Shown: piece after piece, positions 1 through 64,000 of the stretch | Numbering within the stretch: position 1 is the first letter of the stretch | Layout of the letters: each line of letters begins with the position of its first letter | Assembly (NCBI GenBank): GCA_017506865.1 | Contig: JAFCMP010000457.1 | Coordinates: 372,001-436,000 of the forward strand | Length of the DNA stretch: 64,000 bases | From: Tribonema minus | Lineage: Eukaryota; Sar; Xanthophyceae; Tribonematales; Tribonemataceae | Direction: 5' to 3' | The notes under the pieces: model-generated | The model's database searches: none | Told to the model about the DNA's origin: nothing | Seen by the model: only the letters and a program-made list of their open reading frames with translations | Program-made: the position numbers and the translations under genes

Positions 1-42
1 AAGCTTTTCGATTGCATAGGCAACCCGGCCTCCCTTGGGCCT

Positions 43-50
43 TTATAAAT
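43..50 (+). promoter_or_regulatory. TATA-like box upstream of the PH-domain gene
   Basis: A TATAAAT string lies in otherwise GC-richer sequence about 275 bases before the ATG chosen for the PH-domain gene. Distance and strand fit a core promoter followed by a 5' leader, but no transcript start can be read from sequence. Bases 51-323 hold no feature I recognise. Confidence 0.3.
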
Positions 51-323
51 ACAAGTCCATACGTGAAGGTGTCTCGATGCGCACGATCATTTTGAAACAT
101 TTTCCCCAACCGTTTCAAAAAGGTGTAACTGTTGGTTGGTTGCACCTCTCTCTTCTTTCACAATCGAAACGGCGATAGCACGAGCACGCAGTGCTTAATA
201 CTGCTGGTGGTGGTGGCGATTCATCAGGACAATAGCGTCCTGGCCTCTTGCGTCCCTGGACCTGCAGCAAGAGAACGTCTCCGTCGTCCCACGGGCTTGC
301 GCAATTTGAAGCACACCTGCAGC

Positions 324-3300
324 ATGGTGGGGCAGTTGGACGTGGACATCTCTGCATTGGAGGGATGGCTTTATAAGGAAAAGAGCAAAACAATGTGGGG
401 AAGCATCGGAGGTGAGCGCAACTGCGCATTGCAGAGCTAATTATGCTCTTTTCGCAAGCCGCGTCATGTTTGATCTGCCTAGCGGCTGTGGGCGCGCACA
501 ATAGTGCTTCAAAGATCGACGACGTTTTACAAAACTAATGCAGTCGCAGGCGCAACTACTTTGTTGCAGAGATGCAGCCGCAGTATGTAAAGCAAGCGGT
601 GCGTGCATCGTTGTTGCGATGGCAACTCGGCAACATGTTCAACAGTGGCCGAGGCGAGGTGGGCAGAGACTGGGTGAAGCGCAGACTTTTTGTAGAGTTT
701 TTGCAACTGCACTGCTGTCTCACAGGTGTACAGCTACTTCAAACACCGCATGCACCTGCCAGTTGCTTTCTCATGTTGCTGAAGTACTGTAGTATAATCC
801 AGAATCTTCATCTACGAATCTGCACCATTAAGTTTCAATACTATGCAGGCAGTCATTAAATGTTAACGCAAAGCCAACGCCAGCGTGCGTACGTTCAGTG
901 CCAACATGAATTTATTGTGATGGTGAGGGGAAGCATTTCACAGCGCTTGATGGAGTGCATATGCATATGCAGAGTAGCTGGCGGTCAACAATGTTGAGCA
1001 CGTAATCAGTCTATAGCATATGCCTGGCACGTATTGGTACCACAGAAATCAGACGGCAGGTGGCGGTGCGCATGTACCATGGTCCCAATTCTATGCTGTT
1101 GATTGCTACTTCACATCCGAGCACCAGCCACTGAGAAATGAATGTTCATCATCAAACTGAGTACTTGCCCTAAGGTACCAGATTATAGAATAAGCACGGT
1201 ACAATCCGTACCAGAAAGGAGTCTGATGGGCGTAAAGAAGAGGGCCCAATTCCCCCTTGTTGTCCACACCAGTGCCAAAGCAAAGTGACCTGGACTTTGC
1301 CTTGAAATGAGATTAATAACTTGGGCGACGCAGTCCGGGCATGGACCTTGAAGACGAAAAGGCGCAGAACTGCTGACGTGTGAATGCCGCAGGCTCAATA
1401 TGCTGAAGCTCGATCCGTTCTGAATGGCACTTTTGTTCGCCATGAGAGATGGCCTGAGACGTACAACAAGACACATGAGTGGTTTGGCAGATGAAATGCG
1501 CACTATACTCAAACATGCTACCTGTGATCAATGCGCGCGGTCAGTTAAGGCTGCTCACTGCAGTGCTCAGCTATCGTAACGATCGTCGCTGAGTTGCGTT
1601 TCTCTGCCTCGTAGCATTACATACGTCCCAAAACCAACTTTAGCTGTATGCTCAAAGCATTTTCATGCGTATCCTGCTTGCGTATTTGTAGCATGAGATC
1701 AACAAGCTTGTTGTTCATTGAAAGCAGGCCATAACAGGACCGCTGCTTTGCGTGTCAGCACTTGACAGCCTATATGGCTGCTAGTGGCCATTTGCAATAC
1801 TTGACCCAGTCACTTTTGCAGTTGCCATAGTGAAAGCTGTTATTCCCCTGGCAGAGCGCGGTGTTGCAATATGCACAAGCCAAGAACATTGCATACAATT
1901 TGCAGCCACTCTTTGGTGGCTGTCACCATCGGCTCACCGTGCGACGCATTGATATGCCAGTGTGGTCTAAAGCGAGCAAATGTGCCCCACAAAGGTCAGC
2001 AAGACATGGATGACACCAGGAAGTCCGTGTTGTGGCTTTCCTCCTTATGTGGTGCAGGTGACAGCAACAAGCGCTGGTTCCAGGTGGTGCAGCTGGAGCC
2101 TGGAGAGGCAGCAGCAGGAGAAAGAGAACTCGCTCTGTGCTACTCGCACTCGCCTGATGACAAGGATTTCAAGGGATGGGTGTATCTCAAAGATGTCTCT
2201 GAAATCAGCGAAATCGGCAGTGACTTCATGATCATATCGTCTCCTGCTCGCACACTGAGGCTTGCAGCACAGGTGAGCAGCCGCTAAATGACAATAAAAA
2301 ATGTCCATTATTGGATAGTAGCTGCCCTTAATTATGCCCCAGCACTTGACGACGATTGGTGGAAGCACTGCCTTGATTTTGCTGGTCCAGCGTTCGGACA
2401 ATTTCCAACGCATGATGGCTCTACCACCATTCATGAGCTCATGAGCATGACATAGGGTGTGTTTCTACAGTGAAGCAATGCAACCTGCAGCACGGTCGTC
2501 CACACTGTACACATTTGCACTTCAGGTAAAAAGAGGTTTGGATGTATCAAACGTGGTTTATATCACGCCTTAGGCCCACATTTGCATTGTCACTCATGGA
2601 TGTCATTGCTGCAGCCTACGGTCAAGGCACGTTGCACAGCAGGTCAGCAAAGTAAATCAAACTACAGCATAGCTTGGTGCACACAATCGCAACAGTGTAT
2701 GTAGTCAGCCAAAACACCAGCTGCCTGTGTACTTTGAGTTGAAGGGCTTTGCTTGTAATCAAGTAGATTTGGCGCCCAGCACAGTCCACTGTTGCCGACA
2801 TTTGACGGTTGATTTACCAGCTGACACTCAAGTATTGTGGCATCAGGCGTGATGCTGACACCCCTGACTTGTAGCTGTGTAATGATGTCTGTTCCATGTA
2901 CAGACGAGAGCAGAGCACAGGCTTTGGATCACAGCCCTCTGTAGGCTCTGCGTGGGCGCCTTTGTCAAGCTGGAAACAACACAGCTGCCGCCTGCTGCAC
3001 TGGCGCCAGCATCTCCTGCATCGGTCACTGCGGCTCCCAGTCCTGTCAGTCTTTCACCAGTTGCAGAGGCCAAGAGCATACCAACCCCGCACCTGCGGGG
3101 GGCCTCTCCTGCTCGACCTCAAGGTGCGCCGTTGCGGCATGGCTTGTCGTGTGCTCAAATGCTGCATTGTCTGAAATACTGAAGTTCAAGAGTGCAGTAT
3201 TCCAAGCGGATGGCGGCTTTAACAGACACCTGCAGTGAATGTGGTTGTATGGCGCAGCGCTGCAGCCCTGTCTGATGGCATTACTGGCGTATGGTCAATC

Positions 3301-6300
3301 GCATGCTTATGTGATGAAAAGCGTTTCAGCTCCATCACGGGAGAGCAGGCAATGTGAACACAGAACAGCCACTCGTGGTGAAGTGTAGAAGAAAGAAGTC
3401 CCAGACACTCAATCTAGTGGTCCATTGACATGACGCCAGCTGTCACAAAATGCTGTCTGTAAAGCCTTTTGCTAAAGTGCAGCCAGCTTTGAAACAAAAT
3501 GATTACTTCCAAAAACGTGTTGAACTCATTGAAGTACCACCATGGGTTAATCCAGTCACTTTCAAAGCATGATATTATATGCTAGCCATTCATGAAACCT
3601 ATTCTTCCAGTGACATGATTGCAACAGGCAGGGCGTGCTTACTCACAAGTCAACTGGTGCACTATCAAATGTCTATCTGAACCACTACCGCAGAGCCTGC
3701 GATGGCAAAGGAAACAGACCGCAATGGTGGTGGTGCATTGCCTAAACAGCGGCTGTCGCGCCAGCAGAGCGATGATGCTAAACCTGACAACACCACCAAT
3801 GGCTACAATGGCGGCAACCCAACAACACCAGTCAGGAGCAGCAGGGCCTCCGCTTGTGCCAGCAGCACACGACGAAGAGACAGCGAGCGCAGCGGTGCAG
3901 GTATGTCTTTCCACTTTGATGCATGATGGCTTGTTACTAGTGATGGTCTTTTTGCTGCAACCTCTGAGGCAAAGTTGAGTGGCGAAGGCCTGTTGCTAAG
4001 ATCAGTGTAATCAAGAGTAGCCATGAGACCTTCAGTGGTAAGCATGGTCACTGCGACAACGAGCAATTGGCGTATGATCCTGCATTTGCATCTCTGTTCA
4101 CACCGTAGCAACAGTACATCATTGGACGTCTGCCACATTCTAATATCATGGTGCGGTTGTGCCTATGATGGTGAGCTGGCTTGTTGTACGTCTGGCATCG
4201 CCTGTCACAAGGGAGCACAGCTGAAGCCATAAATGAATACTGTAAATGATACAATGACCCATATGTAGGCATGGCAACTGGTCATATGTCCCTTGCATGC
4301 CAAGTTTTCACTCTAAACCTCTTGTCTTATTGACTGTATCAGAGCATCGCAGCAATCGCCGCGCTCGGGACAATGGAGCGGATTGTGATGCACAGGGCGA
4401 CCCAAGGTACTCTCATCATGGTGACACAGACCACCATGCTGGCAGCAGCCGCAGCAGGCGGGCTGGAGGGGAGTCCCCTCGTTGTGATGACACGGGCAGC
4501 AGACGGGGAAGTGATGGGAGCAGAAGGGGAGACCGACACGGTGCCGATCGTGATGATTCGGATTGCAGGTACTTGTCTATGCAGTGCTACGTGTGACGTT
4601 GTGACGTTTGTCAAGTACAAAACGTGGTTCAGGAGGTGTTTCAGGTTGCCCCTGAAAGGTGCAGCAGGTTCTTTGTTCACAGAGCCAGCATATGTAGATG
4701 CAGTACTTGTGTGTGAAATTGCAGCGATGGAAGGGGAAGGCAGCCCCACAAGCGTATGGAAAACACCACTGTTTTGACAAGTTGAAATGTGACCTTTTGC
4801 AAATGATGCTTATATTTGAGGCACTCTGTTTACTTGATACTTGAAGAAGTATAGATCATCAGGGCAACATATATAAGAAGTCCCATGTACTGAAGTAGCG
4901 CTGTTGTGGTTGTTTCCCAAGTACTCCGCAATACTGATGAGGTTTGAGCCTACAGACATTGACGAGTATGTGTGAGTTGACATCATTTAAAAAAGTGGCC
5001 AATGATGAAAGCCAGTTAAGCTTCATTGAACAGTTGAGTGTGGGCATCCGAACTTTGAAATGGAGACCCTGCCCGGCAATAAACAACAGTGCGACTACTG
5101 GACAACATTCAGATCTGCATAGTTGCTGACGGGCAACAGGTTGCAGCTCTGCAAGTCACAGGCATCGAGGGGCAAGTGGCTGCATGGCTGTCAGCCTCAG
5201 GCTGGCACCGCCTCACATTGTGATCATGCCCCACCTTGGGGAGGCAGTAATATTCAGTTGCTTGGCATATTGCCAACCACAGCATGAGATCACAGGCAGG
5301 CACAATCATGGAGCATCATGTAAGCTGATTGCCGAATGCCTGATGACAAAAGTACACATACTTCTACAACACTGCAACAGTGGACACTAACGTAAAGTCA
5401 ATGGCCCACCAGGACCACAATGAATGAACCATCAGCCACTTTCAGACACAGTCACATCGACATTACGGTCCAACTTGCATCACCACTCTGATCGCGGCAA
5501 CGCCAGCGTAAAAGCCGTAGCGTCTGCAAGTGTTGGAATGAAGCATTTTTGCGGCAGTGACAGTGCGCCACAGCCATGAGATCATGTTGTCTACATGGCG
5601 GCATTGCGTGCAATCCCTGCAGGAATGGAGACCGACGCAAAGGCAGTGACGACCGCCAGTACCAGAATGAGCGTGCTGGCAGCCGTGGCAGTGGCAGCAG
5701 GCATTCCACACGCAAAAGCGGTGACATCGGTTGCAGCAATCAGCACAGGACCAGTATGAGAAGAGAGGATGTGAGAAAGTCTGATGGGGCAACAGAGGTG
5801 AACAGGACGGCAAATGATCAACAAGGCGACCCCGGTGCACGTGCAGATCGCTCTGCTGACAGGTGTGTGCGCATGCATGGCTGGTGTTGCGCGTTCCCTA
5901 CTTTTGCAGCTGGGCTTGATGCTTGATATGTTTTGGTGGATGAGACGATTATGATGCGCTTTTAAGATGGGAAAAAGCTGCGTTGACAAGCGTCACTTTG
6001 TAAAGTGTGTGGTGCTTACTGATCCATCGTACACTTGCTTCTATGGTAAAACCAGGGCCTGTTGCGGACACAATATCAGTGCCCTACTTTGTAAAGAAGA
6101 AGGAGTATTCCCACTTGTATTGCTCTTCCATGGCAGGTAGCGCTGTTGTTTGCATATGCGGAAGCTCAAGCACTGGCGGGGACATTCTTGACGTGCAAAA
6201 ACGAAGATGTTGATGCAGCTGCGATGCGTCCTGTGAGCTCTGACACAAGGGGTGCGTGTGTCCATCGTACCATCCCTTACCCCCACATGAAGCCATCACC

Positions 6301-9300
6301 TATAGCTGCCACCATAAATGTTTAATGTTTAATGTTTAATGTTGGCATTAGCATGCCAAGGAATGAGCCACGACGTCATCATCAAATGTGCATGCTGCGT
6401 GGTGCAGGCGCGATGAGAGCTCACTAAGCAGCCGCAGCAGCAAGGGAGGCTCCCACCGCAACCGCCCAGCCAGCGGCCTAAGGCGCGAACTTGACCTGGC
6501 GGACACCGCCACACCTTCTGATGAAAAAGCCGTACATGAACCGGCACCACCATTGCAGCAGGGCACAGCACTGGCTTCTGATGCACAGCCCAAATCGGCA
6601 GTGGCAAGTGCAGCGCAAGGGCATCGTCGCAGCAGCTCTGCCAAGCTTGAGATAGATGGCAGCCACAGCATGCCAGCGGCAGCAGCGGCAGCGGCGGAGA
6701 TGTGCACGGATGCTGACGTGCCAGTCGTCACCATTGGTGCTGGGGTTTCCAACTGTGATTTCTCTGCTACAGCGCGCTTGCACGCCGCCATCTCTGCCGG
6801 CTACAATGTGCCACTGCCACACACTCCAAGTCCAAGAGAATTCTTGTCAGAGTCTCGCGACAGCACCGGAGGCGGGGACTCACGGCGGTCATCCGACAGT
6901 GGGCCGGGCGGGGGCATGGCCGCCGCCGCTGCTGCTGCTGCCGCACTGGTAAGCGGAATTTTGACAATCAATGCTGCGTTCTCAATGATACTGCCCTTGT
7001 ACAGGCCCCATGGCTACCTGACGTAGTGATGTTTGCTTGACCTAATTGTGCAGCCAAGATACGCGCAGATACTGCTGAATGCACCACTGCAACATCAAGT
7101 TCACAAGGTATCCTAATGATGGTAGATGTAGCATAGTAGCATAATACGCGTCGTGAGGTTATGGTGACTGCCAACACGACGAACTAGTTGAACTACGGGT
7201 AACGCCAACCAGGGTCAGCACCACATCTGTCAGCAAGTATATGTTGTGTATCATAATGTCGTGGTGCATGCATGACATTTAAGGGCTGTCTATAGACATG
7301 CAGCAACTTCAGGGATTTGCAGCTGCAGGCACCTCACATCGGTGCATCCCTGTGCAACATCCATCAGGAGAGTGCAGAAGGGATTGTCACTCCTAAGGCT
7401 GCCCGCCGCACAGCCGCATCGCTCGATTGGGGCGAGGGAGATGACAAAGGGCCTGCAGGGGGGATGCAGAATTCTCCTCGCCGCAGCATTGAGCAACTGC
7501 TGTCGCCACAGACTGCCGGTCCTGTTCTGCTGCTATCGGATTCATCTGATGATGAAGTGCGTGAGGTGCGTACCAGACTTGGAAGCTGTGACAGCTGCTT
7601 TGAACTTGTGTCCAATGTGCTGAGCAGGAGCAGCCTCATGGCAATTGTGCACGTGAAAAGGCTTCTGAAGTCACTGTTCCTCCCACAGTCCTTGCTACAA
7701 GCCATTGGACGCGTGCACCAAACAGAAACGCAAGCTAGTAAGCAAGTCTGATGCTCGTCGTGCATCTTTACAAAGCGTCAAGGATGGGCAATAGCCGGTT
7801 TTGCCTCCCCGGTCCATGTTTGTCCACTTCTGGCTCTGCTTCAAACATAACTTGAGTAGCAGTGTTGTCCTCTTGAACTTATCATCAGTGATTAGACGGA
7901 CGGTCGGCTACCTTGACAGCAATTTAGACTGTTTTGGTGGACCGGCTTGGACCTCTCGTAATCCGAAAAATACCAAGGGATGCCGAGTGTCCAGTGTGTG
8001 CCTAAAATTTGCATCGTACTTCGATGTATGCAGCAGCCGAATAGAATCATGCACTGCCCAAAGAGCTTGGACATCGATGCTGCAACACAGCGCAGCATTT
8101 GCACTCCTTGTTTCGTTTATGCACCGTACACATAAACTCAATGGCTTGTTGTGTGACATGTGCATGGCTGACATTCATCAACAAACATGACTGCTGCAAT
8201 CTCACACACATGGATTTGGGCTCAGGTCCGTAATCTGTTGTCATGCCCCCTCCAACAGGTAGACTATGCTCGCCTTGGCTTCTGAAAGCAACTGATGATT
8301 GTCTTTCTGTTGCAAAAAACAGGTGGCCAAGCACAAGCGGCGAGGCAGCACCTCAAAATTGCAGCAGCAGGCCGCAGCAAAGAGTGCAGAAAAAAATGGC
8401 GTAGCAGCACCCACACAAACAGCAGAGGCCAAGGAGAGCCCCTCATCTTCAGGTCGGCCCCGAACCAAGGGCAACAAGGCCCCTCCGCCTCCCTGTGGTG
8501 CTCCGCCGCCAGGTACAAGCACACATAAAATGACACCTGTGAAATTATTTGGTAAGAGTACTTGATCAGCAAAGGCACGCTCGACAGCATTGGCTTTTGA
8601 CAAATCTGTGAGCGACACCTTTGTGTAGCGTCACATGTCATTATGCTGCACAATTATGTCAGTACTGCTGAGCACTGTCAAAAAATGGTGGCGCATGCGT
8701 GTTGCAGTTGAGTCCCAGCAGATTCACCACTTTACCCAGAGCCAGCAGTGGAACGGGCTCCCAAATAAGCTCCACCGCACCGCTGCGGCGATGTTAAAGT
8801 TTGCATTCCCGTGTTGTAAACTAAACCAGTTGATGTTGGCTGCGCATCTTCACTGTGCAGCTGTGCAGTTTGACCTTCAAACGGTGAGGTTACGGTATAC
8901 AACATTCCACCTTGTGCCCTGCGCCTTTTTGACGAACGCGAAAAGCGTGACATGAAACTTGCTGGTGGTGCTGGTGTGTGTGTGTGTGTGTCACGAAACT
9001 TTCTGGTGATGGTGCTGGTGTGTGCAATGCATGCTCCACCAAATGCTGGACATTGGGCATGCCAATGCATCATTTTGTTATTTGAGTTCAGTAATGTTCG
9101 CGAGCAGCAGAAGAGTTTACAAGCATGTGCTTGGCTGCTCCTGTGTCTTGTCAGTACCATGCAGTGACAGAATGCACACAGTCTCATTCTGCGTCCACAA
9201 TGGGTGTCTCGCATGCTTTTCGCCACAAGTGGGCCAACAGAGCCAACTGCGCATGTCCAAAAGTGCATGCGTGCACATCGGCATGCCCGCGTTGCCTTCA

Positions 9301-9510
9301 GCTTATCTTGTCTGTGTTGATTTATTGTGAGCGTGTTCAGGTATGACAGGCGCACGGCGAGCTGAGCGGGGGGCAGGACGTCAACATAAAGATGAACCGC
9401 AAGAGGCAGGCAACAGCGACACCAGCAAGAAAAGGCGATCATCACAGACCAGGAAGGGGCCCACTGCAGCAGAAGAGCCAGGCTGGCTTCATGACGATTT
9501 TGATAGTTGA
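324..9510 (+). CDS. PH-domain protein with Arg/Ser-rich, low-complexity tail (11 exons)
   Basis: Exons, all GT-AG and phase-compatible: 324-411, 2058-2272, 2904-3123, 3694-3900, 4343-4568, 5623-5862, 6408-6948, 7323-7565, 7702-7737 (36-base microexon, least certain), 8323-8512, 9350-9510; about 788 residues. Exons 1-3 encode an N-terminal pleckstrin-homology domain: LEGWLYKEKSKTMWG (strand 1), KRWFQVVQLE, FKGWVYLKDV, RTLRLAAQ and the C-terminal helix EHRLWITALCRL with the invariant Trp. PH domains bind phosphoinositides or proteins at membranes. The rest lacks recognised domains. Residues about 175-400 are rich in Arg, Ser, Gly and Asp; exon 7 holds two poly-Ala runs; exons 9-10 hold basic clusters (KQKRKL, KHKRRG) that could be nuclear-localisation signals. 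The protein ends GWLHDDFDS. The start is the ATG just before the first PH strand; an in-frame upstream start is not excluded. Specific function is unknown. Confidence 0.82.
6324..6345. repeat. Short tandem heptamer in intron 6 of the PH-domain gene
   Basis: The heptamer TGTTTAA is repeated three times head to tail. It is a plain microsatellite in an intron and nothing suggests a function. Confidence 0.6.
8971..8990. repeat. (TG)n microsatellite with a duplicated flank
   Basis: A TG dinucleotide run in the last intron of the PH-domain gene. The flanking phrase CTGGTG(G/A)TGCTGGTG occurs on both sides, as expected from slippage or a small local duplication. Confidence 0.6.
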
Positions 9511-10218
9511 AGTTTGTTGAAGGCGGGTGCTGTACTGCTTCATAGCAACTGTGACCATGCATGACCTTACACTGCGTCCATTCTGACGATACTGCTGTTG
9601 GATTAATACAAGAGCATCACACATGCAGCTTACAGCACTGACAGGTTGGCCTGGCACTGTTTGTGCCTCCCTGTCATATCATGCCAGCAAGAGATGGCAC
9701 AACCGATCACCACTCACACTTGCTTGCAAGGACTCACGACTGCCCTGTGTTTCACGGCGAAGTTGGTGTCATGCGTAGCGACTGCAGGAAGCGGTGTCAC
9801 AGACATCTGGTTGCTCGACAATGTGTGATTGCATACGACTGGTGGCATTGTGTGCTCGGCAGCAACACAGGTATGCATTTGAATGCAGTAAATATTTGCT
9901 TAGCAGCAACACCACTGAACACGTGACTGCAGTCTCATTGCCGAAGCGTACCAGGACGGACATCATTGCATGCATGTACCACATGTGTATAACGACTGAT
10001 ACTTGATGAGAACGCAGGCAGCAATCCCTGTCAATGTCAAGCGAAGTAAAACCCAGCATAGCGGACAAGACCCAGACTTTGCCAAAAGACTGATTTGGAT
10101 TGCCAATTTGACTCCTTGCAAGCAGCAGTATTCCAGGATGAGCATATTAGTTTTACAACAATGAAGAATGATAAAGAAAAGGCTGATGAAGTTGAAACCC
10201 TTGGTGATATGGTATCAT
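9511..10218. other. Convergent intergenic region
   Basis: This stretch separates the stop codon of the + strand PH-domain gene from the stop codon of the - strand DUF938 gene, so both 3' UTRs and terminators must lie here. Short open frames have no family resemblance and no credible splice context. Confidence 0.6.
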
Positions 10219-13200
10219 CTATTGTTTCCTCCACACGCACAAGAAGTTGTTGGAGGGCATGTCCTCTCGCCCCTCAAGAACAAAGCCGCTGCTCAGTGCA
10301 CGCTGATTGACTTCTTCAAAGTCACGAATGCCCCACTCAGGATTTCGCGCACGCAAACTGGCATCAAAGTCTGCGTTGGACTCCGCTGTAAGCAAACGGC
10401 AATCAGTAGACCAAAAGCAACAGTCAGAGGCATGGTCATTGCTTTAACAAGCACAGCGAAAATGCCACGAGTGGTATGAATTCAGCATGAACCGAGGCAG
10501 CTACTGTGTATAACTGTGTACTCAGACTGTACTCTACAGTCATACCGTCAGGGAACCGCACCAAACTCGGTCTTCACTGATTGCATGGCCAGGGCATTAA
10601 AGTATTCTGAGGCATTTCCCCAGAGAAGCCATGTCATGTCAGGTCACTCAACCAGCAAGTGATCAAGGAACGGCTTGCACAAACGGCATGTTGTGATTGT
10701 GGGAGTTCACCACCTGTGAACAACGCAAATGACACTAATCACACACCTGTGTGACGGCCGTTGAGCTTGTAGGGGCCGTATGTGACAAGTTTGCCGCCTT
10801 TCTTAAGACAGCGAGCTGCTCCAGGCACCTGTTGAATGGACAGACATGCTATGAGTTCCACATTGGCACATGTGTCACCACAGACAATGCTGCAGAGCCT
10901 CCGGAACTTGGCAGATTCACCAGTGTAAGAGAAGCGCTTGAAGACGATCGCGAGAGCAAGTCAAAGCCTTGTAAATTCAGCACAATTCAGAGTGCTAGTT
11001 CTACTAGTCTATGGCAGTTAAAACAAACAACTCCATACAGGATTTGCACGGTCTTGTCATGAAAAGAAGGGTCGAACACGGATAGCACAATCGTCAGTCG
11101 TACCGCAGCTGCTGTCTACTAAACTAAAACAAATACCCTGTGATACTGAACTTACATGTTGATAGCGGAATGTGGTCATTAACAGCCTAGGGCGCCTTGG
11201 TTGGTCTTGTTGATTACTTCTGAGTACGATGGGTCAACCAGCGTTGTGGTCCCTCAAACTCTCACAATGTGGATGTCAGAACACAATCAGGGCAGTCTCT
11301 AAGGGGTCATTGCTAGTAACAGCTGCGACCAGACCAACAAAAGGTACGTGCCGCCCTCCAAAGCAACAAAGGATTGGAGAGATAGATGGTCTTCTACTGT
11401 TCAGGCTGCTCCTACATTAAGAATTGGGCATACGGCATGAGGCTCACCAAGCCATCCAGCACTGCAATTGGCGCAATGTGAACGGTGTTGCAGTTGTATA
11501 CGCAGTCAAACCAGCTGGCCTCCACAGGCCACTGCTCAGGCGACGCACTGGCGTCCAGCCTTATCCAGGGCTTGACATTTGGCATGCCATGAGTCCAAGC
11601 CGCCTGCCAGTAGCAACAATGCAGCAGACAGAAAAGCGCTGGCATGACTGGCACTGGGGGTAGGCCAGCTTGTGCATGTGATGCGGCTGTAGGTTGTGAA
11701 GGCTCAAGTTGCCACAAAGGCATTAGCGTGTACCTGTGCAGCAGAGAGCAGGAGGTGGTGGAGCGCAACATACAATGCTTTATATTGAAAAAGTACTTCA
11801 AGAAGTATGTGAAGTCTGTCAGCACCGCTGCTGCACATAAGCGATGTGCGGTTCACAAGGGTATGCAAAGCGGACTGCTCTTTTCATTGCCAATGGAAGT
11901 GACCCCCATCAGCAAGTGGTGCGCTCACTCAGGATATACGGGGTCAGGTTTTGGCCTGTGACAATGGCAATGCCGATAGCCGCTGCCATCGTCATGGGCG
12001 GGCCGCCTGACAGGCCGGGGCTGATCTGACAGATCTGGATTGTGCCCCAAATACGTTACGGTATGCTACGCCGCACTCGTGGGCAGTGACATTTGCTCAC
12101 CGGCATGCTGCAATGTGCAGCGATGTTTGACATCGACATCCACACGATTTAACCGCATCGGTGGTGGATGTATGGAGTCAGCCCCCCCCACCTCCTGAGG
12201 CAAGCCATGATCATGTTAGTTGCAAGACTCTCAGACTCTTCGGTAAGGCTTATGCTGGATGAGCAGATATCGGCATTTGCTGGCAAGCTATGGTAGGCAG
12301 CTGCTGCTGTTGCGTATGCGGGTGTATAACAACTGCTGGTTTGAGCTGTCACCCTGCCACTTCAGCTAAGATCAAGAGTGAGTGGTGCTCAATGAGTGAT
12401 AAGACTCACAGGTGGTACACTACCCTGGCCACTTGGCCACGTGTACTGTAGGTGGGCAAGATGAATTTCAGATTGAAAAATGTGAAACAGTGTCCAACGC
12501 TCAATATTTCAGTGCCCTTGATCAGTCAAGAATGTGGATAGAGAGAGGGCGCTGTGCTACTCACCACGCTCGTAGCATATGACTCATCATAGTCACTGGG
12601 TTGCCATACAAGTCCAGTCAGGTGTTCAGGCATGTACACCGCATGCTGGCCGGTGCCTGCAATATGCCAGAGCAGTGCAACATTGAGCGTCCATTCTTTT
12701 GCAGACAACACAGTACCAAGGCATGCATATTAATTGCATGCACAGCGCCGCTTCAAGCAGTTAATGCGCCGTAGAGCTGGCATGGTGAGGATGTTGCCAT
12801 GGCTCGAAGGCGCTGAGGACCGTACGTAGAAGCACTTGAACGTCCATGCAACAACTACATAGGCAGTGCATGAATTGTTGTTTCGATGCCGGTCGATCAG
12901 CAATCATGTCAGCAAGTACAATTGTGTGCACCTGCACTCATGGTGAACAGCACGCACATAAATACCTGAGCCTATTTCCAGCACGTTGTACTGCGACTTC
13001 GCTTGTCCAGCTTCTGCTGGCAAGTATTTCTGTAACATCTGCACAGAATACAGACAACAGCCAGAGAGTCAGTTGTACGTACGCCCGGTGGGTTTACCAG
13101 CCTCACAATAATGTCACGTTGTGGTGGCGGCACAAAATCACTTGCGAGCCACAAAATACACAGCGCTGGATTGACAAAAACGCTTCGATTGTGAGTTGCG

Positions 13201-13522
13201 CAAGTCAACTCCCCAACAAGATCATCATGCGTTTGGTGACGCGCCTCGTCTGATGTAAATCGCGCTCACGGTCTGAGCTGATATATGCTGGTAGACATGT
13301 TACCTGTAAAATAGGCTCCTGATTTCTGAGATTGTGGGCTGCGCACTGCTTGTTGGCTTCATTTGCATCCGGGCTCAACAAGGTGCTCGGCGTGGTGATC
13401 ATCGAAGATCGCCGCAAGAAGTCTCCTATCCAGAATTTGATTCCAAAGATGACAAACGCGCTAGCTCCTTGCAGTACGACAGCTCCGATGCAGCTGAGAA
13501 CCACTAGCTGAGCCTTGGCCAT
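10219..13522 (-). CDS. DUF938 / METTL26-like methyltransferase-fold protein with N-terminal signal-like leader (6 exons)
   Basis: Exons on the minus strand: 13304-13522, 12966-13038, 12565-12656, 11448-11603, 10747-10828, 10219-10385; all junctions are GT-AG and in phase, about 262 residues. The order of family motifs fixes the model: NLRNQEPILQ, then VLEIGSG joined to GTGQHAVYMPEHL (the S-adenosylmethionine-binding loop), WQPSDYDESY, GMPNVKPWIRLD, the segment around HIAPIAV, GGKLVTYGPYKLNGRHT, SNADFDASLRARNPEWGIRD, and the terminal EDMPSNNFLCVWRK. These match the bacterial DUF938 and eukaryotic METTL26 (C16orf13) family, whose substrate is not established. Unusually, a hydrophobic leader of about 30 residues precedes the core and contains GASAFV, resembling a signal peptide with Phe at +1 as in complex-plastid targeting. 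ER or plastid location is therefore inferred. The gene diverges from clpP across 102 bases. Confidence 0.88.
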
Positions 13523-13624
13523 AAAGCTCCTTGTCGAGGTTAGCGAAAAAACTTCACTTCAACTCTCTGGGCAGGGTAGGGTTAGGGTTAGGTGCAGTCT
13601 CTTGTGTGAAGAGAGAGCTGCGGC
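13523..13624. promoter_or_regulatory. Shared 102-bp head-to-head promoter with TTAGGG-like repeat
   Basis: The ATG of the DUF938 gene (-) and the ATG of clpP (+) are only 102 bases apart, so both 5' UTRs and core promoters overlap here. Bases 13576-13592 read GTAGGGTTAGGGTTAGG, a short telomere-like repeat (telo-box) about 35 bases before the clpP ATG. No TATA box is visible. Co-regulation is an inference from the layout. Confidence 0.6.
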
Positions 13625-16600
13625 ATGAGGTCTCTTGCGGCACTCGCCATCGCGGCGGCCAACTTGGCAGCTGCCGATGCGTTCCTTGCGCCCGCGACTG
13701 GCGTGCGTGGGGTGGTGTCCATGAAGGCTGGTGGGAACCCCAAGGTGTGTCGCGCTCTGCATGCAGTGCATGCAGCACTTGTTGCAGTGCAAGCAAGTGT
13801 GGCATTCGAACGCACAAGAATTGATCGCATCGTTTTGTGGCGTCCTTGTCGATCTTATTCGCCAAGATGAGCTGGCTGATGGATACTGCTTTTCTTCAGT
13901 GTCGGCGTGTGTGTGTCAGACGCCAAGAGCGATGCAGCGCTGACACACCGGATCTAGGTGTCAACGGGCTTAATGCTGTGCGCCTATTAAACATCCCAGT
14001 TTTCTTGTGCGTCCTGCGCTAAATGCCGCGTCTATAGTGGATGTCTTCAGCATGTTGTAATTTGTGCTGATCGCAACCACATGCTCACTTTCCTTGCTCA
14101 TGCTTGCGGTGTATCGCCCACAGGTGTGGTACCCCACCTGGGATAACAGAATGGGACTTACGGCAAGGACAGGACCGTACATGATGCCTAACCCTGATGA
14201 CCCGCCACCTGAGGTACCTGCGCCTCAACAGCCTACACGTGGCCTACTTGTTCAGTTGTTCTGGTTGCTTGTTGCTCATATGCAAAGAGCACCACTCGTT
14301 TACTCTCTGCACATGAAGGCACATAGACCGATAAGTTTTGTTTCAATCTGCTGATGGGCTGGTGCCTCTCAAGTGCCTGTAATCTTCGGTTGAGACCTCC
14401 TGATCGGATTGATCTCATGGTATAGGGTTTTGGCCGACGCACAACCTGATTACAATGGTAATTTGTATGGCTGATTTATTGCATTGTGATGAATAATTAG
14501 AGCAGTTCAAGACAGCCGGCATGAAGTGCAGAAGCTGGTTGTGTCTAACATCAACCATCTGTTGAAGTTGCATGCATGCTTGTGGCACGCTCTCATGGCC
14601 ATCTCTTTTCTTGAGACGTGTTAGCCAGCATGATCTGATGACATGCATGCTCACAATCTGAATGCAAGGCCGTGCATTTCCTTAACTATTGTTTAAGTGA
14701 TACTTTGCACGCATCCTTTTCTCGCATGCAACAACAGGTGGACCCGAGGCGCCGTGACCCTGATAAGCCAAGTGAGATACCACCTGTGCGCATGCCAGTG
14801 GTGGATGTGGGTGGTGGTCAAATGGACGTTATCTCACGTTTGCTTAAGGACAGGATTCTCTTGCTGGGTCAGCAGGTCAACGACGAGGTCGCGAACGTAC
14901 TGGTGGCACAGGTGAGGGTCACGGCAACCTCTGCTTACCCTTGCATGCATTTGGTTGTGCTGACATGGAATGTGATACATTGGCAAAGCGGTGCATATTC
15001 TGCTGTACCAGCTGACAGCATTCAGCCATGGACCTCATCAGCAGTTAAACGGCGCATTACACAACAAGTTGTTCACTAATGCATTGAATAGAGGTTGTAT
15101 GAAGTCACATCACTCATTTACGTACCTCTGTGTCAAGGCTTCCGAACTGCTGGCGCACGCAATGACTGCTTCCAACAAATTGCAATTGATATTCATAGAG
15201 CCAAAATCCAGGCATGTGCCTACAGTGCAAGCACTCAAGGGGCCTCGCAAACGGTCTGCTGCATGTTACCCCTGATTGAGCTATAAAAATTGCATCTGCA
15301 GCATTGAGCTTGTGTCCTTGTTGCTGTGCTAGATTTTCTTGATGTCACCATACATGACGATCATGCGAGCAGCACAATAAGATTCAGCTGTGAGGGCCAT
15401 GTCACGCCACCACTATATAGACAAGTTGTAGTAATCACTGCCTCATATACCCAGGCAGTAGGTTCTCAAATGCAACACTTCACTTGTACTGGTCAGCAAT
15501 CGGTCGCTACATGCAACACCTGACCATCATGTTGTGTGATGTGTTTCCATGATGTATTGTTGGGCAACAAAGGCCAGAATTGCAGGATCGCGACCAGCAT
15601 TTCATCGATGTAGGGCTTCCAAAGCGCAACAAAAAGACTAAGGCTGTGAGCAGGTGTAGAACAAACTCAATATCAGTGTGTATGTATTGCTTCTCTTTGG
15701 GAGTGTCAATGTCGTTCAGCAAGACATTGACGCTGTGATTCGCTCTGTGCTTCTAACCACAAAAGGACTGGAAGTACATGATATTTTTGGAAATCAACGT
15801 GCCAACAAAGTCCAGAACCTCAATTGTGTGTGCACATGTGTGTCTTCCTATGCAGTCAGTGCGACTCACCAGAGCGCTTTCACTAGACCCGTCAACTGGG
15901 ATAGCAAACAGACCATCGACAGCTGTGGTGACGCTTTGTTTACCTGCTGCACCTGTGAACAGCTGCTTTACCTTGCATCAGAGGACCCATCCAAGGATAT
16001 CACACTGTATATCAACTCTCCTGGTGGATCTGTGTCTGCTGGCATGGCCATCTACGACACCATGCAGGTATGATTCGACTCGAGACTTGCAACAGAATCG
16101 GTGGTAAATGCTGTCATCATATATGACAACGGGCAACGCAATGTGCCACATACTGATGCATGTTACTGACTGGTCGGTGCCAAGCAGTGAGAAGCAAGAA
16201 GCTTCGATGATGTGCAGGGATGATTAGGCTGCGTCTGTAAACACTGCGCACGACTGCAATGTGTATTCAACTTTTGCGTGACTGCTGATGCGCACCTTGT
16301 TCTCTATACCATGTTGCCTTTATCCTTGTCGCCGCGCCTTCTGGCTAGTCACTTGGTCTGCCGCTCACACCAGATCTTGCAATTCTACTTGTCGCTTTGT
16401 GCCCAGTATGTGCCCTGCGATGTGAGCACAGTGTGCTTCGGAACGGCAGCATCCATGGGCGCTTTCTTGCTGGGGGCAGGTGCAAAGGGGAAGCGTCGTT
16501 CGCTACCAAATGCACGTATCATGATCCACCAGGTCAGTTGCCGTGTCACAATGCCTTGAAACATGGTTTGTCCTGCGCATCAGATTGTATCGTTGTGACA

Positions 16601-18012
16601 CTGCGTTGGCTCTTTAATCCTGCTGAACCCACTGTATGGTTCTGTGAGTGCCTGCTGCACCATGGTAGTGTCACAATGCCATGTGTGTAGTGTTACAAGG
16701 TCATGTGTGCACAGCGCGACACAAAACACATCACGTCAAGCATGTGTTGTCTCTATAGACATGTAACGAACATTTGGGCGCCGATGATGACCGCAATATA
16801 CCCAAGTTACATAGCCGCACCACTCAAGCGCTGGCTCTGTTGACAACTATGTGATCAAGGTCTGAGGCCCGTCAACATACACGTTCATGTGCTTCGTGAA
16901 ACACTCAATCGATTAATGCTCTGCACAGGAGCGTACTTTATAGACTGATCCACGTTCAATTTGTGCTGATGCATATTCATTCAGCGCTGCAGCTGCATGT
17001 GCTTTGCCATCTGCAGGTCCTGCTGAATTCCAAAGCTCTTGAAGAAGCACTGGGGCATGCGCGTGTTGCTCAGAGCCGACTTTGACTTGTACAACATGAT
17101 GAGCTGTTGTGCATGCGTGACATGCAAGAATTAGCATTGTGAAGCACTTGGCTGCCAGGATTTTCTCAAGACTGTGCATGTATGTTGATTGCATCTACTG
17201 CGCTTGTGGTGCTTGCAGCCTCTCGGCGGTGCGCAAGGACAGGCTGCTGACATTGAGATCCAGGCGAAGGAGATCCTATTCATCCGTTCGCTGCTCAACA
17301 GCTACATTGCTGACTACACAGGCCAGCCTATCGAAAAGGTCAGTGCTTACCTTGTGTCCGCTGCGACTCCGCCGGATGCATGGGTGGTCTGCTGACAAAG
17401 AAAAGGCTGGCGATGCATGGCATCTGACGTCACTTGTGATGGTGCTACTCATTATGGTATTATATCTACTTGATATGTGTGAGCGTAATCTGCAAGGTGA
17501 GATATGACAACCTTTTGTTGTTGTGCATTTGCACTCGTTTCCAGTAGTCACATGTCGGTTCTTGCAAGTGCTGCAATCTCATTATGCATTGACTTGCCAT
17601 GGTTTGTTGTCATGTGGGCACTTGCGAAGTCCCATCATTTCAAAGCATGTGAAATGCAGAATGATTTGTGCAGATCTCTGTATGTAGCATTCGCAGCTCA
17701 TCATTGAAGTTGCTGCCGTGGGGTGTACAAGGTGATTGCTAAATGTGTAGCAAATTGTCAATCATTCATTATGCACTGAGCGGTTCAGCTGAAAGTGTGT
17801 GAATATGCAAGGCTTGTAACTACAAGCTTTCTGATTTAATTGCGGGTTCGCTTCTGCTGCTTTCTGACTGGCAGATCCAGGAGGACTGTGACCGCGATTT
17901 CTTTATGACCCCTGAAGAGGCAGCGGAGTATGGTATCATTGATGAGGTCATCACCACAAAGACCAGCTCCATTCCCAAGCCACCGATGCCTTCTCTGGAA
18001 CTTGTCTATTAG
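13625..18012 (+). CDS. clpP: Plastid-targeted ATP-dependent Clp protease proteolytic subunit ClpP (7 exons)
   Basis: Exons: 13625-13744, 14124-14213, 14738-14911, 15963-16067, 16407-16532, 17219-17338, 17875-18012; every exon is a whole number of codons and every intron GT-AG, giving 290 residues. Residues 1-19 form a hydrophobic signal peptide ending ADA, followed by [10 protein letters not shown] and a basic, Ser/Ala-containing stretch. This bipartite layout with Phe at +1 is typical of secondary red plastids. A Pro-rich spacer leads to the S14 peptidase core: [36 protein letters not shown] (oxyanion-hole region), the nucleophile Ser in GTAASMGAF (codon 16452-16454), His in [12 protein letters not shown] (codon 16527-16529), and the acidic DCDRDFFM segment carrying the catalytic Asp. 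ClpP forms tetradecamers that degrade proteins unfolded by ClpC/ClpX-type ATPases in the plastid stroma. Confidence 0.95.
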
Positions 18013-19646
18013 CCAGTTGTGGGGCTTCTGGGGTGGTGTGGGCATGTACATGGCAGTCCAGCCGCGTGGACGCAGGCGCAGTGGGGGGGGAGAGAGTGGA
18101 TGCTGGAGCGAAATGCGTGGCATGCGCTGCTTTGCTGCTCTGCCGCAGCACATGAATATACCACACATTTTGTTTGTATCACTGGCTTTGTGCCGCTGGC
18201 TTTTGTGCCGCTGTTGAGGTTGCCACAACATGATGATTTGGCAATGTGAGGAGTGCATGCTTGACGGGTGCGTGCCCTCAGACAGAAGGGCTACAACAAG
18301 TGAGCTTGTGGTGTGCATGCTTTTTAGGACTTACCTTACCTACAGCAAGTTTGACATTATTCTCCTCAAGTGCTTGAAGGTGAATTCGGAGGGGGCTTGA
18401 AAAGGTATATATACATGAGCATCACAAGGGTATGGGCCCGGGCCAGAAGAATGGGTCGTGCCAGAACTTCCGGGGTCCCCCAGCGCAAATGCACCTACTG
18501 CATCCAGCGTGTCCAGACAGCCTTCACGCATTGTGACGGGGCACTTAGGGTTAGCACTCACAGCCCCATATCAAGTGCCTCTTTGGCTTATATGTACAAC
18601 AAGCACTGCACTTTACCTACATTGCCCCCCAACCAAACTCCCACACATTTGAAACGTGTACACGACTGTGGTGAACGCAGTTGCAATGCAGTCAAACATC
18701 ACAAAAATGTATATCACAGCTCGTGCAACGAAGCGCACCATAAAGTTCGTATTCTGCAATTGCAACCAGCTGCTACTGAGGTACAACGTCCACCTGCCCG
18801 CCGCTGTGCATGCACCGGTTACCGGTGCAACATCCACATGCTTTGACTTTTAAGTGCAATGTGTGCACCGGTGATCCATGTTGCACGGACTCGAACTCAG
18901 AAATCAAGAACCGTGTTCGTTTTGTGTTGGCTGCACTTGTTTGTAGCGTATTTGGTGCTCGAGCACTCGTTTGATGTCTTGATGATCAAACTACATCAAT
19001 CTAGAACAAAGCAGGCATAATCTGTACATCAACATGCCTGTCATATACTGTATGCCATTGCAGAGGTAATACTGTGTGCTAAGCTACACTGTGCTTGCAA
19101 AAAGTGCAAGATGGATAGCAATAGAGATGTGCAGTAAAAAAGATGATGTCCTTCTTGCTGGGAGCAGGCTCGATGGCACAACTTCAAACTTGAACTTGCA
19201 GTGATAAAAAAACTGGGGAGAGAGAGCTGTCGTTGGAGCTGTTTACTGGCTGAAATCCAGGCACCGGTGAGCTTGATGGCTTGCTCTTGCTGTTTTGCTG
19301 CATCTGCTGGTGTCTTGTCGTAGGTCCTGTGTGCACCAGCGCTTTTCAACGATCTACCTGTCGAAAGAACACGATTTGACTTTGGCGATGCAGTGTGCCT
19401 GATCTGTGGATCGACACACTCTGATTTGCGTGTATGCGTATATTCATCGCACTCAGTCAATAAGATAGCTCAGTACAATCAGTAGCAGGAGAGATAGGTA
19501 CTGGTGTAGTGGATTGGGTGACACGCATATAACTTCGTGAAAACGCGCGCAATTCTTTTTGCTGAGCAGGGGCATAATCTGGCGTGCTGGAGTGGGCGAA
19601 ATAGCTGCTGTTGCCGGAGCTAGAACTGCAAGGATTGAGGGCAGCC
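18013..19646. other. Intergenic region between clpP and SEC13
   Basis: No gene is recognised. A TATATATA string near 18405 is followed by a short + strand open frame with a Cys-x2-Cys pair, and CTTAGGGTTAGC occurs near 18543. On the minus strand, open frames at 19041-19460 and 19463-19648 begin close to the SEC13 start and could belong to a divergent gene, but they show no family motif. Treat them as unproven. Confidence 0.4.
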
Positions 19647-22600
19647 ATGTCTGTCTCGACCTTGGTTAACATCGAGACGCAGCACAATGAAATGATCCAT
19701 GACGCTCAGCTGGATTATTACTCTCGAAAGCTGGCCACTGCTAGCTCAGACAGGACCATAGAGGTAAGTCAGGTGTCACAAGATATGACCAGTGAACTGC
19801 TGTCATCATGGGCCTCCTGCACCAGTGTTGCTTATGAGGGTATTTAGTCGTCGATGTGGATTGCAGAATAGCACTGCATACCTGGTGCACGAGTACAGAT
19901 TGTGCGTGCAAACTGCCGCAGTGCTGCCTGCAACGTTTCAGCTCGGCAGTTTGCGGAAGTAATATTTACAAGATGTAAGAGCTGAAAGGAGCCTGCCTAC
20001 ATGGCAAGGTTGAAAGTGCGCAGAGATGCAGCGTTTATAGTGATAGAAATGGCTATACTGCACGATTGTTGGACTGCAGCGCCTAGTGCACTGTCAACCA
20101 TATGCGCATATTGAGTGCGACCATTTCAGGAAACAGTGCACATCCAGCAGAAGCAAAGTGCTTTTCGGAAGTACCGCAGCACAGGAATTGGGTCAGAGCC
20201 TGAGGGGGTGTCACCTTATGGTATTGGCTTAGGGTAGGCACAGCGTGCAAGCAGTGAATGCGTACACGGAAGTGCTGTTATAGATGCATCATGTAGCAGT
20301 CTCTGCATTGGGCCAGCCTAGGCATATATCTGCTTGAGTGTTCTGAGCCGATCCCACCAACCCTCACGAGAGGGCTAACCGCCCGCCTTTGGCCGGCATA
20401 GCCGGCGAAGGCAAGGCCACCGGTCAACCGGTGTTTTCACCGGTCTCATGGCTTGCCGGCTTCACGTAGTGGCAGCACAGCAGACAGTCAGGACGGCACC
20501 CTAGGCAGCAATTTTCAACTTACGTAGGATTGGCTTTGTTCAAAAAGGCGCGCTTGGTGCTCTCAAGGTGCCTCGAATACCATTCTTGTCGTCAAGCAGC
20601 CAGCGTATCAGGTCTATGGTCGCCTGCTGACTGGTCGAACGCCACCGCACCTGCCTATCACACATCACAACGGGACAAGCGCTCATTGCACGCAATGCAC
20701 TGTTGAAGCTCGTTGCCTGCTCGCAAAAGCTGGATAAGCATGCGATATTCCTCACGAGAGGCATCCGGCCAAGCTCTCATTTTCCTCGATTCCACTCCGC
20801 TGCGTCCTCTGACGCTTCATGTCCTTTTACGTTAATATGTTGTGCCGAGTTCAAGAATGAATCAGTGGCGTGGCTCCTGGGATGCTGTACTGCCAGCATG
20901 CTATGCTGTCTGTGCATACGTGCGAAGGCCTTAAGAACTGAAAAGCAAAAGCTGGTGGGCTAGTTTCCTGACCGACTGGCACTGGCCTGCTGGCTCAGCC
21001 GAAGCCGATTGGTTGAGCCGGCAGCGCCTCACGACACTAAGCTGCTGCCTCTGACACGATCAATCGAATAGACCTCCACAGTAGGTGCAGCTCGATGATT
21101 GGGATATGTGTCCGCTTGTCTGCTTTGGAAGAAAGCGTCAGGTCAAACTGTTCAAATAACATACTCAGCATGGCCTTTCTTTGTGATGATGCCGTCTTTA
21201 TAGCAGTCTGTGTTCATGTAGTGACATGCTGGCGAAGGTCTTGGTGTGTTTGGTTGACGAGGGCTTTTGGTACCAATGCTCGTACAGAGTGCTTCATGCG
21301 TAACTAGGTTCAAAGCCATGTGGCAATTGGCAATCACATGGTATATGACCAGTGCTTAACTCATTACATTGCAGAGGTTCACCACTTTGTGCCATTGTGC
21401 TCCATCGTGTCCTGCAGATCTTTGACATCAATGGCGAGGTGACCAACAGAAGTGCAGTACTCACAGGGCACGAGGGGCCGGTATGGCAGGTGTGTTGACG
21501 AATGTTTGACATGCATAATGCAAAAGGTGCTCCATTTTGATGGGTCATCTTGATCCCTACAAGCTGTTGCATGCGATGACGCTACAATCCTATTTTGGCG
21601 CGAATGCTCAATGCGGGCTATTCGTGGCACTGGTTCAGAAGTTCGCATTTGGCAGATAGGCTTTGCGTGCAAAAGCTCGTGAACCAGCCTCATGATTACA
21701 GTGCACTCGATTGGCTTGACACTCTACACACCTGCCGCCGCACTTCACCTGTCAACAGGTAGCATGGGCGCATCCCCGGTTTGGTGTCCTGCTCGCAAGC
21801 TGCTCGTATGATGGTTCTGTGCTGATACACACCGAGTCACCGCCAGGCGTATGGACCACAGTTCACGCGCACAGGTACGTGCTCACTGCCACAATTTCAG
21901 ACTACGCGCTGACGTAGCACGTAGTTCGGCTGCCAACAAACTGCCGTGCCCCGCACGAGCACAGAGCGGACATAGCCCGTTGTCTGCCACTCGCCAGTAG
22001 CTGTCTTCTCGTGAGTGGCAGCAGTGGCGCCGTTGGCTTGTGCAGTCGCTGCCTGAGCCTGCAGAGTCTGTAGGACCTCCGCTTGCTTTTCAGTCGACTC
22101 CTTCTGCTCCGCTAACTGCCCCTCTAAAGCGGTCAAGTCAAGCGCTGGTTGGTCGTTAGAGGCATGCTTTCTGTGCTAGCCTACCAGCTAGTACTCTGCT
22201 GCAGCTATGTGCCTACACTTGCTGCGCGGTACCAGTCAAGAAGTGATGCACGTGCTGCTTCCTCCCCCCGGACGCTTCGCAAAAAGTACACATTTCGAGG
22301 CCTGTTCCCCCATTGGTTTGGCGACGCTGGACCATTGGTCTGTGTGACCTGCACGTCAAGTTCTAGCAGCAAAACTTCATGCTGCTCTGAAATTGACTTT
22401 TCATTTCTGTGGCGCATTGTGTGCAAGTGGTAGTGAGATATGTTGGGTGACTCACTCGTGCATCAACCTGAATGATGTGAGTCATGATGCCGACTTGTTG
22501 TGATGCTGCACTGCAGGATGGTTGGCAAGTCTGTTGGTCCGAATTTATCAAGTGCAGAATGATGTCCAATGATTGTCGTGCACTATCACATGGTGTTCCA

Positions 22601-25600
22601 GTGTTCCGTGCCCCCCACAATCTCTCTGCTGGGATGTTCAGCCACCTACACTCTTCGTATCTGCGCACAACAACATTCTGAATGTTTCATTTGCCAAGTG
22701 GTGTCTTCATCAAGACAGAATGTAGTTCATCTCGATGCCATGATATTGTGCCGAGTTCAATTCTGTTTGCTGACAGTTACCTGTCACCACATGCGGCGCA
22801 CACCTTCGCCATGCGCAGGTTGCATGAGAGCAGTGTCAACTCCGTGGCGTGGGCGCCAGAGGAGTATGGCTTGATACTCGCGTGCGCCAGCAGCGATGGC
22901 AAAGTCAGCATCCTCCAGGTATGACCAAGTGACCAACGCATCTGATGCAAGCACGCCAGTCTTGCTTCTGCAGCAGCTTTTTTTTCACGTCAAACCCTGC
23001 GTAACTGTACTGTGCTTAGTTGTCTTCAAAGCAAACCTCATACATGGAAGTACTTCGTAGTCTTTTGATACCGTGGGATCCATGGTCCCCTTCACAAATA
23101 TTTGCATCCATGGTGATTGGGTCAGTGTTGCTGACCTTTTTGTACGCTTGTATAACTGGTTTTTGTCTTTTATATGGCAGCACATGGACGATGATTCATG
23201 GCAGGTCAGTACGTTCCAAGATGGCAAGCTTGGCTGCAATGCTGTGAGCTGGGCACCCTACGGCAGCGGCGGCGGCAAGGATGATGCTATGGGCCGGGAT
23301 GTAATGCGGCTGGTAAGCTGCCCTCATCAGCCAATGCTGCCAAGAAACCTGGCATGTACATCTATTGTTGTGACACTGTGGTTATGTGTACTTTTGCACT
23401 CAACGGCTTCTCTTTTGCGTGTCAGGCGAGCTGTGGCTTCAGGACTGCAATACCGTAGATCACGGAGTATAAACCCCCCCTCTTGTATAAGACCCCCCCA
23501 TCGTATACTGTAGTATAAGACCCCCCGTTCGCCTAGGGAGATGTGTTTGTGTGCGCAAGACCGGGGGTACGCTGTATAAGACCGGGGTAAGCACGTGTTG
23601 TATAAGACCGGGCGTTGTACACAAAGGAACATGGCAGTTGCGCAAACTTCAAGTCGTTTCGGCATAATTCAGCGCGAGGGGACAAGTTGTGGTGCAGCGC
23701 CAAAGCAGGTGGTGCGAGCTGCGTTGCTGCGCAATGCCTCTGCAGCCGTAAATTTGTAGTGCTAAGGGCATGTTTGAGCCAGGCGTGCTAGAATAGGAGC
23801 TGCAGAACGTTCATTCGTGGCCTGCTGCTTGAGTAGCTGTGTGCTGCAGTATATATCATGCGATAACCATGCTACCGCAGCCACACACGCGCGTGCAAGA
23901 CGGGGGGTACGTTGTATAACACCCCCCCCCGTATAAGACCCCCGTCTTCCGAACACGAGCCTCGCAACTTGCTCAAACGGGGGGGTTTATACTCCGTGAT
24001 CTACGGTACTGTCAAGCGGGATGCTATCAAGCGGTATGCTTGTCACAGGCCCTTCGGATCAATTGTTGTTGTTGCAACCACTAGAACAAGCTAGCACCAG
24101 TCGCACGTGATTTGTCACCTTGAGGCTTATTGCCAGCCAAGTCCATTGGCACAGGTCGCCACATGAAGCCTGCAGCTAAAATCATGAAATTGATTTGCTG
24201 CCATCGTGCCAATCTCAATTGCAGTAGAAGTGTGGCTGTCATGCAAAGCTAGCTTTCACCTGGCGGGGTGCCGCCCAGGCGTCTTTTGAGTCATGCCCCC
24301 TTATGCCGATGGTGTTGTGTCCGTGCATGTCAGTATTAAGAGACCCGTACCCTAATTCCGGGGCATGACCTATGTGAGGGCGGTCGGTCAGGGTTAATTT
24401 GTCTAACCCTAACCTGCGAGCATGTGGTGCTGCGCGTGATGTACTCTACAGCAGGAGGCAGCGAGACGTGTCCCAGTCGCCGTAGGTACATTCGTGTTTG
24501 CCTAATGAGCGCTTCAATCCTATGTGGGCGTTGGCGGCTGAAAAACCAGATTTCGTGTTGGGGCCTCTTGGTGTGAACAGCAGCGTTAATGCACACCACT
24601 CCTGCTAGAGGCAGTGCGCCGCGGAGCTACCTCTATGGTTCAGACGATATACATTCATGCTAGCTACTGCCTGGCCCCGCATCGCCGCTGTGCCTTACAG
24701 CGCGCGCCATGATCACTTTTTCAAGAAAACTGAAAAAGTTGTGCGAGCTGAAAACTTATCAACGTCTCTGAATCAGTATGGTTTGAGGCACTGACTGGCG
24801 CGTTGGATAGCCCGTAGTGCGTTCCATAAGACTATGTATGGGTTTGGCCTGAAGCCATCTCCATCTTGGTCCTAGCTTAGAAAGAACTGATTTTTTATTT
24901 CTGTTTTTGACCCGTTCGTGAGGTGGTAAGCTTTTTGGGCCGAACGGGTACGTAGCATTGTAGCCCTGTAGCCCTGCAAACATACAAGAGTTTTTAAAGA
25001 AACCTATAGCTAACTCCTCAGCTGTGATGAGTTGATTCCTTTGGCGTGAACAGTGTCGATTATTGAAAAAAAAAGCACACGCGCTCGCGGAACCGCCCGC
25101 GTTTGCCCCGGAATTAGGGTACGGGTCTCTTAACACAGAGACATGCCGATCATGTGCATTGGGTTATTATCATCCTTGCACTGTTCTGTTCATCTTGGAG
25201 GGGGCAGCGCTTCTGTGCACCCACCCTCTTGCAACAGGACAGTAATGAGGGGATGGATCAGGTAATCCTCTATGTCCATGCCCGCCTCTGTCTGTTCCTT
25301 TTGCCTTGCTCCCAGGTAACTGGGTCCTGTGACAACCGTGTGCGTGTGTGGAAATGTCCAGCACCCACTGCGGGCGAGGTCTTGGGGCAGGGACAATTGG
25401 TGTGGACTGATGAGCTCACACACTCAGAGCCAGCGCACACCGACTGGGTAAGTTTTACAGTTCACCATCGTATACCTTCAGCAACTAAGAGACCCGTGCC
25501 CTCATTCTGGGGCATGACCTATGTGAGGGCGGTCGGCTAGGGTTAGCGCAACCCTAGCCTGCGAGCATATGTGGTCTATGGCGCTGACGCGCGCTGTATC

Positions 25601-27528
25601 CCAAAGCAGCAGACAGCGAGACGCGTTCCAGTTGCCTCAGATTCATTCGTGCTTGCCTGCCGAGCGCTTCACCCCAACGTGGGTGCTAGCGGCTCAGAAA
25701 CCATTTTTCGGGTTGAGGCCTCTCGGGTTCGACAGCAGCGTTGATGCACACGACTCCTGCTACATAGAGGCGGTGCGCTGCTACCACCATGATACCGACG
25801 ATAAACATGCATGCTAGCTACTGCCTGGCCCCCGCGTCGCCGCTGTGCCTTACAGCGCGCGCCATGATCACTTTCTCCAGAAACCTAAAAAAGTTGCGCA
25901 CACTGAAAACTTATCAACCCCACTGGACGGACCACCATGGTTTGCGGCGGCTATGGGCTTGATGGATAGCCCCTGCTGCACTCAATAAAAGCATGTATGG
26001 GCTTGACCTGACGCCATCGCCATCGTGGTGCTACCTTAGGAAGAACTGATTTTTGTTTTCTGTTTTTAATCCGTTCTCAAAGAGGTGAGCTCTTTAGCCT
26101 GAACAGATACATAGTTTTGTAGCCCTGTATGCATCCATGAGGTCCTGTTAAGAAACCTATAGCTAACTCCTCAGCTGTGATGAGTTGATTCCTTTGGCGT
26201 AATTCAATAGCCTTTGGTACAAAAAAGTCTGCGCGCACTCGTGCAAACCGTCGCGGGTTGCCCCGGAATTAGGGTACGGGTCTCTCAAGTATATAGATGA
26301 GCGTTTTTAGCAGGTGATGGAACTCTCATGAGGCTCATTGCCAGCAAATGCAAGAGATCAGTCAGGCGACACTGTGTGAGCTGATGAAAAAGCCAGCAGC
26401 AGCTGCAAGCATCAAAGTAGGCCCATTGATAATGTCATACTGGGGAAGTGAGAGCAGTGATGCTGTTGAGGCGGTGTGGAGGTCGTGTGTACCACCACTT
26501 AACGCCTGCTGTTGTCTGCAATTGATCTAACTGTTCTGATTTTTCATCGCGCTGCTGTTTGGCTCCATGACAGGTGAGAGATGTAGCCTGGGCGCCTGCA
26601 ACGGGCATGCCCTTCAACACCATTGCATCCTGTGGCGAGGACAAGGCCGTCTACATCTGGACGCAGCAAGAGGTGAGAGTGCTGCACATCCCGTTGAGGG
26701 GTAAATCATCATGCCACAAAACGGCAAAAGTCGGGGACACTTGAAGAATTGACAGTCAACAGGCGATTGGTTGCAAGCATGTACACAATGTCGTGCTGTA
26801 AATACCAGGGGCGAAGATACCAGATACCATAACAACTCCAATCTTGTGTGGCTACATACGCACGATCCGGCTACTTGGAGCCGTCATAGCTGCCATATTT
26901 GCACAGTAAAAGTATGGTTTGAGGCACTCAAGGCCACCATGACACAATTTGTACTTTTGCTCAAAAGCTGACGTCATGTTGATATTCTCAAATTGTGACG
27001 CTTGTCAAACTTGCAAGTGGTGTAGCATGCAAGCAAGCATGTGCAGCAAAGCAGTTGCAACTCCGCCTTGCATCGCACTCACGTACTCTAAAGCGTAACT
27101 CATGGGCTGAGTCAGCCGTAGCGTTTCAGCGTGTTTTTGCCACAGGTGCATTTGAGCATTATTTGTCGTTGTCTTGTTTTGCCAGTTCAGCATCGCCATA
27201 TCTGACATTTACCTGACACTCCACCACTTTCCCTCCGGCAGTCACAAAGACACATTTTATTTTGCCCACTGTACCTACTGCATGAAGTATATGCTGCCCC
27301 CGACATTTTATGCCCTCTGCTGTGTGCACACAGGGCGGGACCGAGTGGACACTTACAAAGATGCACGAGTTTTCAGCACCAGTATGGCGGCTGAGCTGGT
27401 CCGTCACAGGCAACGTCCTGGCAGTTTCACATGGTGACGACGATGTCACGCTTTGGAAGCAGAACATTGAGGGGCGCTGGGAGATGGTCAGCTCCGTTGA
27501 GGAAGGGGGGAGGGGCCCAAACCAGTAG
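19647..27528 (+). CDS. SEC13: SEC13, COPII coat / nuclear pore WD40 protein (8 exons)
   Basis: Exons: 19647-19763, 21418-21489, 21759-21874, 22819-22918, 23181-23312, 25316-25447, 26574-26672, 27334-27528; phases agree throughout, 320 residues, the usual length for SEC13. The N-terminus [16 protein letters not shown] and [11 protein letters not shown] is the SEC13 signature. Blades continue with [97 protein letters not shown] and [22 protein letters not shown]13 pairs with SEC31 in the outer COPII coat on ER exit sites and with NUP145C/NUP96 in the nuclear pore; it also joins the SEA/GATOR2 complex. The introns are large and hold three inverted-repeat elements (23453-24006, 24340-25129, 25489-26284). 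The start is the first ATG, immediately before the conserved N-terminus. Confidence 0.95.
20345..21040. repeat. Palindrome-rich segment in SEC13 intron 1, possible degenerate transposon
   Basis: Bases 20385-20460 are dense in short inverted repeats built on GCCGGC and ACCGGT. A related GCCGGCAGCG phrase recurs near 21020 next to GGCCTGCTGGCTCAGCC. Between them a minus-strand open frame (20540-20764) ends in codon-like sequence around [16 protein letters not shown], which I could not assign. Terminal repeats and target duplication were not resolved, so this may be only a GC-rich hairpin region. Confidence 0.25.
21897..22145 (-). CDS. Antisense coiled-coil open frame inside SEC13 intron 3 (unrecognised)
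   Basis: An open frame antisense to SEC13 and wholly within intron 3. It begins with a heptad-like stretch, [20 protein letters not shown], then an Ala/Gln-rich run, and reads like a coiled coil. No splice partners or start were established. Such coiled coils are common at the N-terminus of retroelement Gag proteins, so a transposon fragment is the likeliest source, but nothing else here supports that. Confidence 0.25.
23453..24006. mobile_element. 554-bp MITE with perfect 28-bp terminal inverted repeats and TA target duplication
   Basis: Bases 23453-23480 (CCGTAGATCACGGAGTATAA, then ACCCCCCC over the last eight) are the exact reverse complement of 23979-24006. TA dinucleotides flank both ends (23451-23452, 24007-24008), the target duplication of the Tc1/mariner group. 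The interior has several copies of GTATAAGACC followed by C or G runs near both ends, and no transposase frame. It lies in intron 5 of SEC13. It is a non-autonomous element; superfamily assignment rests on the TA duplication alone. Confidence 0.8.
24340..25129 (+). mobile_element. TTAA-flanked inverted-repeat element, copy 1 (SEC13 intron 5)
   Basis: The ends GAGACCCGTACCCTAATTCC and its inverted counterpart GGAATTAGGGTACGGGTCTC are exact inverted repeats, and TTAA lies directly outside both ends (24336-24339, 25130-25133). TTAA duplication is the hallmark of piggyBac-type insertion, but no transposase is present, so superfamily is inferred. The interior has telomere-like CTAACCCTAACC and two short open frames conserved among the copies in this window. 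Confidence 0.8.
25489..26284 (+). mobile_element. TTAA-type inverted-repeat element, copy 2 (SEC13 intron 6)
   Basis: Same orientation and structure as the element at 24340-25129, with the GAGACCCGTG...GGGTCTC ends preserved. The flanks are CTAA and TCAA, so the target duplication has decayed or was imprecise. Two copies of one family occupy consecutive introns of SEC13, separated by exon 6 only. Confidence 0.78.
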
Positions 27529-28680
27529 GACAGCGTATATATTTGTTGTTGGCCAACAGCAGTCTTGACACTGTGGTTGAGGCAGTTGCGTACAAATGGT
27601 CACGATGTCAGCTCTGTTACTTCCCTTCTTGACCCCTTTTTGCTATATGGTGGCAGCCAGCCGAGCCGGTCGGTTTACATCGAGGTCTTGCTTGCTTTGC
27701 TGTGTTCCATTTTGCCATGCATGGGAACGTGCTTGTCATGTTTGTATGTAACTTTCTTCGTTATCATCGCGTCATCTTCTGGGCGTCACAGCTCCAAACC
27801 GCTTGCTTTAGTGCTCTAGGGGGAAGACACACGCACACTCCTGAGTTTCTCCTGGTAGGCGACGTTGAAGTCTGCGTGATCTGCCGATTTGCTTGCTGCA
27901 GGCGACCAGCTCCAGTGGCGCGGGTCACTGTGTTGACCTCCGTGTTGACCCTCTCTCGCCTTCGGTTTGCCAAAATCGTGCACAAAAAATCTCGTGCGCT
28001 GGCCCGCACTACATGCTCAGTAAATGATTTGGTTCAGCAAATTTGTGCCTGAGTTTGGCTCGGTGTGATAGCAACACGGGTATCACGATCCCAGCAGTGT
28101 GGCTGCTGATGTATCAAACACATTTTTAGTGAACTGCCGCACTTTAGGGCTGCGAGGGGAGCATGTACAAATGGCCAGCATGTAAGGTAAGTGTCATACA
28201 AATTGCATCAGCATGAGCCCAGGGGGATGCTCGAAACACTCAGCATGAACGTATGCCAAGCTCTGGCACGCAGGTCATAGACTGCAACAGCCGCTGCGTG
28301 CAACATCACAACATGCATGATTACCAGCTACTAAAATGATGCAAACAAGGCAAACAGACGTGTGCAAACAACGGGAATTAGACACAAGATACCTAATTTA
28401 AAATGATCTAATGGCTGCAAAAACAATCATTATGAGAGTATGCCGTAGCAGGAGCCCTCGACCAGCGCAGCTGTCGCGACGTCCTTTTGGTACTCAAGTT
28501 TCCTTGGTGACCAAGGCCCGAAGGCACACCAGCCCAGAAACCTGGCGGCACAGAATGCCGATATATGCGGGGGGTAGAGCATTGTGCTACTGCCCGCCCG
28601 CCTGCAAACACAAATGTAGTGATGTACACTACTTCTACTTGGTAAGGGGCATGAGGACTACTACAGTAAACCCCTGTGTC
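27529..28680. other. Region downstream of SEC13 without a recognised gene
   Basis: It contains the SEC13 3' UTR and then AT-richer sequence with short open frames in all phases. No splice-consistent chain, family motif or repeat of note was found. Confidence 0.5.
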
Positions 28681-28682
28681 TA

Positions 28683-29148
28683 CTGCTTCTGCGGGGATAT
28701 GTAGATTTGCAGCAGTCCCGCACATGAACCCCCCGTGCCTCCCCCCCCCCCCCCCCCGTATCCCCCTTCCCCCTCCCCCCCCGGCTGCATAACCTCAATA
28801 CTGCCCCTCATGCCTTTATGGCATGCCCGTCCTCGTCGACCCCCGTCCTCGTCAACCCCCTCCTCGTCACCACCGCCCGCTCCGTCATCGACAGGACCCC
28901 CCCCCCCCCCATCACCGCCCTCGTCACCGTCGCCGCCCTCCTCGCCGCCCTCCTCATCATCGTCCTCCTGGTCGGTGTCCTCCTCCTCGTCGTCCTCCTC
29001 TTCGGTGTCCTCCCCCTCTTCTTGATCCGCCGGGACATACCCCGGGATGATGTCATCAACCCCGCACGTGGCGTCAACGACGCGCATGCCGAGGTTCACA
29101 CGCGCATTGGTGTCGCGGTCGATGACAGCAACCCCCCCCTCCGCCTCC
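28683..29148 (-). CDS. Acidic/Gly-rich low-complexity open frame (unrecognised, possibly partial exon)
   Basis: The minus-strand frame opens after a possible CAG acceptor near 29149. It starts with ordinary-looking sequence (VAVIDRDTNARVNLGMRVVD, then ATCGVDDIIPGYVPADQEE), then turns into a Glu/Asp tract and a Gly-rich tract, ending at a stop near 28683. The plus strand of the same DNA gives Pro/Ser-rich frames, which are simple shadows of the purine-rich repeat. No family is recognised. The non-repetitive first 40 codons are the only hint of a real gene. Confidence 0.25.
28738..29035. repeat. Polypyrimidine low-complexity tract
   Basis: The plus strand is C-rich with CTC and TCC triplet repeats, including an uninterrupted run of more than 15 C at the left end. 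It could form unusual secondary structure and may be an assembly weak point. Confidence 0.7.
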
Positions 29149-29277
29149 TGAGCGAGAGCTCAGTCCTCGTTCCGGCAAACCCTGTTTCTGTGTCCGAACT
29201 CATCGCCGCCGCCCTGCGTGGGCCCCCACACACACCAGGCACGAGAAGGAAGTGTATGGCTCTGGTGTGATGAGAGT

Positions 29278-29612
29278 TGCCTAGCGGCCTTGATGTGTCT
29301 AAAAACTACTCATTTCCAGGGCGAGGGCCATAATCTACAATGACCAGATCCATGAGAGGTAAGCTTCCAGCTTGTTTCAAGGTGTCCAGTGATTTTATTA
29401 GCAGTTGCAAGCAGCGCAGCATTGCTCAGCGCATGACGCTAACCCTAAACCAACATGCAGAGCAACCCTACTTCAACCTCAAGTTGAACATCAACCTAAA
29501 CTTGAAGTTGAACTTACAACTTCAACAATTGCATGCCGAGTTATGCGTTTCATCAGCCGCTACACATGTGCTGTCGCACTTGCACCTCTGCATGCACCGC
29601 TGCCACATACCC
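29278..29612 (+). repeat. Composite repeat A, copy 1 (intact reference copy)
   Basis: This roughly 335-bp unit recurs at 31569-31930 (-) and 40337-41812 (+, interrupted), with fragments at 36262-36345, 37384-37504 and 39380-39605. Landmarks in order: GATGTGTCTAAA, a block with CAGATCCATGAGAG, CAAGGTGTCCAGTGATT, telomere-like CTAACCCTAA, a palindromic block based on CAACTTGAAGTTGAAC, and CACATGTGCTGTCGCACTTG. It has no coding capacity I recognise. This copy preserves the empty sites for two later insertions seen at 40.4-41.6 kb. Confidence 0.75.
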
Positions 29613-30662
29613 CCCCTGCATGGTGCTCTCTGCATCCATGCACACAACCAGCAGCGGTCAATGGCTCCTATCCTTTTCCTTGTGCATGCCTGTGCAGAAC
29701 AACTGCAAAGAATATGTGTGCAAAACGCTCTGTGGCTCGCTGGCAACCATCACTGCGCGAGAGCAGGCACCACATGCAGCAGTAATTGTGCAAGGTCGCA
29801 CACACACGAGCTACACACTAAGGCAGTGACAGACTGCCCAGCAACGGCAAAACATACCCCCCCGCATCACTGAGCTGGTGCAAGAACTATCGCGCTGCGC
29901 ATCTCCTCCTCTTGAGGCCACACCTAATGCTGCGACATTTGCTTGCTCGGCCTTGAGTGCATAGTCTGAAGTACCCCTGCCGCATACAATACGAAACTGC
30001 TCGCGGCACAATGTGCATAGGCAGGTCAAATGACCTGCTCAAGGGTGACAACAGAAGGCCACATGGCAGCAGTGCTACAGCATCAGATGGGCCCAGCTCT
30101 CCAGCTCTAGCACCTCACCAGCTCTAGCACCTCAGCGCGCTGGAAGGTCGGAATAAGGCCGCCACTATGGCTACATATACGAACTCTGCCATTACACACT
30201 TGGTGCTGACTAAACCCGGGGCCCTTGATTTCCTAATCGCCAGAGCTCCTCCGCGCACGCCCCTGCGCCACCTGTAGCTGCTACTAGCTAACCCGAACAC
30301 ACCCTTTGCCGCAGCGGAAGCAGCACGGCTCTCCAGCCCCTGAGCACTGTCGCCGTGCTCTCGCGCTCCAGAGCAGGTCCTGTTCTCCTGCGTGGCGACC
30401 TCAAGCGCCCGCCGTGTTGTGCCCTGTCCCTGATGCACCTCCACCGTCCGCCATGACCGCCTGAGCGCGTGGATCACCAACAGCGCAGCGCCTGCGCCTG
30501 CACTGATACCGCCGCCGCATGTCCACTGCACCATGGCCACCATCTGTCCCTAGGATTGCAACGCTCGCACATGCCTGCGCGCCGCTGACCTCCCCCCCCA
30601 TGTACGGGCCGGTCCGTACATGCACACAGCCAGCGCGCTAAAAGGGTGGGTGGGCGGGATTT
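29613..30662. other. GC-rich region with unresolved open frames
   Basis: Minus-strand open frames (30124-30543 and overlapping phases) have moderate codon-like composition, but three frames stay open because the DNA is GC-rich. No motif allows a choice. No feature is claimed. Confidence 0.4.
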
Positions 30663-30846
30663 GTGGCCTGCACCCCGTCCATGTGGCTCGCTACTGCATT
30701 ACGAGCCGCACGCATTAAGGCGTACATGCCACATATGGCATGTACCCCTTAATGCGTGCGGCTCGTAACGCAGTGGCTCGCATGTACCCCTTAATGCGTG
30801 CGGCTCGTAACGCAGTAGCGAGCCACATGGACGGGGTGCAGGCCAC
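30663..30846. mobile_element. Foldback element B, copy 1 (long hairpin)
   Basis: The left arm starts GTGGCCTGCACCCCGTCCAT and the right arm ends with its reverse complement. The arms are joined near ACATGCCACATATGGCATGT, so the whole unit can fold into one hairpin. Part of the right arm (around TAATGCGTGCGGCTCGTAAC) is duplicated in tandem. Related copies or arms lie near 31937-32015, 36350-36416, 40265-40322, 42070-42233 and 47371-47410. Confidence 0.72.
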
Positions 30847-31568
30847 AGTTGGACACCGGCATGCCAGCTGCGCCACCAATTTCTTGATGGGCCCCCGGGA
30901 ATGGAGGCGTGACCATGCGAGGGGAAGCGCGCACAAGCGCCGAAGAAGATGATTCGACGGGGCCTCCTGTGCGTATCCCGCCACCTCCTGTGCTTGCCCT
31001 CGCGCCGCCGAGGATACTTGCGGCCGCGGGCCCGCACACGCTTCCATCCCGGCGGCCTATGCTGCCGCCGAACTGGGGCCCGCTTTTCTGCCATCTTGGC
31101 AATGGCGGCCTGCTGCGCACGGAAGCGGCTGAACCCCTGATGCCGTCGTGCTGGGTGCAGCAGCTCTCCCCACATGGCATTTTTATGGTGCCCCTAAGTG
31201 GCGCAGTAGGCGTGCAGCACCTGCGATGATACAGCCACCAGGACGGGCACCGTGTGTACACAGAGCGGAATGAGTGAGGGTTACCATTACAGTGGGGGCA
31301 GGGGTAGAGTCACGTGAGGGCCCACCGCATCAGATTGTAGAGGACATACTACCATCACGAAAGCCCCAAGGCTTCTCCCACTGTCAGAGCTCTGCTCAGC
31401 GACTCACAATCATCAGCTCTGCACAACGGTCATACATCATGTGCACCAGGATTCAGGGAATGACAGGCCCTTGGTGTGATGTGCCATTGATCTTGAGTCC
31501 CCCAATACTTCTCAATGACAGCCGCAACAAACATATGAACGCACACATCACACCAGACCTGCATTCCA
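30847..31568. other. GC-rich region with open frames on both strands, unassigned
   Basis: A plus-strand frame (about 30909-31229) and two minus-strand frames stay open through the same GC-rich DNA. None has a recognisable motif or clear splice context, so none is annotated as a gene. Confidence 0.35.
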
Positions 31569-31930
31569 AACTGTGATGCTGTGGCAGCGGTGCATGCAGA
31601 GGTGCAAGTGCGACAGCACATGTGTAGCGGTTGATGAGAAGCGCACAACTCTGCATGCAGTTGTTAATGTTCAACTTCAAGTTGAGGCTGATGTTCAACT
31701 TGAAGTTCAAGTAGGGTTGCTTCCGCATGTAGGGGTAGGGTTAGCGTCATGCGCTGAGCAATGCTGCGCTGCTTGCAACTGCTAATGAAATCACTGGACA
31801 CCTTGAAACAAGCTGAAAACTTACCTCTCACGGATCTGGTCATTGTACATATGCCCCCCCGCCCTGGTAATGAGTAGTCTGTAGACACATCAAGGCCGCT
31901 AGGCAGCCACATCAAGGCCGCTAGGCCACA
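31569..31930 (-). repeat. Composite repeat A, copy 2
   Basis: A reverse-oriented relative of 29278-29612 containing all landmarks, including GTTAGCGTCATGCGCTGAGC and the AACTTCAAGTTGAGG palindromic block. At its left-hand end in element terms it is joined to foldback B sequence, as is the copy at 40.3 kb, so A and B may be parts of one larger element. Confidence 0.7.
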
Positions 31931-31970
31931 TCTGGTATGTGGCATGTACCCCTTAATGCCGTGCGGCTCG

Positions 31971-32205
31971 TAACGCAGTAGCGAGCCACATGGACGGGGT
32001 GCAGGCCACAATGCGCTGCTTCTGCTGTAACAGGCATGCGGCACTTGCTGAGTCGATGACAAATACGGTCAAGTCCAACCGTCATGATAACGCAGTAGCG
32101 AGCCACATGGACGGGGGTGCAGGCCACAATGCGCTGCTTCTGCTGTAACAGGCATGCGGCACTTGCTGAGTCGATGACAAATACGGTCAAGTCCAACCGT
32201 CATGA
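31971..32205. repeat. Tandem duplication of a roughly 117-bp unit containing a foldback B arm
   Basis: Unit 1 (31971-32087) and unit 2 (32088-32205) are virtually identical; unit 2 has one extra G in a G run. Each begins TAACGCAGTAGCGAGCCACA and ends in GTCATGA. The near-identity points to a recent event or an assembly artefact. Confidence 0.85.
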
Positions 32206-32375
32206 TATCATGCGCTCGCTCCCATTATGCATCCAGGTAGGCCAGCCTGAGCAGTGGGCCCTTGCGCATTGTTGAACCAGTATAACACAAAGCAAGAGCA
32301 CACTCATGCAAGAGCCTGCGGTACTGGCTCCTCAAAACAACACAAGGCCCGGTGCTGCTGCCCCGCTATTCTTAC

Positions 32376-34668
32376 CTGATAGCAGCCCGTGCGCGTGTGC
32401 CTGTCCGCAAGCGCCGCGATTGCATTGCCGTACGCCTGGTTGGCCCCGCGTTGCGCCTCCCCCAGCTCATTGCGCACAGACTTTGCCCATACGCGGTGGT
32501 CCGCCCGCTGCAACCTCCTCCGCCGTCACGCCCCGCCCTCTGGACGTGGATTTGCTGCAAAGTCCGCGGCGTTCTGGCGCCTCCAGCGCTGGCCAAGGGC
32601 AGTGACCGCACTGAAGCCAGTACCTGGCCCGGGTCCACCCCGTCACCACGACGTGGTCCAGGGCACGCAGCCGCTCCAGTGCAGCAGGGGTACCGCCCGC
32701 CACCGTGGCCGGCTCCGCCCCTATCTCCCTGTGCACACTCTGGAGGCGGAACACCCCATTGGGGCCTTCAGCCACCTCCCCCACCAGCACATCCCCCAGC
32801 TCCTCATTGATGTACCCAACCTGTGACACAGAGGAGAATGCAATGAACATGAGGGGAGGGGGGGGGGCATATCAGCAGCCTGTCGGGTGTACTATTCTCA
32901 GTCTGCTTATGAGGTGTAGTACAGCGCCATAACAATCGGCGCCCTCACTGATGGCATGCTGATGGCATGCTGGAGTCACAAAGGTGAGGCTACACAGTGT
33001 CTGCATGCAGTCAACATTTGAGTTACACATCATATCCAGACTGCGTTCAAGTTGGCACGCCATCGAGTCAGATTGCAAGTGGGACTTTATGGTGCAAGTA
33101 TGACATTCTGTCAATAGTACAGTGGCAACATTCATTATCAGCAAGAAAGCTGTTTGATCCATCAATCAAACTTTGAGTGACTCAACGGATGCAACAGTTG
33201 TGACGCGTTTGCCCCTCACCAGGTTGCATCTGCAACTGCAAGACACTACGTTGTACAGCTCCGAGCAGCTCCGCCTAATGCAGTTCAACATCAATTTAAG
33301 TAGAATTACGTGATTGACGATCATTAAACAATGGATGATGATGACGGCAGACCCTTTCTTTTTTAACCAATAATTCATGCGGGCTATCAGTAAGCATAGT
33401 GTCTTCGGACTTTGTGAGTTGTGATGTTGTGTGCAACTTGTAGGAGCGTCAATAGTGCACCTGGTAGCCCGTCCGCGGCAGATTGGTCAGGCCATGGGGG
33501 CCTTGGTGCGAGTCGTGGCTGGTGACCATCAGAAGCTTGAGCTGGTGGCTGTCGGTCATGAAGGTTCTGTCCACGAGCCACGGGGCCAGGATGCGGTACC
33601 TTGGTTGGCCGGCGCGCTCAATTGCCCGCATTACACTGCGCTCGCTGCGCGCATAGTGGTTGGTGCGCTGCCGCATGGTGGTAATGATGTTGGCTGCCTT
33701 CGCCCATGGCTGCATGAACTCAGCATACCACCAGGGGCCCCGACCGGCCATCCGCGCAGCAAGACCTGGAACCAGCCGTCCCATGGCGCTGCACGTGCGA
33801 GGGGCAGGGCACGGCACAGCAAAAACAAAGCCACATCATGATGACACACTGTCAGCCACCCATGTCATGGTGCGATGCGATGGATTCATACCAAGAGTAC
33901 TTGTACGCAGCAACTGTTGAGCAATGACAATGTCCTTGAGCAATGACATCATCACATTTGCCTGCGACTGCCAGGTTGTCGACAGAGTGATCACGCTGAT
34001 AGGACATCTGTAGTGTGCCACTACCAGTAGGCTGAGCGTGCTCATCCTGTCTACAGGTGCTATGCAGCGAGGCTATGCCTGCGGCCCTGGAGGGCACCCA
34101 TATGCACGCGCGCGCCGTACCCCTGTGAACTTTGGTCAGTAAACTGCAAGGAACAACAGCGATATTAGCTCATGAACATATCTTGCAAGAGCCAGCGCTA
34201 GGTACAAGAGGTAGCTGCTGCAGCATGGCGGCAACTCACGTGCCAGGTGGACGCGGATGAACGCCGGCCGGGGCTTGAAGCGGGGGGAGGGGAGCAGTGA
34301 GCTTTGGAGGGACCGGCAGCTGGCCCCACACAGAGTCCCTGTTCTCGCGGCGCGCTGCAGCATCGCCAGGAGACTGCTCAAAAAGCCCCGACATCAGCTC
34401 CAGGTAGTCTGTGCGCTCGGTCTCCACATAGAGCTGCTGCAGCTGTGCCAGAAACCGGCGCTTGCTAGCGTCGTTGTCACCATCGGGCAGGTGGCGCACC
34501 GTCACGCAGATGTCCAGGATCTTCAAATAATCGGCGCCCTCCTGCACGTCTCCGTCATCGTCCAGCTCTGCGCCCCTGAAGCCCAGCTGGTTGAGGCGTG
34601 CCTGCAGCTCCCCATGCAATTCGTTGCCGGCATAGCTGGTCACCAGCTCAGCCAAGTCATGTGCAGCC
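32376..34668 (-). CDS. Uncharacterised multi-exon gene (at least 4 exons, partial)
   Basis: Minus-strand exons with matching phases: 34240-34668, 33461-33788, one starting at 32820 and ending near 32640-32700, and 32376-32507. The first reads through ELQARLNQLGFRGAELDDDG and YLKILDICVTVRHLPDGDND, with a Leu-rich helix QLQQLYVETERTDYLELM. The second has GRGPWWYAEFMQPWAKAAN and YRILAPWLVDRTFMTDSHQL. The third begins VGYINEELGDVLVGEVAEGP. The last is RADHRVWAKSVRNELGEAQR followed by an Ala-rich helix ending TGCYQ before GTAAGA. Phase agreement across three introns argues for a real gene. Missing start and stop exons and surrounding repeats leave open a transposon-borne gene. A phrase near its second exon (CCATGGG-C-GG-TTCCAGGTC) recurs at about 36.18 kb. 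No family recognised. Confidence 0.45.
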
Positions 34669-36261
34669 CTGGGAGCATCACATGCAATCAGTTTGGCAAG
34701 GGGGGGTCCGTAATTTGGGTGGCAAACAAGCGCTGTGTGACTTCAATTGTACTTGAATACCACGTCCAAGTCTGGCTGAAGGGCCAGGTCATGAATATAC
34801 AGACTGCGGATTGAGGTTGAGTACTCTGCAGGCTATCACACATCAACTTTCTTGCAAGTATGTAGGGACAGAACAAGGCACATACATGCCTTGGAAATGA
34901 ATACGCACAGGCCGTGCAGAGAGGAGACAAAGGTAGACCGCCGCAGGCAGCCCGCAGGCGCCAGCGTAGGCGCCGCGCCAGACCAGAACAACGAACAGTA
35001 GTATTTTTAGGAGAATCCAGAGAAATGTAACCGTTATGTAACGACCATTCTCAACATGTGGTCGCAAGTACGTCGTCACGTAACATGCAACTGATCAGTG
35101 CTGATACTGAATCATACACTAGAATATGAGTGAGGTCCATATTCCAACACCCTCCCCCAGTCCAAGCTCCATGATCATCAATGATTGAGCCATGACTGAA
35201 AGACAGCTAACAGAGAGCCTGCGCACAGAGAGATCTACACCCTTGGGACATACACAAGTCCAAAAATCTGCTCTTGTCATCATTGCGGACAGCCGCATCG
35301 ATAGCATGTACGACTATCACAATCGGAGCCCTCATTACACCAATTGCTCTGACTGTCACCATTGTGAACTAGGCCATGAATTGTGTAGTTACCGTACGCC
35401 GCCGCATCGTATGATACGCGTTATCATTACGCAAATGCTGCGCGTACTCTCCACGTGCACACTGCTCGTGCAACGTCTGCGTCACTTTATCCCTTGGTCC
35501 TGCACGCCTCGTGTTGCGACTGGGACGTCCGTACGTCAAGGTCCTCGTCCAAAGCTGCAATGCCGCCTGTGGCATTCTGATGCTTGTTTGTAGATGTGGG
35601 CGGGCGCCCGCCATAGCCGCACGTGCCGTGTGCTGCTCCTCGCCAGTGCCGTCCGCACTGCTGTTTGGAGACCTCGTCGTCCCGGGATCCCCCTCCCCCA
35701 CTGATGATGCCTCGCCAGCTGCGCCATCGTCAGCAGCTTCGCCACCACCAGCAGCAGTGGGTCCTCCTGCTGAACTTCTCCGCCAGGCAAACGTGGAAGA
35801 ATGCCTCGTACGCTGGTGATCATGCTGATCGCGCCAGCCGTATCCGTGTGACTCGTCTTTAGCAGCTCCCTTCGCTGAGCCGATGGTATGCACGCTGGCA
35901 TGCCGGGCTCAAACGACGTCGGAGGCTGCATGAAACTGCCAAGTAGGCACCAGCCGCTCGTGTCCTGAGCTCTGGTCCTATCAGTTGATGCTAATGCTGC
36001 AGCTGCGGCAACAAAAGCATTTTGCTTCACAGCCGGTGGGGCCACCCCTGATGGCACGCCGCCAACCTTGGCAAAGAACCTTTCAACAAAGAAGCTACGC
36101 ACAGGACGGCCTGCTTCGCTTTTCCGACCCTCTCTTGCCGCCAGCTGTCTTCATAAGACACTGCGGCAAGACCTGGAACCGGCCCATGGGTTCCCCTGGA
36201 ACCGCAAGCTGCTTCGTAGTTCGCGAACGCAGAACCTGTCGGCGCACGTCTCTGTATGCAC
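34669..36261. other. Region right of the uncharacterised gene; possible upstream exons
   Basis: Minus-strand frames at 35536-36102 and 35369-35893 overlap in different phases over GC-rich DNA and could contain upstream exons of the 32376-34668 gene. One begins RSFFVERFFAKVGGVPSGV. I could not find a splice-consistent path, so nothing is assigned. Confidence 0.3.
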
Positions 36262-36416
36262 TGTTGAAATTGCAAGTTCAACTATAAGTTGAATTAGGTT
36301 GCTCCCCGCATGTAGGGCTGGGTCAGCGTCATGCGCTGACCAAATGTGCCATGTACCCCTAATGCGTGCGGCTCGTAACGCAGTAGCGAGCCACATGGAC
36401 GGGGTGCAGGCCACAC
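36262..36416 (-). repeat. Fragments of composite repeat A and foldback B
   Basis: Bases 36262-36345 match the inverted AACTT-rich and GTCATGCGCTGA part of repeat A. Bases 36350-36416 match one arm of foldback B, ending GGACGGGGTGCAGGCCAC. The A-B adjacency seen elsewhere is preserved. Confidence 0.6.
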
Positions 36417-37169
36417 AACTTTGATGCCAAGTGGAGCTGTGTACCCAGCCAATCAGCGGGCGTAACGCCGGCGGCAGCGTTCATCCGGCGTGATGCGCAG
36501 CTGCACTTACCAGAGTCGCGCACAGGTGCCTTCAGAATTCAGGTTCGCCCCATCTTCAACGGACAGCCCTCGGCTCACGTGGTGTCGGTGAAGTGGACAC
36601 ACGTCCGTCTGATCGACATGGCGGTCACCACCTACTGCTCCCTGACGCCAATGGAGACAAGCAGGCCCGCCTACGCCGTCAACCCTCGCGACCTGCAATC
36701 ATGGGCACAGCCGCTCGTGTACTTCTGCACAGATGACAGCATGCACTCGTACCCGCTGGTTGCGCGACCACTACGTAGCTGCTCCTCCAAGCTTGCCTTT
36801 GGTAGGCGTTCATCGAACGCGTCAAAGCTTGCCTGCGGCGATGGGGGCTCTGCAGACCTGTGCAGCGATGGAACCGATCTCATATTGGGATCACCGACCA
36901 GCCGCACTAGTGTTCGTGTCGCAACGGTCAGGGACAGCTCCGCTATTTCTAGCGCGGTGACGCACGCACGAGCGCAGGGCAGCAATGGGGTCTTGACAGC
37001 ATTAGACGACGCACAAGTGCCTCCACAGATCCGCGCACCGCATCATGCAGCCCCAGCAGCAGCAGCTGCCACAGCACGACACGGCTCAGCGGCGATGGCA
37101 GCGCCTTTGTGCCGCACGATTCAGCTGGCACTGGCACTGGCGATGGCGATTACCAGTGCTCAACGGTGA
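36417..37169 (+). CDS. Open frame of unknown function starting at a repeat boundary
   Basis: An uninterrupted plus-strand frame starts exactly where the foldback B arm ends. It reads as ordinary protein at first (NFDAKWSCVPSQSAGVTPAA, FRIQVRPIFNGQPSAHVVSV, AVTTYCSLTPMETSRPAYAV, SWAQPLVYFCTDDSMHSYPL) and becomes Ser- then Ala-rich. No start ATG precedes the conserved-looking part, so the 5' end may have been replaced by the repeat. No family recognised. Confidence 0.3.
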   Translation, partial: NFDAKWSCVPSQSAGVTPAAAFIRRDAQLHLPESRTGAFRIQVRPIFNGQPSAHVVSVKWTHVRLIDMAVTTYCSLTPMETSRPAYAVNPRDLQSWAQPLVYFCTDDSMHSYPLVARPLRSCSSKLAFGRRSSNASKLACGDGGSADLCSDGTDLILGSPTSRTSVRVATVRDSSAISSAVTHARAQGSNGVLTALDDAQVPPQIRAPHHAAPAAAAATARHGSAAMAAPLCRTIQLALALAMAITSAQR

Positions 37170-37383
37170 CTCATCGGATGGCGTTGCTGGGCAATGCAGC
37201 ACATCGTGCAACAACATCTGCAAAGCATCAGTGCTCAACAGCGATGGCAGCGCCTGCCGCACGAGTCAGCCGGCACTGGTGATGGCGATCCAACGGTGCT
37301 CAACGGCGGTGAAAGCATTTCTGAGCAGTGCAGCGCGTCGTGCAACAACAACTGCGAAGCGGCAGTGCTCAGCAGTGATGGCA

Positions 37384-37504
37384 GCACATGCTACATGCGG
37401 AGCAACCCTACTTCAACTTCAAAAAATGCAATGCAGAGTTGTGCGCTTCTCATCAACCGTTACACATGTGCTGTCGCACTTGCACCTCTGCATACACCGC
37501 TGCC
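37384..37504 (+). repeat. Composite repeat A fragment
   Basis: Matches the right-hand third of repeat A: GGAGCAACCCTACTTCAACT, then ACACATGTGCTGTCGCACTT, ending CACCGCTGCC. Confidence 0.6.
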
Positions 37505-38299
37505 CTACAACGTAACCCGCTTTATTGTTTATTGGCTGAGCAGCTATTATTATAACGACAAGGCAGAGGCTGGCCGTCAGTGTATGGCTGCGGAAATTTA
37601 GCACATCATCTCACAGCTGGCTGCGATGCAACGGCGAGCTGAGTCGCACACTGGTCTCGGCAGGTAGGAGGTGGGGATAGCAGAGCAGATATTTTCGCTG
37701 GAAGTATGGTTGGCCTCCACTTCGGTTCACAGTTCCCGACCCCACTCTTCAAGCATTCGCAACTCGCGCAAGTCGTGATCTTTTTCCTCCGAAATCGGTT
37801 CACGCTATCGCTTATGTCGAGCTTCAACCGATGCATCAATGGTACCGTTTGGTTTCAGGCGCTCGCGAATCAACAAGAGATGCCTGCCAAATCACCGCGT
37901 TTGTGAAGGCCAAAGGGGCCCTTTCAAAGCACCTTTGAGCCCGAAGCAAAACATTAAAAAAATTGAAACGGATGCTCGAAGGCATAGCGTGAGTTTCAGA
38001 TCGCACACATAACCACGGAGAGCATGACTTCGCACAAACACGGCAGTGCAAGTCTAAAAGAGATGCGCCACGAGGTGGCGTGGTGGGAGGGCCGCGGGCC
38101 TCCCCCTGCGCCCGTGCGTGCAGAGGTTACGTCAGCGAGAGAGACCAGCGTTATCGTGCCTGAAGCTGTTGCTCATAGGAGAGAACGTATGAGTGGACAT
38201 GAGGAGCGTACACGCTTGTGGAGCACACACAACATCGGAGACGATTTGGGGGCTTAGAAAGCAACCATATCACCGCTTTGATGAGATGCGCAACTCTGC
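37505..38299. other. Gap without recognised gene
   Basis: Short open frames only. A plus-strand frame at 38024-38257 is moderately codon-like (MTSHKHGSASLKEMRHEVAW) but has no family resemblance. Confidence 0.4.
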
Positions 38300-38305
38300 G
38301 TAGTA

Positions 38306-38584
38306 GGAATTTCCTAACGCACTCACCTGCGGAGCGAGTGGAGCGCTGTGCTGTCGCCTCTCATTGACAAGTTTCAGATCAAAGTAGAAGCAGCTTTCAT
38401 TGAAGGTCTAGGGGGCAAGTCAAACCCAGAGTCGTATGCTTGTGTGGCCATAACCTTTCAGGCCAGGACGAACAGGGACGACAGGAGAGTACGGGAGGAG
38501 ATCAATGCGCAAGTGTACCGTGCTCTGGGCCGCATTGTCGCCTTAGGCACGCCGCCGAAGATCAAGCATTATCGCAGCAAGTAA
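38306..38584 (+). CDS. Short unrecognised open frame, 3' end within a tandem repeat
   Basis: The frame opens after a stop at about 38305 and reads RTHLRSEWSAVLSPLIDKFQ, IEGLGGKSNPESYACVAI, TNRDDRRVREEINAQVYRAL and ends KIKHYRSK. It looks like a real C-terminal exon. Its last 20 codons are the first copy of the roughly 190-bp tandem repeat that follows. No acceptor or upstream exon was identified and no family recognised. Confidence 0.35.
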
Positions 38585-39000
38585 GCTGCGTTGCAGAGGT
38601 TTCATAGCCATGTGCATTCATCAAAGGCAGCAGGAGAGGTGTCGCATAGCTTTGTATATGAAGTACATCTGCTTTCTACTGTAACGCTGCAGATTTTAGT
38701 GATCGGCAACGGTTGGCACTCTGGACCGCATTGTCGCCATAGGGCAAGCGTTATCGCAGCAAGTAAGCTGCGTTGCAGAGGTTCCATGGCCATGTGCATT
38801 CACCAAAGGCAGCAGCAGAGATGTCGCACAGCTTGGTATGGAGTAAATTTCCTTTCTACTACTTCAAGTATAACGCTACAAATTTGAGTGACCGGCAATA
38901 GTTGGTACTCTGGGTCGCATTGTCGCCATAGGCACGCCGCCGAAGAGCAAGCATTATCGTAGCAGGTAAGCTGCGCGTTGCAGAGGTTTCATGGCCATGT
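38525..39000. repeat. About 2.5 tandem copies of a 190-bp unit
   Basis: Units start at 38525, 38721 and 38910, each with CTGG(G/A)(C/T)CGCATTGTCGCC followed by an A/G-rich stretch and GTAAGCTGCG. The first unit overlaps the coding end of the short frame at 38306-38584; later units have lost that frame, so the array grew by duplicating a gene's 3' end. Confidence 0.7.
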
Positions 39001-39056
39001 GCAATGGTTGGCAGGCATAATTTGCACAAGATACGATTTGTAGTATATGTTTACAA

Positions 39057-40149
39057 GAGACCCTGGCGTTTTTTCCTTCGGTTCGCAAGCGCGCGCGCGT
39101 TCTTTGTAAACATTTGACACTGTTCACGCCAAAAGGAATCAACTCATCACAGCTGAGGAGTTAGCTATAGATTGCTTGACAAGAACTCATGTATGCACTC
39201 AGGGCTACAAGACTGTGCATCCGTTCGGCCCAAAAAGCTCACCATCTCACGATCAGGTTAAAAATAGAAATCAAATGTGTCCTTTGGCCCAAGAAGTGTG
39301 CTGCCAAGTCATGACAGCGATCCAAGCAAGCTCCGTGGCTGAACAAGAAGAAGTCTTCATTCCATGATTTTGGGTGTTCAGTGATTATTATCCAGATAGA
39401 CATGCATGCAGCATTGCTCAGCGCAGCCCGCTGAGCATCCACTCCAGATCAGTCTCAACCTCAACTGGGAGTGTGTTGAACATTGCACAACCTCAACTTC
39501 AACACTTGCCGAACTTCAAATTCAACTTGAAGTTAAACTTCAAATTCAACTGTTGCCACAGTGCTCAACATGCATTTTTGCACACTTCCTTCTACCGCTG
39601 CCACACAAAAATCAGTTCTTCCTAAGCTAGCACCAAGATGGCGATGGCGTTAGGCCAAGCCCGTGCATAATTTCACCAAGGATAGCAGGGCCTATCAATC
39701 AAGCCCATCAGCGCCGCAAACGATGGTGTTGCAGTGGAGTTGATAAGTTTTTAGCGTGCGCAATTTTTTAGTTTTCTTGAAAAAGTGATCATGGCGCGCG
39801 CTGTAGGGCACGACGGCGACGCCGGTTCTGCCTGCAGCTAGCATGAATGTATACTGCCTCAACTGTAGCGGTAGCGATGCAGCGCACAGCTTCTAGCAGG
39901 AGTGGTGTGCATCAACGTTGTTGTTCGCACCGAGAGGTCCCAACGCAAAACATGGTTTCTTAGCCGCTAGCGCACACGCTGGGGTGAAACGCTCGGTAGG
40001 CTAGCACGACTGTATCTAAGGCGACTAGTTCTCACTGTCGCCTGCTGTGGAGTGCAGCGTGCGCCAGCATCCACGCTGCTGCTAGGGTTTGCGCCAGGGA
40101 AACCGACTAGGGCATGACTCAAAAACGCCGGAATTACGGTAAGGGTCTC
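39057..40149 (-). mobile_element. TTAA-type inverted-repeat element, copy 3, with a nested insert
   Basis: The ends GAGACCCTGG and GGTAAGGGTCTC are degenerate versions of the family termini, orientation opposite to copies 1 and 2. A foreign segment (about 39276-39607) interrupts it: the flanking sequence AATCAAA / AAATCAGTTCTTCC is contiguous in copy 4. Most of that insert is a diverged composite repeat A. Flanks are ACAA and GTAA, so the target duplication is lost. This is the oldest-looking copy. Confidence 0.7.
39276..39607 (+). repeat. Diverged composite repeat A nested in inverted-repeat element copy 3
   Basis: It shares CAGTGATT, GCAGCATTGCTCAGCGCA, the CAACTTCAA/TTCAACTTGAAG block and CTACCGCTGCCACA with repeat A, but at clearly lower identity. 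Its borders are defined by the uninterrupted paralogue at 40795-41585. Confidence 0.55.
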
Positions 40150-40264
40150 GTAATATATAAAACAACAGGATTGCAGACTGCAGGACGCTGGCGTCAGGAG
40201 AGGTGTGGCATATGTGTCTCCTGTGCATTAGTGTTGTCAGTGCACTCACAGAATATGCACGATG

Positions 40265-40336
40265 AACTGTGGCCTGCACCGCGTCCATGTGGCTCGCTAC
40301 TGCGGTACGAGCCGCACGCGTCCCACTCCGGTCACC
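40265..40336 (+). repeat. Foldback B arm joined to composite repeat A
   Basis: Starts TGTGGCCTGCACCGCGTCCA and breaks off inside CCGCACGCGTCCC, running into repeat A at GGCCTAGCGGCC. It supports the view that B is the terminal arm of the A element. Confidence 0.6.
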
Positions 40337-40424
40337 AGATGTGGCCTAGCGGCCGTGATGTGTCTAAATACTACTCATTTCCAGGGCGGGGGCCATTTAT
40401 TACAATGACCAGATCCATGAGAAG

Positions 40425-40749
40425 TGACACTGTTTGATATATGTATTCTGTACAATGAATCACTTCGTGGTATATGATGAGCAGTTTTTGGAATCCATAC
40501 TCAAAGGTTCAGAAGCAGAGGTTAGACATGGCTTCAGGTTCCAAAGGAACAAGTTCAAGACCTACCATAGGGGTTTGAACTTGGGGCCTGGAGAAGTTCA
40601 GTTGTTCTGATCACAGCAGTACTGGAGAGCCTTGGAGACTGAGAGACAATTGCTTAAGCACGGAAGCTGGCCCTGATACTAGCCTAACAGACCAAATGAA
40701 TGGCTCCCCCAAGTAAGCACAGTCTCAACTATAACCACCACACGTCACA
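40425..40749 (+). mobile_element. Solo LTR related to the Ty3/Gypsy element at 48919-60250
   Basis: It begins TGACACTGTTTGATATATGT and ends CACACGTCACA like the two LTRs further right, but with many substitutions and small indels. GAAG flanks both sides (40421-40424 and 40750-40753) as a 4-bp target duplication. The undisturbed target is visible in repeat A at about 29355. LTR-LTR recombination or loss of an internal region explains the solo form. Confidence 0.85.
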
Positions 40750-40794
40750 GAAGTAAGCTTCCAGCTTGTTCAAGGTGTCCAGTGATTCTATTAA

Positions 40795-41585
40795 GAGGCC
40801 GGTGCCCTAATTCCGGGGTTTGATTCGCCGGTTTCCGCGAGCGCGCGCGCGCACTTTTGAACCAAATGCTATTGGTTTGCGCCAAAGGTATCAACTCATC
40901 ACAGCTGATGAGTTAGCTATAGGTTTCTTAACACGAACTCATGTATGCACCAAGGGCTACAATGCTACGTATCCGTTCGGGCTAAAGAGCTCACCACCTC
41001 ACGAACGGCTCAAAAACAGAAATCAAAAATCAGTTCTTCCTAAGCTAGCACCACGATGGCGATGGCTTCAGGCCACACCCATACGTAGTCTTATGAAACG
41101 CACTACGGGCTATCCAGCGCGCCTATCCGTGCCGCAAACCGTGCTGATGCAGTGAAGTTGATAGGAATCCAGCGTGCGCAACTTTTTTTAGTTTTGTTGC
41201 GAAAATGACCATGGCGCGCGCTGTAAGGCACAGCGGCGACGCAGGGCGAGGCAGTAGCTAGCATTAATGTATTTTGTCGGCACCATAGCGGTAGCAACGC
41301 AGCGCACCGCCTCTAGCAGGAGTGGTGTGCATTACGCTGCTGTCGAACCCGAGAGGTCTCAATCTGAAAAGTGGTTTCTTAGCCGCTAGCACCCACGTTG
41401 GGGAGGAGCGCTCGGTAGGCAAGAACGCAGTATCTAAGGCGACTGAGACACGTCTCGCTGCCTCCTGCTGTGGAGTACAGCGCGCGTCAGCGCCATAGAC
41501 CAACCTGCCTAGGGTTAGGGTTAGCGCCGAAATCAAAGCGACCCCCTTTGGTCGGGAGAAACCCCGGAATTAGGGTACCGGCCTC
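40795..41585 (-). mobile_element. TTAA-flanked inverted-repeat element, copy 4
   Basis: Termini GAGGCCGGTGCCCTAATTCC and its inverted partner end in GGCCTC. TTAA is duplicated exactly (40791-40794, 41586-41589). The host sequence is CTATTA..CAGTTGCAAG of repeat A, whose empty version is present elsewhere. The interior has telomere-like CTAGGGTTAGGGTTAGC and an open frame (40820-41155) whose amino acids ([31 protein letters not shown]) are conserved with copy 1. Confidence 0.82.
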
Positions 41586-42069
41586 TTAACAGTTGCAAGA
41601 AGCGCAGCATTGCTCAGCGCATCACCACGCGTAACCCTAACCCTACATAGCAGCTCAGGTTTACTTCAACTTCAAGTTGAACATCAACCTCAACTTGAAG
41701 TTGAACTTACAATTTCAACACATGCATGCAGAGCTGTGCGTATCATCAAACGCTACACATCACATGTGCTGTCGCACTTGCACCTCTGCATGCACCGCTG
41801 CCACAGAACATACAATGCATCACAAAGTGCTGGTCACGGTGGCGTACGACCCATGCGCGCGTGCTATCTGGTAACCGCAAGCGCCAGTACAATGCGAATA
41901 TAGTGTATAATTACAACTCAAATGGCGCGCACATCCGATACAGTACCGCTCAGCCTCATCGGCATCGTCATTGCAGTCAACATCAAAGATATCCTCACCT
42001 GCCTCACCACTGAGACTGTGCACTGCTGATAGTCCTCTGGATTATTCCGCAGTTGGACCGAGACGAGTT

Positions 42070-42233
42070 GTGGCCTGCACCCCGTCCATGTGGCTCGCTA
42101 CTGCGTTAAGAGCCGCACACATTAAGGGGTATGTGTGGCTCGCTACTGCGTTAAGCGCCGCACGCATTAAGGGGTATGTAATGCGTGCGGCTCGTAACGC
42201 AGTAGCGAGCCACATGGACGGGGTGCAGGCCAC
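42070..42233. mobile_element. Foldback element B, copy 5 (hairpin)
   Basis: The left arm GTGGCCTGCACCCCGTCCAT is the reverse complement of the right end ATGGACGGGGTGCAGGCCAC. A partial arm (TGTGGCTCGCTACTGCGTTA, then GCGCCGCACGCATTAAGGGG) is duplicated between them. It lies 75 bases left of the RT-endonuclease element. Confidence 0.7.
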
Positions 42234-42308
42234 AGAGTAAACGAGTATTGTATGAGTACAGGGATGAAAAGTATATGTACGAGTACTCGTGCTGTACCAG
42301 TACAGCCT

Positions 42309-42361
42309 GTACTTTTTATTAATTCTCGCTCAGGGCGCGAAAAAGCCCAGATAATTGGCAT
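42309..42361 (+). repeat. Left 53-bp terminal inverted repeat of the RT element
   Basis: Pairs with 46578-46630. The likely start codon of the RT ORF (ATG at 42360) sits at its inner edge, so the repeat would form most of the 5' leader. Confidence 0.8.
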
Positions 42362-45300
42362 GTACTGCCTGTGTCCATGTACTAGTACTCATAGCGGCCG
42401 CGGTGGCGGCGGAGGGGGTCCCAGAGCGGCAGGTGCGGCGACAGCAGCGGCAGCGCCAGGCCCTGCAGGCGCAGCAGGTGGGGCAGGTGGGCTTTTCACG
42501 TGGACCATCTCAACCCCCGCAGTCGCAGCAGTGCTTGACAGCATCAGCCTCGATGAGCTGTGCAAGCTGCAGTTCGCGACAACTAGAAGCCTTGCTAGAC
42601 CACGCAATCGTCGCTATGTGGGAGCTGCACTGGAGAACGCAGCAACACATCTGTTGGCACACACAATGACGATGTTCGTCAATGCGGCGCGGGAGCCAGA
42701 TTCTGCAGGGCGGGTGCAGCGACTGCAAAGATCCACGATTCTACACCACCTCATGCCATCACTCATCACCTCCACCGATGGCGCACCTGGCATCACTCGC
42801 TCCGACAGAATCAGAATGTTGGCACGCGGTGAGCTTGACCGGTTGGTGCCAGCGCTCCTCGCACACGCGCGTGCGCACCGGCGCTGGCGCGCGCGCCAGC
42901 AAACGGAGGCAGCGATCAACGCCTACGTCCTACAGTGCATGGGCACACGGGGGGGGCTACAGCAGGCAGCGCGTTTCCTTCAGCCCAAAACGGTGGCGAT
43001 ACCTGATGATGACTGCTTTGCCGCCATGCAGTCCAAACACCCCCCCGCTGCGCCAGGGGAACAACTCCATGAGCTATCCGGCATGGTTGATCAGCTTGTG
43101 GCGAAAGCAGCCGACATGCCAGCAGAACTCAGCCTGTTACAGGGGGAGGGAATTGAGCCAGAGACGGTTGCCAAGCTCATCCAGCGAGCAAGCCCTTACA
43201 GTGGAGCAGGCCCATCGGGGCTGCGCTACAGCCACCTGCAGGATGCGCTACGCACAAGCTGGGGACGGCATGAGTTTGCTGCTGTCCTCACACGGTGGCT
43301 TCAGACCGTTATGCGGGAGGCTGCGCGGCTGCCGGATGCCTTCTGGCAGTTGCATGGCGCGGGGCGCCTGACGCCACTTGCAGAACAACAGGAAGATGGT
43401 ACAGCTAAGCAGCGGCCCATCGTTTGCGGCGAGGTGCTGCAGCGACTATGCACTTCGGTGTACGTGGCAGACCGCAAAGACTTCCTGGCGGAGCTCCTTG
43501 AGCCAGACGGGCAGTATGGGGTAGCCGTCTCAGCAGGAGCGGAGAAAGCGGCCATGGCCGGCAAACTCGCGTATGAGCTCGGTCACTGGCAGTTCATGCT
43601 GGACCTCAAGAATGCCTTCAACATGGTGTTCGTCCTGGCGGCAGCGGAATGGGTAGCAGCACAGCTGCCGGACTTCCTCGACTACTTCATCGGCACATAC
43701 GTTCGCACTCGGCCACGCCTGCTGTTCCAGCACGTTGACGGCTCCACGCGCATCATCATGTCTCAGCGCGGGTTTAAGCAGGGGGACCCCGCGGCACCGA
43801 TGCTCTTCTGCGGCGCCATTGCTCAGTGCTTGAAACGGTTCAATGAGGCGGCGGCTGCGCAGCGCGCGCGGAGGCGGATGGGCGCCTACATGGACGATGC
43901 CAACGTCCGAACAGGCGCTTGCACGCTGACTCAGGATGACATACAGGCGGTGGCGCAGCTCAAACAACACTTTGCGGAGGTGGGGCTGGAGCTAAACCTC
44001 ACCAAGTCACGCGCGCTGCCTGGCAGGGGGCATGTGGTGACAGACCACGAGCGGCAACTGCTGCAGCAGCTGGGCGTTCAGCTAGTGGGGGATACGGATG
44101 AAAATCAGAACCGTGGAGCTGTGTTGCTGGGGGTGCCGGTGGGCCACAGCAGCTTTGTGGACGCATGGCTGCGCAGGGAAGCGGGTGCAGGCGGGGCAGG
44201 GGCTCGATTTGCAGAGCGATGCGCGCGCCTGACATCTCCGAGGGCTATGTTCAGGTTACTGCGCTACTGCGTGGTGCCTCGCATGACGTACTGCCTGCGC
44301 ACCATTCCCACTACGCAGACAGCGCCAGCCGCCAAGGAGTGGGATCGGGTCACGCAGTGGGTGCTTGAGCACTCAATGGGCCTGCAGCCACCAGGCCAGA
44401 CCTGGCGCCAGTTTGAGCAAAGTGGGGCCCACTTCCATCTGGCAGCGCACGGCCCAGCCTTACAGCAAGCGCGACTCCCAACACGGCATGGCGGCCTTGG
44501 CATTACCAGCGCCTGCGACATCGCTGATGCTGCGTATGTGGCGGGCACGTTGCAAGCGCTGCAACCAGCACTCTCTGGATGGGCGGGGGTGCTGCAGCAG
44601 GCGGCTCCTCAAGCGGCTGCAGACAACGCTGCTGAGGATGCGGCAACACAAGCGGCACCGGCAGCAGCGGCAGCAGCACCAGCACCAGCAGCATCAGCAG
44701 CGGCAACTGTTACAGCGGCAGCGGCGGTTGCCAGTGGAGGCGCGACCGCTCCGGCAGCGGCAACTGCATCAGCGGCTGGCCGCGCTTATGGCGCAGCCAT
44801 TCCGGCAACACACGACGCAGCTGCCGCTGGATCAGGGGCCGCGGCGGCAGCACAGGCGGCACCAGCGGCAGCAGCAGCAGCGGCGGCGCACGGCGCAACT
44901 ACTCCGGCGGCAGCAGCAGCGGCGGCAGCAGCAGCTGCTCCAGCATCAGAGGCTGCTGCAGCAGCGGCAGCACATGTTGCACCTCAAGTGGCCTCGGCGG
45001 CATCACTAACTGCAGCATCAACAGCAGCGGCTGCGGGCATAGGCAATACAGCTGCTACAGGCCGTACTAGCCTAAGGGCTGCTGCAGCACCTGCAACAGG
45101 AGCAGCGTCGGCAGGCGGCGCCGCAACCGTGCCGGCTGCGACAGCGGCAATGGCGGTGGCAGCGGCCAATGCGGCAGGTGCTGCACCAACACCTGCGGCA
45201 GCAGCAACACCACTGGCAGCAGCAGCAACGGCAGGCGGCACAGCTGCAGCACCAGCGCACGCAGCAGCGGCAGCCGTCAATGCAGGCGCTGCGCGTTCCA

Positions 45301-45548
45301 CACCAGCAATGCTACAAGGCGCAGCAGCAGCAGAGGTGGCGCGCCTGCCCCTCATGCGGACGATCGCCACAGCTGCCACATCTCTACGTGCAGCAACAGG
45401 TGACAAGCTGGAACATATACTGCCACCAGCGCTAACGCCACTGCAGCAGCAACCACCTACGCAGCAGCCGCCGCTGCGGCCGACAGCAGGTGGTGGCACT
45501 GGTGCGGATGCTGCTTGCGTACTTGACGCCAGTGCAGTTGCAGTGTAG
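42360..45548 (+). CDS. Reverse transcriptase with long poly-Ala linker (ORF 1 of the RT element)
   Basis: The ATG at 42360 follows the left inverted repeat; the frame is open for 1062 codons. A Gly/Ala-rich start leads to a helical N-terminal domain, then the RT palm and fingers: SPYSGAGPSGLRYSHLQDAL, KQRPIVCGEVLQRL, LDLKNAFNMV (first catalytic Asp, about residue 413), SQRGFKQGDPAAPMLF, and the YMDD box in GAYMDDANV (about residue 511), followed by GLELNLTKS. After about residue 745 the protein becomes a 250-residue Ala-rich tract encoded by GCA/GCG repeats, where the two other frames also stay largely open as Gln-rich or Cys/Arg-rich. The ORF stops at 45548, 59 bases after the endonuclease frame opens in another phase. 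No zinc finger or Myb domain is obvious at the N-terminus. Confidence 0.85.
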   Translation: MYCLCPCTSTHSGRGGGGGGPRAAGAATAAAAPGPAGAAGGAGGLFTWTISTPAVAAVLDSISLDELCKLQFATTRSLARPRNRRYVGAALENAATHLLAHTMTMFVNAAREPDSAGRVQRLQRSTILHHLMPSLITSTDGAPGITRSDRIRMLARGELDRLVPALLAHARAHRRWRARQQTEAAINAYVLQCMGTRGGLQQAARFLQPKTVAIPDDDCFAAMQSKHPPAAPGEQLHELSGMVDQLVAKAADMPAELSLLQGEGIEPETVAKLIQRASPYSGAGPSGLRYSHLQDALRTSWGRHEFAAVLTRWLQTVMREAARLPDAFWQLHGAGRLTPLAEQQEDGTAKQRPIVCGEVLQRLCTSVYVADRKDFLAELLEPDGQYGVAVSAGAEKAAMAGKLAYELGHWQFMLDLKNAFNMVFVLAAAEWVAAQLPDFLDYFIGTYVRTRPRLLFQHVDGSTRIIMSQRGFKQGDPAAPMLFCGAIAQCLKRFNEAAAAQRARRRMGAYMDDANVRTGACTLTQDDIQAVAQLKQHFAEVGLELNLTKSRALPGRGHVVTDHERQLLQQLGVQLVGDTDENQNRGAVLLGVPVGHSSFVDAWLRREAGAGGAGARFAERCARLTSPRAMFRLLRYCVVPRMTYCLRTIPTTQTAPAAKEWDRVTQWVLEHSMGLQPPGQTWRQFEQSGAHFHLAAHGPALQQARLPTRHGGLGITSACDIADAAYVAGTLQALQPALSGWAGVLQQAAPQAAADNAAEDAATQAAPAAAAAAPAPAASAAATVTAAAAVASGGATAPAAATASAAGRAYGAAIPATHDAAAAGSGAAAAAQAAPAAAAAAAAHGATTPAAAAAAAAAAAPASEAAAAAAAHVAPQVASAASLTAASTAAAAGIGNTAATGRTSLRAAAAPATGAASAGGAATVPAATAAMAVAAANAAGAAPTPAAAATPLAAAATAGGTAAAPAHAAAAAVNAGAARSTPAMLQGAAAAEVARLPLMRTIATAATSLRAATGDKLEHILPPALTPLQQQPPTQQPPLRPTAGGGTGADAACVLDASAVAV
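44590..45330. repeat. GCN-rich low-complexity tract inside the RT ORF
   Basis: Imperfect GCA/GCG/GCT triplet repeats give poly-Ala in the ORF phase and Gln-rich or Leu/Pro-rich protein in the others. Triplet slippage explains both the length and the frame change that follows. Confidence 0.8.
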
Positions 45549-46518
45549 CCTGAAGCGCCCCAATCAGAGTGCGCTTGCAGATGCCGTCGCTACCGAGCTT
45601 GCAGATAAGGTGGAGGCGGACCTGCAACAGCTGCCGCAGGGCACGCAACGCACGCAAGCACTTGCTCGATTCCGGTCGCAGCGCCACATGCACTCGATCG
45701 GCATGGCATTCCTCAACGAGCCCATGTACTCCACAACGGCTTCGTTCGATGGCCTATCCTGGCAGCTGGCCGTCAAACGCGCCATCGGAGTAGAGGAGCA
45801 GACGGCAGGCTGCAAGCTGTGCGGGAAGTCGCCGGGCGGCACCCTGCATGCACGGCTGTGTCAAGCGCCACGCGTCAAGGCGCACGACACCATTGTCCAC
45901 AATAGCGTCAAGAGGGCCACGCAGCGCCTCCTGCGGCAATACCTCAAAACGGGACTGGTGGACGAGGACTACACGCCGTTTCTGGGGTCCGCCGGGCCGC
46001 CGGGGAGTCGCAGGATGGACATCGTGCTGCCTGCCGACGCCTTCCCGGTGACCGGCTACGACGACCCGACACGCCACCTACCGCTCATGGTGGACGTTAC
46101 CTGCTTCGAGGCACAGGTGGCGTCGCGGGCGGCGAAGACTGCAGCAGACCCCGAGCGATGCTGCCGCGACCAAGAGGCCGCCAAGACTACCCACTATTCT
46201 GGCCATTATGATCAGAATTGCTACAAACTTGCCACATTGGCAATAGGGTCATTTGGCAGCATCGGGGAGCAGGGGCGGAAGCTGCTGGAGGCTGTGGCGA
46301 CGGAGTATGCCAGCAGGATGTCAGTGCCCGGAGGAGCGCGCCCTAAAGCTCTCAAGGGCATCGCCCTGGCGCGCTTACGCTCGGCACTGTCGGCAGCGCT
46401 CCACATGGCGTACTCTGGCCGTGTCATGACACACATGGCAGAATCCAGGGGGGGGGGGCACATGGAGGAGGATGTAGGGGAGGACCCCGAGATGCCATTT
46501 GGCGGCGGCGGCGTTTGA
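45490..46518 (+). CDS. Restriction-enzyme-like endonuclease domain (ORF 2 of the RT element)
   Basis: This frame is +1 relative to the RT frame and overlaps its last 59 bases. It carries a zinc-knuckle-like CKLCGKSPGGTLHARLC (C-x2-C-x8-H-x3-C), then KAHDTIVHNSVKRA, the metal-binding pair RMDIVLP (46012-46032) and HLPLMVDVTC (about 46084-46104), and a helical tail. Zinc knuckle, then PDxVL-like and DVT motifs, is the arrangement of the PD-(D/E)xK endonuclease that nicks target DNA in R2-like non-LTR elements; Met replaces the usual Pro in the first motif. It may be expressed by frameshifting, or the copy may carry a frameshift mutation in or after the GCN tract. Confidence 0.75.
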   Translation: MVALVRMLLAYLTPVQLQCSLKRPNQSALADAVATELADKVEADLQQLPQGTQRTQALARFRSQRHMHSIGMAFLNEPMYSTTASFDGLSWQLAVKRAIGVEEQTAGCKLCGKSPGGTLHARLCQAPRVKAHDTIVHNSVKRATQRLLRQYLKTGLVDEDYTPFLGSAGPPGSRRMDIVLPADAFPVTGYDDPTRHLPLMVDVTCFEAQVASRAAKTAADPERCCRDQEAAKTTHYSGHYDQNCYKLATLAIGSFGSIGEQGRKLLEAVATEYASRMSVPGGARPKALKGIALARLRSALSAALHMAYSGRVMTHMAESRGGGHMEEDVGEDPEMPFGGGGV

Positions 46519-46577
46519 GTGGTTGTCGTTGCGACACTTTCAGACTGTCATACGACATGTAGATTCCTTACAGCTAG

Positions 46578-46630
46578 ATGCCAATCATCTGGGCTTTTTT
46601 GCGCCCTGAGCGAGAATTAATAAAAAGTAC
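46578..46630 (-). repeat. Right 53-bp terminal inverted repeat of the RT element
   Basis: Ends in TTAATAAAAAGTAC and contains an AATAAA-like polyadenylation string. The same segment ends the truncated relative at 62086, so it marks the true 3' terminus. Confidence 0.8.
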
Positions 46631-46685
46631 TCATCGCGTATGACTACCGTCCCAGAATTTATGTACGAGTACTCGTACTGTACCA

Positions 46686-48914
46686 AAAAATGCACGAACC
46701 CGAGTACTCTATCAATACCTGTGCACGAGTGCTCTACAATACGAGTGTTTCGACCAGTAAAACGACTTCTTCTTCGCTTTACTTGATTTCTGTGAGGTTT
46801 TGGTTCTGAGATTGACGTCCGCGCGTGTGCCGCGGCATCGCATTTATTAATGTGACGTTGATGGTCTTGGCTCCCTCAAAGGTGGTTGCTGGTTGAGCAC
46901 GGCAGCGTGCTGTCGCCATGCACAAGGTATGTGGGTCTGTGCTCAGCTGTGCCTCAGCGTTGATGCGGATTTTCTCTGCCTTGGCTTATTGGCGCCTTGG
47001 CCCTCGACACGTGTGTGCATAGTCCCCATGGATAATCCTATCGGCCAGCTCATGTTCCACAAACAAATGACACAGTGCTGCTGCCGCCACTCTTGTTTCC
47101 GGATCGCGGAGAGGATGTTGTGAATTAAGTCAGGAGCCTGGCATGCTCATTGCCACCCATCCATGCGGCACCTTACGATGCAGACCAGGCGCTTGCTGTT
47201 AGTGGAGCTGTTGCCCTGTGCGAGTACTGGCGGGCGAGAATTCGGAGGCCTGTGTGCGCGACCCGACGGATCAGCATGTGGAGGCGTTCAGGGTGTCGGG
47301 CAAATGTACCGCACGTGGGGCGCTCCTTGTCCTCAACGAGCAGAAGGAGGCGGCCCGCCGCACGCCAACTGTGGCCTGCACGCCATCCATGTGGCTCGCT
47401 ACTGCGTACAGAGATGAGTGGTGGCCCGGAGGGGCACACGCGCATCTTCGACGTTGAAGTGAGCCGAGGGCAAGGAGCAGTGCAAAACTCACATGGGCTC
47501 CTGCTGAAACCTCTCCTGCATGTGTAGCCTGAGGCTGTATGTCTGCTTTTAGCCTGCAGCAGGTGTCAGCCCCAATGTCGCCAACACGACGTCCTTAGTA
47601 ATACAGATTTGCTTGACGGTCAATTGAGTGCATTGTGCTCAGCACTGACCCTGTGCATTGCATATTTGTTGCATCGCACTGCCCGTATGTTGACCGCAAG
47701 GTCCCAGGACAACTGCATTGAGCTGGAGGTCTGGTAAGCTCAGAAGTTGCTGAAAATTGGTCATTGACTCAGTTCCATGTTTTCAAACGCGCAGAGTGCT
47801 TTCGAATCAAGTGCGGTTTATTTGGTGTTTCATTTGGCAGGGGAAGGGGTACAATGACTGTCTAAATCGCGAGTCAAATGGAGCAGGTTTTGACCAATGT
47901 GTATGAGTCACTGTAATGTAAAACTCCCGAAGCACAGTGTATGCAGCACTCAACTGAGATATGATTATGGCAGGTTGGCTTGTAAGATAGCAGTATGTTC
48001 AGTCACTAAGGAGCTGACAGTTTCCAAAGTATCACTTAAAGGTAGCAGTTGCCTCTGGCCTGACCGTGGAGCATTCAGCAGTTGTGCCTGCACATTTACA
48101 TGAAACGGTATGCACACCTAATCAGGAGGCTGCGTGAAGCGCCGCCTGTCACACGCCAATGTGTGCGTGATCTGCTACAGTACACAAGGTATGCGCATAT
48201 TGTGATGCACCGCAGTCATGACTGGCATTGCAACACACAGAGCAGCAGCAGCGTCAGAGCTCTCGCACCACATTTACCATTAGTGAGGAAGTAAGTGGTG
48301 CGTGAGTGCAGATCCATGACGCTAGCTAGCGCAACTGGACTTAAGCACTGCAGCATCATACGGTGGGTGCACTTTGGCTGTGGCACTTGGGACACCTATG
48401 GCGCATCATGCTGTCAGCATCGCTGTGAGGGGTCGAAGGCGTGCATCTGCAGGCACTCCATCAGGCAGAGCCCCTTCTGGGTGCAGCAGGACCTGTGGCC
48501 GCACTCGCACTTCCCGCTCATCGATGCAGATTACATCTTGCCCCTCTCGTTGCTTGCTGGAAAGCTGCTGCCCAAATGCGCAACATTTTGCAATGGTGGC
48601 ATGATCATTTGTGAACAGCAATGCCTGACCACGATAGCCTGATGCCGAGCTGTTGTTGCAGAAAGCCTGCATGAAAAATAGCAACGCAGAACAGATACCA
48701 GCAGTGCCACTTAGCTATCTGGACTATCAGTTGTACACGTACATGTGCATGCGGTCAACTTGATTTGCGACAAAGCCCTGTGCTCATGACGTGATCTTGA
48801 TGTATCTGTGGCATGAAGTAATGCATGTCTCATGCGCTATTGTACTAATCACTCCGGCACTCAAGTGACATCTGAAGAAATTGCAGGGAGAAAATCACAA
48901 CATGCAAGATAGTA
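46686..48914. other. Region between the two retroelements, no assignable gene
   Basis: Contains GAGTAC-rich flanking sequence to about 46760, a possible short exon start (ATGCACAAG before GTATGT near 46918), open frames at 47150-47460 ending in a foldback B fragment (47371-47410), and an open frame on both strands at 48374-48684. The minus-strand reading (GYRGQALLFTNDHATIAK, KQREGQDVICIDEREVRV) looks the most protein-like but has no known relative. Confidence 0.4.
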
Positions 48915-48918
48915 CTTT

Positions 48919-49237
48919 TGACACGGTTTGATATATGTACCCTGCACAAATGAATCACCTCGCAGTATATGATGAGCAGCCTCTAATATCCGGTCATACT
49001 CAAGAGTTCAGAATGCAGCATTTAGAAATGACTTAAGGTCCCAAAGGGAGCAAGTTCAAGACCTCCTCTTAGGGTTTGAACTTGTGGCCTGGGGAGTTTC
49101 AGTTACTCTGAGCACAGCAGTACTGGGAACCTTGGAGACTGAGAGACAAGCACGGAAGCTGGCCCTGATACTAGCCCAACACACCAAATGGCTCCCCTAA
49201 GTAAGCACAGTCTCAACTATAACCACCACACGTCACA
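48919..49237 (+). repeat. 5' LTR, 319 bp
   Basis: Starts TGACACGGTTTGATATATGT and ends ACCACACGTCACA. It differs from the 3' LTR at six positions by eye, five of them transitions, so the insertion is fairly young but not new. Confidence 0.95.
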
Positions 49238-49238
49238 A

Positions 49239-49256
49239 TGGCAAACCAAGAGCAGT
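49239..49256 (+). other. Putative tRNA primer-binding site
   Basis: TGGCAAACCAAGAGCAGT starts one base after the 5' LTR; the initial TGG would pair with a tRNA CCA end. Which tRNA is used cannot be told from sequence alone. Confidence 0.45.
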
Positions 49257-50081
49257 CCTTACCCAACCTCGCGCTTCGCGAGCGGACCCGAGACGCACCT
49301 ACATGCATAGCGCACGCACGGCACACGCGAATCGCGTGGTCGTGTGGGCATTCGTCTTCATTTATATTATCCTCGCCTATACACACTACGCGCACCTCGC
49401 ATCATCGCTCTAGTTACCCTCACTCCAATTTATTTCGCGTCAGTTATTCGTTCGTCCACAAGTAGACACGCGCGTGATGCGGACGCGCTAGCCGCGTTGC
49501 CATTCGTTCTCACTAAACAAGAGAGAGAGAGAGCGAGAGAGAGAGAGCAGACGCGGAGGATCTGTAGCGAACGGGACGTACTCCGTCGCCACACGATTTT
49601 TCTGGCCCCGCAACCAGCCATTGCGCCGGTCAGACACTTTGCAGCTGTGCTTTAGCTGCGAGAGAGCACGCCCTCGCTCGGGTGTCCGCGTCCATGCGCA
49701 GCTGCGGTTCACACACCCGCGCCGCTGCGCGTGGCGTCCATCGTTAGTGCTGTGCTAAAGAGATGATAAGTCTGAGTGTCAATACTTCTTGGCACGAGCA
49801 GGGTTTACGTTGGCGACAGATAATGCCCCCCTACTTTGTTTCTCAGCACCTTAAATGGTGTAATCGACCTGTTGCAACAGGACGTCTTGCAAGATGATGT
49901 CGGCATCTGCTCGTGCTGCCACGGTCCAGAGCGGCAGAGAAGTGTGTGCAGGCTATGAATGCGGGAGAGCATGTCATGATGCACGGCGAGAGAGATGAGG
50001 GAGAAGAGAGAACCACACGGCTAGACAGCAGCACTAACAATTGACGTTAAACAGAGATTGCATATTGCTTTGTGCAACAAC
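49257..50081 (+). other. Long 5' leader of the LTR element
   Basis: About 800 bases separate the primer-binding site from the first in-frame ATG of ORF 1. It contains a GA microsatellite (49511-49548) and short open frames without family resemblance; it would hold packaging signals, but none can be identified. Confidence 0.55.
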
Positions 50082-53000
50082 ATGATGTTTGCCAATACAA
50101 TGAAATGCAAGCGTGACCGGGGCTGCTCGACGGTGGCGTGGAGTGGAACCCACCGGGGCAGGACCTTGACGTCCGGTCATGTGAGAGACAGACCAGCACT
50201 ACGTGAAGGTGCTGGTTGTCAGAGAGTGCTGTTCCATGCTGGCATATGCATGGACGCTAGAGCACAGCGATTTCACACGATCACATTGATGTTGAAGTTC
50301 AAGTGTCTCACGGGATTCCCGTGCCCATGTGCAGACACTGACTCCCAAAGGAAAAGGAAGGGAGGTGGTGGTCCGGCTAGGCCCGCCGCAGCGAGAAAGC
50401 AGAAGACAGTGCCTGCTGACGCCCTGCAGGCGTTGAACGATGACACAATGAGCGAAGACGAGGGGAGGTCGTCTGCTCCTCCAACCCCTCCTCGCGAGAC
50501 TGATGAGGTAGAGGAGGAGTTTGAAGGCAACAAGAGCCCTCAAGAGAACCTGAACGAGCCCGAACCCGAGACAGAGAAGCACAGCGAAGGCGAAAGCTCT
50601 GGTGAGACCGAACCGCAGCTTACCGCCGCGCACGTAAAGTACAATGCGCTGGTCGCTCTGGTGGCTAGCACGCGCGACGGCATCATCAATCGCCAACAGC
50701 GCAAGCAAGAGGAGGAGGCGTGTCAGCGCGAGCTCGTGAAGCAGCTCGCAGCTGACCACGAGACGGAGCGGAGGCTGTTGCGGCTCGCGAAGCCGGACAC
50801 GTCCGAGCGCGTCGCGTGTCAGGCTAACCTTACCGCGCTGACGCATGACAGCGTGTTGGCGGAGGGCGCTTTAAAGCAGGCTAGCGTTGACTTGCATGCC
50901 TTGTCGATGCGGGCTGATGCAATCTCCACTGCGTCACGAGAGATCAATACCATTTTTGACATGGATGTCTCTGACTCAGAGAAGATGCGCAGACTCGAAC
51001 AGTATGCGAATGGCAAGTTGAAGGAGCACTTACGTGAGGGGCGCATGGTCTTTGCGCCGGGTCCGCTGTCGCTGGGCAGCACTGCCCCCACCACCGAGGA
51101 TACCACTGTTGGATCTAAGGTCGGTAGCGACAGTGAGGACTCGGGCAAGGCCGCGCCAAAGAAGAAAGCCATAGCCAATGGGGGGAGTGACCAGTCGGGG
51201 CACAGGGATCTGACGTTGTCAAAGATCGCCAGTGTTGCCGGACTGTCATCCACCCCAGGCATGTGCTCCGTGCAGCTCGATGCCCTTGTAAGTGAGGTCG
51301 CCGAGTTCGACGACAAGGGCCAGCGTTTCGCCCTGAAGTCGGCCATCCGCGGCTCGAGGGACAAGACACTGATCAACACCGTGAACTTCCTCACGCGCAT
51401 GTCGAACGGGAGGATCACCACGTACGGCCAGCTCCCGTTCGCCGAGCAGGTCGCTGCGATCAAGGATCACTTCGACTCAGACATCGCGCGCGAGTCGGCA
51501 CACAACGACATCAACCACGCCGTTCGCCTTCCCCACGAGACCCCGCAGAAGCTGGCACTGCGCGTGCGCAGGCTCTGCACGGCGACGGGCACGGAGGTTG
51601 AGGGAGAAGCGGAGAAGATGCACTTCCTGCGGCTGCTCACCAGCCAGGAGCGTGGGCAGCTGACCTTTCGCTTTGGTCAGGGGTGGCGCAGACGGTCGAT
51701 TCAGCAGCTATCGACGGCAGCTAGCGTTGAATGGGCGCCGGCAGCACCGGCGGGCCCGAGGGCCCGCGCGGGCGCCAAGTCCGCTGCAGCCAGCGGCGCC
51801 ATGAGCGATGCTTCTGAGGCGTCCCTCTCAGACGAGGAGCAGGAGGGCGGGAGTGCGAGCGCCGGGGGCAAGTCCCTTGCCGCGCGCGAGATGAAAGTGG
51901 CCGCGAGGGAGCGTAGGGTGGCCAAGCAGGCGGCCAAGCTTGAGGCCAAGGAGAAGACCTCCACCGCGGCAGCCACCATTGCTGCCGCTGCAGTCATGGC
52001 CGCGGCGCCGCCCCGGCCGGCGATGCCGCCGCCGTATGCGCGCCCGCAGCGCCCGGACTGGCAATGCTACCAATGCCGTCGGATGTTCCCTGGCACTGTG
52101 ATGCCGCACGTGCACAAGGCCAGCCAGGCCTGCCTTGACGCTTGCGCGGCGGCGCAGGCCAACTCGAAGCCCACTGCGCCGTCAGGCTCGTACTATGGCC
52201 CTGGGGCAGCGCAGCACCGCAACGGTGGGGCGCCGTCGCATCGCGGCCCGCCAGCGCTGCCAGCACGCGCGCCCGCGCCGGCGCCGCCGGCGGCAGCCGC
52301 TGCTGCCGCACCCACGGGCGGGTCTGACGAGAAGAGTTTTTCTGCGTTCATAGAGTACAGGCGCTGGTTGGACCAGCAAGGTGAGCCTGCGTCTGTCGCG
52401 CGCACTCTGGCTAGTCCCCCTTCGGGTGGCGGCACCAGTCGTGTGAGCGCCGAAGCAGAGCTGAATATTGCCTTGGCAAGTGAGAACGTGCAAGCCGCTG
52501 TTGCCACTGCGTCGAGCCCCGCCGCGCAGAGGCACGCACGCAATGAGCAGCTATTGCACGCTATGCTAGCACCATCGCCGCTGAGCTCTGCCACTAGATT
52601 GGCACCCTCAGTGGGCGACAGCGTTGAACTAAGCGAGGCAACGCATGATGAGATGAGCACTGATGAAAACCTTGAGCTGAGTGATGCAACACGTGATGAC
52701 GCAAGGCATTTTGCTGCTTGCGCTGTTGCCGCGGCACAGGCTCCGGACCTTAGCGCGCCTGTCAGCGGCGCTGGGCCAGAGGCGGCACGGCGCGTAGCGC
52801 ATGCATCCATATGCTGCGGCATCGGTGGCTGGGACGAGGGATTGAGACAGGCAAGTTTGGCGGGCCTTGCGGTGGACACTAGACTTGCAGTCGACAAGTG
52901 TCCCCGTGTGTGTGAGGCCTACCATGAACTTCACCCTGCTACTGTGAAAGTGATGAACGCGAGTTTGAGTGATGATGCAGTCACCAAGGCACTGGTGGAA

Positions 53001-54635
53001 CTGGATCCTGACTTGACCACGATGTCCCCCCCGTGTACAGATTACGCGAACGGGTTGGGTGTCGAGGGAGAGGCAGCTCAAGTGACGGTGCACGCGGCAA
53101 AGCTGATCGTGAGGGCGAAGCTGCGCTGCTGCGTGCTGGAGAACGTTGTGGCCATGCTGAGCTCCAAGGCGTGGGCGCAGGCGGAGGCAGTGCTGCTGGC
53201 GCACGGCTACAGTCTGTACGTCTGCAAGCTGAAAGGCTCAGACTATAGCATAGCATGCCATAGGAGGCGGGTGTACAGTCTCGTTGTCCGGGCAGGGTCG
53301 GGGGTTGCCCCTGCCATGGAGCGGTTTGGTGCACTGCTAAATGCAATACGGTTCGCTTCACTACCTACCTCCGTGCGTCGCGTCCTGTGTTGCCCTGAGC
53401 GCTGTTTCTTTTGGAAATCGCGTGTTAAAGGTGCTAAGAGCGTGTATGATGCCAATGACTGCATGCCAAGCCCTGTTAGACGGAATCCAGGGGAACCCCC
53501 TGTTGATCCTTCTCAATACGTGCCTGATGCGCAGCATGATGCTGGTCAAGTGCATGAAGCCCGTGTGCTATCATTGCGCGAAATGGCGGTCTTGCTCACG
53601 TTTACACGTGACCTACCAACCAAGGCCACCGCAAAAGAGATGAAGTTGTGGCTTATGAATTTGGTCATGCCCCGCATGGTGTTTCACATTGCAGTAGCGC
53701 TTTTGGGCTCTGGCGTATTTGATCTCCCAGCAGGTGCCCCCTTTTCCAGGGGTACCCGCGTGGACCACGACCCCGATGCACCACCCCCAGAGTGGATGGT
53801 CTCGAGTCAGGGAATCAATATGCATGTGGCAGAGGATCCCAAAGAGCAGGAATGGGTGAAGGCAAGGATAGCTGCTGCCAATGCACCAGGTGACACGTGG
53901 CAGTATGCTGTCACGCCTGAGATGTTAAGCGAAGAAGGCTTGAACACGGGCCCATGGGCCGACTTGAGCCTTAATGATGAGGCAGAGGATGATGGCAACG
54001 AGTCAGACGAGTCAAGTGAGTCAGACTTGTCAATGAGTCAGACTACTGAAAGCTCCAATCCACCACCGTCAGAGGCAGCCTCACTACCAGAGAGCCCTGA
54101 TGGAGGTGAACACGAGTTTCAGGGAGCCCCTCATGAAGTGGCGCGCAGAGAAGGGCTAGGCAATCCACGCGTTACCGCGGTGGCTGCCATGTGTCACGAT
54201 AAGGCCAGGGACCCCCGCACCACTGTGGACCCGGCCTCTATCAGACCTGGCGAGCAAGTCGTACTTCCCACCGGGGAGCCCAGCAAGAAATGCTTTGGCC
54301 GGCTCATTGCACGAGTGCAACGGCGCAAGGTGTTCATTGAGCGCGACTTCGTGTCACTGCTTGACCCTGGGGCAGAGGCGAGCATGATGTCAAACACTGA
54401 GGCCACCAACCTCTCTGAGGGCGCGATCTGCGCGCTAGAGAAGGGGGATCATACAGTGATTGAACTAGCAGACAATCAGACGAGAGTGAAAATTCAGGGA
54501 ATGGTACACCTCACCCTAAGATTTGGTAACAAGCTGATGAGGCACAAGTTCTACGTTGTGAACCTGCCCATCACTACCATCTTGGGAAGTGATTTCTTTG
54601 GCCAGTACAAGACTCTGTTTAATACGGGGACTTGA
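50082..54635 (+). CDS. Gag - C5 DNA methyltransferase - aspartic protease polyprotein (ORF 1)
   Basis: Open for 1517 codons from the first ATG. Residues about 60-340 are charged and coiled-coil-like (acidic EVEEEFEGNKSPQEN, then a Lys/Glu helix). Residues about 390-555 resemble a capsid domain, with FLTRMSNGRITTYGQLPFAE and LPHETPQKLALRVRRL. A Lys/Glu helix follows, and a Cys/His cluster WQCYQCRRMFPG...HVHKASQAC near 660 may replace the usual zinc knuckle. Residues about 905-1210 are a cytosine-5 DNA methyltransferase (own entry). An acidic Ser-rich linker leads to a retropepsin-type protease: LLDPGAEASMM (catalytic Asp-Pro-Gly in place of Asp-Thr/Ser-Gly) and the flap-end motif TTILGSDFF near 1498. 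The frame stops at 54635; the downstream pol frame is -1. Confidence 0.9.
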   Translation: MMFANTMKCKRDRGCSTVAWSGTHRGRTLTSGHVRDRPALREGAGCQRVLFHAGICMDARAQRFHTITLMLKFKCLTGFPCPCADTDSQRKRKGGGGPARPAAARKQKTVPADALQALNDDTMSEDEGRSSAPPTPPRETDEVEEEFEGNKSPQENLNEPEPETEKHSEGESSGETEPQLTAAHVKYNALVALVASTRDGIINRQQRKQEEEACQRELVKQLAADHETERRLLRLAKPDTSERVACQANLTALTHDSVLAEGALKQASVDLHALSMRADAISTASREINTIFDMDVSDSEKMRRLEQYANGKLKEHLREGRMVFAPGPLSLGSTAPTTEDTTVGSKVGSDSEDSGKAAPKKKAIANGGSDQSGHRDLTLSKIASVAGLSSTPGMCSVQLDALVSEVAEFDDKGQRFALKSAIRGSRDKTLINTVNFLTRMSNGRITTYGQLPFAEQVAAIKDHFDSDIARESAHNDINHAVRLPHETPQKLALRVRRLCTATGTEVEGEAEKMHFLRLLTSQERGQLTFRFGQGWRRRSIQQLSTAASVEWAPAAPAGPRARAGAKSAAASGAMSDASEASLSDEEQEGGSASAGGKSLAAREMKVAARERRVAKQAAKLEAKEKTSTAAATIAAAAVMAAAPPRPAMPPPYARPQRPDWQCYQCRRMFPGTVMPHVHKASQACLDACAAAQANSKPTAPSGSYYGPGAAQHRNGGAPSHRGPPALPARAPAPAPPAAAAAAAPTGGSDEKSFSAFIEYRRWLDQQGEPASVARTLASPPSGGGTSRVSAEAELNIALASENVQAAVATASSPAAQRHARNEQLLHAMLAPSPLSSATRLAPSVGDSVELSEATHDEMSTDENLELSDATRDDARHFAACAVAAAQAPDLSAPVSGAGPEAARRVAHASICCGIGGWDEGLRQASLAGLAVDTRLAVDKCPRVCEAYHELHPATVKVMNASLSDDAVTKALVELDPDLTTMSPPCTDYANGLGVEGEAAQVTVHAAKLIVRAKLRCCVLENVVAMLSSKAWAQAEAVLLAHGYSLYVCKLKGSDYSIACHRRRVYSLVVRAGSGVAPAMERFGALLNAIRFASLPTSVRRVLCCPERCFFWKSRVKGAKSVYDANDCMPSPVRRNPGEPPVDPSQYVPDAQHDAGQVHEARVLSLREMAVLLTFTRDLPTKATAKEMKLWLMNLVMPRMVFHIAVALLGSGVFDLPAGAPFSRGTRVDHDPDAPPPEWMVSSQGINMHVAEDPKEQEWVKARIAAANAPGDTWQYAVTPEMLSEEGLNTGPWADLSLNDEAEDDGNESDESSESDLSMSQTTESSNPPPSEAASLPESPDGGEHEFQGAPHEVARREGLGNPRVTAVAAMCHDKARDPRTTVDPASIRPGEQVVLPTGEPSKKCFGRLIARVQRRKVFIERDFVSLLDPGAEASMMSNTEATNLSEGAICALEKGDHTVIELADNQTRVKIQGMVHLTLRFGNKLMRHKFYVVNLPITTILGSDFFGQYKTLFNTGT
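52796..53710 (+). other. Cytosine-5 DNA methyltransferase domain within ORF 1
   Basis: All major C5-methyltransferase motifs are in order. Motif I: SICCGIGGWDEG (52806-52841), binding S-adenosylmethionine. Motif II-like: AVDKCPRVCEAY. Motif IV: MSPPCTDYANG, with the catalytic Cys codon at 53034-53036. Motif VI: VLENVV (about 53132-53150). Motif VIII: HRRRVYSLVV, with the Arg pair kept but Gln replaced. Motif IX: LSLREMAVLLTF. Motif X: NLVMPRMVFHIAVALL. The spacer between motifs VIII and IX, where target recognition lies, is short (about 95 residues). Catalytic residues are intact, so an active enzyme is plausible. Domain order Gag-methyltransferase-protease suggests release by the element's own protease. 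Confidence 0.92.
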
Positions 54636-55342
54636 CATACAGGCCACTGGGATTGGAGGGGCCCACGTTGAAGATGCTAGATAGTTCAACAGTGAAGCAA
54701 GCGCCCGCAGAGTGGCGCGATGCGAGGGTTTCGGGCGTATTGCACGCCGAGGTGTTGGCCAGTACACCACCGCCACACCGTGCGGTGTGTCTGCAAGAGG
54801 ACATAATAATACCTGCCCACACTGAGATGAATGTGGAAGTTGCTTTGTGCCCCCCAGTCAAGGGAGTTTGCCCCTATGCTGCGGTGATACAACCAGCAAC
54901 CACACAAACCATGATGCGGTTGCAAGAGAGAGGAATTAAAACGGCGATGTCTGTTGACACGGTTGGATCTCACAACCCAGTGCGAGCTCGTATGGTGAAC
55001 TTCTCTGACCAACCTGTCTTGGTTTCCAGAAACACCCTAATTGGGGAAGCCATACCAGCTCGACCTGAGGATATCATTGAATTAGAGGAGGCTGAGTTGC
55101 ACATGTTGGAGCAACGACTCTTGCAAGTAGCAGCAGAACAGCACCCCGACGCCGCATTCAAAGTGGCGGCCATGCAGGCCCTGAAAGAGATTGATGACGA
55201 GAAAATTGCTGGTACTTATGGAGTGACCAAGGTGTCAGCTGCCACGTCGGAAGACGCTCAGCGCACCCGCACTACCCAAGAGCCATGCACCGAGGAAGAA
55301 TTGCGCGAGATGCTCCCTAAGTCAGGTGCCTTCATGACATGA
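54632..55342 (+). CDS. Pol spacer between protease and RT (ORF 2a)
   Basis: This frame lies -1 relative to ORF 1 and overlaps its stop. It begins LTYRPLGLEGPTLKML and contains CLQEDIIIPAHTEMNVEVAL and VNFSDQPVLVSRNTLIGEAI, the beta-rich connector typical of Ty3/Gypsy polyproteins between protease and RT. It ends with a stop at 55342 next to the RT frame. No independent start is evident; a -1 frameshift from ORF 1, or a mutation in this copy, would link them. Confidence 0.7.
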   Translation: MTYRPLGLEGPTLKMLDSSTVKQAPAEWRDARVSGVLHAEVLASTPPPHRAVCLQEDIIIPAHTEMNVEVALCPPVKGVCPYAAVIQPATTQTMMRLQERGIKTAMSVDTVGSHNPVRARMVNFSDQPVLVSRNTLIGEAIPARPEDIIELEEAELHMLEQRLLQVAAEQHPDAAFKVAAMQALKEIDDEKIAGTYGVTKVSAATSEDAQRTRTTQEPCTEEELREMLPKSGAFMT

Positions 55343-56631
55343 AAGCTGCGGACGGCAGGCCGTATGCGGAGCATCTCATGGAAGTGATCAGGGAATTTTC
55401 TGGAGTCTTTGCAAAAGATCCCAAGAACCCCACTGTCACCAACCTCATGGAGTTTGAGATTGACACGGGAGACACATTGCCTATTGCGGAAAAGGCAAGG
55501 CGCTGGGCACAAAAAGAAGCAGAGTACATTATGGAACATGTCAAGGCCATGCACCTGCGTAAGCAAGTGGAGCCTGGCAATGGACCATGGGCATGTGACC
55601 CGGTGTTAGCCAGGCAGGGTGACAAGATTCGCTTCTGTGTGGACTTCCGACGGTTAAATGCAGTGACTAAAAGAGGAAGCAGAGATTTAGGCAACATTGA
55701 TGATATGGTGCATCAGATGAAGGGCGCACGCTATATGTCATCAATTGACATGGCTGCAGGCTACCATCAGATACCACTGCGGGAGAGCGACAAAGCAAAG
55801 ACAGTGTTTCGCACACCTGATGGGGGATTGTGGCAGTACACAGTTGCACCATTTGGACTGGTGAACTTGCCTGCGCAGTTCACCCGCCTAATGCACAACA
55901 CCCTAGGCTCTGCTCTAGGTGCGTATGCAATGGTGTACGTCGACGATGTGCTGATATATGACGATTCAATTGAGTCGCATATTGCACACATCAAAGATGT
56001 GCTGTCAAGGATTGAAAAGGCAGGACTGAGCGTGTCTAGACACAAGTGCCAGTGGTTTCAAACAGAAGTCAATTTTTTGGGTCACATTGTGGGCTCAGGT
56101 GGCATACGCCCTGACCCTGATAAGGTGAAGGCGATGGCAGACATGAGCGCCCCATCAAACCAAAAACGTAGAGTTGACAGGAGCCTCATACGCGCTGTGC
56201 TTGGCTGCTTCAACTACTACCGGCGCTATGTGCAAGATTTCGCTAAGCTGGCTGCACCATTAGTGGAAATGACGAAAACAGATGCTGACATGGTGTGGGA
56301 CCGACGAAGGCAGGACGCCTTTGCAGCACTGAAAGAAGCCATGTGCTCAGCGAAGCTGGTGTCACACCCGGACTTCAACTTGCCGTTCGTACTGTACACA
56401 GGCGCCTTTCAAACGGCTACATGTGGCATACTGACGCAGTTCAAACCGGCGGAACAGCTCAGCGGCAAAGAGGCTGCACCTGCGGCAGGCCGCAGGCGCA
56501 CAGTAAATGGGAGGGAGGAAATGGAAGTAGTGGTGGGTCATTCTTCAAAAATTAACTCTACGCAAGATGCGAAGATGGGCGCCACGGCGCTAGAGTGCTT
56601 AGCCGCTGTGCTATCGCTCAACCATTTCTGA
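55339..56631 (+). CDS. Reverse transcriptase and 5' part of RNase H (ORF 2b)
   Basis: Typical Ty3/Gypsy RT: FCVDFRRLNAVTKR, YMSSIDMAAGYHQIPL, TVAPFGLVNLPAQFTRLM, YVDDVLIYDDS (catalytic YVDD, about residue 200), FLGHIVGSGGIRPDP, and a connection domain with VLGCFNYYRRYVQDFAKLAA. RNase H starts near residue 340. The frame ends at a TGA (56629-56631) exactly where the RNase H motif should continue into the next frame segment, which is in the same phase. A single C-to-T change at a CpG would create that stop, so this looks like a nonsense mutation rather than a real end. Confidence 0.92.
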   Translation: MKAADGRPYAEHLMEVIREFSGVFAKDPKNPTVTNLMEFEIDTGDTLPIAEKARRWAQKEAEYIMEHVKAMHLRKQVEPGNGPWACDPVLARQGDKIRFCVDFRRLNAVTKRGSRDLGNIDDMVHQMKGARYMSSIDMAAGYHQIPLRESDKAKTVFRTPDGGLWQYTVAPFGLVNLPAQFTRLMHNTLGSALGAYAMVYVDDVLIYDDSIESHIAHIKDVLSRIEKAGLSVSRHKCQWFQTEVNFLGHIVGSGGIRPDPDKVKAMADMSAPSNQKRRVDRSLIRAVLGCFNYYRRYVQDFAKLAAPLVEMTKTDADMVWDRRRQDAFAALKEAMCSAKLVSHPDFNLPFVLYTGAFQTATCGILTQFKPAEQLSGKEAAPAAGRRRTVNGREEMEVVVGHSSKINSTQDAKMGATALECLAAVLSLNHF

Positions 56632-59613
56632 CCTTACGTGTGGGGTAACCCTACCACGGTAGTGACGGATGCAGCGGCATTGCGATGGCTGTTGACGCTG
56701 CAAGACCACAACGGCAAGCTCATGCGGTGGGCAATGAGGTTGATGGAGTACGACATTACCGTACAGCATCGCCCCGGCCTTGTGAACTCTAACGCCGACG
56801 GACCATCTAGGCTGCCAATGCAGAGCGAGCTAGATGCGCCGCGAGAGTATGAGCCAGCAGATGAAAAGTGGTCGGACTCCATACCGTGTTCTGCGGCACC
56901 GCCCTCAGGGGCTCGGTTCCAAGACATGCCAGACTCACACACCACAGTGAAGGCGAGCGCTGTCAAGATTGCCACGTTTAGGGGGCGCATCGTGAGCACT
57001 GAATGGGGGCACCCCTTCAGTCTCAACGAACTCGCCATGAGCCAAGCTGGTGATGAAACCGGTCTAGCTGCCAAACTGGCCAAGATGACAGTCGCGCAAG
57101 TAAATGAGATGCTAGATGAGCTAGACGAAGAGCTGGGTCCGTGGACGGATGGAGAGACCGCGTCTATGCTCTTCAGTCCGGCTACTCTTCACATGTATGC
57201 AAATGCACGCATGGATGAGGCGGCAGAGTCCGATTGGGACCCACCTGCCCCTAGCAAAGCAGCAAAAAGAGCACGAAAGAAGGCACGGGTTGCAGCCAGC
57301 ACCATCGAGCGGCCTGGGGGCGCCATCCCTCCGTCGCGCGCTGATGAGTCGTCTGAGGCTGTTAACGAGCCGCGCCGCAAGCGTACACTCAATGAGCAGA
57401 GCCGCGGACTGGTGTCACAGCGCACTGAGGGACACCCCCTCACGCCTGCAGCGCTCAGCCGTGAGGCTTTCATAGAGCTACAGCAGAGAGACGCGTTCAG
57501 TCAAGCAATAGCGCGCACGCTGAGAGAGGGGACTTTGCCCCAGGACGGCGAGCTAGCGCTGCACTTGATGATGAACAGGGACTGGTACTGCTTAGAGGAA
57601 GACGGACTGCTGGTGCACCTGGCCACCAGCCATCCCAAGCGCGGGACTGTGCTGCGCCAATGGTATGTACCAACAGCACTTCGTGCACTGGTGATCAGGC
57701 TCGGGCATGACGATGCCACTGCAGGGCACGCTGGGGTTAGCGCTACTCACTTGCGCATCTTTGAGCGCTTTTACTGGCCTCAGATGGGCACTGATGTACG
57801 CACCTACGTCACCAGCTGCATGGCATGTCTGCAGCATAAAAAAGCGACCACTGGCAAGGCCAAGTTGATGTTGACGCTGCCAACTCGCATGTTCCAGCGG
57901 GCGCACACTGACATCACCATGACCTCAGTGACGTCTAGCGAAGGGCACATTGGATTACTCACGGTGATCGAAGCGCGTTCTGGGTTCTGTTGGCTTATGC
58001 CAATCAAGAACAAAGACATGCTCACCACTTCCAAACTGCTCTACAAGGTGATCCTTGAGTCAGGGTCAATGATACAGGAGTTGGTGTCAGACCAAGGAAA
58101 AGAGTTCTTGAACGCAGTGGTGAGCGACCTGTGTAAACTCTTCAAAATCAAGAAGATCGATACCAGCGCATACCATCCGCAGGCCAATGGCGTGGCTGAG
58201 CGCCAGAATGAGAGGATCATGGCAGCATTGACTATGTGGGTCAATGCCACCCAGAAGAACTGGCATGAGGGCATAGAAGCCGTGCAGTACGCGCTGAGGG
58301 CTACCCCACGAGAAGACACTGGGCTCAGCCCCTTCTTCTGCGTGTACGGGCGCGAACCGTCAGTGCCCTTTGCGACGTTCACTGATCAGACGCATGGCGG
58401 TGACCTACACGCTGAGATTGAGCACAAGTTGTCAAACTTGAAGTTGGCGCAGAAAGTGATAGACGAGGCATACGGCAGCAAGGCAAGCCGTATTGACAAG
58501 GTCAATGAGGCTGTCAAACGCGCCATGAAGGTGAATGTTGGGGACCTTGTCATGATCCGCCAGCCACCTGTGCCCGGTCGCTCTAAGAAGCTGGACCCGA
58601 AGTATGTGGGCCCGTGGGTCGTGAGCGAGGACAACAGTGGGTCAGGGCTATCATTTTCGTGCCGCATTATGGGTCGGCGCATCCGCCGTACCCGCATGCA
58701 TGTCACAAACATGAAGCCCTTCCACTTGAGGCCCGACGTCCAGGAGACGGAGCGGCCCTATGCACTGCTCACCGAGGAAGAGCTTAAGAGCTTGCCAAGA
58801 GACGAATGGTTAGAGCGTCTCGTGGACCGCCGTTACAACCCCAATGGTACGTGGGACTACCGGTGGCTCCCGCGAGATGGGTCTAAGAGTGCATGGAAGA
58901 CAGAGGATGAGACGCTTGAAGTTGCGATGCCTTTGACGCTCGACACCTTCCACGCTCTGTACGAGCTGAAGCACGAGCACGGCATGCCGGATTATGCCAA
59001 GAGGGTACCCAGCGACAGCCGCCCAGCTTTCACTAAAGAAGCTGCGCTGGCCTTGTTTCCCCGAGGCACTGAAGTTGTGAGAGAGCATCGCGAGGCGCTG
59101 AAGCAGCACATCACCTATGTGTGGGGCTCAGTCGCGGGCTACCTCTCACCCTATTGGCGTGTCAGGTACGAAGATGGCGAGTGGGAGGACTTCACTAAGA
59201 GGCAGTTGCAGTGCGCAGTTGCTCTTGCTGAGGCCACTCGACAGCGTGCACGAGAATTGGGTGTCACCACCGCTGCCCCCACAATGGTGCAAGCGATGTG
59301 CCCCATGATCCCTGCGGACTTTGGTGAGACCTATGTAGGTCAGATCGTGAGAGTGAAGAACGTCACTGGTTGGAGCCGCGGCGTACTCAAAGAGCACATG
59401 CCCCGGTCCAGCAAGTTTACGTTTCGCGTGTTGTACAATGGTCACCCCGCAAACCGCCTGACTACTGTTAGGTTGCGGCCTGATTACTACGTCACCGCGA
59501 TTACCGCAGAAGAGGCCGAGAGCTGCCCCATGTCGAGCTGGAATCTGTTGCTGACCACCGTAGGGGGTCACGAGATGGCTAGCGCCGATGAGGTGGTAGA
59601 GATAGAAGATTAA
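56632..59613 (+). CDS. RNase H end, integrase and Tudor-like C-terminal tail (ORF 2c)
   Basis: It continues the RT phase after the TGA: TTVVTDAAALRWLL and HRPGLVNSNADGPSRL finish RNase H. Integrase follows with the HHCC zinc domain (HDDATAGHAG...SCMACLQHK), and the DDE triad in HTDITM, SDQGKEF and VAERQNERI. GDLVMIRQPPVPGRSKKLDP and GPWVV form the SH3-like C-terminal domain. The protein then runs on about 280 residues, with YWRVRYEDGEWEDFTKRQL (about 59150-59205), which resembles a Tudor/Agenet-type reader, and a second beta-rich segment ending in RLRPDYYV. Such tails can steer integration by binding chromatin. The stop is at 59613. Confidence 0.92.
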   Translation, partial: PYVWGNPTTVVTDAAALRWLLTLQDHNGKLMRWAMRLMEYDITVQHRPGLVNSNADGPSRLPMQSELDAPREYEPADEKWSDSIPCSAAPPSGARFQDMPDSHTTVKASAVKIATFRGRIVSTEWGHPFSLNELAMSQAGDETGLAAKLAKMTVAQVNEMLDELDEELGPWTDGETASMLFSPATLHMYANARMDEAAESDWDPPAPSKAAKRARKKARVAASTIERPGGAIPPSRADESSEAVNEPRRKRTLNEQSRGLVSQRTEGHPLTPAALSREAFIELQQRDAFSQAIARTLREGTLPQDGELALHLMMNRDWYCLEEDGLLVHLATSHPKRGTVLRQWYVPTALRALVIRLGHDDATAGHAGVSATHLRIFERFYWPQMGTDVRTYVTSCMACLQHKKATTGKAKLMLTLPTRMFQRAHTDITMTSVTSSEGHIGLLTVIEARSGFCWLMPIKNKDMLTTSKLLYKVILESGSMIQELVSDQGKEFLNAVVSDLCKLFKIKKIDTSAYHPQANGVAERQNERIMAALTMWVNATQKNWHEGIEAVQYALRATPREDTGLSPFFCVYGREPSVPFATFTDQTHGGDLHAEIEHKLSNLKLAQKVIDEAYGSKASRIDKVNEAVKRAMKVNVGDLVMIRQPPVPGRSKKLDPKYVGPWVVSEDNSGSGLSFSCRIMGRRIRRTRMHVTNMKPFHLRPDVQETERPYALLTEEELKSLPRDEWLERLVDRRYNPNGTWDYRWLPRDGSKSAWKTEDETLEVAMPLTLDTFHALYELKHEHGMPDYAKRVPSDSRPAFTKEAALALFPRGTEVVREHREALKQHITYVWGSVAGYLSPYWRVRYEDGEWEDFTKRQLQCAVALAEATRQRARELGVTTAAPTMVQAMCPMIPADFGETYVGQIVRVKNVTGWSRGVLKEHMPRSSKFTFRVLYNGHPANRLTTVRLRPDYYVTAITAEEAESCPMSSWNLLLTTVGGHEMASADEVVEIED

Positions 59614-59910
59614 AGAGCAACAGAAGACTTGAACAAGAGAGAAGATGAGATTAGCATAGCACCTCAAGACGAACAGTGGTTTGTTGAGACAGTGCTTTGT
59701 ACGCTAGGTGGTACGATGCTTTAACCGGATGCATACCATTCTAGTACCCAGGTGATCATTGTGATGAAACGTATACGGCGCACACCACGTCGAAAGTTTT
59801 CACGGGACGCAGCGGGTTGAGGGTAGAAGTGAGGATGTGCAGTGTGCATATACATCACCGTGGCGATTAACGTTGATCCCATAAGATCTTGACAATTCTC
59901 TGGGGACAGA
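59614..59910 (+). other. 3' untranslated part of the LTR element
   Basis: No open frame of note. It separates the integrase stop from the polypurine tract. Confidence 0.7.
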
Positions 59911-59931
59911 GAAAACTCGAGAAGGGGGAGT
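59911..59931 (+). other. Polypurine tract
   Basis: GAAAACTCGAGAAGGGGGAG directly precedes the 3' LTR, in the place where plus-strand DNA synthesis is primed. Confidence 0.8.
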
Positions 59932-60250
59932 TGACACGGTTTGATATATGTACCCTGCACAAATGAATCACCTCGCAGTATATGATGAGCAGCCTCTGGT
60001 ATCCGGTCATACTCAAGAGTTCAGAATGCAGCATTTAGAAATGACTTAAGGTCCCAAAGGGAACAAGTTCAAGACCTCCTCTTAGGGTTTGAACTTGTGG
60101 CCTGGGGAGTTTCAGTTATTCTGAGCACAGCAGTACTGGGAACCTTGGAGACTGAGAGACAAGCACGGAAGCTGGCCCTGATACTAGCCCAACAGACCAA
60201 ATGGCTCCCCCAAGTAAGCACAGTCTCAACTATAACCACCACACGTCACA
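59932..60250 (+). repeat. 3' LTR, 319 bp
   Basis: Same length and ends as the 5' LTR; followed by the second CTTT target duplicate (60251-60254). Confidence 0.95.
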
Positions 60251-60254
60251 CTTT

Positions 60255-60900
60255 TAACCATGTGCTTTTTGTGACAAAGCTTGGCCCCGTGAGAGCGGCG
60301 GTGCAAATTGCAAATTGGATGGCAGAAGCGGACATAATGCTAAGGACAAGCGGGGTTTCCACCAGAGTGTAGGTCAGCACATGAAGTGCAGAGCCTTGGG
60401 CAATGTGTTTCGACACTATGAATGTGCCATCGTGGTCATGGCTGCTGTGACCATGATAGCACCCAGCAAGAAATTGCGCTGGAGTCAATGCAGAAATATG
60501 CTTGGACCCCAAATGAGCAATCAGTGATAGAGCCATGTGCATCTGTTGAAGTGTCTGCTGTTCTCACAAACCTCAATGCTGATGTTGCGCAGCAGGAGAT
60601 GAGCAAAGCTTGACCAACAGCAATGCAGGCAGTGACTTGCCGCTCTATTTGCTGTAACATTGCTACAAGTGGGGTGAGTCCCTGCCAACCTGCCATCTGC
60701 TGCGTCATGTGTAGAGCCAGCGGCTGGTAAAATGGCGGTATGCAAGTGCAGCATGTTTACTACTGGCAACCTTGACATTGCGTGCTTGCATTGCAAGACA
60801 GTCCCGGCTAAAATGTCAGATACAGGAGTGATACTACAGCTGGCCAACACCAAGAAAGCAACAATCGTTCAAAGGGCACAATCGAGAACGTTCCCGCTTG
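60255..60900. other. Region between the LTR element and the KATNIP-like gene
   Basis: No recognised feature; short open frames only. It should contain the 3' end or UTR of the KATNIP-like gene. Confidence 0.4.
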
Positions 60901-63900
60901 CTATTGTTTTGCCTCTACATTCGTGATCGCCACCTCGAAAGGGCACGTTACATATTCGTAATCCGCGCAGAAGTCATAGTCTTCGAGGGCTACGAGGAGG
61001 CCCGGACACATCAGCAGCTCTCCGTCATTGGAGCCATGGTGGTTTGAGCTGAGAGTTTAGCACGAGCTTGTCAGCGTTAAACGTAAGCGACTGTCTGTGG
61101 AAGTTTTGCAAACCATGCTGCTGACGGCAAGAAAACTGAGGCCCTAGTTGAGAACGAAATCGAACTGTCCTATGAAGCACATTGCCACAGACCGCGCTGC
61201 CGATGACTTTCACAGACAAGCTCTAGCTATTGGTCATCCCCACCTCTCCTGCAAGTCGCAGCAGCTAACTTGGCGAATTGGTTGACGGACGTCCATTTTT
61301 AGAATTTGTTTGAGCCTTGATGTTGGCCAGCTGTAGCTGCTGTAGCATCAAATGAAAAAAAAGGTTTGTAGCCATTGGCTCTTGCCACTTGCTGATGTTC
61401 TGATATACTTCGAAGTTATCGATGTCAGCCACCAGTTAAGATTTTCTCCATACCTGGCACAAGGTGCCCATGAAGAGAAGAGCCCCATCAAGCAGTACTG
61501 AGAATTGCCTGACGCCCCTGGATGGTGTCTTGGTATAGTTCCAGAAGGTGATGGCTGCAATGGCTGACGGGACACTCAGCATGACAAGAAGATGGTTCTG
61601 CTTGTGCTGATTGGCCACTCGTGCATCCGTGAGAGAGGCAGCAATTGGTGCAAGCCACGAAGAGGCACCGCCCTTGCTCCCTAAACTCTTGCTGCCTGCA
61701 GCAAGGTTTCCGGGTATTCTGGCATCTTGAACCCCTAGGACTGCCAGGGAACATGGTACTGCGCACACCTGTAAGTGATGGAAGACGCGTGGGACCAGAC
61801 AGGTAGTTCAGGCACATGACCTGGTGCTACTGACCACATGTTCATATCAGAAATGACGCAAAGAGCCATTCGCGCGTAGCGCTGAAAAAAATTGACAAGT
61901 ACAAGTGGGGGGGCACATGGACGAGGACGTATGGGGGGATCTCGAGATGCCATCTGGCGGCGGCGTCATTTGAGTGGTTGGCACTGAGACACTTTCAGAC
62001 TGTCACACGACATGTAGATTCCGTAAAGCAAGCTTAAATTCCATTCATCTGGGCTTTTTCGCGCCCTGAGCAAGGATTAATAAATGATACAAGTACGAGG
62101 TTTGAATAACTGGTGAGAGCGGCTTTGGTTACAAGTTTGATTCGTGCTCTGTGAAACGGTACGCGTATACTTGTGGCATGGTTTATTGCTGATCGAACAT
62201 TTTGTTCCCTGTTTCAACGAGTTTTGAGCTGTTGTACCAGGTTCCTTGCAGCAATGTCCCATGTCATGTACAATGTAAGATGCTTGAATCTGACCCGCGG
62301 ACATCTTCTGTGGAGGCTTGCTAAGGCTTGAAAGCCGTGCGTGCATTGCAAGGCATGAAATGAAACACACGTGGATGTACTGTTTCAGATTTCGAAGCAT
62401 TCAGTAGCTGGCATGCACAAGTACATGCAGCTTACTAGCATGCACATCTCTTTGGCAGTAGCTCTGGGCCAGCGCAGCGTGGCGTTGAAGTTTGAGTCGA
62501 TGAAAAAACGCTCGCTATGAAAGGCCACTGCGTCCGAGCCGCTACGATCTCAGCTATTCAAGAGTGATAGATGACCTGTTCTTTCATCGGTGCTTGATCG
62601 CAATCGCAATTGCAACGCTCCACAGGCTATGTGTCAGTAACAGAAACTTCGGCCCAACCCAACTTGAAAGGCTTTGTTCTTGAGGAGCTCGCGCAGCGTG
62701 CGAATTACCTCAGACAACAGGTTACGCGTACGAGTTATTCCGCGGCCATGGGTACGAGTTGTTACGCGCGTCAAAAACTCGTACAAGTACGCGTGCCACA
62801 AGCGTACGCTTTATCTTTGCTTTATAATTATGGACTTTTGCAAGATGCGACATACAGTACCGCCCCATCCGTTTGCTTGCACTACTTAGCCTCAAGACAA
62901 AGCATCTGTGGCACCTGAGTGACATGACACAACAAAGTACATTGCTGTGGTGACACTTGTTTCCTAGTCGGTGATGTTTGTTTTCACGTTGTGCAATCTA
63001 GACGACCGCTGAACTGACACAAAATTTACAGGACGCAATTCTGATCCATACATGCACTCGCAGGGGACATCAAATGCCGTGCTCCATGTGCCCTTGGTCA
63101 CTGAGTGGCGATAATAATGCGCAGTCTAGAGACACCATAGACTTGGCAATGTTGCCACAGACTGTGTGACTTCACTGTCGACTAGCTTGTTCATGGCATT
63201 TCGGCAACAACATGTGACAAATATGACATCAGCACCTGCCAGGATGTTGCAGACAGATGCTTAGCAAGTGCCACGAGCTGTTCCAGAAAGCTCACCTGAG
63301 CAGGCTCCAATGGCAGGGGTTTGCCATCAGCCCCCATCACCTCCAGTGCATCCAGTCCAACGTAGTAGTGGTCGCCCCATGAGGAATGAATCACGATTTG
63401 AAGTAGCATGCCTGTTGGGTGCATGAGGGTCTCATAGTCCTGATGTGGAGGCATCCGCAGGTATGACACTCGGTGCAAGCGCTGAGTCTCCGTGACAGCA
63501 GCCAGCAGCCTGCAAGCACCAGAGCCGGCAGTAATTGAAAAAGCTGTCTGGTGTGGCATCCACCATTGATGAGGTCATTCATTGTAATGACGCCGCCGAA
63601 GAATCGCATGCATGCATTATACAGTGTTATTGAATAAACGTGATAATCCATACAACATGCAAGTTCAAAGGGCTGCTGCGGAGCTGGCAGCACAGGACAT
63701 ACCTTCCATCACTTTGGGCGATACTCTGTCGATCGAGGTTGATTAGTTGACCATAGTCAAGGGTGCTGCTGCCAGGAGCTCTCCTGATGATTGCCTGTGT
63801 AAGCACACTTCCATCCAACTCAAACTGGATGAGCCTGGCGCCAATGGATGCATCCTCATCAGATCTGTTGTAGTTCCAGAGGATGATCCCGGCTACCGCC

Positions 63901-63945
63901 CGATATCTGCCCAAGTCTATCTGCAGGGTGCAGCCTGTGGCAGCA
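60901..63945 (-). CDS. KATNIP-like (KIAA0556, DUF4457) gene, 3' part, running off the right edge
   Basis: Minus-strand exons: 63703-63945, 63296-63509 and 61454-61740, with a weak candidate last exon at about 60901-61036 ending in TAG. The first reads LQIDLGRYRAVAGIILWNYN, then RLIQFELDGSVLTQAIIRRA; the second IVIHSSWGDHYYVGLDALEV; the third ASSWLAPIAASLTDA and IAAITFWNYTKTPSRGVRQF. WNYN-K/R, TWGD-YYVGL and RGV-LLDG are the signatures of the DUF4457 repeats in KATNIP, a katanin-interacting protein of cilia and microtubule organisation. The first two exons join in phase. The third needs one more base from upstream, so a small exon in 61.74-63.30 kb is missing from this model. The acceptor at 63945 is also uncertain. 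Confidence 0.75.
61905..62086 (+). mobile_element. 5'-truncated 3' end of an RT-endonuclease element
   Basis: It matches about 46452-46626: GGGGGCACATGGA(C/G)GAGGA, GAGATGCCAT(C/T)TGGCGGCGG, TTTGAGTGGTTG, GACACTTTCAGACTGTCA, and CATCTGGGCTTTTT.GCGCCCTGAG. It retains the last ORF 2 codons and the right inverted repeat but nothing further 5', the usual result of incomplete target-primed reverse transcription. It lies in an intron of the KATNIP-like gene, antisense to it. Confidence 0.8.
62087..63295. other. Intron sequence of the KATNIP-like gene
   Basis: No additional gene seen. Near 62720-62800 the motifs TACGAGT and ACTCGTAC recur several times, resembling the sequence around the full-length RT element at 42.3 and 46.7 kb. 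Confidence 0.45.
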
Positions 63946-64000
63946 CTGCAGCATCCAGAAAATCATGACAGCTGTGAGAGGGGGTGCTACAACTATCAAA

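Follow-up and report, generated by a model that had tools for sequence, protein, structure and literature searches.

A cytosine-5 DNA methyltransferase domain carried by Ty3/Gypsy retrotransposons of a photosynthetic alga

The window, a stretch of 64,000 nucleotides, carries at positions 48918–60250 (about 11.3 kb) a Ty3/Gypsy LTR element that is a member of a large group in a photosynthetic alga, its assignment to Gypsy being drawn from the order of its domains. Between its Gag-like and protease regions, the element codes for a cytosine-5 (C5) DNA methyltransferase domain (MT), which, as judged from comparisons among copies, is inherited with the element and subject to purifying selection.

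Element anatomy and enzyme type

The element is enclosed by a pair of LTRs identical at 314 of 320 positions, as expected of an LTR retrotransposon, and CTTT is observed by eye at the outer side of both. The features of this copy are the following:

48918..49237, + strand, 5' LTR, 320 bases, 314/320 identical to the 3' LTR
49239..49255, + strand, candidate primer-binding site, begins TGG, recognized by eye after the 5' LTR
50058..52790, + strand, Gag-like region upstream of the MT, from its position and a CxxC...H...C finger-like motif at 52065
52796..53710, + strand, cytosine-5 DNA methyltransferase domain, PF00145 E 1.4e-13, with motifs and conservation in relatives
54309..54635, + strand, retropepsin-like protease region, D-P-G-A motif at 54357, PF13650 E 0.096, under the cut-off
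54632..55342, + strand, protease–RT linker, in a frame that differs from the first ORF
55339..56631, + strand, RT and first part of RNase H, RVT_1 E 3.8e-30, YVDD at 55936, ended by TGA 56629–56631
56638..59613, + strand, end of RNase H, integrase zinc finger and core, and C-terminal tail, H2C2 E 4.9e-19, rve E 1.6e-9
59931..60250, + strand, 3' LTR, 320 bases, paired with the 5' LTR

No tRNA gene for comparison with the candidate primer-binding site was found in 18 loci or in the window. The first ORF (50058–54635, + strand) comprises 1,525 open codons and bears out the single uninterrupted frame proposed in the first-pass annotation of this DNA. The order Gag, MT, protease proposed there holds by position and motifs, with two softer labels: the Gag-like region gave no Pfam Gag match and is named from its position and finger-like motif, and the protease match falls under the cut-off. 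The protease region aligns with the DPG, DSG and DNG of its relatives, one of which, L029, gives a match likewise below the cut-off (E 1.9e-4). Apart from this weak protease match, the order RT, RNase H, integrase, as detected with Pfam here and in the relatives, is that expected for Ty3/Gypsy. The pol part is broken in the window by a frameshift after the protease, a second one before the RT and a TGA inside RNase H, and the window element is a decayed copy; in relatives with long open frames, a single frame carries the Gag-like region, MT, protease region, RT, RNase H and integrase.

The integrase tail (58480–59610, + strand) has a Tudor-like stretch under the cut-off (E 0.0011) and a weak match to a chromodomain chain (E 0.023), and in a relative, L031, the chromodomain match is a true one (E 1.1e-6). 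Together, these stretches hint that writer and reader domains may coexist in one element. Upstream of the MT element lies a second retroelement, a 1,098-codon ORF (42252–45548, + strand) with an RVT_1 match (E 1e-10).

The Pfam DNA_methylase family matches residues 916–1080 of the first ORF (51.4 bits, cut-off 22; E 1.4e-13). The window MT contains CCGIGG (52812–52829), SPPC (53025–53036), which holds the putative catalytic Cys, ENV (53139–53147), CHRRR (53256–53270), LREMAVLLTF (53574–53603) and NLVMPRM (53658–53678); the motif numbers used here are those which we take to belong to these segments. Motifs I, IV with its Cys, VI and VIII of the C5 MT fold (PF00145) are all present, and NLVMPRM corresponds to a divergent motif X. 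The earlier description of a complete C5 MT in a Gypsy element is upheld for the key motifs and the Pfam match. The Cys, ENV and RxR are invariant across the 12 members of group A1; in L036, SSC replaces PPC.

When compared with solved structures, a profile of 12 MTs gives DNMT2 as best match (1.3e-20) and also retrieves the bacterial enzyme 3g7u (1.3e-14), DNMT1 (2.5e-14), M.HaeIII, M.HhaI, a 4fsx chain (1.1e-11), which we take to be a plant CMT, and 7r76 (4e-4), presumably Dnmt5. The best solved match of the window MT by itself is a DNMT2 chain (3.2e-4). No DNMT3-named chain was retrieved by the profile among 53 matches at E 0.01, in a search run without a DNMT3 positive control, or among the best 60 of 77 matches at E ≤10, which already include unrelated proteins. 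A DNMT3 type is not supported for the element MTs on this ground, with the same reserve about the control, and their type is thereby set apart from that of KnitGypsy-Dnmt3. The NCBIfam dcm model (TIGR00675) scores 39.1 bits, below its cut-off of 100.65.

In a tree of 18 MT rows, the element MTs form one cluster (99/97) that leaves out solved DNMT2 and M.HaeIII as well as three genes of the host genome, one DNMT2-like and two virus-like DNMTs; a grouping with DNMT2 was not recovered, the element MTs standing away from the host gene (L004) and 4h0n in a tree with a small outgroup and long branches. In a tblastn search of phages, the window MT matched one record (22%) and the MT L007 matched 55 (best-covering 27%), and pattern scans of IMG/VR, which reach close relatives only, gave no relative of either.

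Copy number, linkage and conservation

The alga's own genome (158 Mb in 554 contigs) contains at least 120 matches to the window MT (119 of 481 candidates scored), at identities from 100% to 39%, mostly 76–80%, 67–74%, 48–49% and 43–44%. At least 27 of the matches listed are embedded in open frames no shorter than 3,000 codons. Among these, the match at C511:993597 is interrupted by a stop, and the frame at C218:14583 continues into a different element. PF00145 as query gave at least 123 matches, from 123 scored among 378 candidates; they take in more distant elements as well as a few non-element genes.

The window RT has at least 99 matches (98 of 619 candidates scored), of which 98 were used, the second piece of the C512 copy being left out. 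At 80 of the 98 listed RT places, an MT from the window-MT and PF00145 listings precedes the RT on the same strand at no more than 5 kb, the distances being 1,535–2,494 bases, and further MT searches raise the number to 85 by adding C290, C157, C79, C56 and C506, two of these five MTs being broken by stops or shifts. The remaining 13 places comprise four that begin less than 2.7 kb from the contig start (C450, C55, C6, C161) and nine with no MT among the matches listed (C13, C507, C112 twice, C105, C27, C23, C268, C511). The first-pass annotation had held that copies without the domain would speak against its proposal; at most nine of the 98 listed RT places are of this kind, and the wider family that it envisaged is indeed present. 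In group B (L030, L031, L034, L035), whose RT is about 29–30% identical to that of the window, at least 23 of 58 RT places, picked from 98 rows, are paired with an MT among 31 PF00145 places.

Among twelve copies of one subfamily, nine show 23 variable columns over 3,990 bases, which indicates recent spread; the three others were left out, their alignments to L011 containing 76, 311 and 633 mismatches. The changes among the near-identical copies are too few for a judgement on CpG change. L028 had been considered as an MT element without RT, a reading that was rejected: its sequence is 99% identical to L029 for 6.0 kb, after which other sequence follows. At this locus (C218:10000–19999), the Gypsy MT element continues, in one long open frame, into what looks by eye like LINE-like sequence. 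L026 (C311:1–9999) is an MT element within a 6,208-codon frame, about twice the usual length, and perhaps represents two elements.

Comparison with L023 (contig C130, frame of 3,104 codons), the closest long-frame relative read, reveals an uneven conservation along the polyprotein. The Gag-like parts are 28% (78/280) and 37% (84/226) identical and a linker 34%, whereas the MT reaches 80% (244/304), the linker after it 56%, the protease region 71% and the RT 86%. Between L031 and L034 of group B, identity is 39% in the N-terminal part, 63% in the MT and 81% in the RT, so that the MT is there less conserved than the RT. For the MT, five pairs have dS from 0.04 to 1.5, and their Nei-Gojobori dN/dS is 0.09 (L034–L035), 0.12 (window–L011), 0.18 (L028–L029) and 0.25 for L034 against each of the near-identical rows L031 and L030; pairs with larger dS give unreliable values of 0.14–0.61, and many pairs have none. 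The RT, at 0.07–0.13 in three pairs with dS below 1.5, is held more tightly than the MT.

The MT and RT trees are concordant in their supported parts: the window pairs with L023 and then L025, L036 with L033, and group B is distant in both; L029 and L027 take no firm position. The RTs downstream of L005 and L007 share 63% identity with the L031 RT. A chance insertion of a host gene in the window copy only, an outcome that the first-pass annotation had named as damaging to its proposal, is ruled out by the presence of the domain family-wide: copy number, linkage, dN/dS, conservation contrast and trees all speak against it.

A third lineage, C, was recognized from five RT places listed at 36% identity to the L031 RT, all with one identical score. 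The MT site was read in three of them, L053 (C33), L054 (C16) and L055 (C8), and one and the same MT-like domain is encoded in all three. With the retro-MT profile, L053 reaches 64.7 bits, against 2.4 for the highest-scoring of 200 shuffles, and its reversed sequence is absent from the listing; with Pfam it scores 21.3 bits, just below the cut-off of 22. In all three copies read, the match ends at profile position 89 and restarts at 108, with motif IV and the catalytic Cys missing, which indicates that catalysis is not required everywhere. The open frame around the L053 domain runs to 3,452 codons. In L054, a change in length right before motif I leaves the preceding part out of frame, and L055, read from motif I onward, has one gap relative to L053. 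The domain would here be either retained for a non-catalytic purpose or in the course of being lost. The MT is present in three distant Gypsy lineages; given the long branches and small outgroup of the tree, a single gain before these lineages split is plausible, not proved.

Proposed role of the methyltransferase in the element

Constraint and linkage together imply that the MT has a part in the cycle of the element itself, and methylation of the element's own cDNA is the most likely reading, to which we give about an even chance. Made between Gag and protease, the MT would be packaged together with Gag in the particles of the element and would there methylate the newly made double-stranded cDNA. 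New copies would enter the genome already marked, and may pass as host DNA or escape nucleases or sensors of unmarked DNA. Copy number, MT–RT linkage, low dN/dS, the contrast between MT and Gag, concordant trees, recent spread and invariant residues count in favour of self-methylation; that DNMT2, the best solved match, is a tRNA enzyme and that lineage C lacks motif IV in 3/3 copies read count against it. Self-methylation of cDNA is a published idea for the precedent elements, and experiments in yeast bear on it in both directions (PMC5890265, available excerpts): two SymbioDIRS MT domains were active and methylated CG, while the Klebsormidium Gypsy MT, like that of SymbioLINE, gave no methylation, a result that the authors call inconclusive.

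The DNMT2 likeness would also suit an enzyme acting on RNA, either the element's genomic RNA or the tRNA primer within the particle, since DNMT2 chains are the top solved match of both the MT profile (1.3e-20) and the window MT (3.2e-4). We consider an RNA target unlikely: the lead of DNMT2 over DNMT1 and the bacterial DNA enzymes is modest, the host DNMT2-like gene clusters with solved DNMT2, away from the element MTs, and CFT, a motif of DNMT2, is not seen in the window MT. An MT that acted in trans, upon the genome of the host or upon other elements, and disturbed or redirected host methylation is improbable to the same degree. The many copies in long open frames speak for it, as does the Symbiodinium genome, described as unusual and mostly CG-methylated (PMC5890265, excerpts), but K. 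nitens carries such elements and yet has, in the material available, a plant-like methylome.

A domain that chiefly binds nucleic acid or aids particle assembly, with catalysis secondary or lost, would account for the missing motif IV of lineage C, there retained within the long open frame of C33, and for the SSC of L036. It is a shade less likely again, given the invariant Cys, ENV and RxR of A1 and the frame split before motif I in L054, which suggests that loss of the domain may simply be under way in lineage C. Doubtful, though somewhat less so, is a composite history in which the MT would be an old element-resident family, gained once before the three Gypsy lineages split and inherited with the RT, whose catalytic loop was excised in one lineage, leaving a fold with a structural or nucleic-acid-binding use. 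The decay of the window copy would fit a host gene captured by chance and carried without use, a very improbable explanation that is contradicted by copy number, low dN/dS, the conservation contrast and the agreement of the trees.

Host and relation to known elements

The genome contains 92 matches to chlorophyll-binding proteins. Two light-harvesting pieces have their best matches among chlorophyll-c type antenna chains, the one diatom-type FCP chains (1.6e-30) and the other multi-domain LHCI chains (9vfj), and a partial 18S is, as we take it, stramenopile-like. We take the host to be a chlorophyll-c alga, probably an ochrophyte, and the different host lineage that the first reading had raised as a condition is supported. 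CpG observed/expected is 0.28 in the LTR and 0.75 in the whole window; the low LTR value would fit 5mC, without proving it. A search of the host for an SRA domain gave no match, its controls being equally silent. The host DNMT2-like gene (L004, C523:358815–359333) is split by exons and groups with solved DNMT2. Three further DNMTs (L001–L003) are located in or beside virus-like stretches (L037, L038 and L039, on C223 and C181), which also code for a DEAD/ResIII helicase, DUF4379 and a nucleotide kinase, and four IMG/VR contigs encode relatives of L001 at 30–32%. A viral source of the element MTs was rejected, since L001 and L002 group apart from them in the tree of 18 MT rows.

C5 MTs in retrotransposons have been published for Symbiodinium and for the charophyte Klebsormidium (PMC5890265, excerpts), as the first-pass annotation had correctly stated, so that this kind of element is already known. 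KnitGypsy-Dnmt3 of Klebsormidium nitens resembles the present element in having a C5 MT in a Gypsy LTR polyprotein, with key residues retained and purifying selection (Ka/Ks under 0.2), and is described in the same excerpts as of DNMT3 type, with the MT in the Pol ORF, a green host and reportedly a DIRS-like repeat arrangement. In contrast, and compared by description, the element MTs gave no DNMT3 match, lie before the protease between an ordinary LTR pair, and occur in several deep lineages of a host with chlorophyll-c type antennae. The independent capture suggested earlier is supported by enzyme type only, from the missing DNMT3 match, the published retrotransposon MTs being compared by description. 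SymbioLINE-Dnmt and SymbioDIRS-Dnmt3 share with it many intronless MT copies in retrotransposons but are LINE and DIRS elements of a dinoflagellate, the SymbioLINE MT being of an orphan type that is set beside ours by description (PMC5890265, excerpts).

Algal Gypsy elements with extra domains are also known from Ectocarpus, with chromo or Tudor readers and, in one lineage, NADAR at the start of Pol, to which the L031 chromodomain and the weak reader-like tail of the window compare; the excerpts available mention no C5 MT and note a 4mC/6mA type MT for the DNA transposon Sola1 (PMC12477816). Bacterial and phage Dcm-type MTs (TIGR00675, phrog_116) match the catalytic half, but the element MT stays below the NCBIfam cut-off, has a divergent second half and forms part of a retroelement polyprotein through fusion. 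DAM- and DCM-encoding Gypsy and DIRS elements are stated in general terms, with no family named in the excerpts, for stramenopiles, red and green algae and charophytes (PMC6338049), and LTR Copia and DIRS elements with DNMT3 are reported (PMC12344493, excerpts). In the available parts of the retrotransposon-MT literature, including PMC9998398, PMC12344493, PMC10538959, PMC6338049, PMC12477816 and PMC5348765, and mostly outside subscription papers and bioRxiv preprints, we found no described C5-MT Gypsy family outside streptophytes. The present elements differ from the published precedents in an MT type whose profile matches DNMT2, DNMT1 and bacterial enzymes, its location before the protease, its presence in three distant Gypsy lineages and a host that is probably an ochrophyte.

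It is a puzzle that retrotransposons should carry the type of enzyme that many hosts use for their silencing, with two lineages in print in the sources available. A further host group, another enzyme type, another position in the polyprotein and many copies, some near-identical and recent, suggest a recurrent strategy. As catalytic and motif-IV-less versions occur within one genome, selection on methylation itself becomes testable. If the fold does serve in non-catalytic work, this would be a retrotransposon protein that uses a DNA methyltransferase fold structurally or for nucleic-acid binding.
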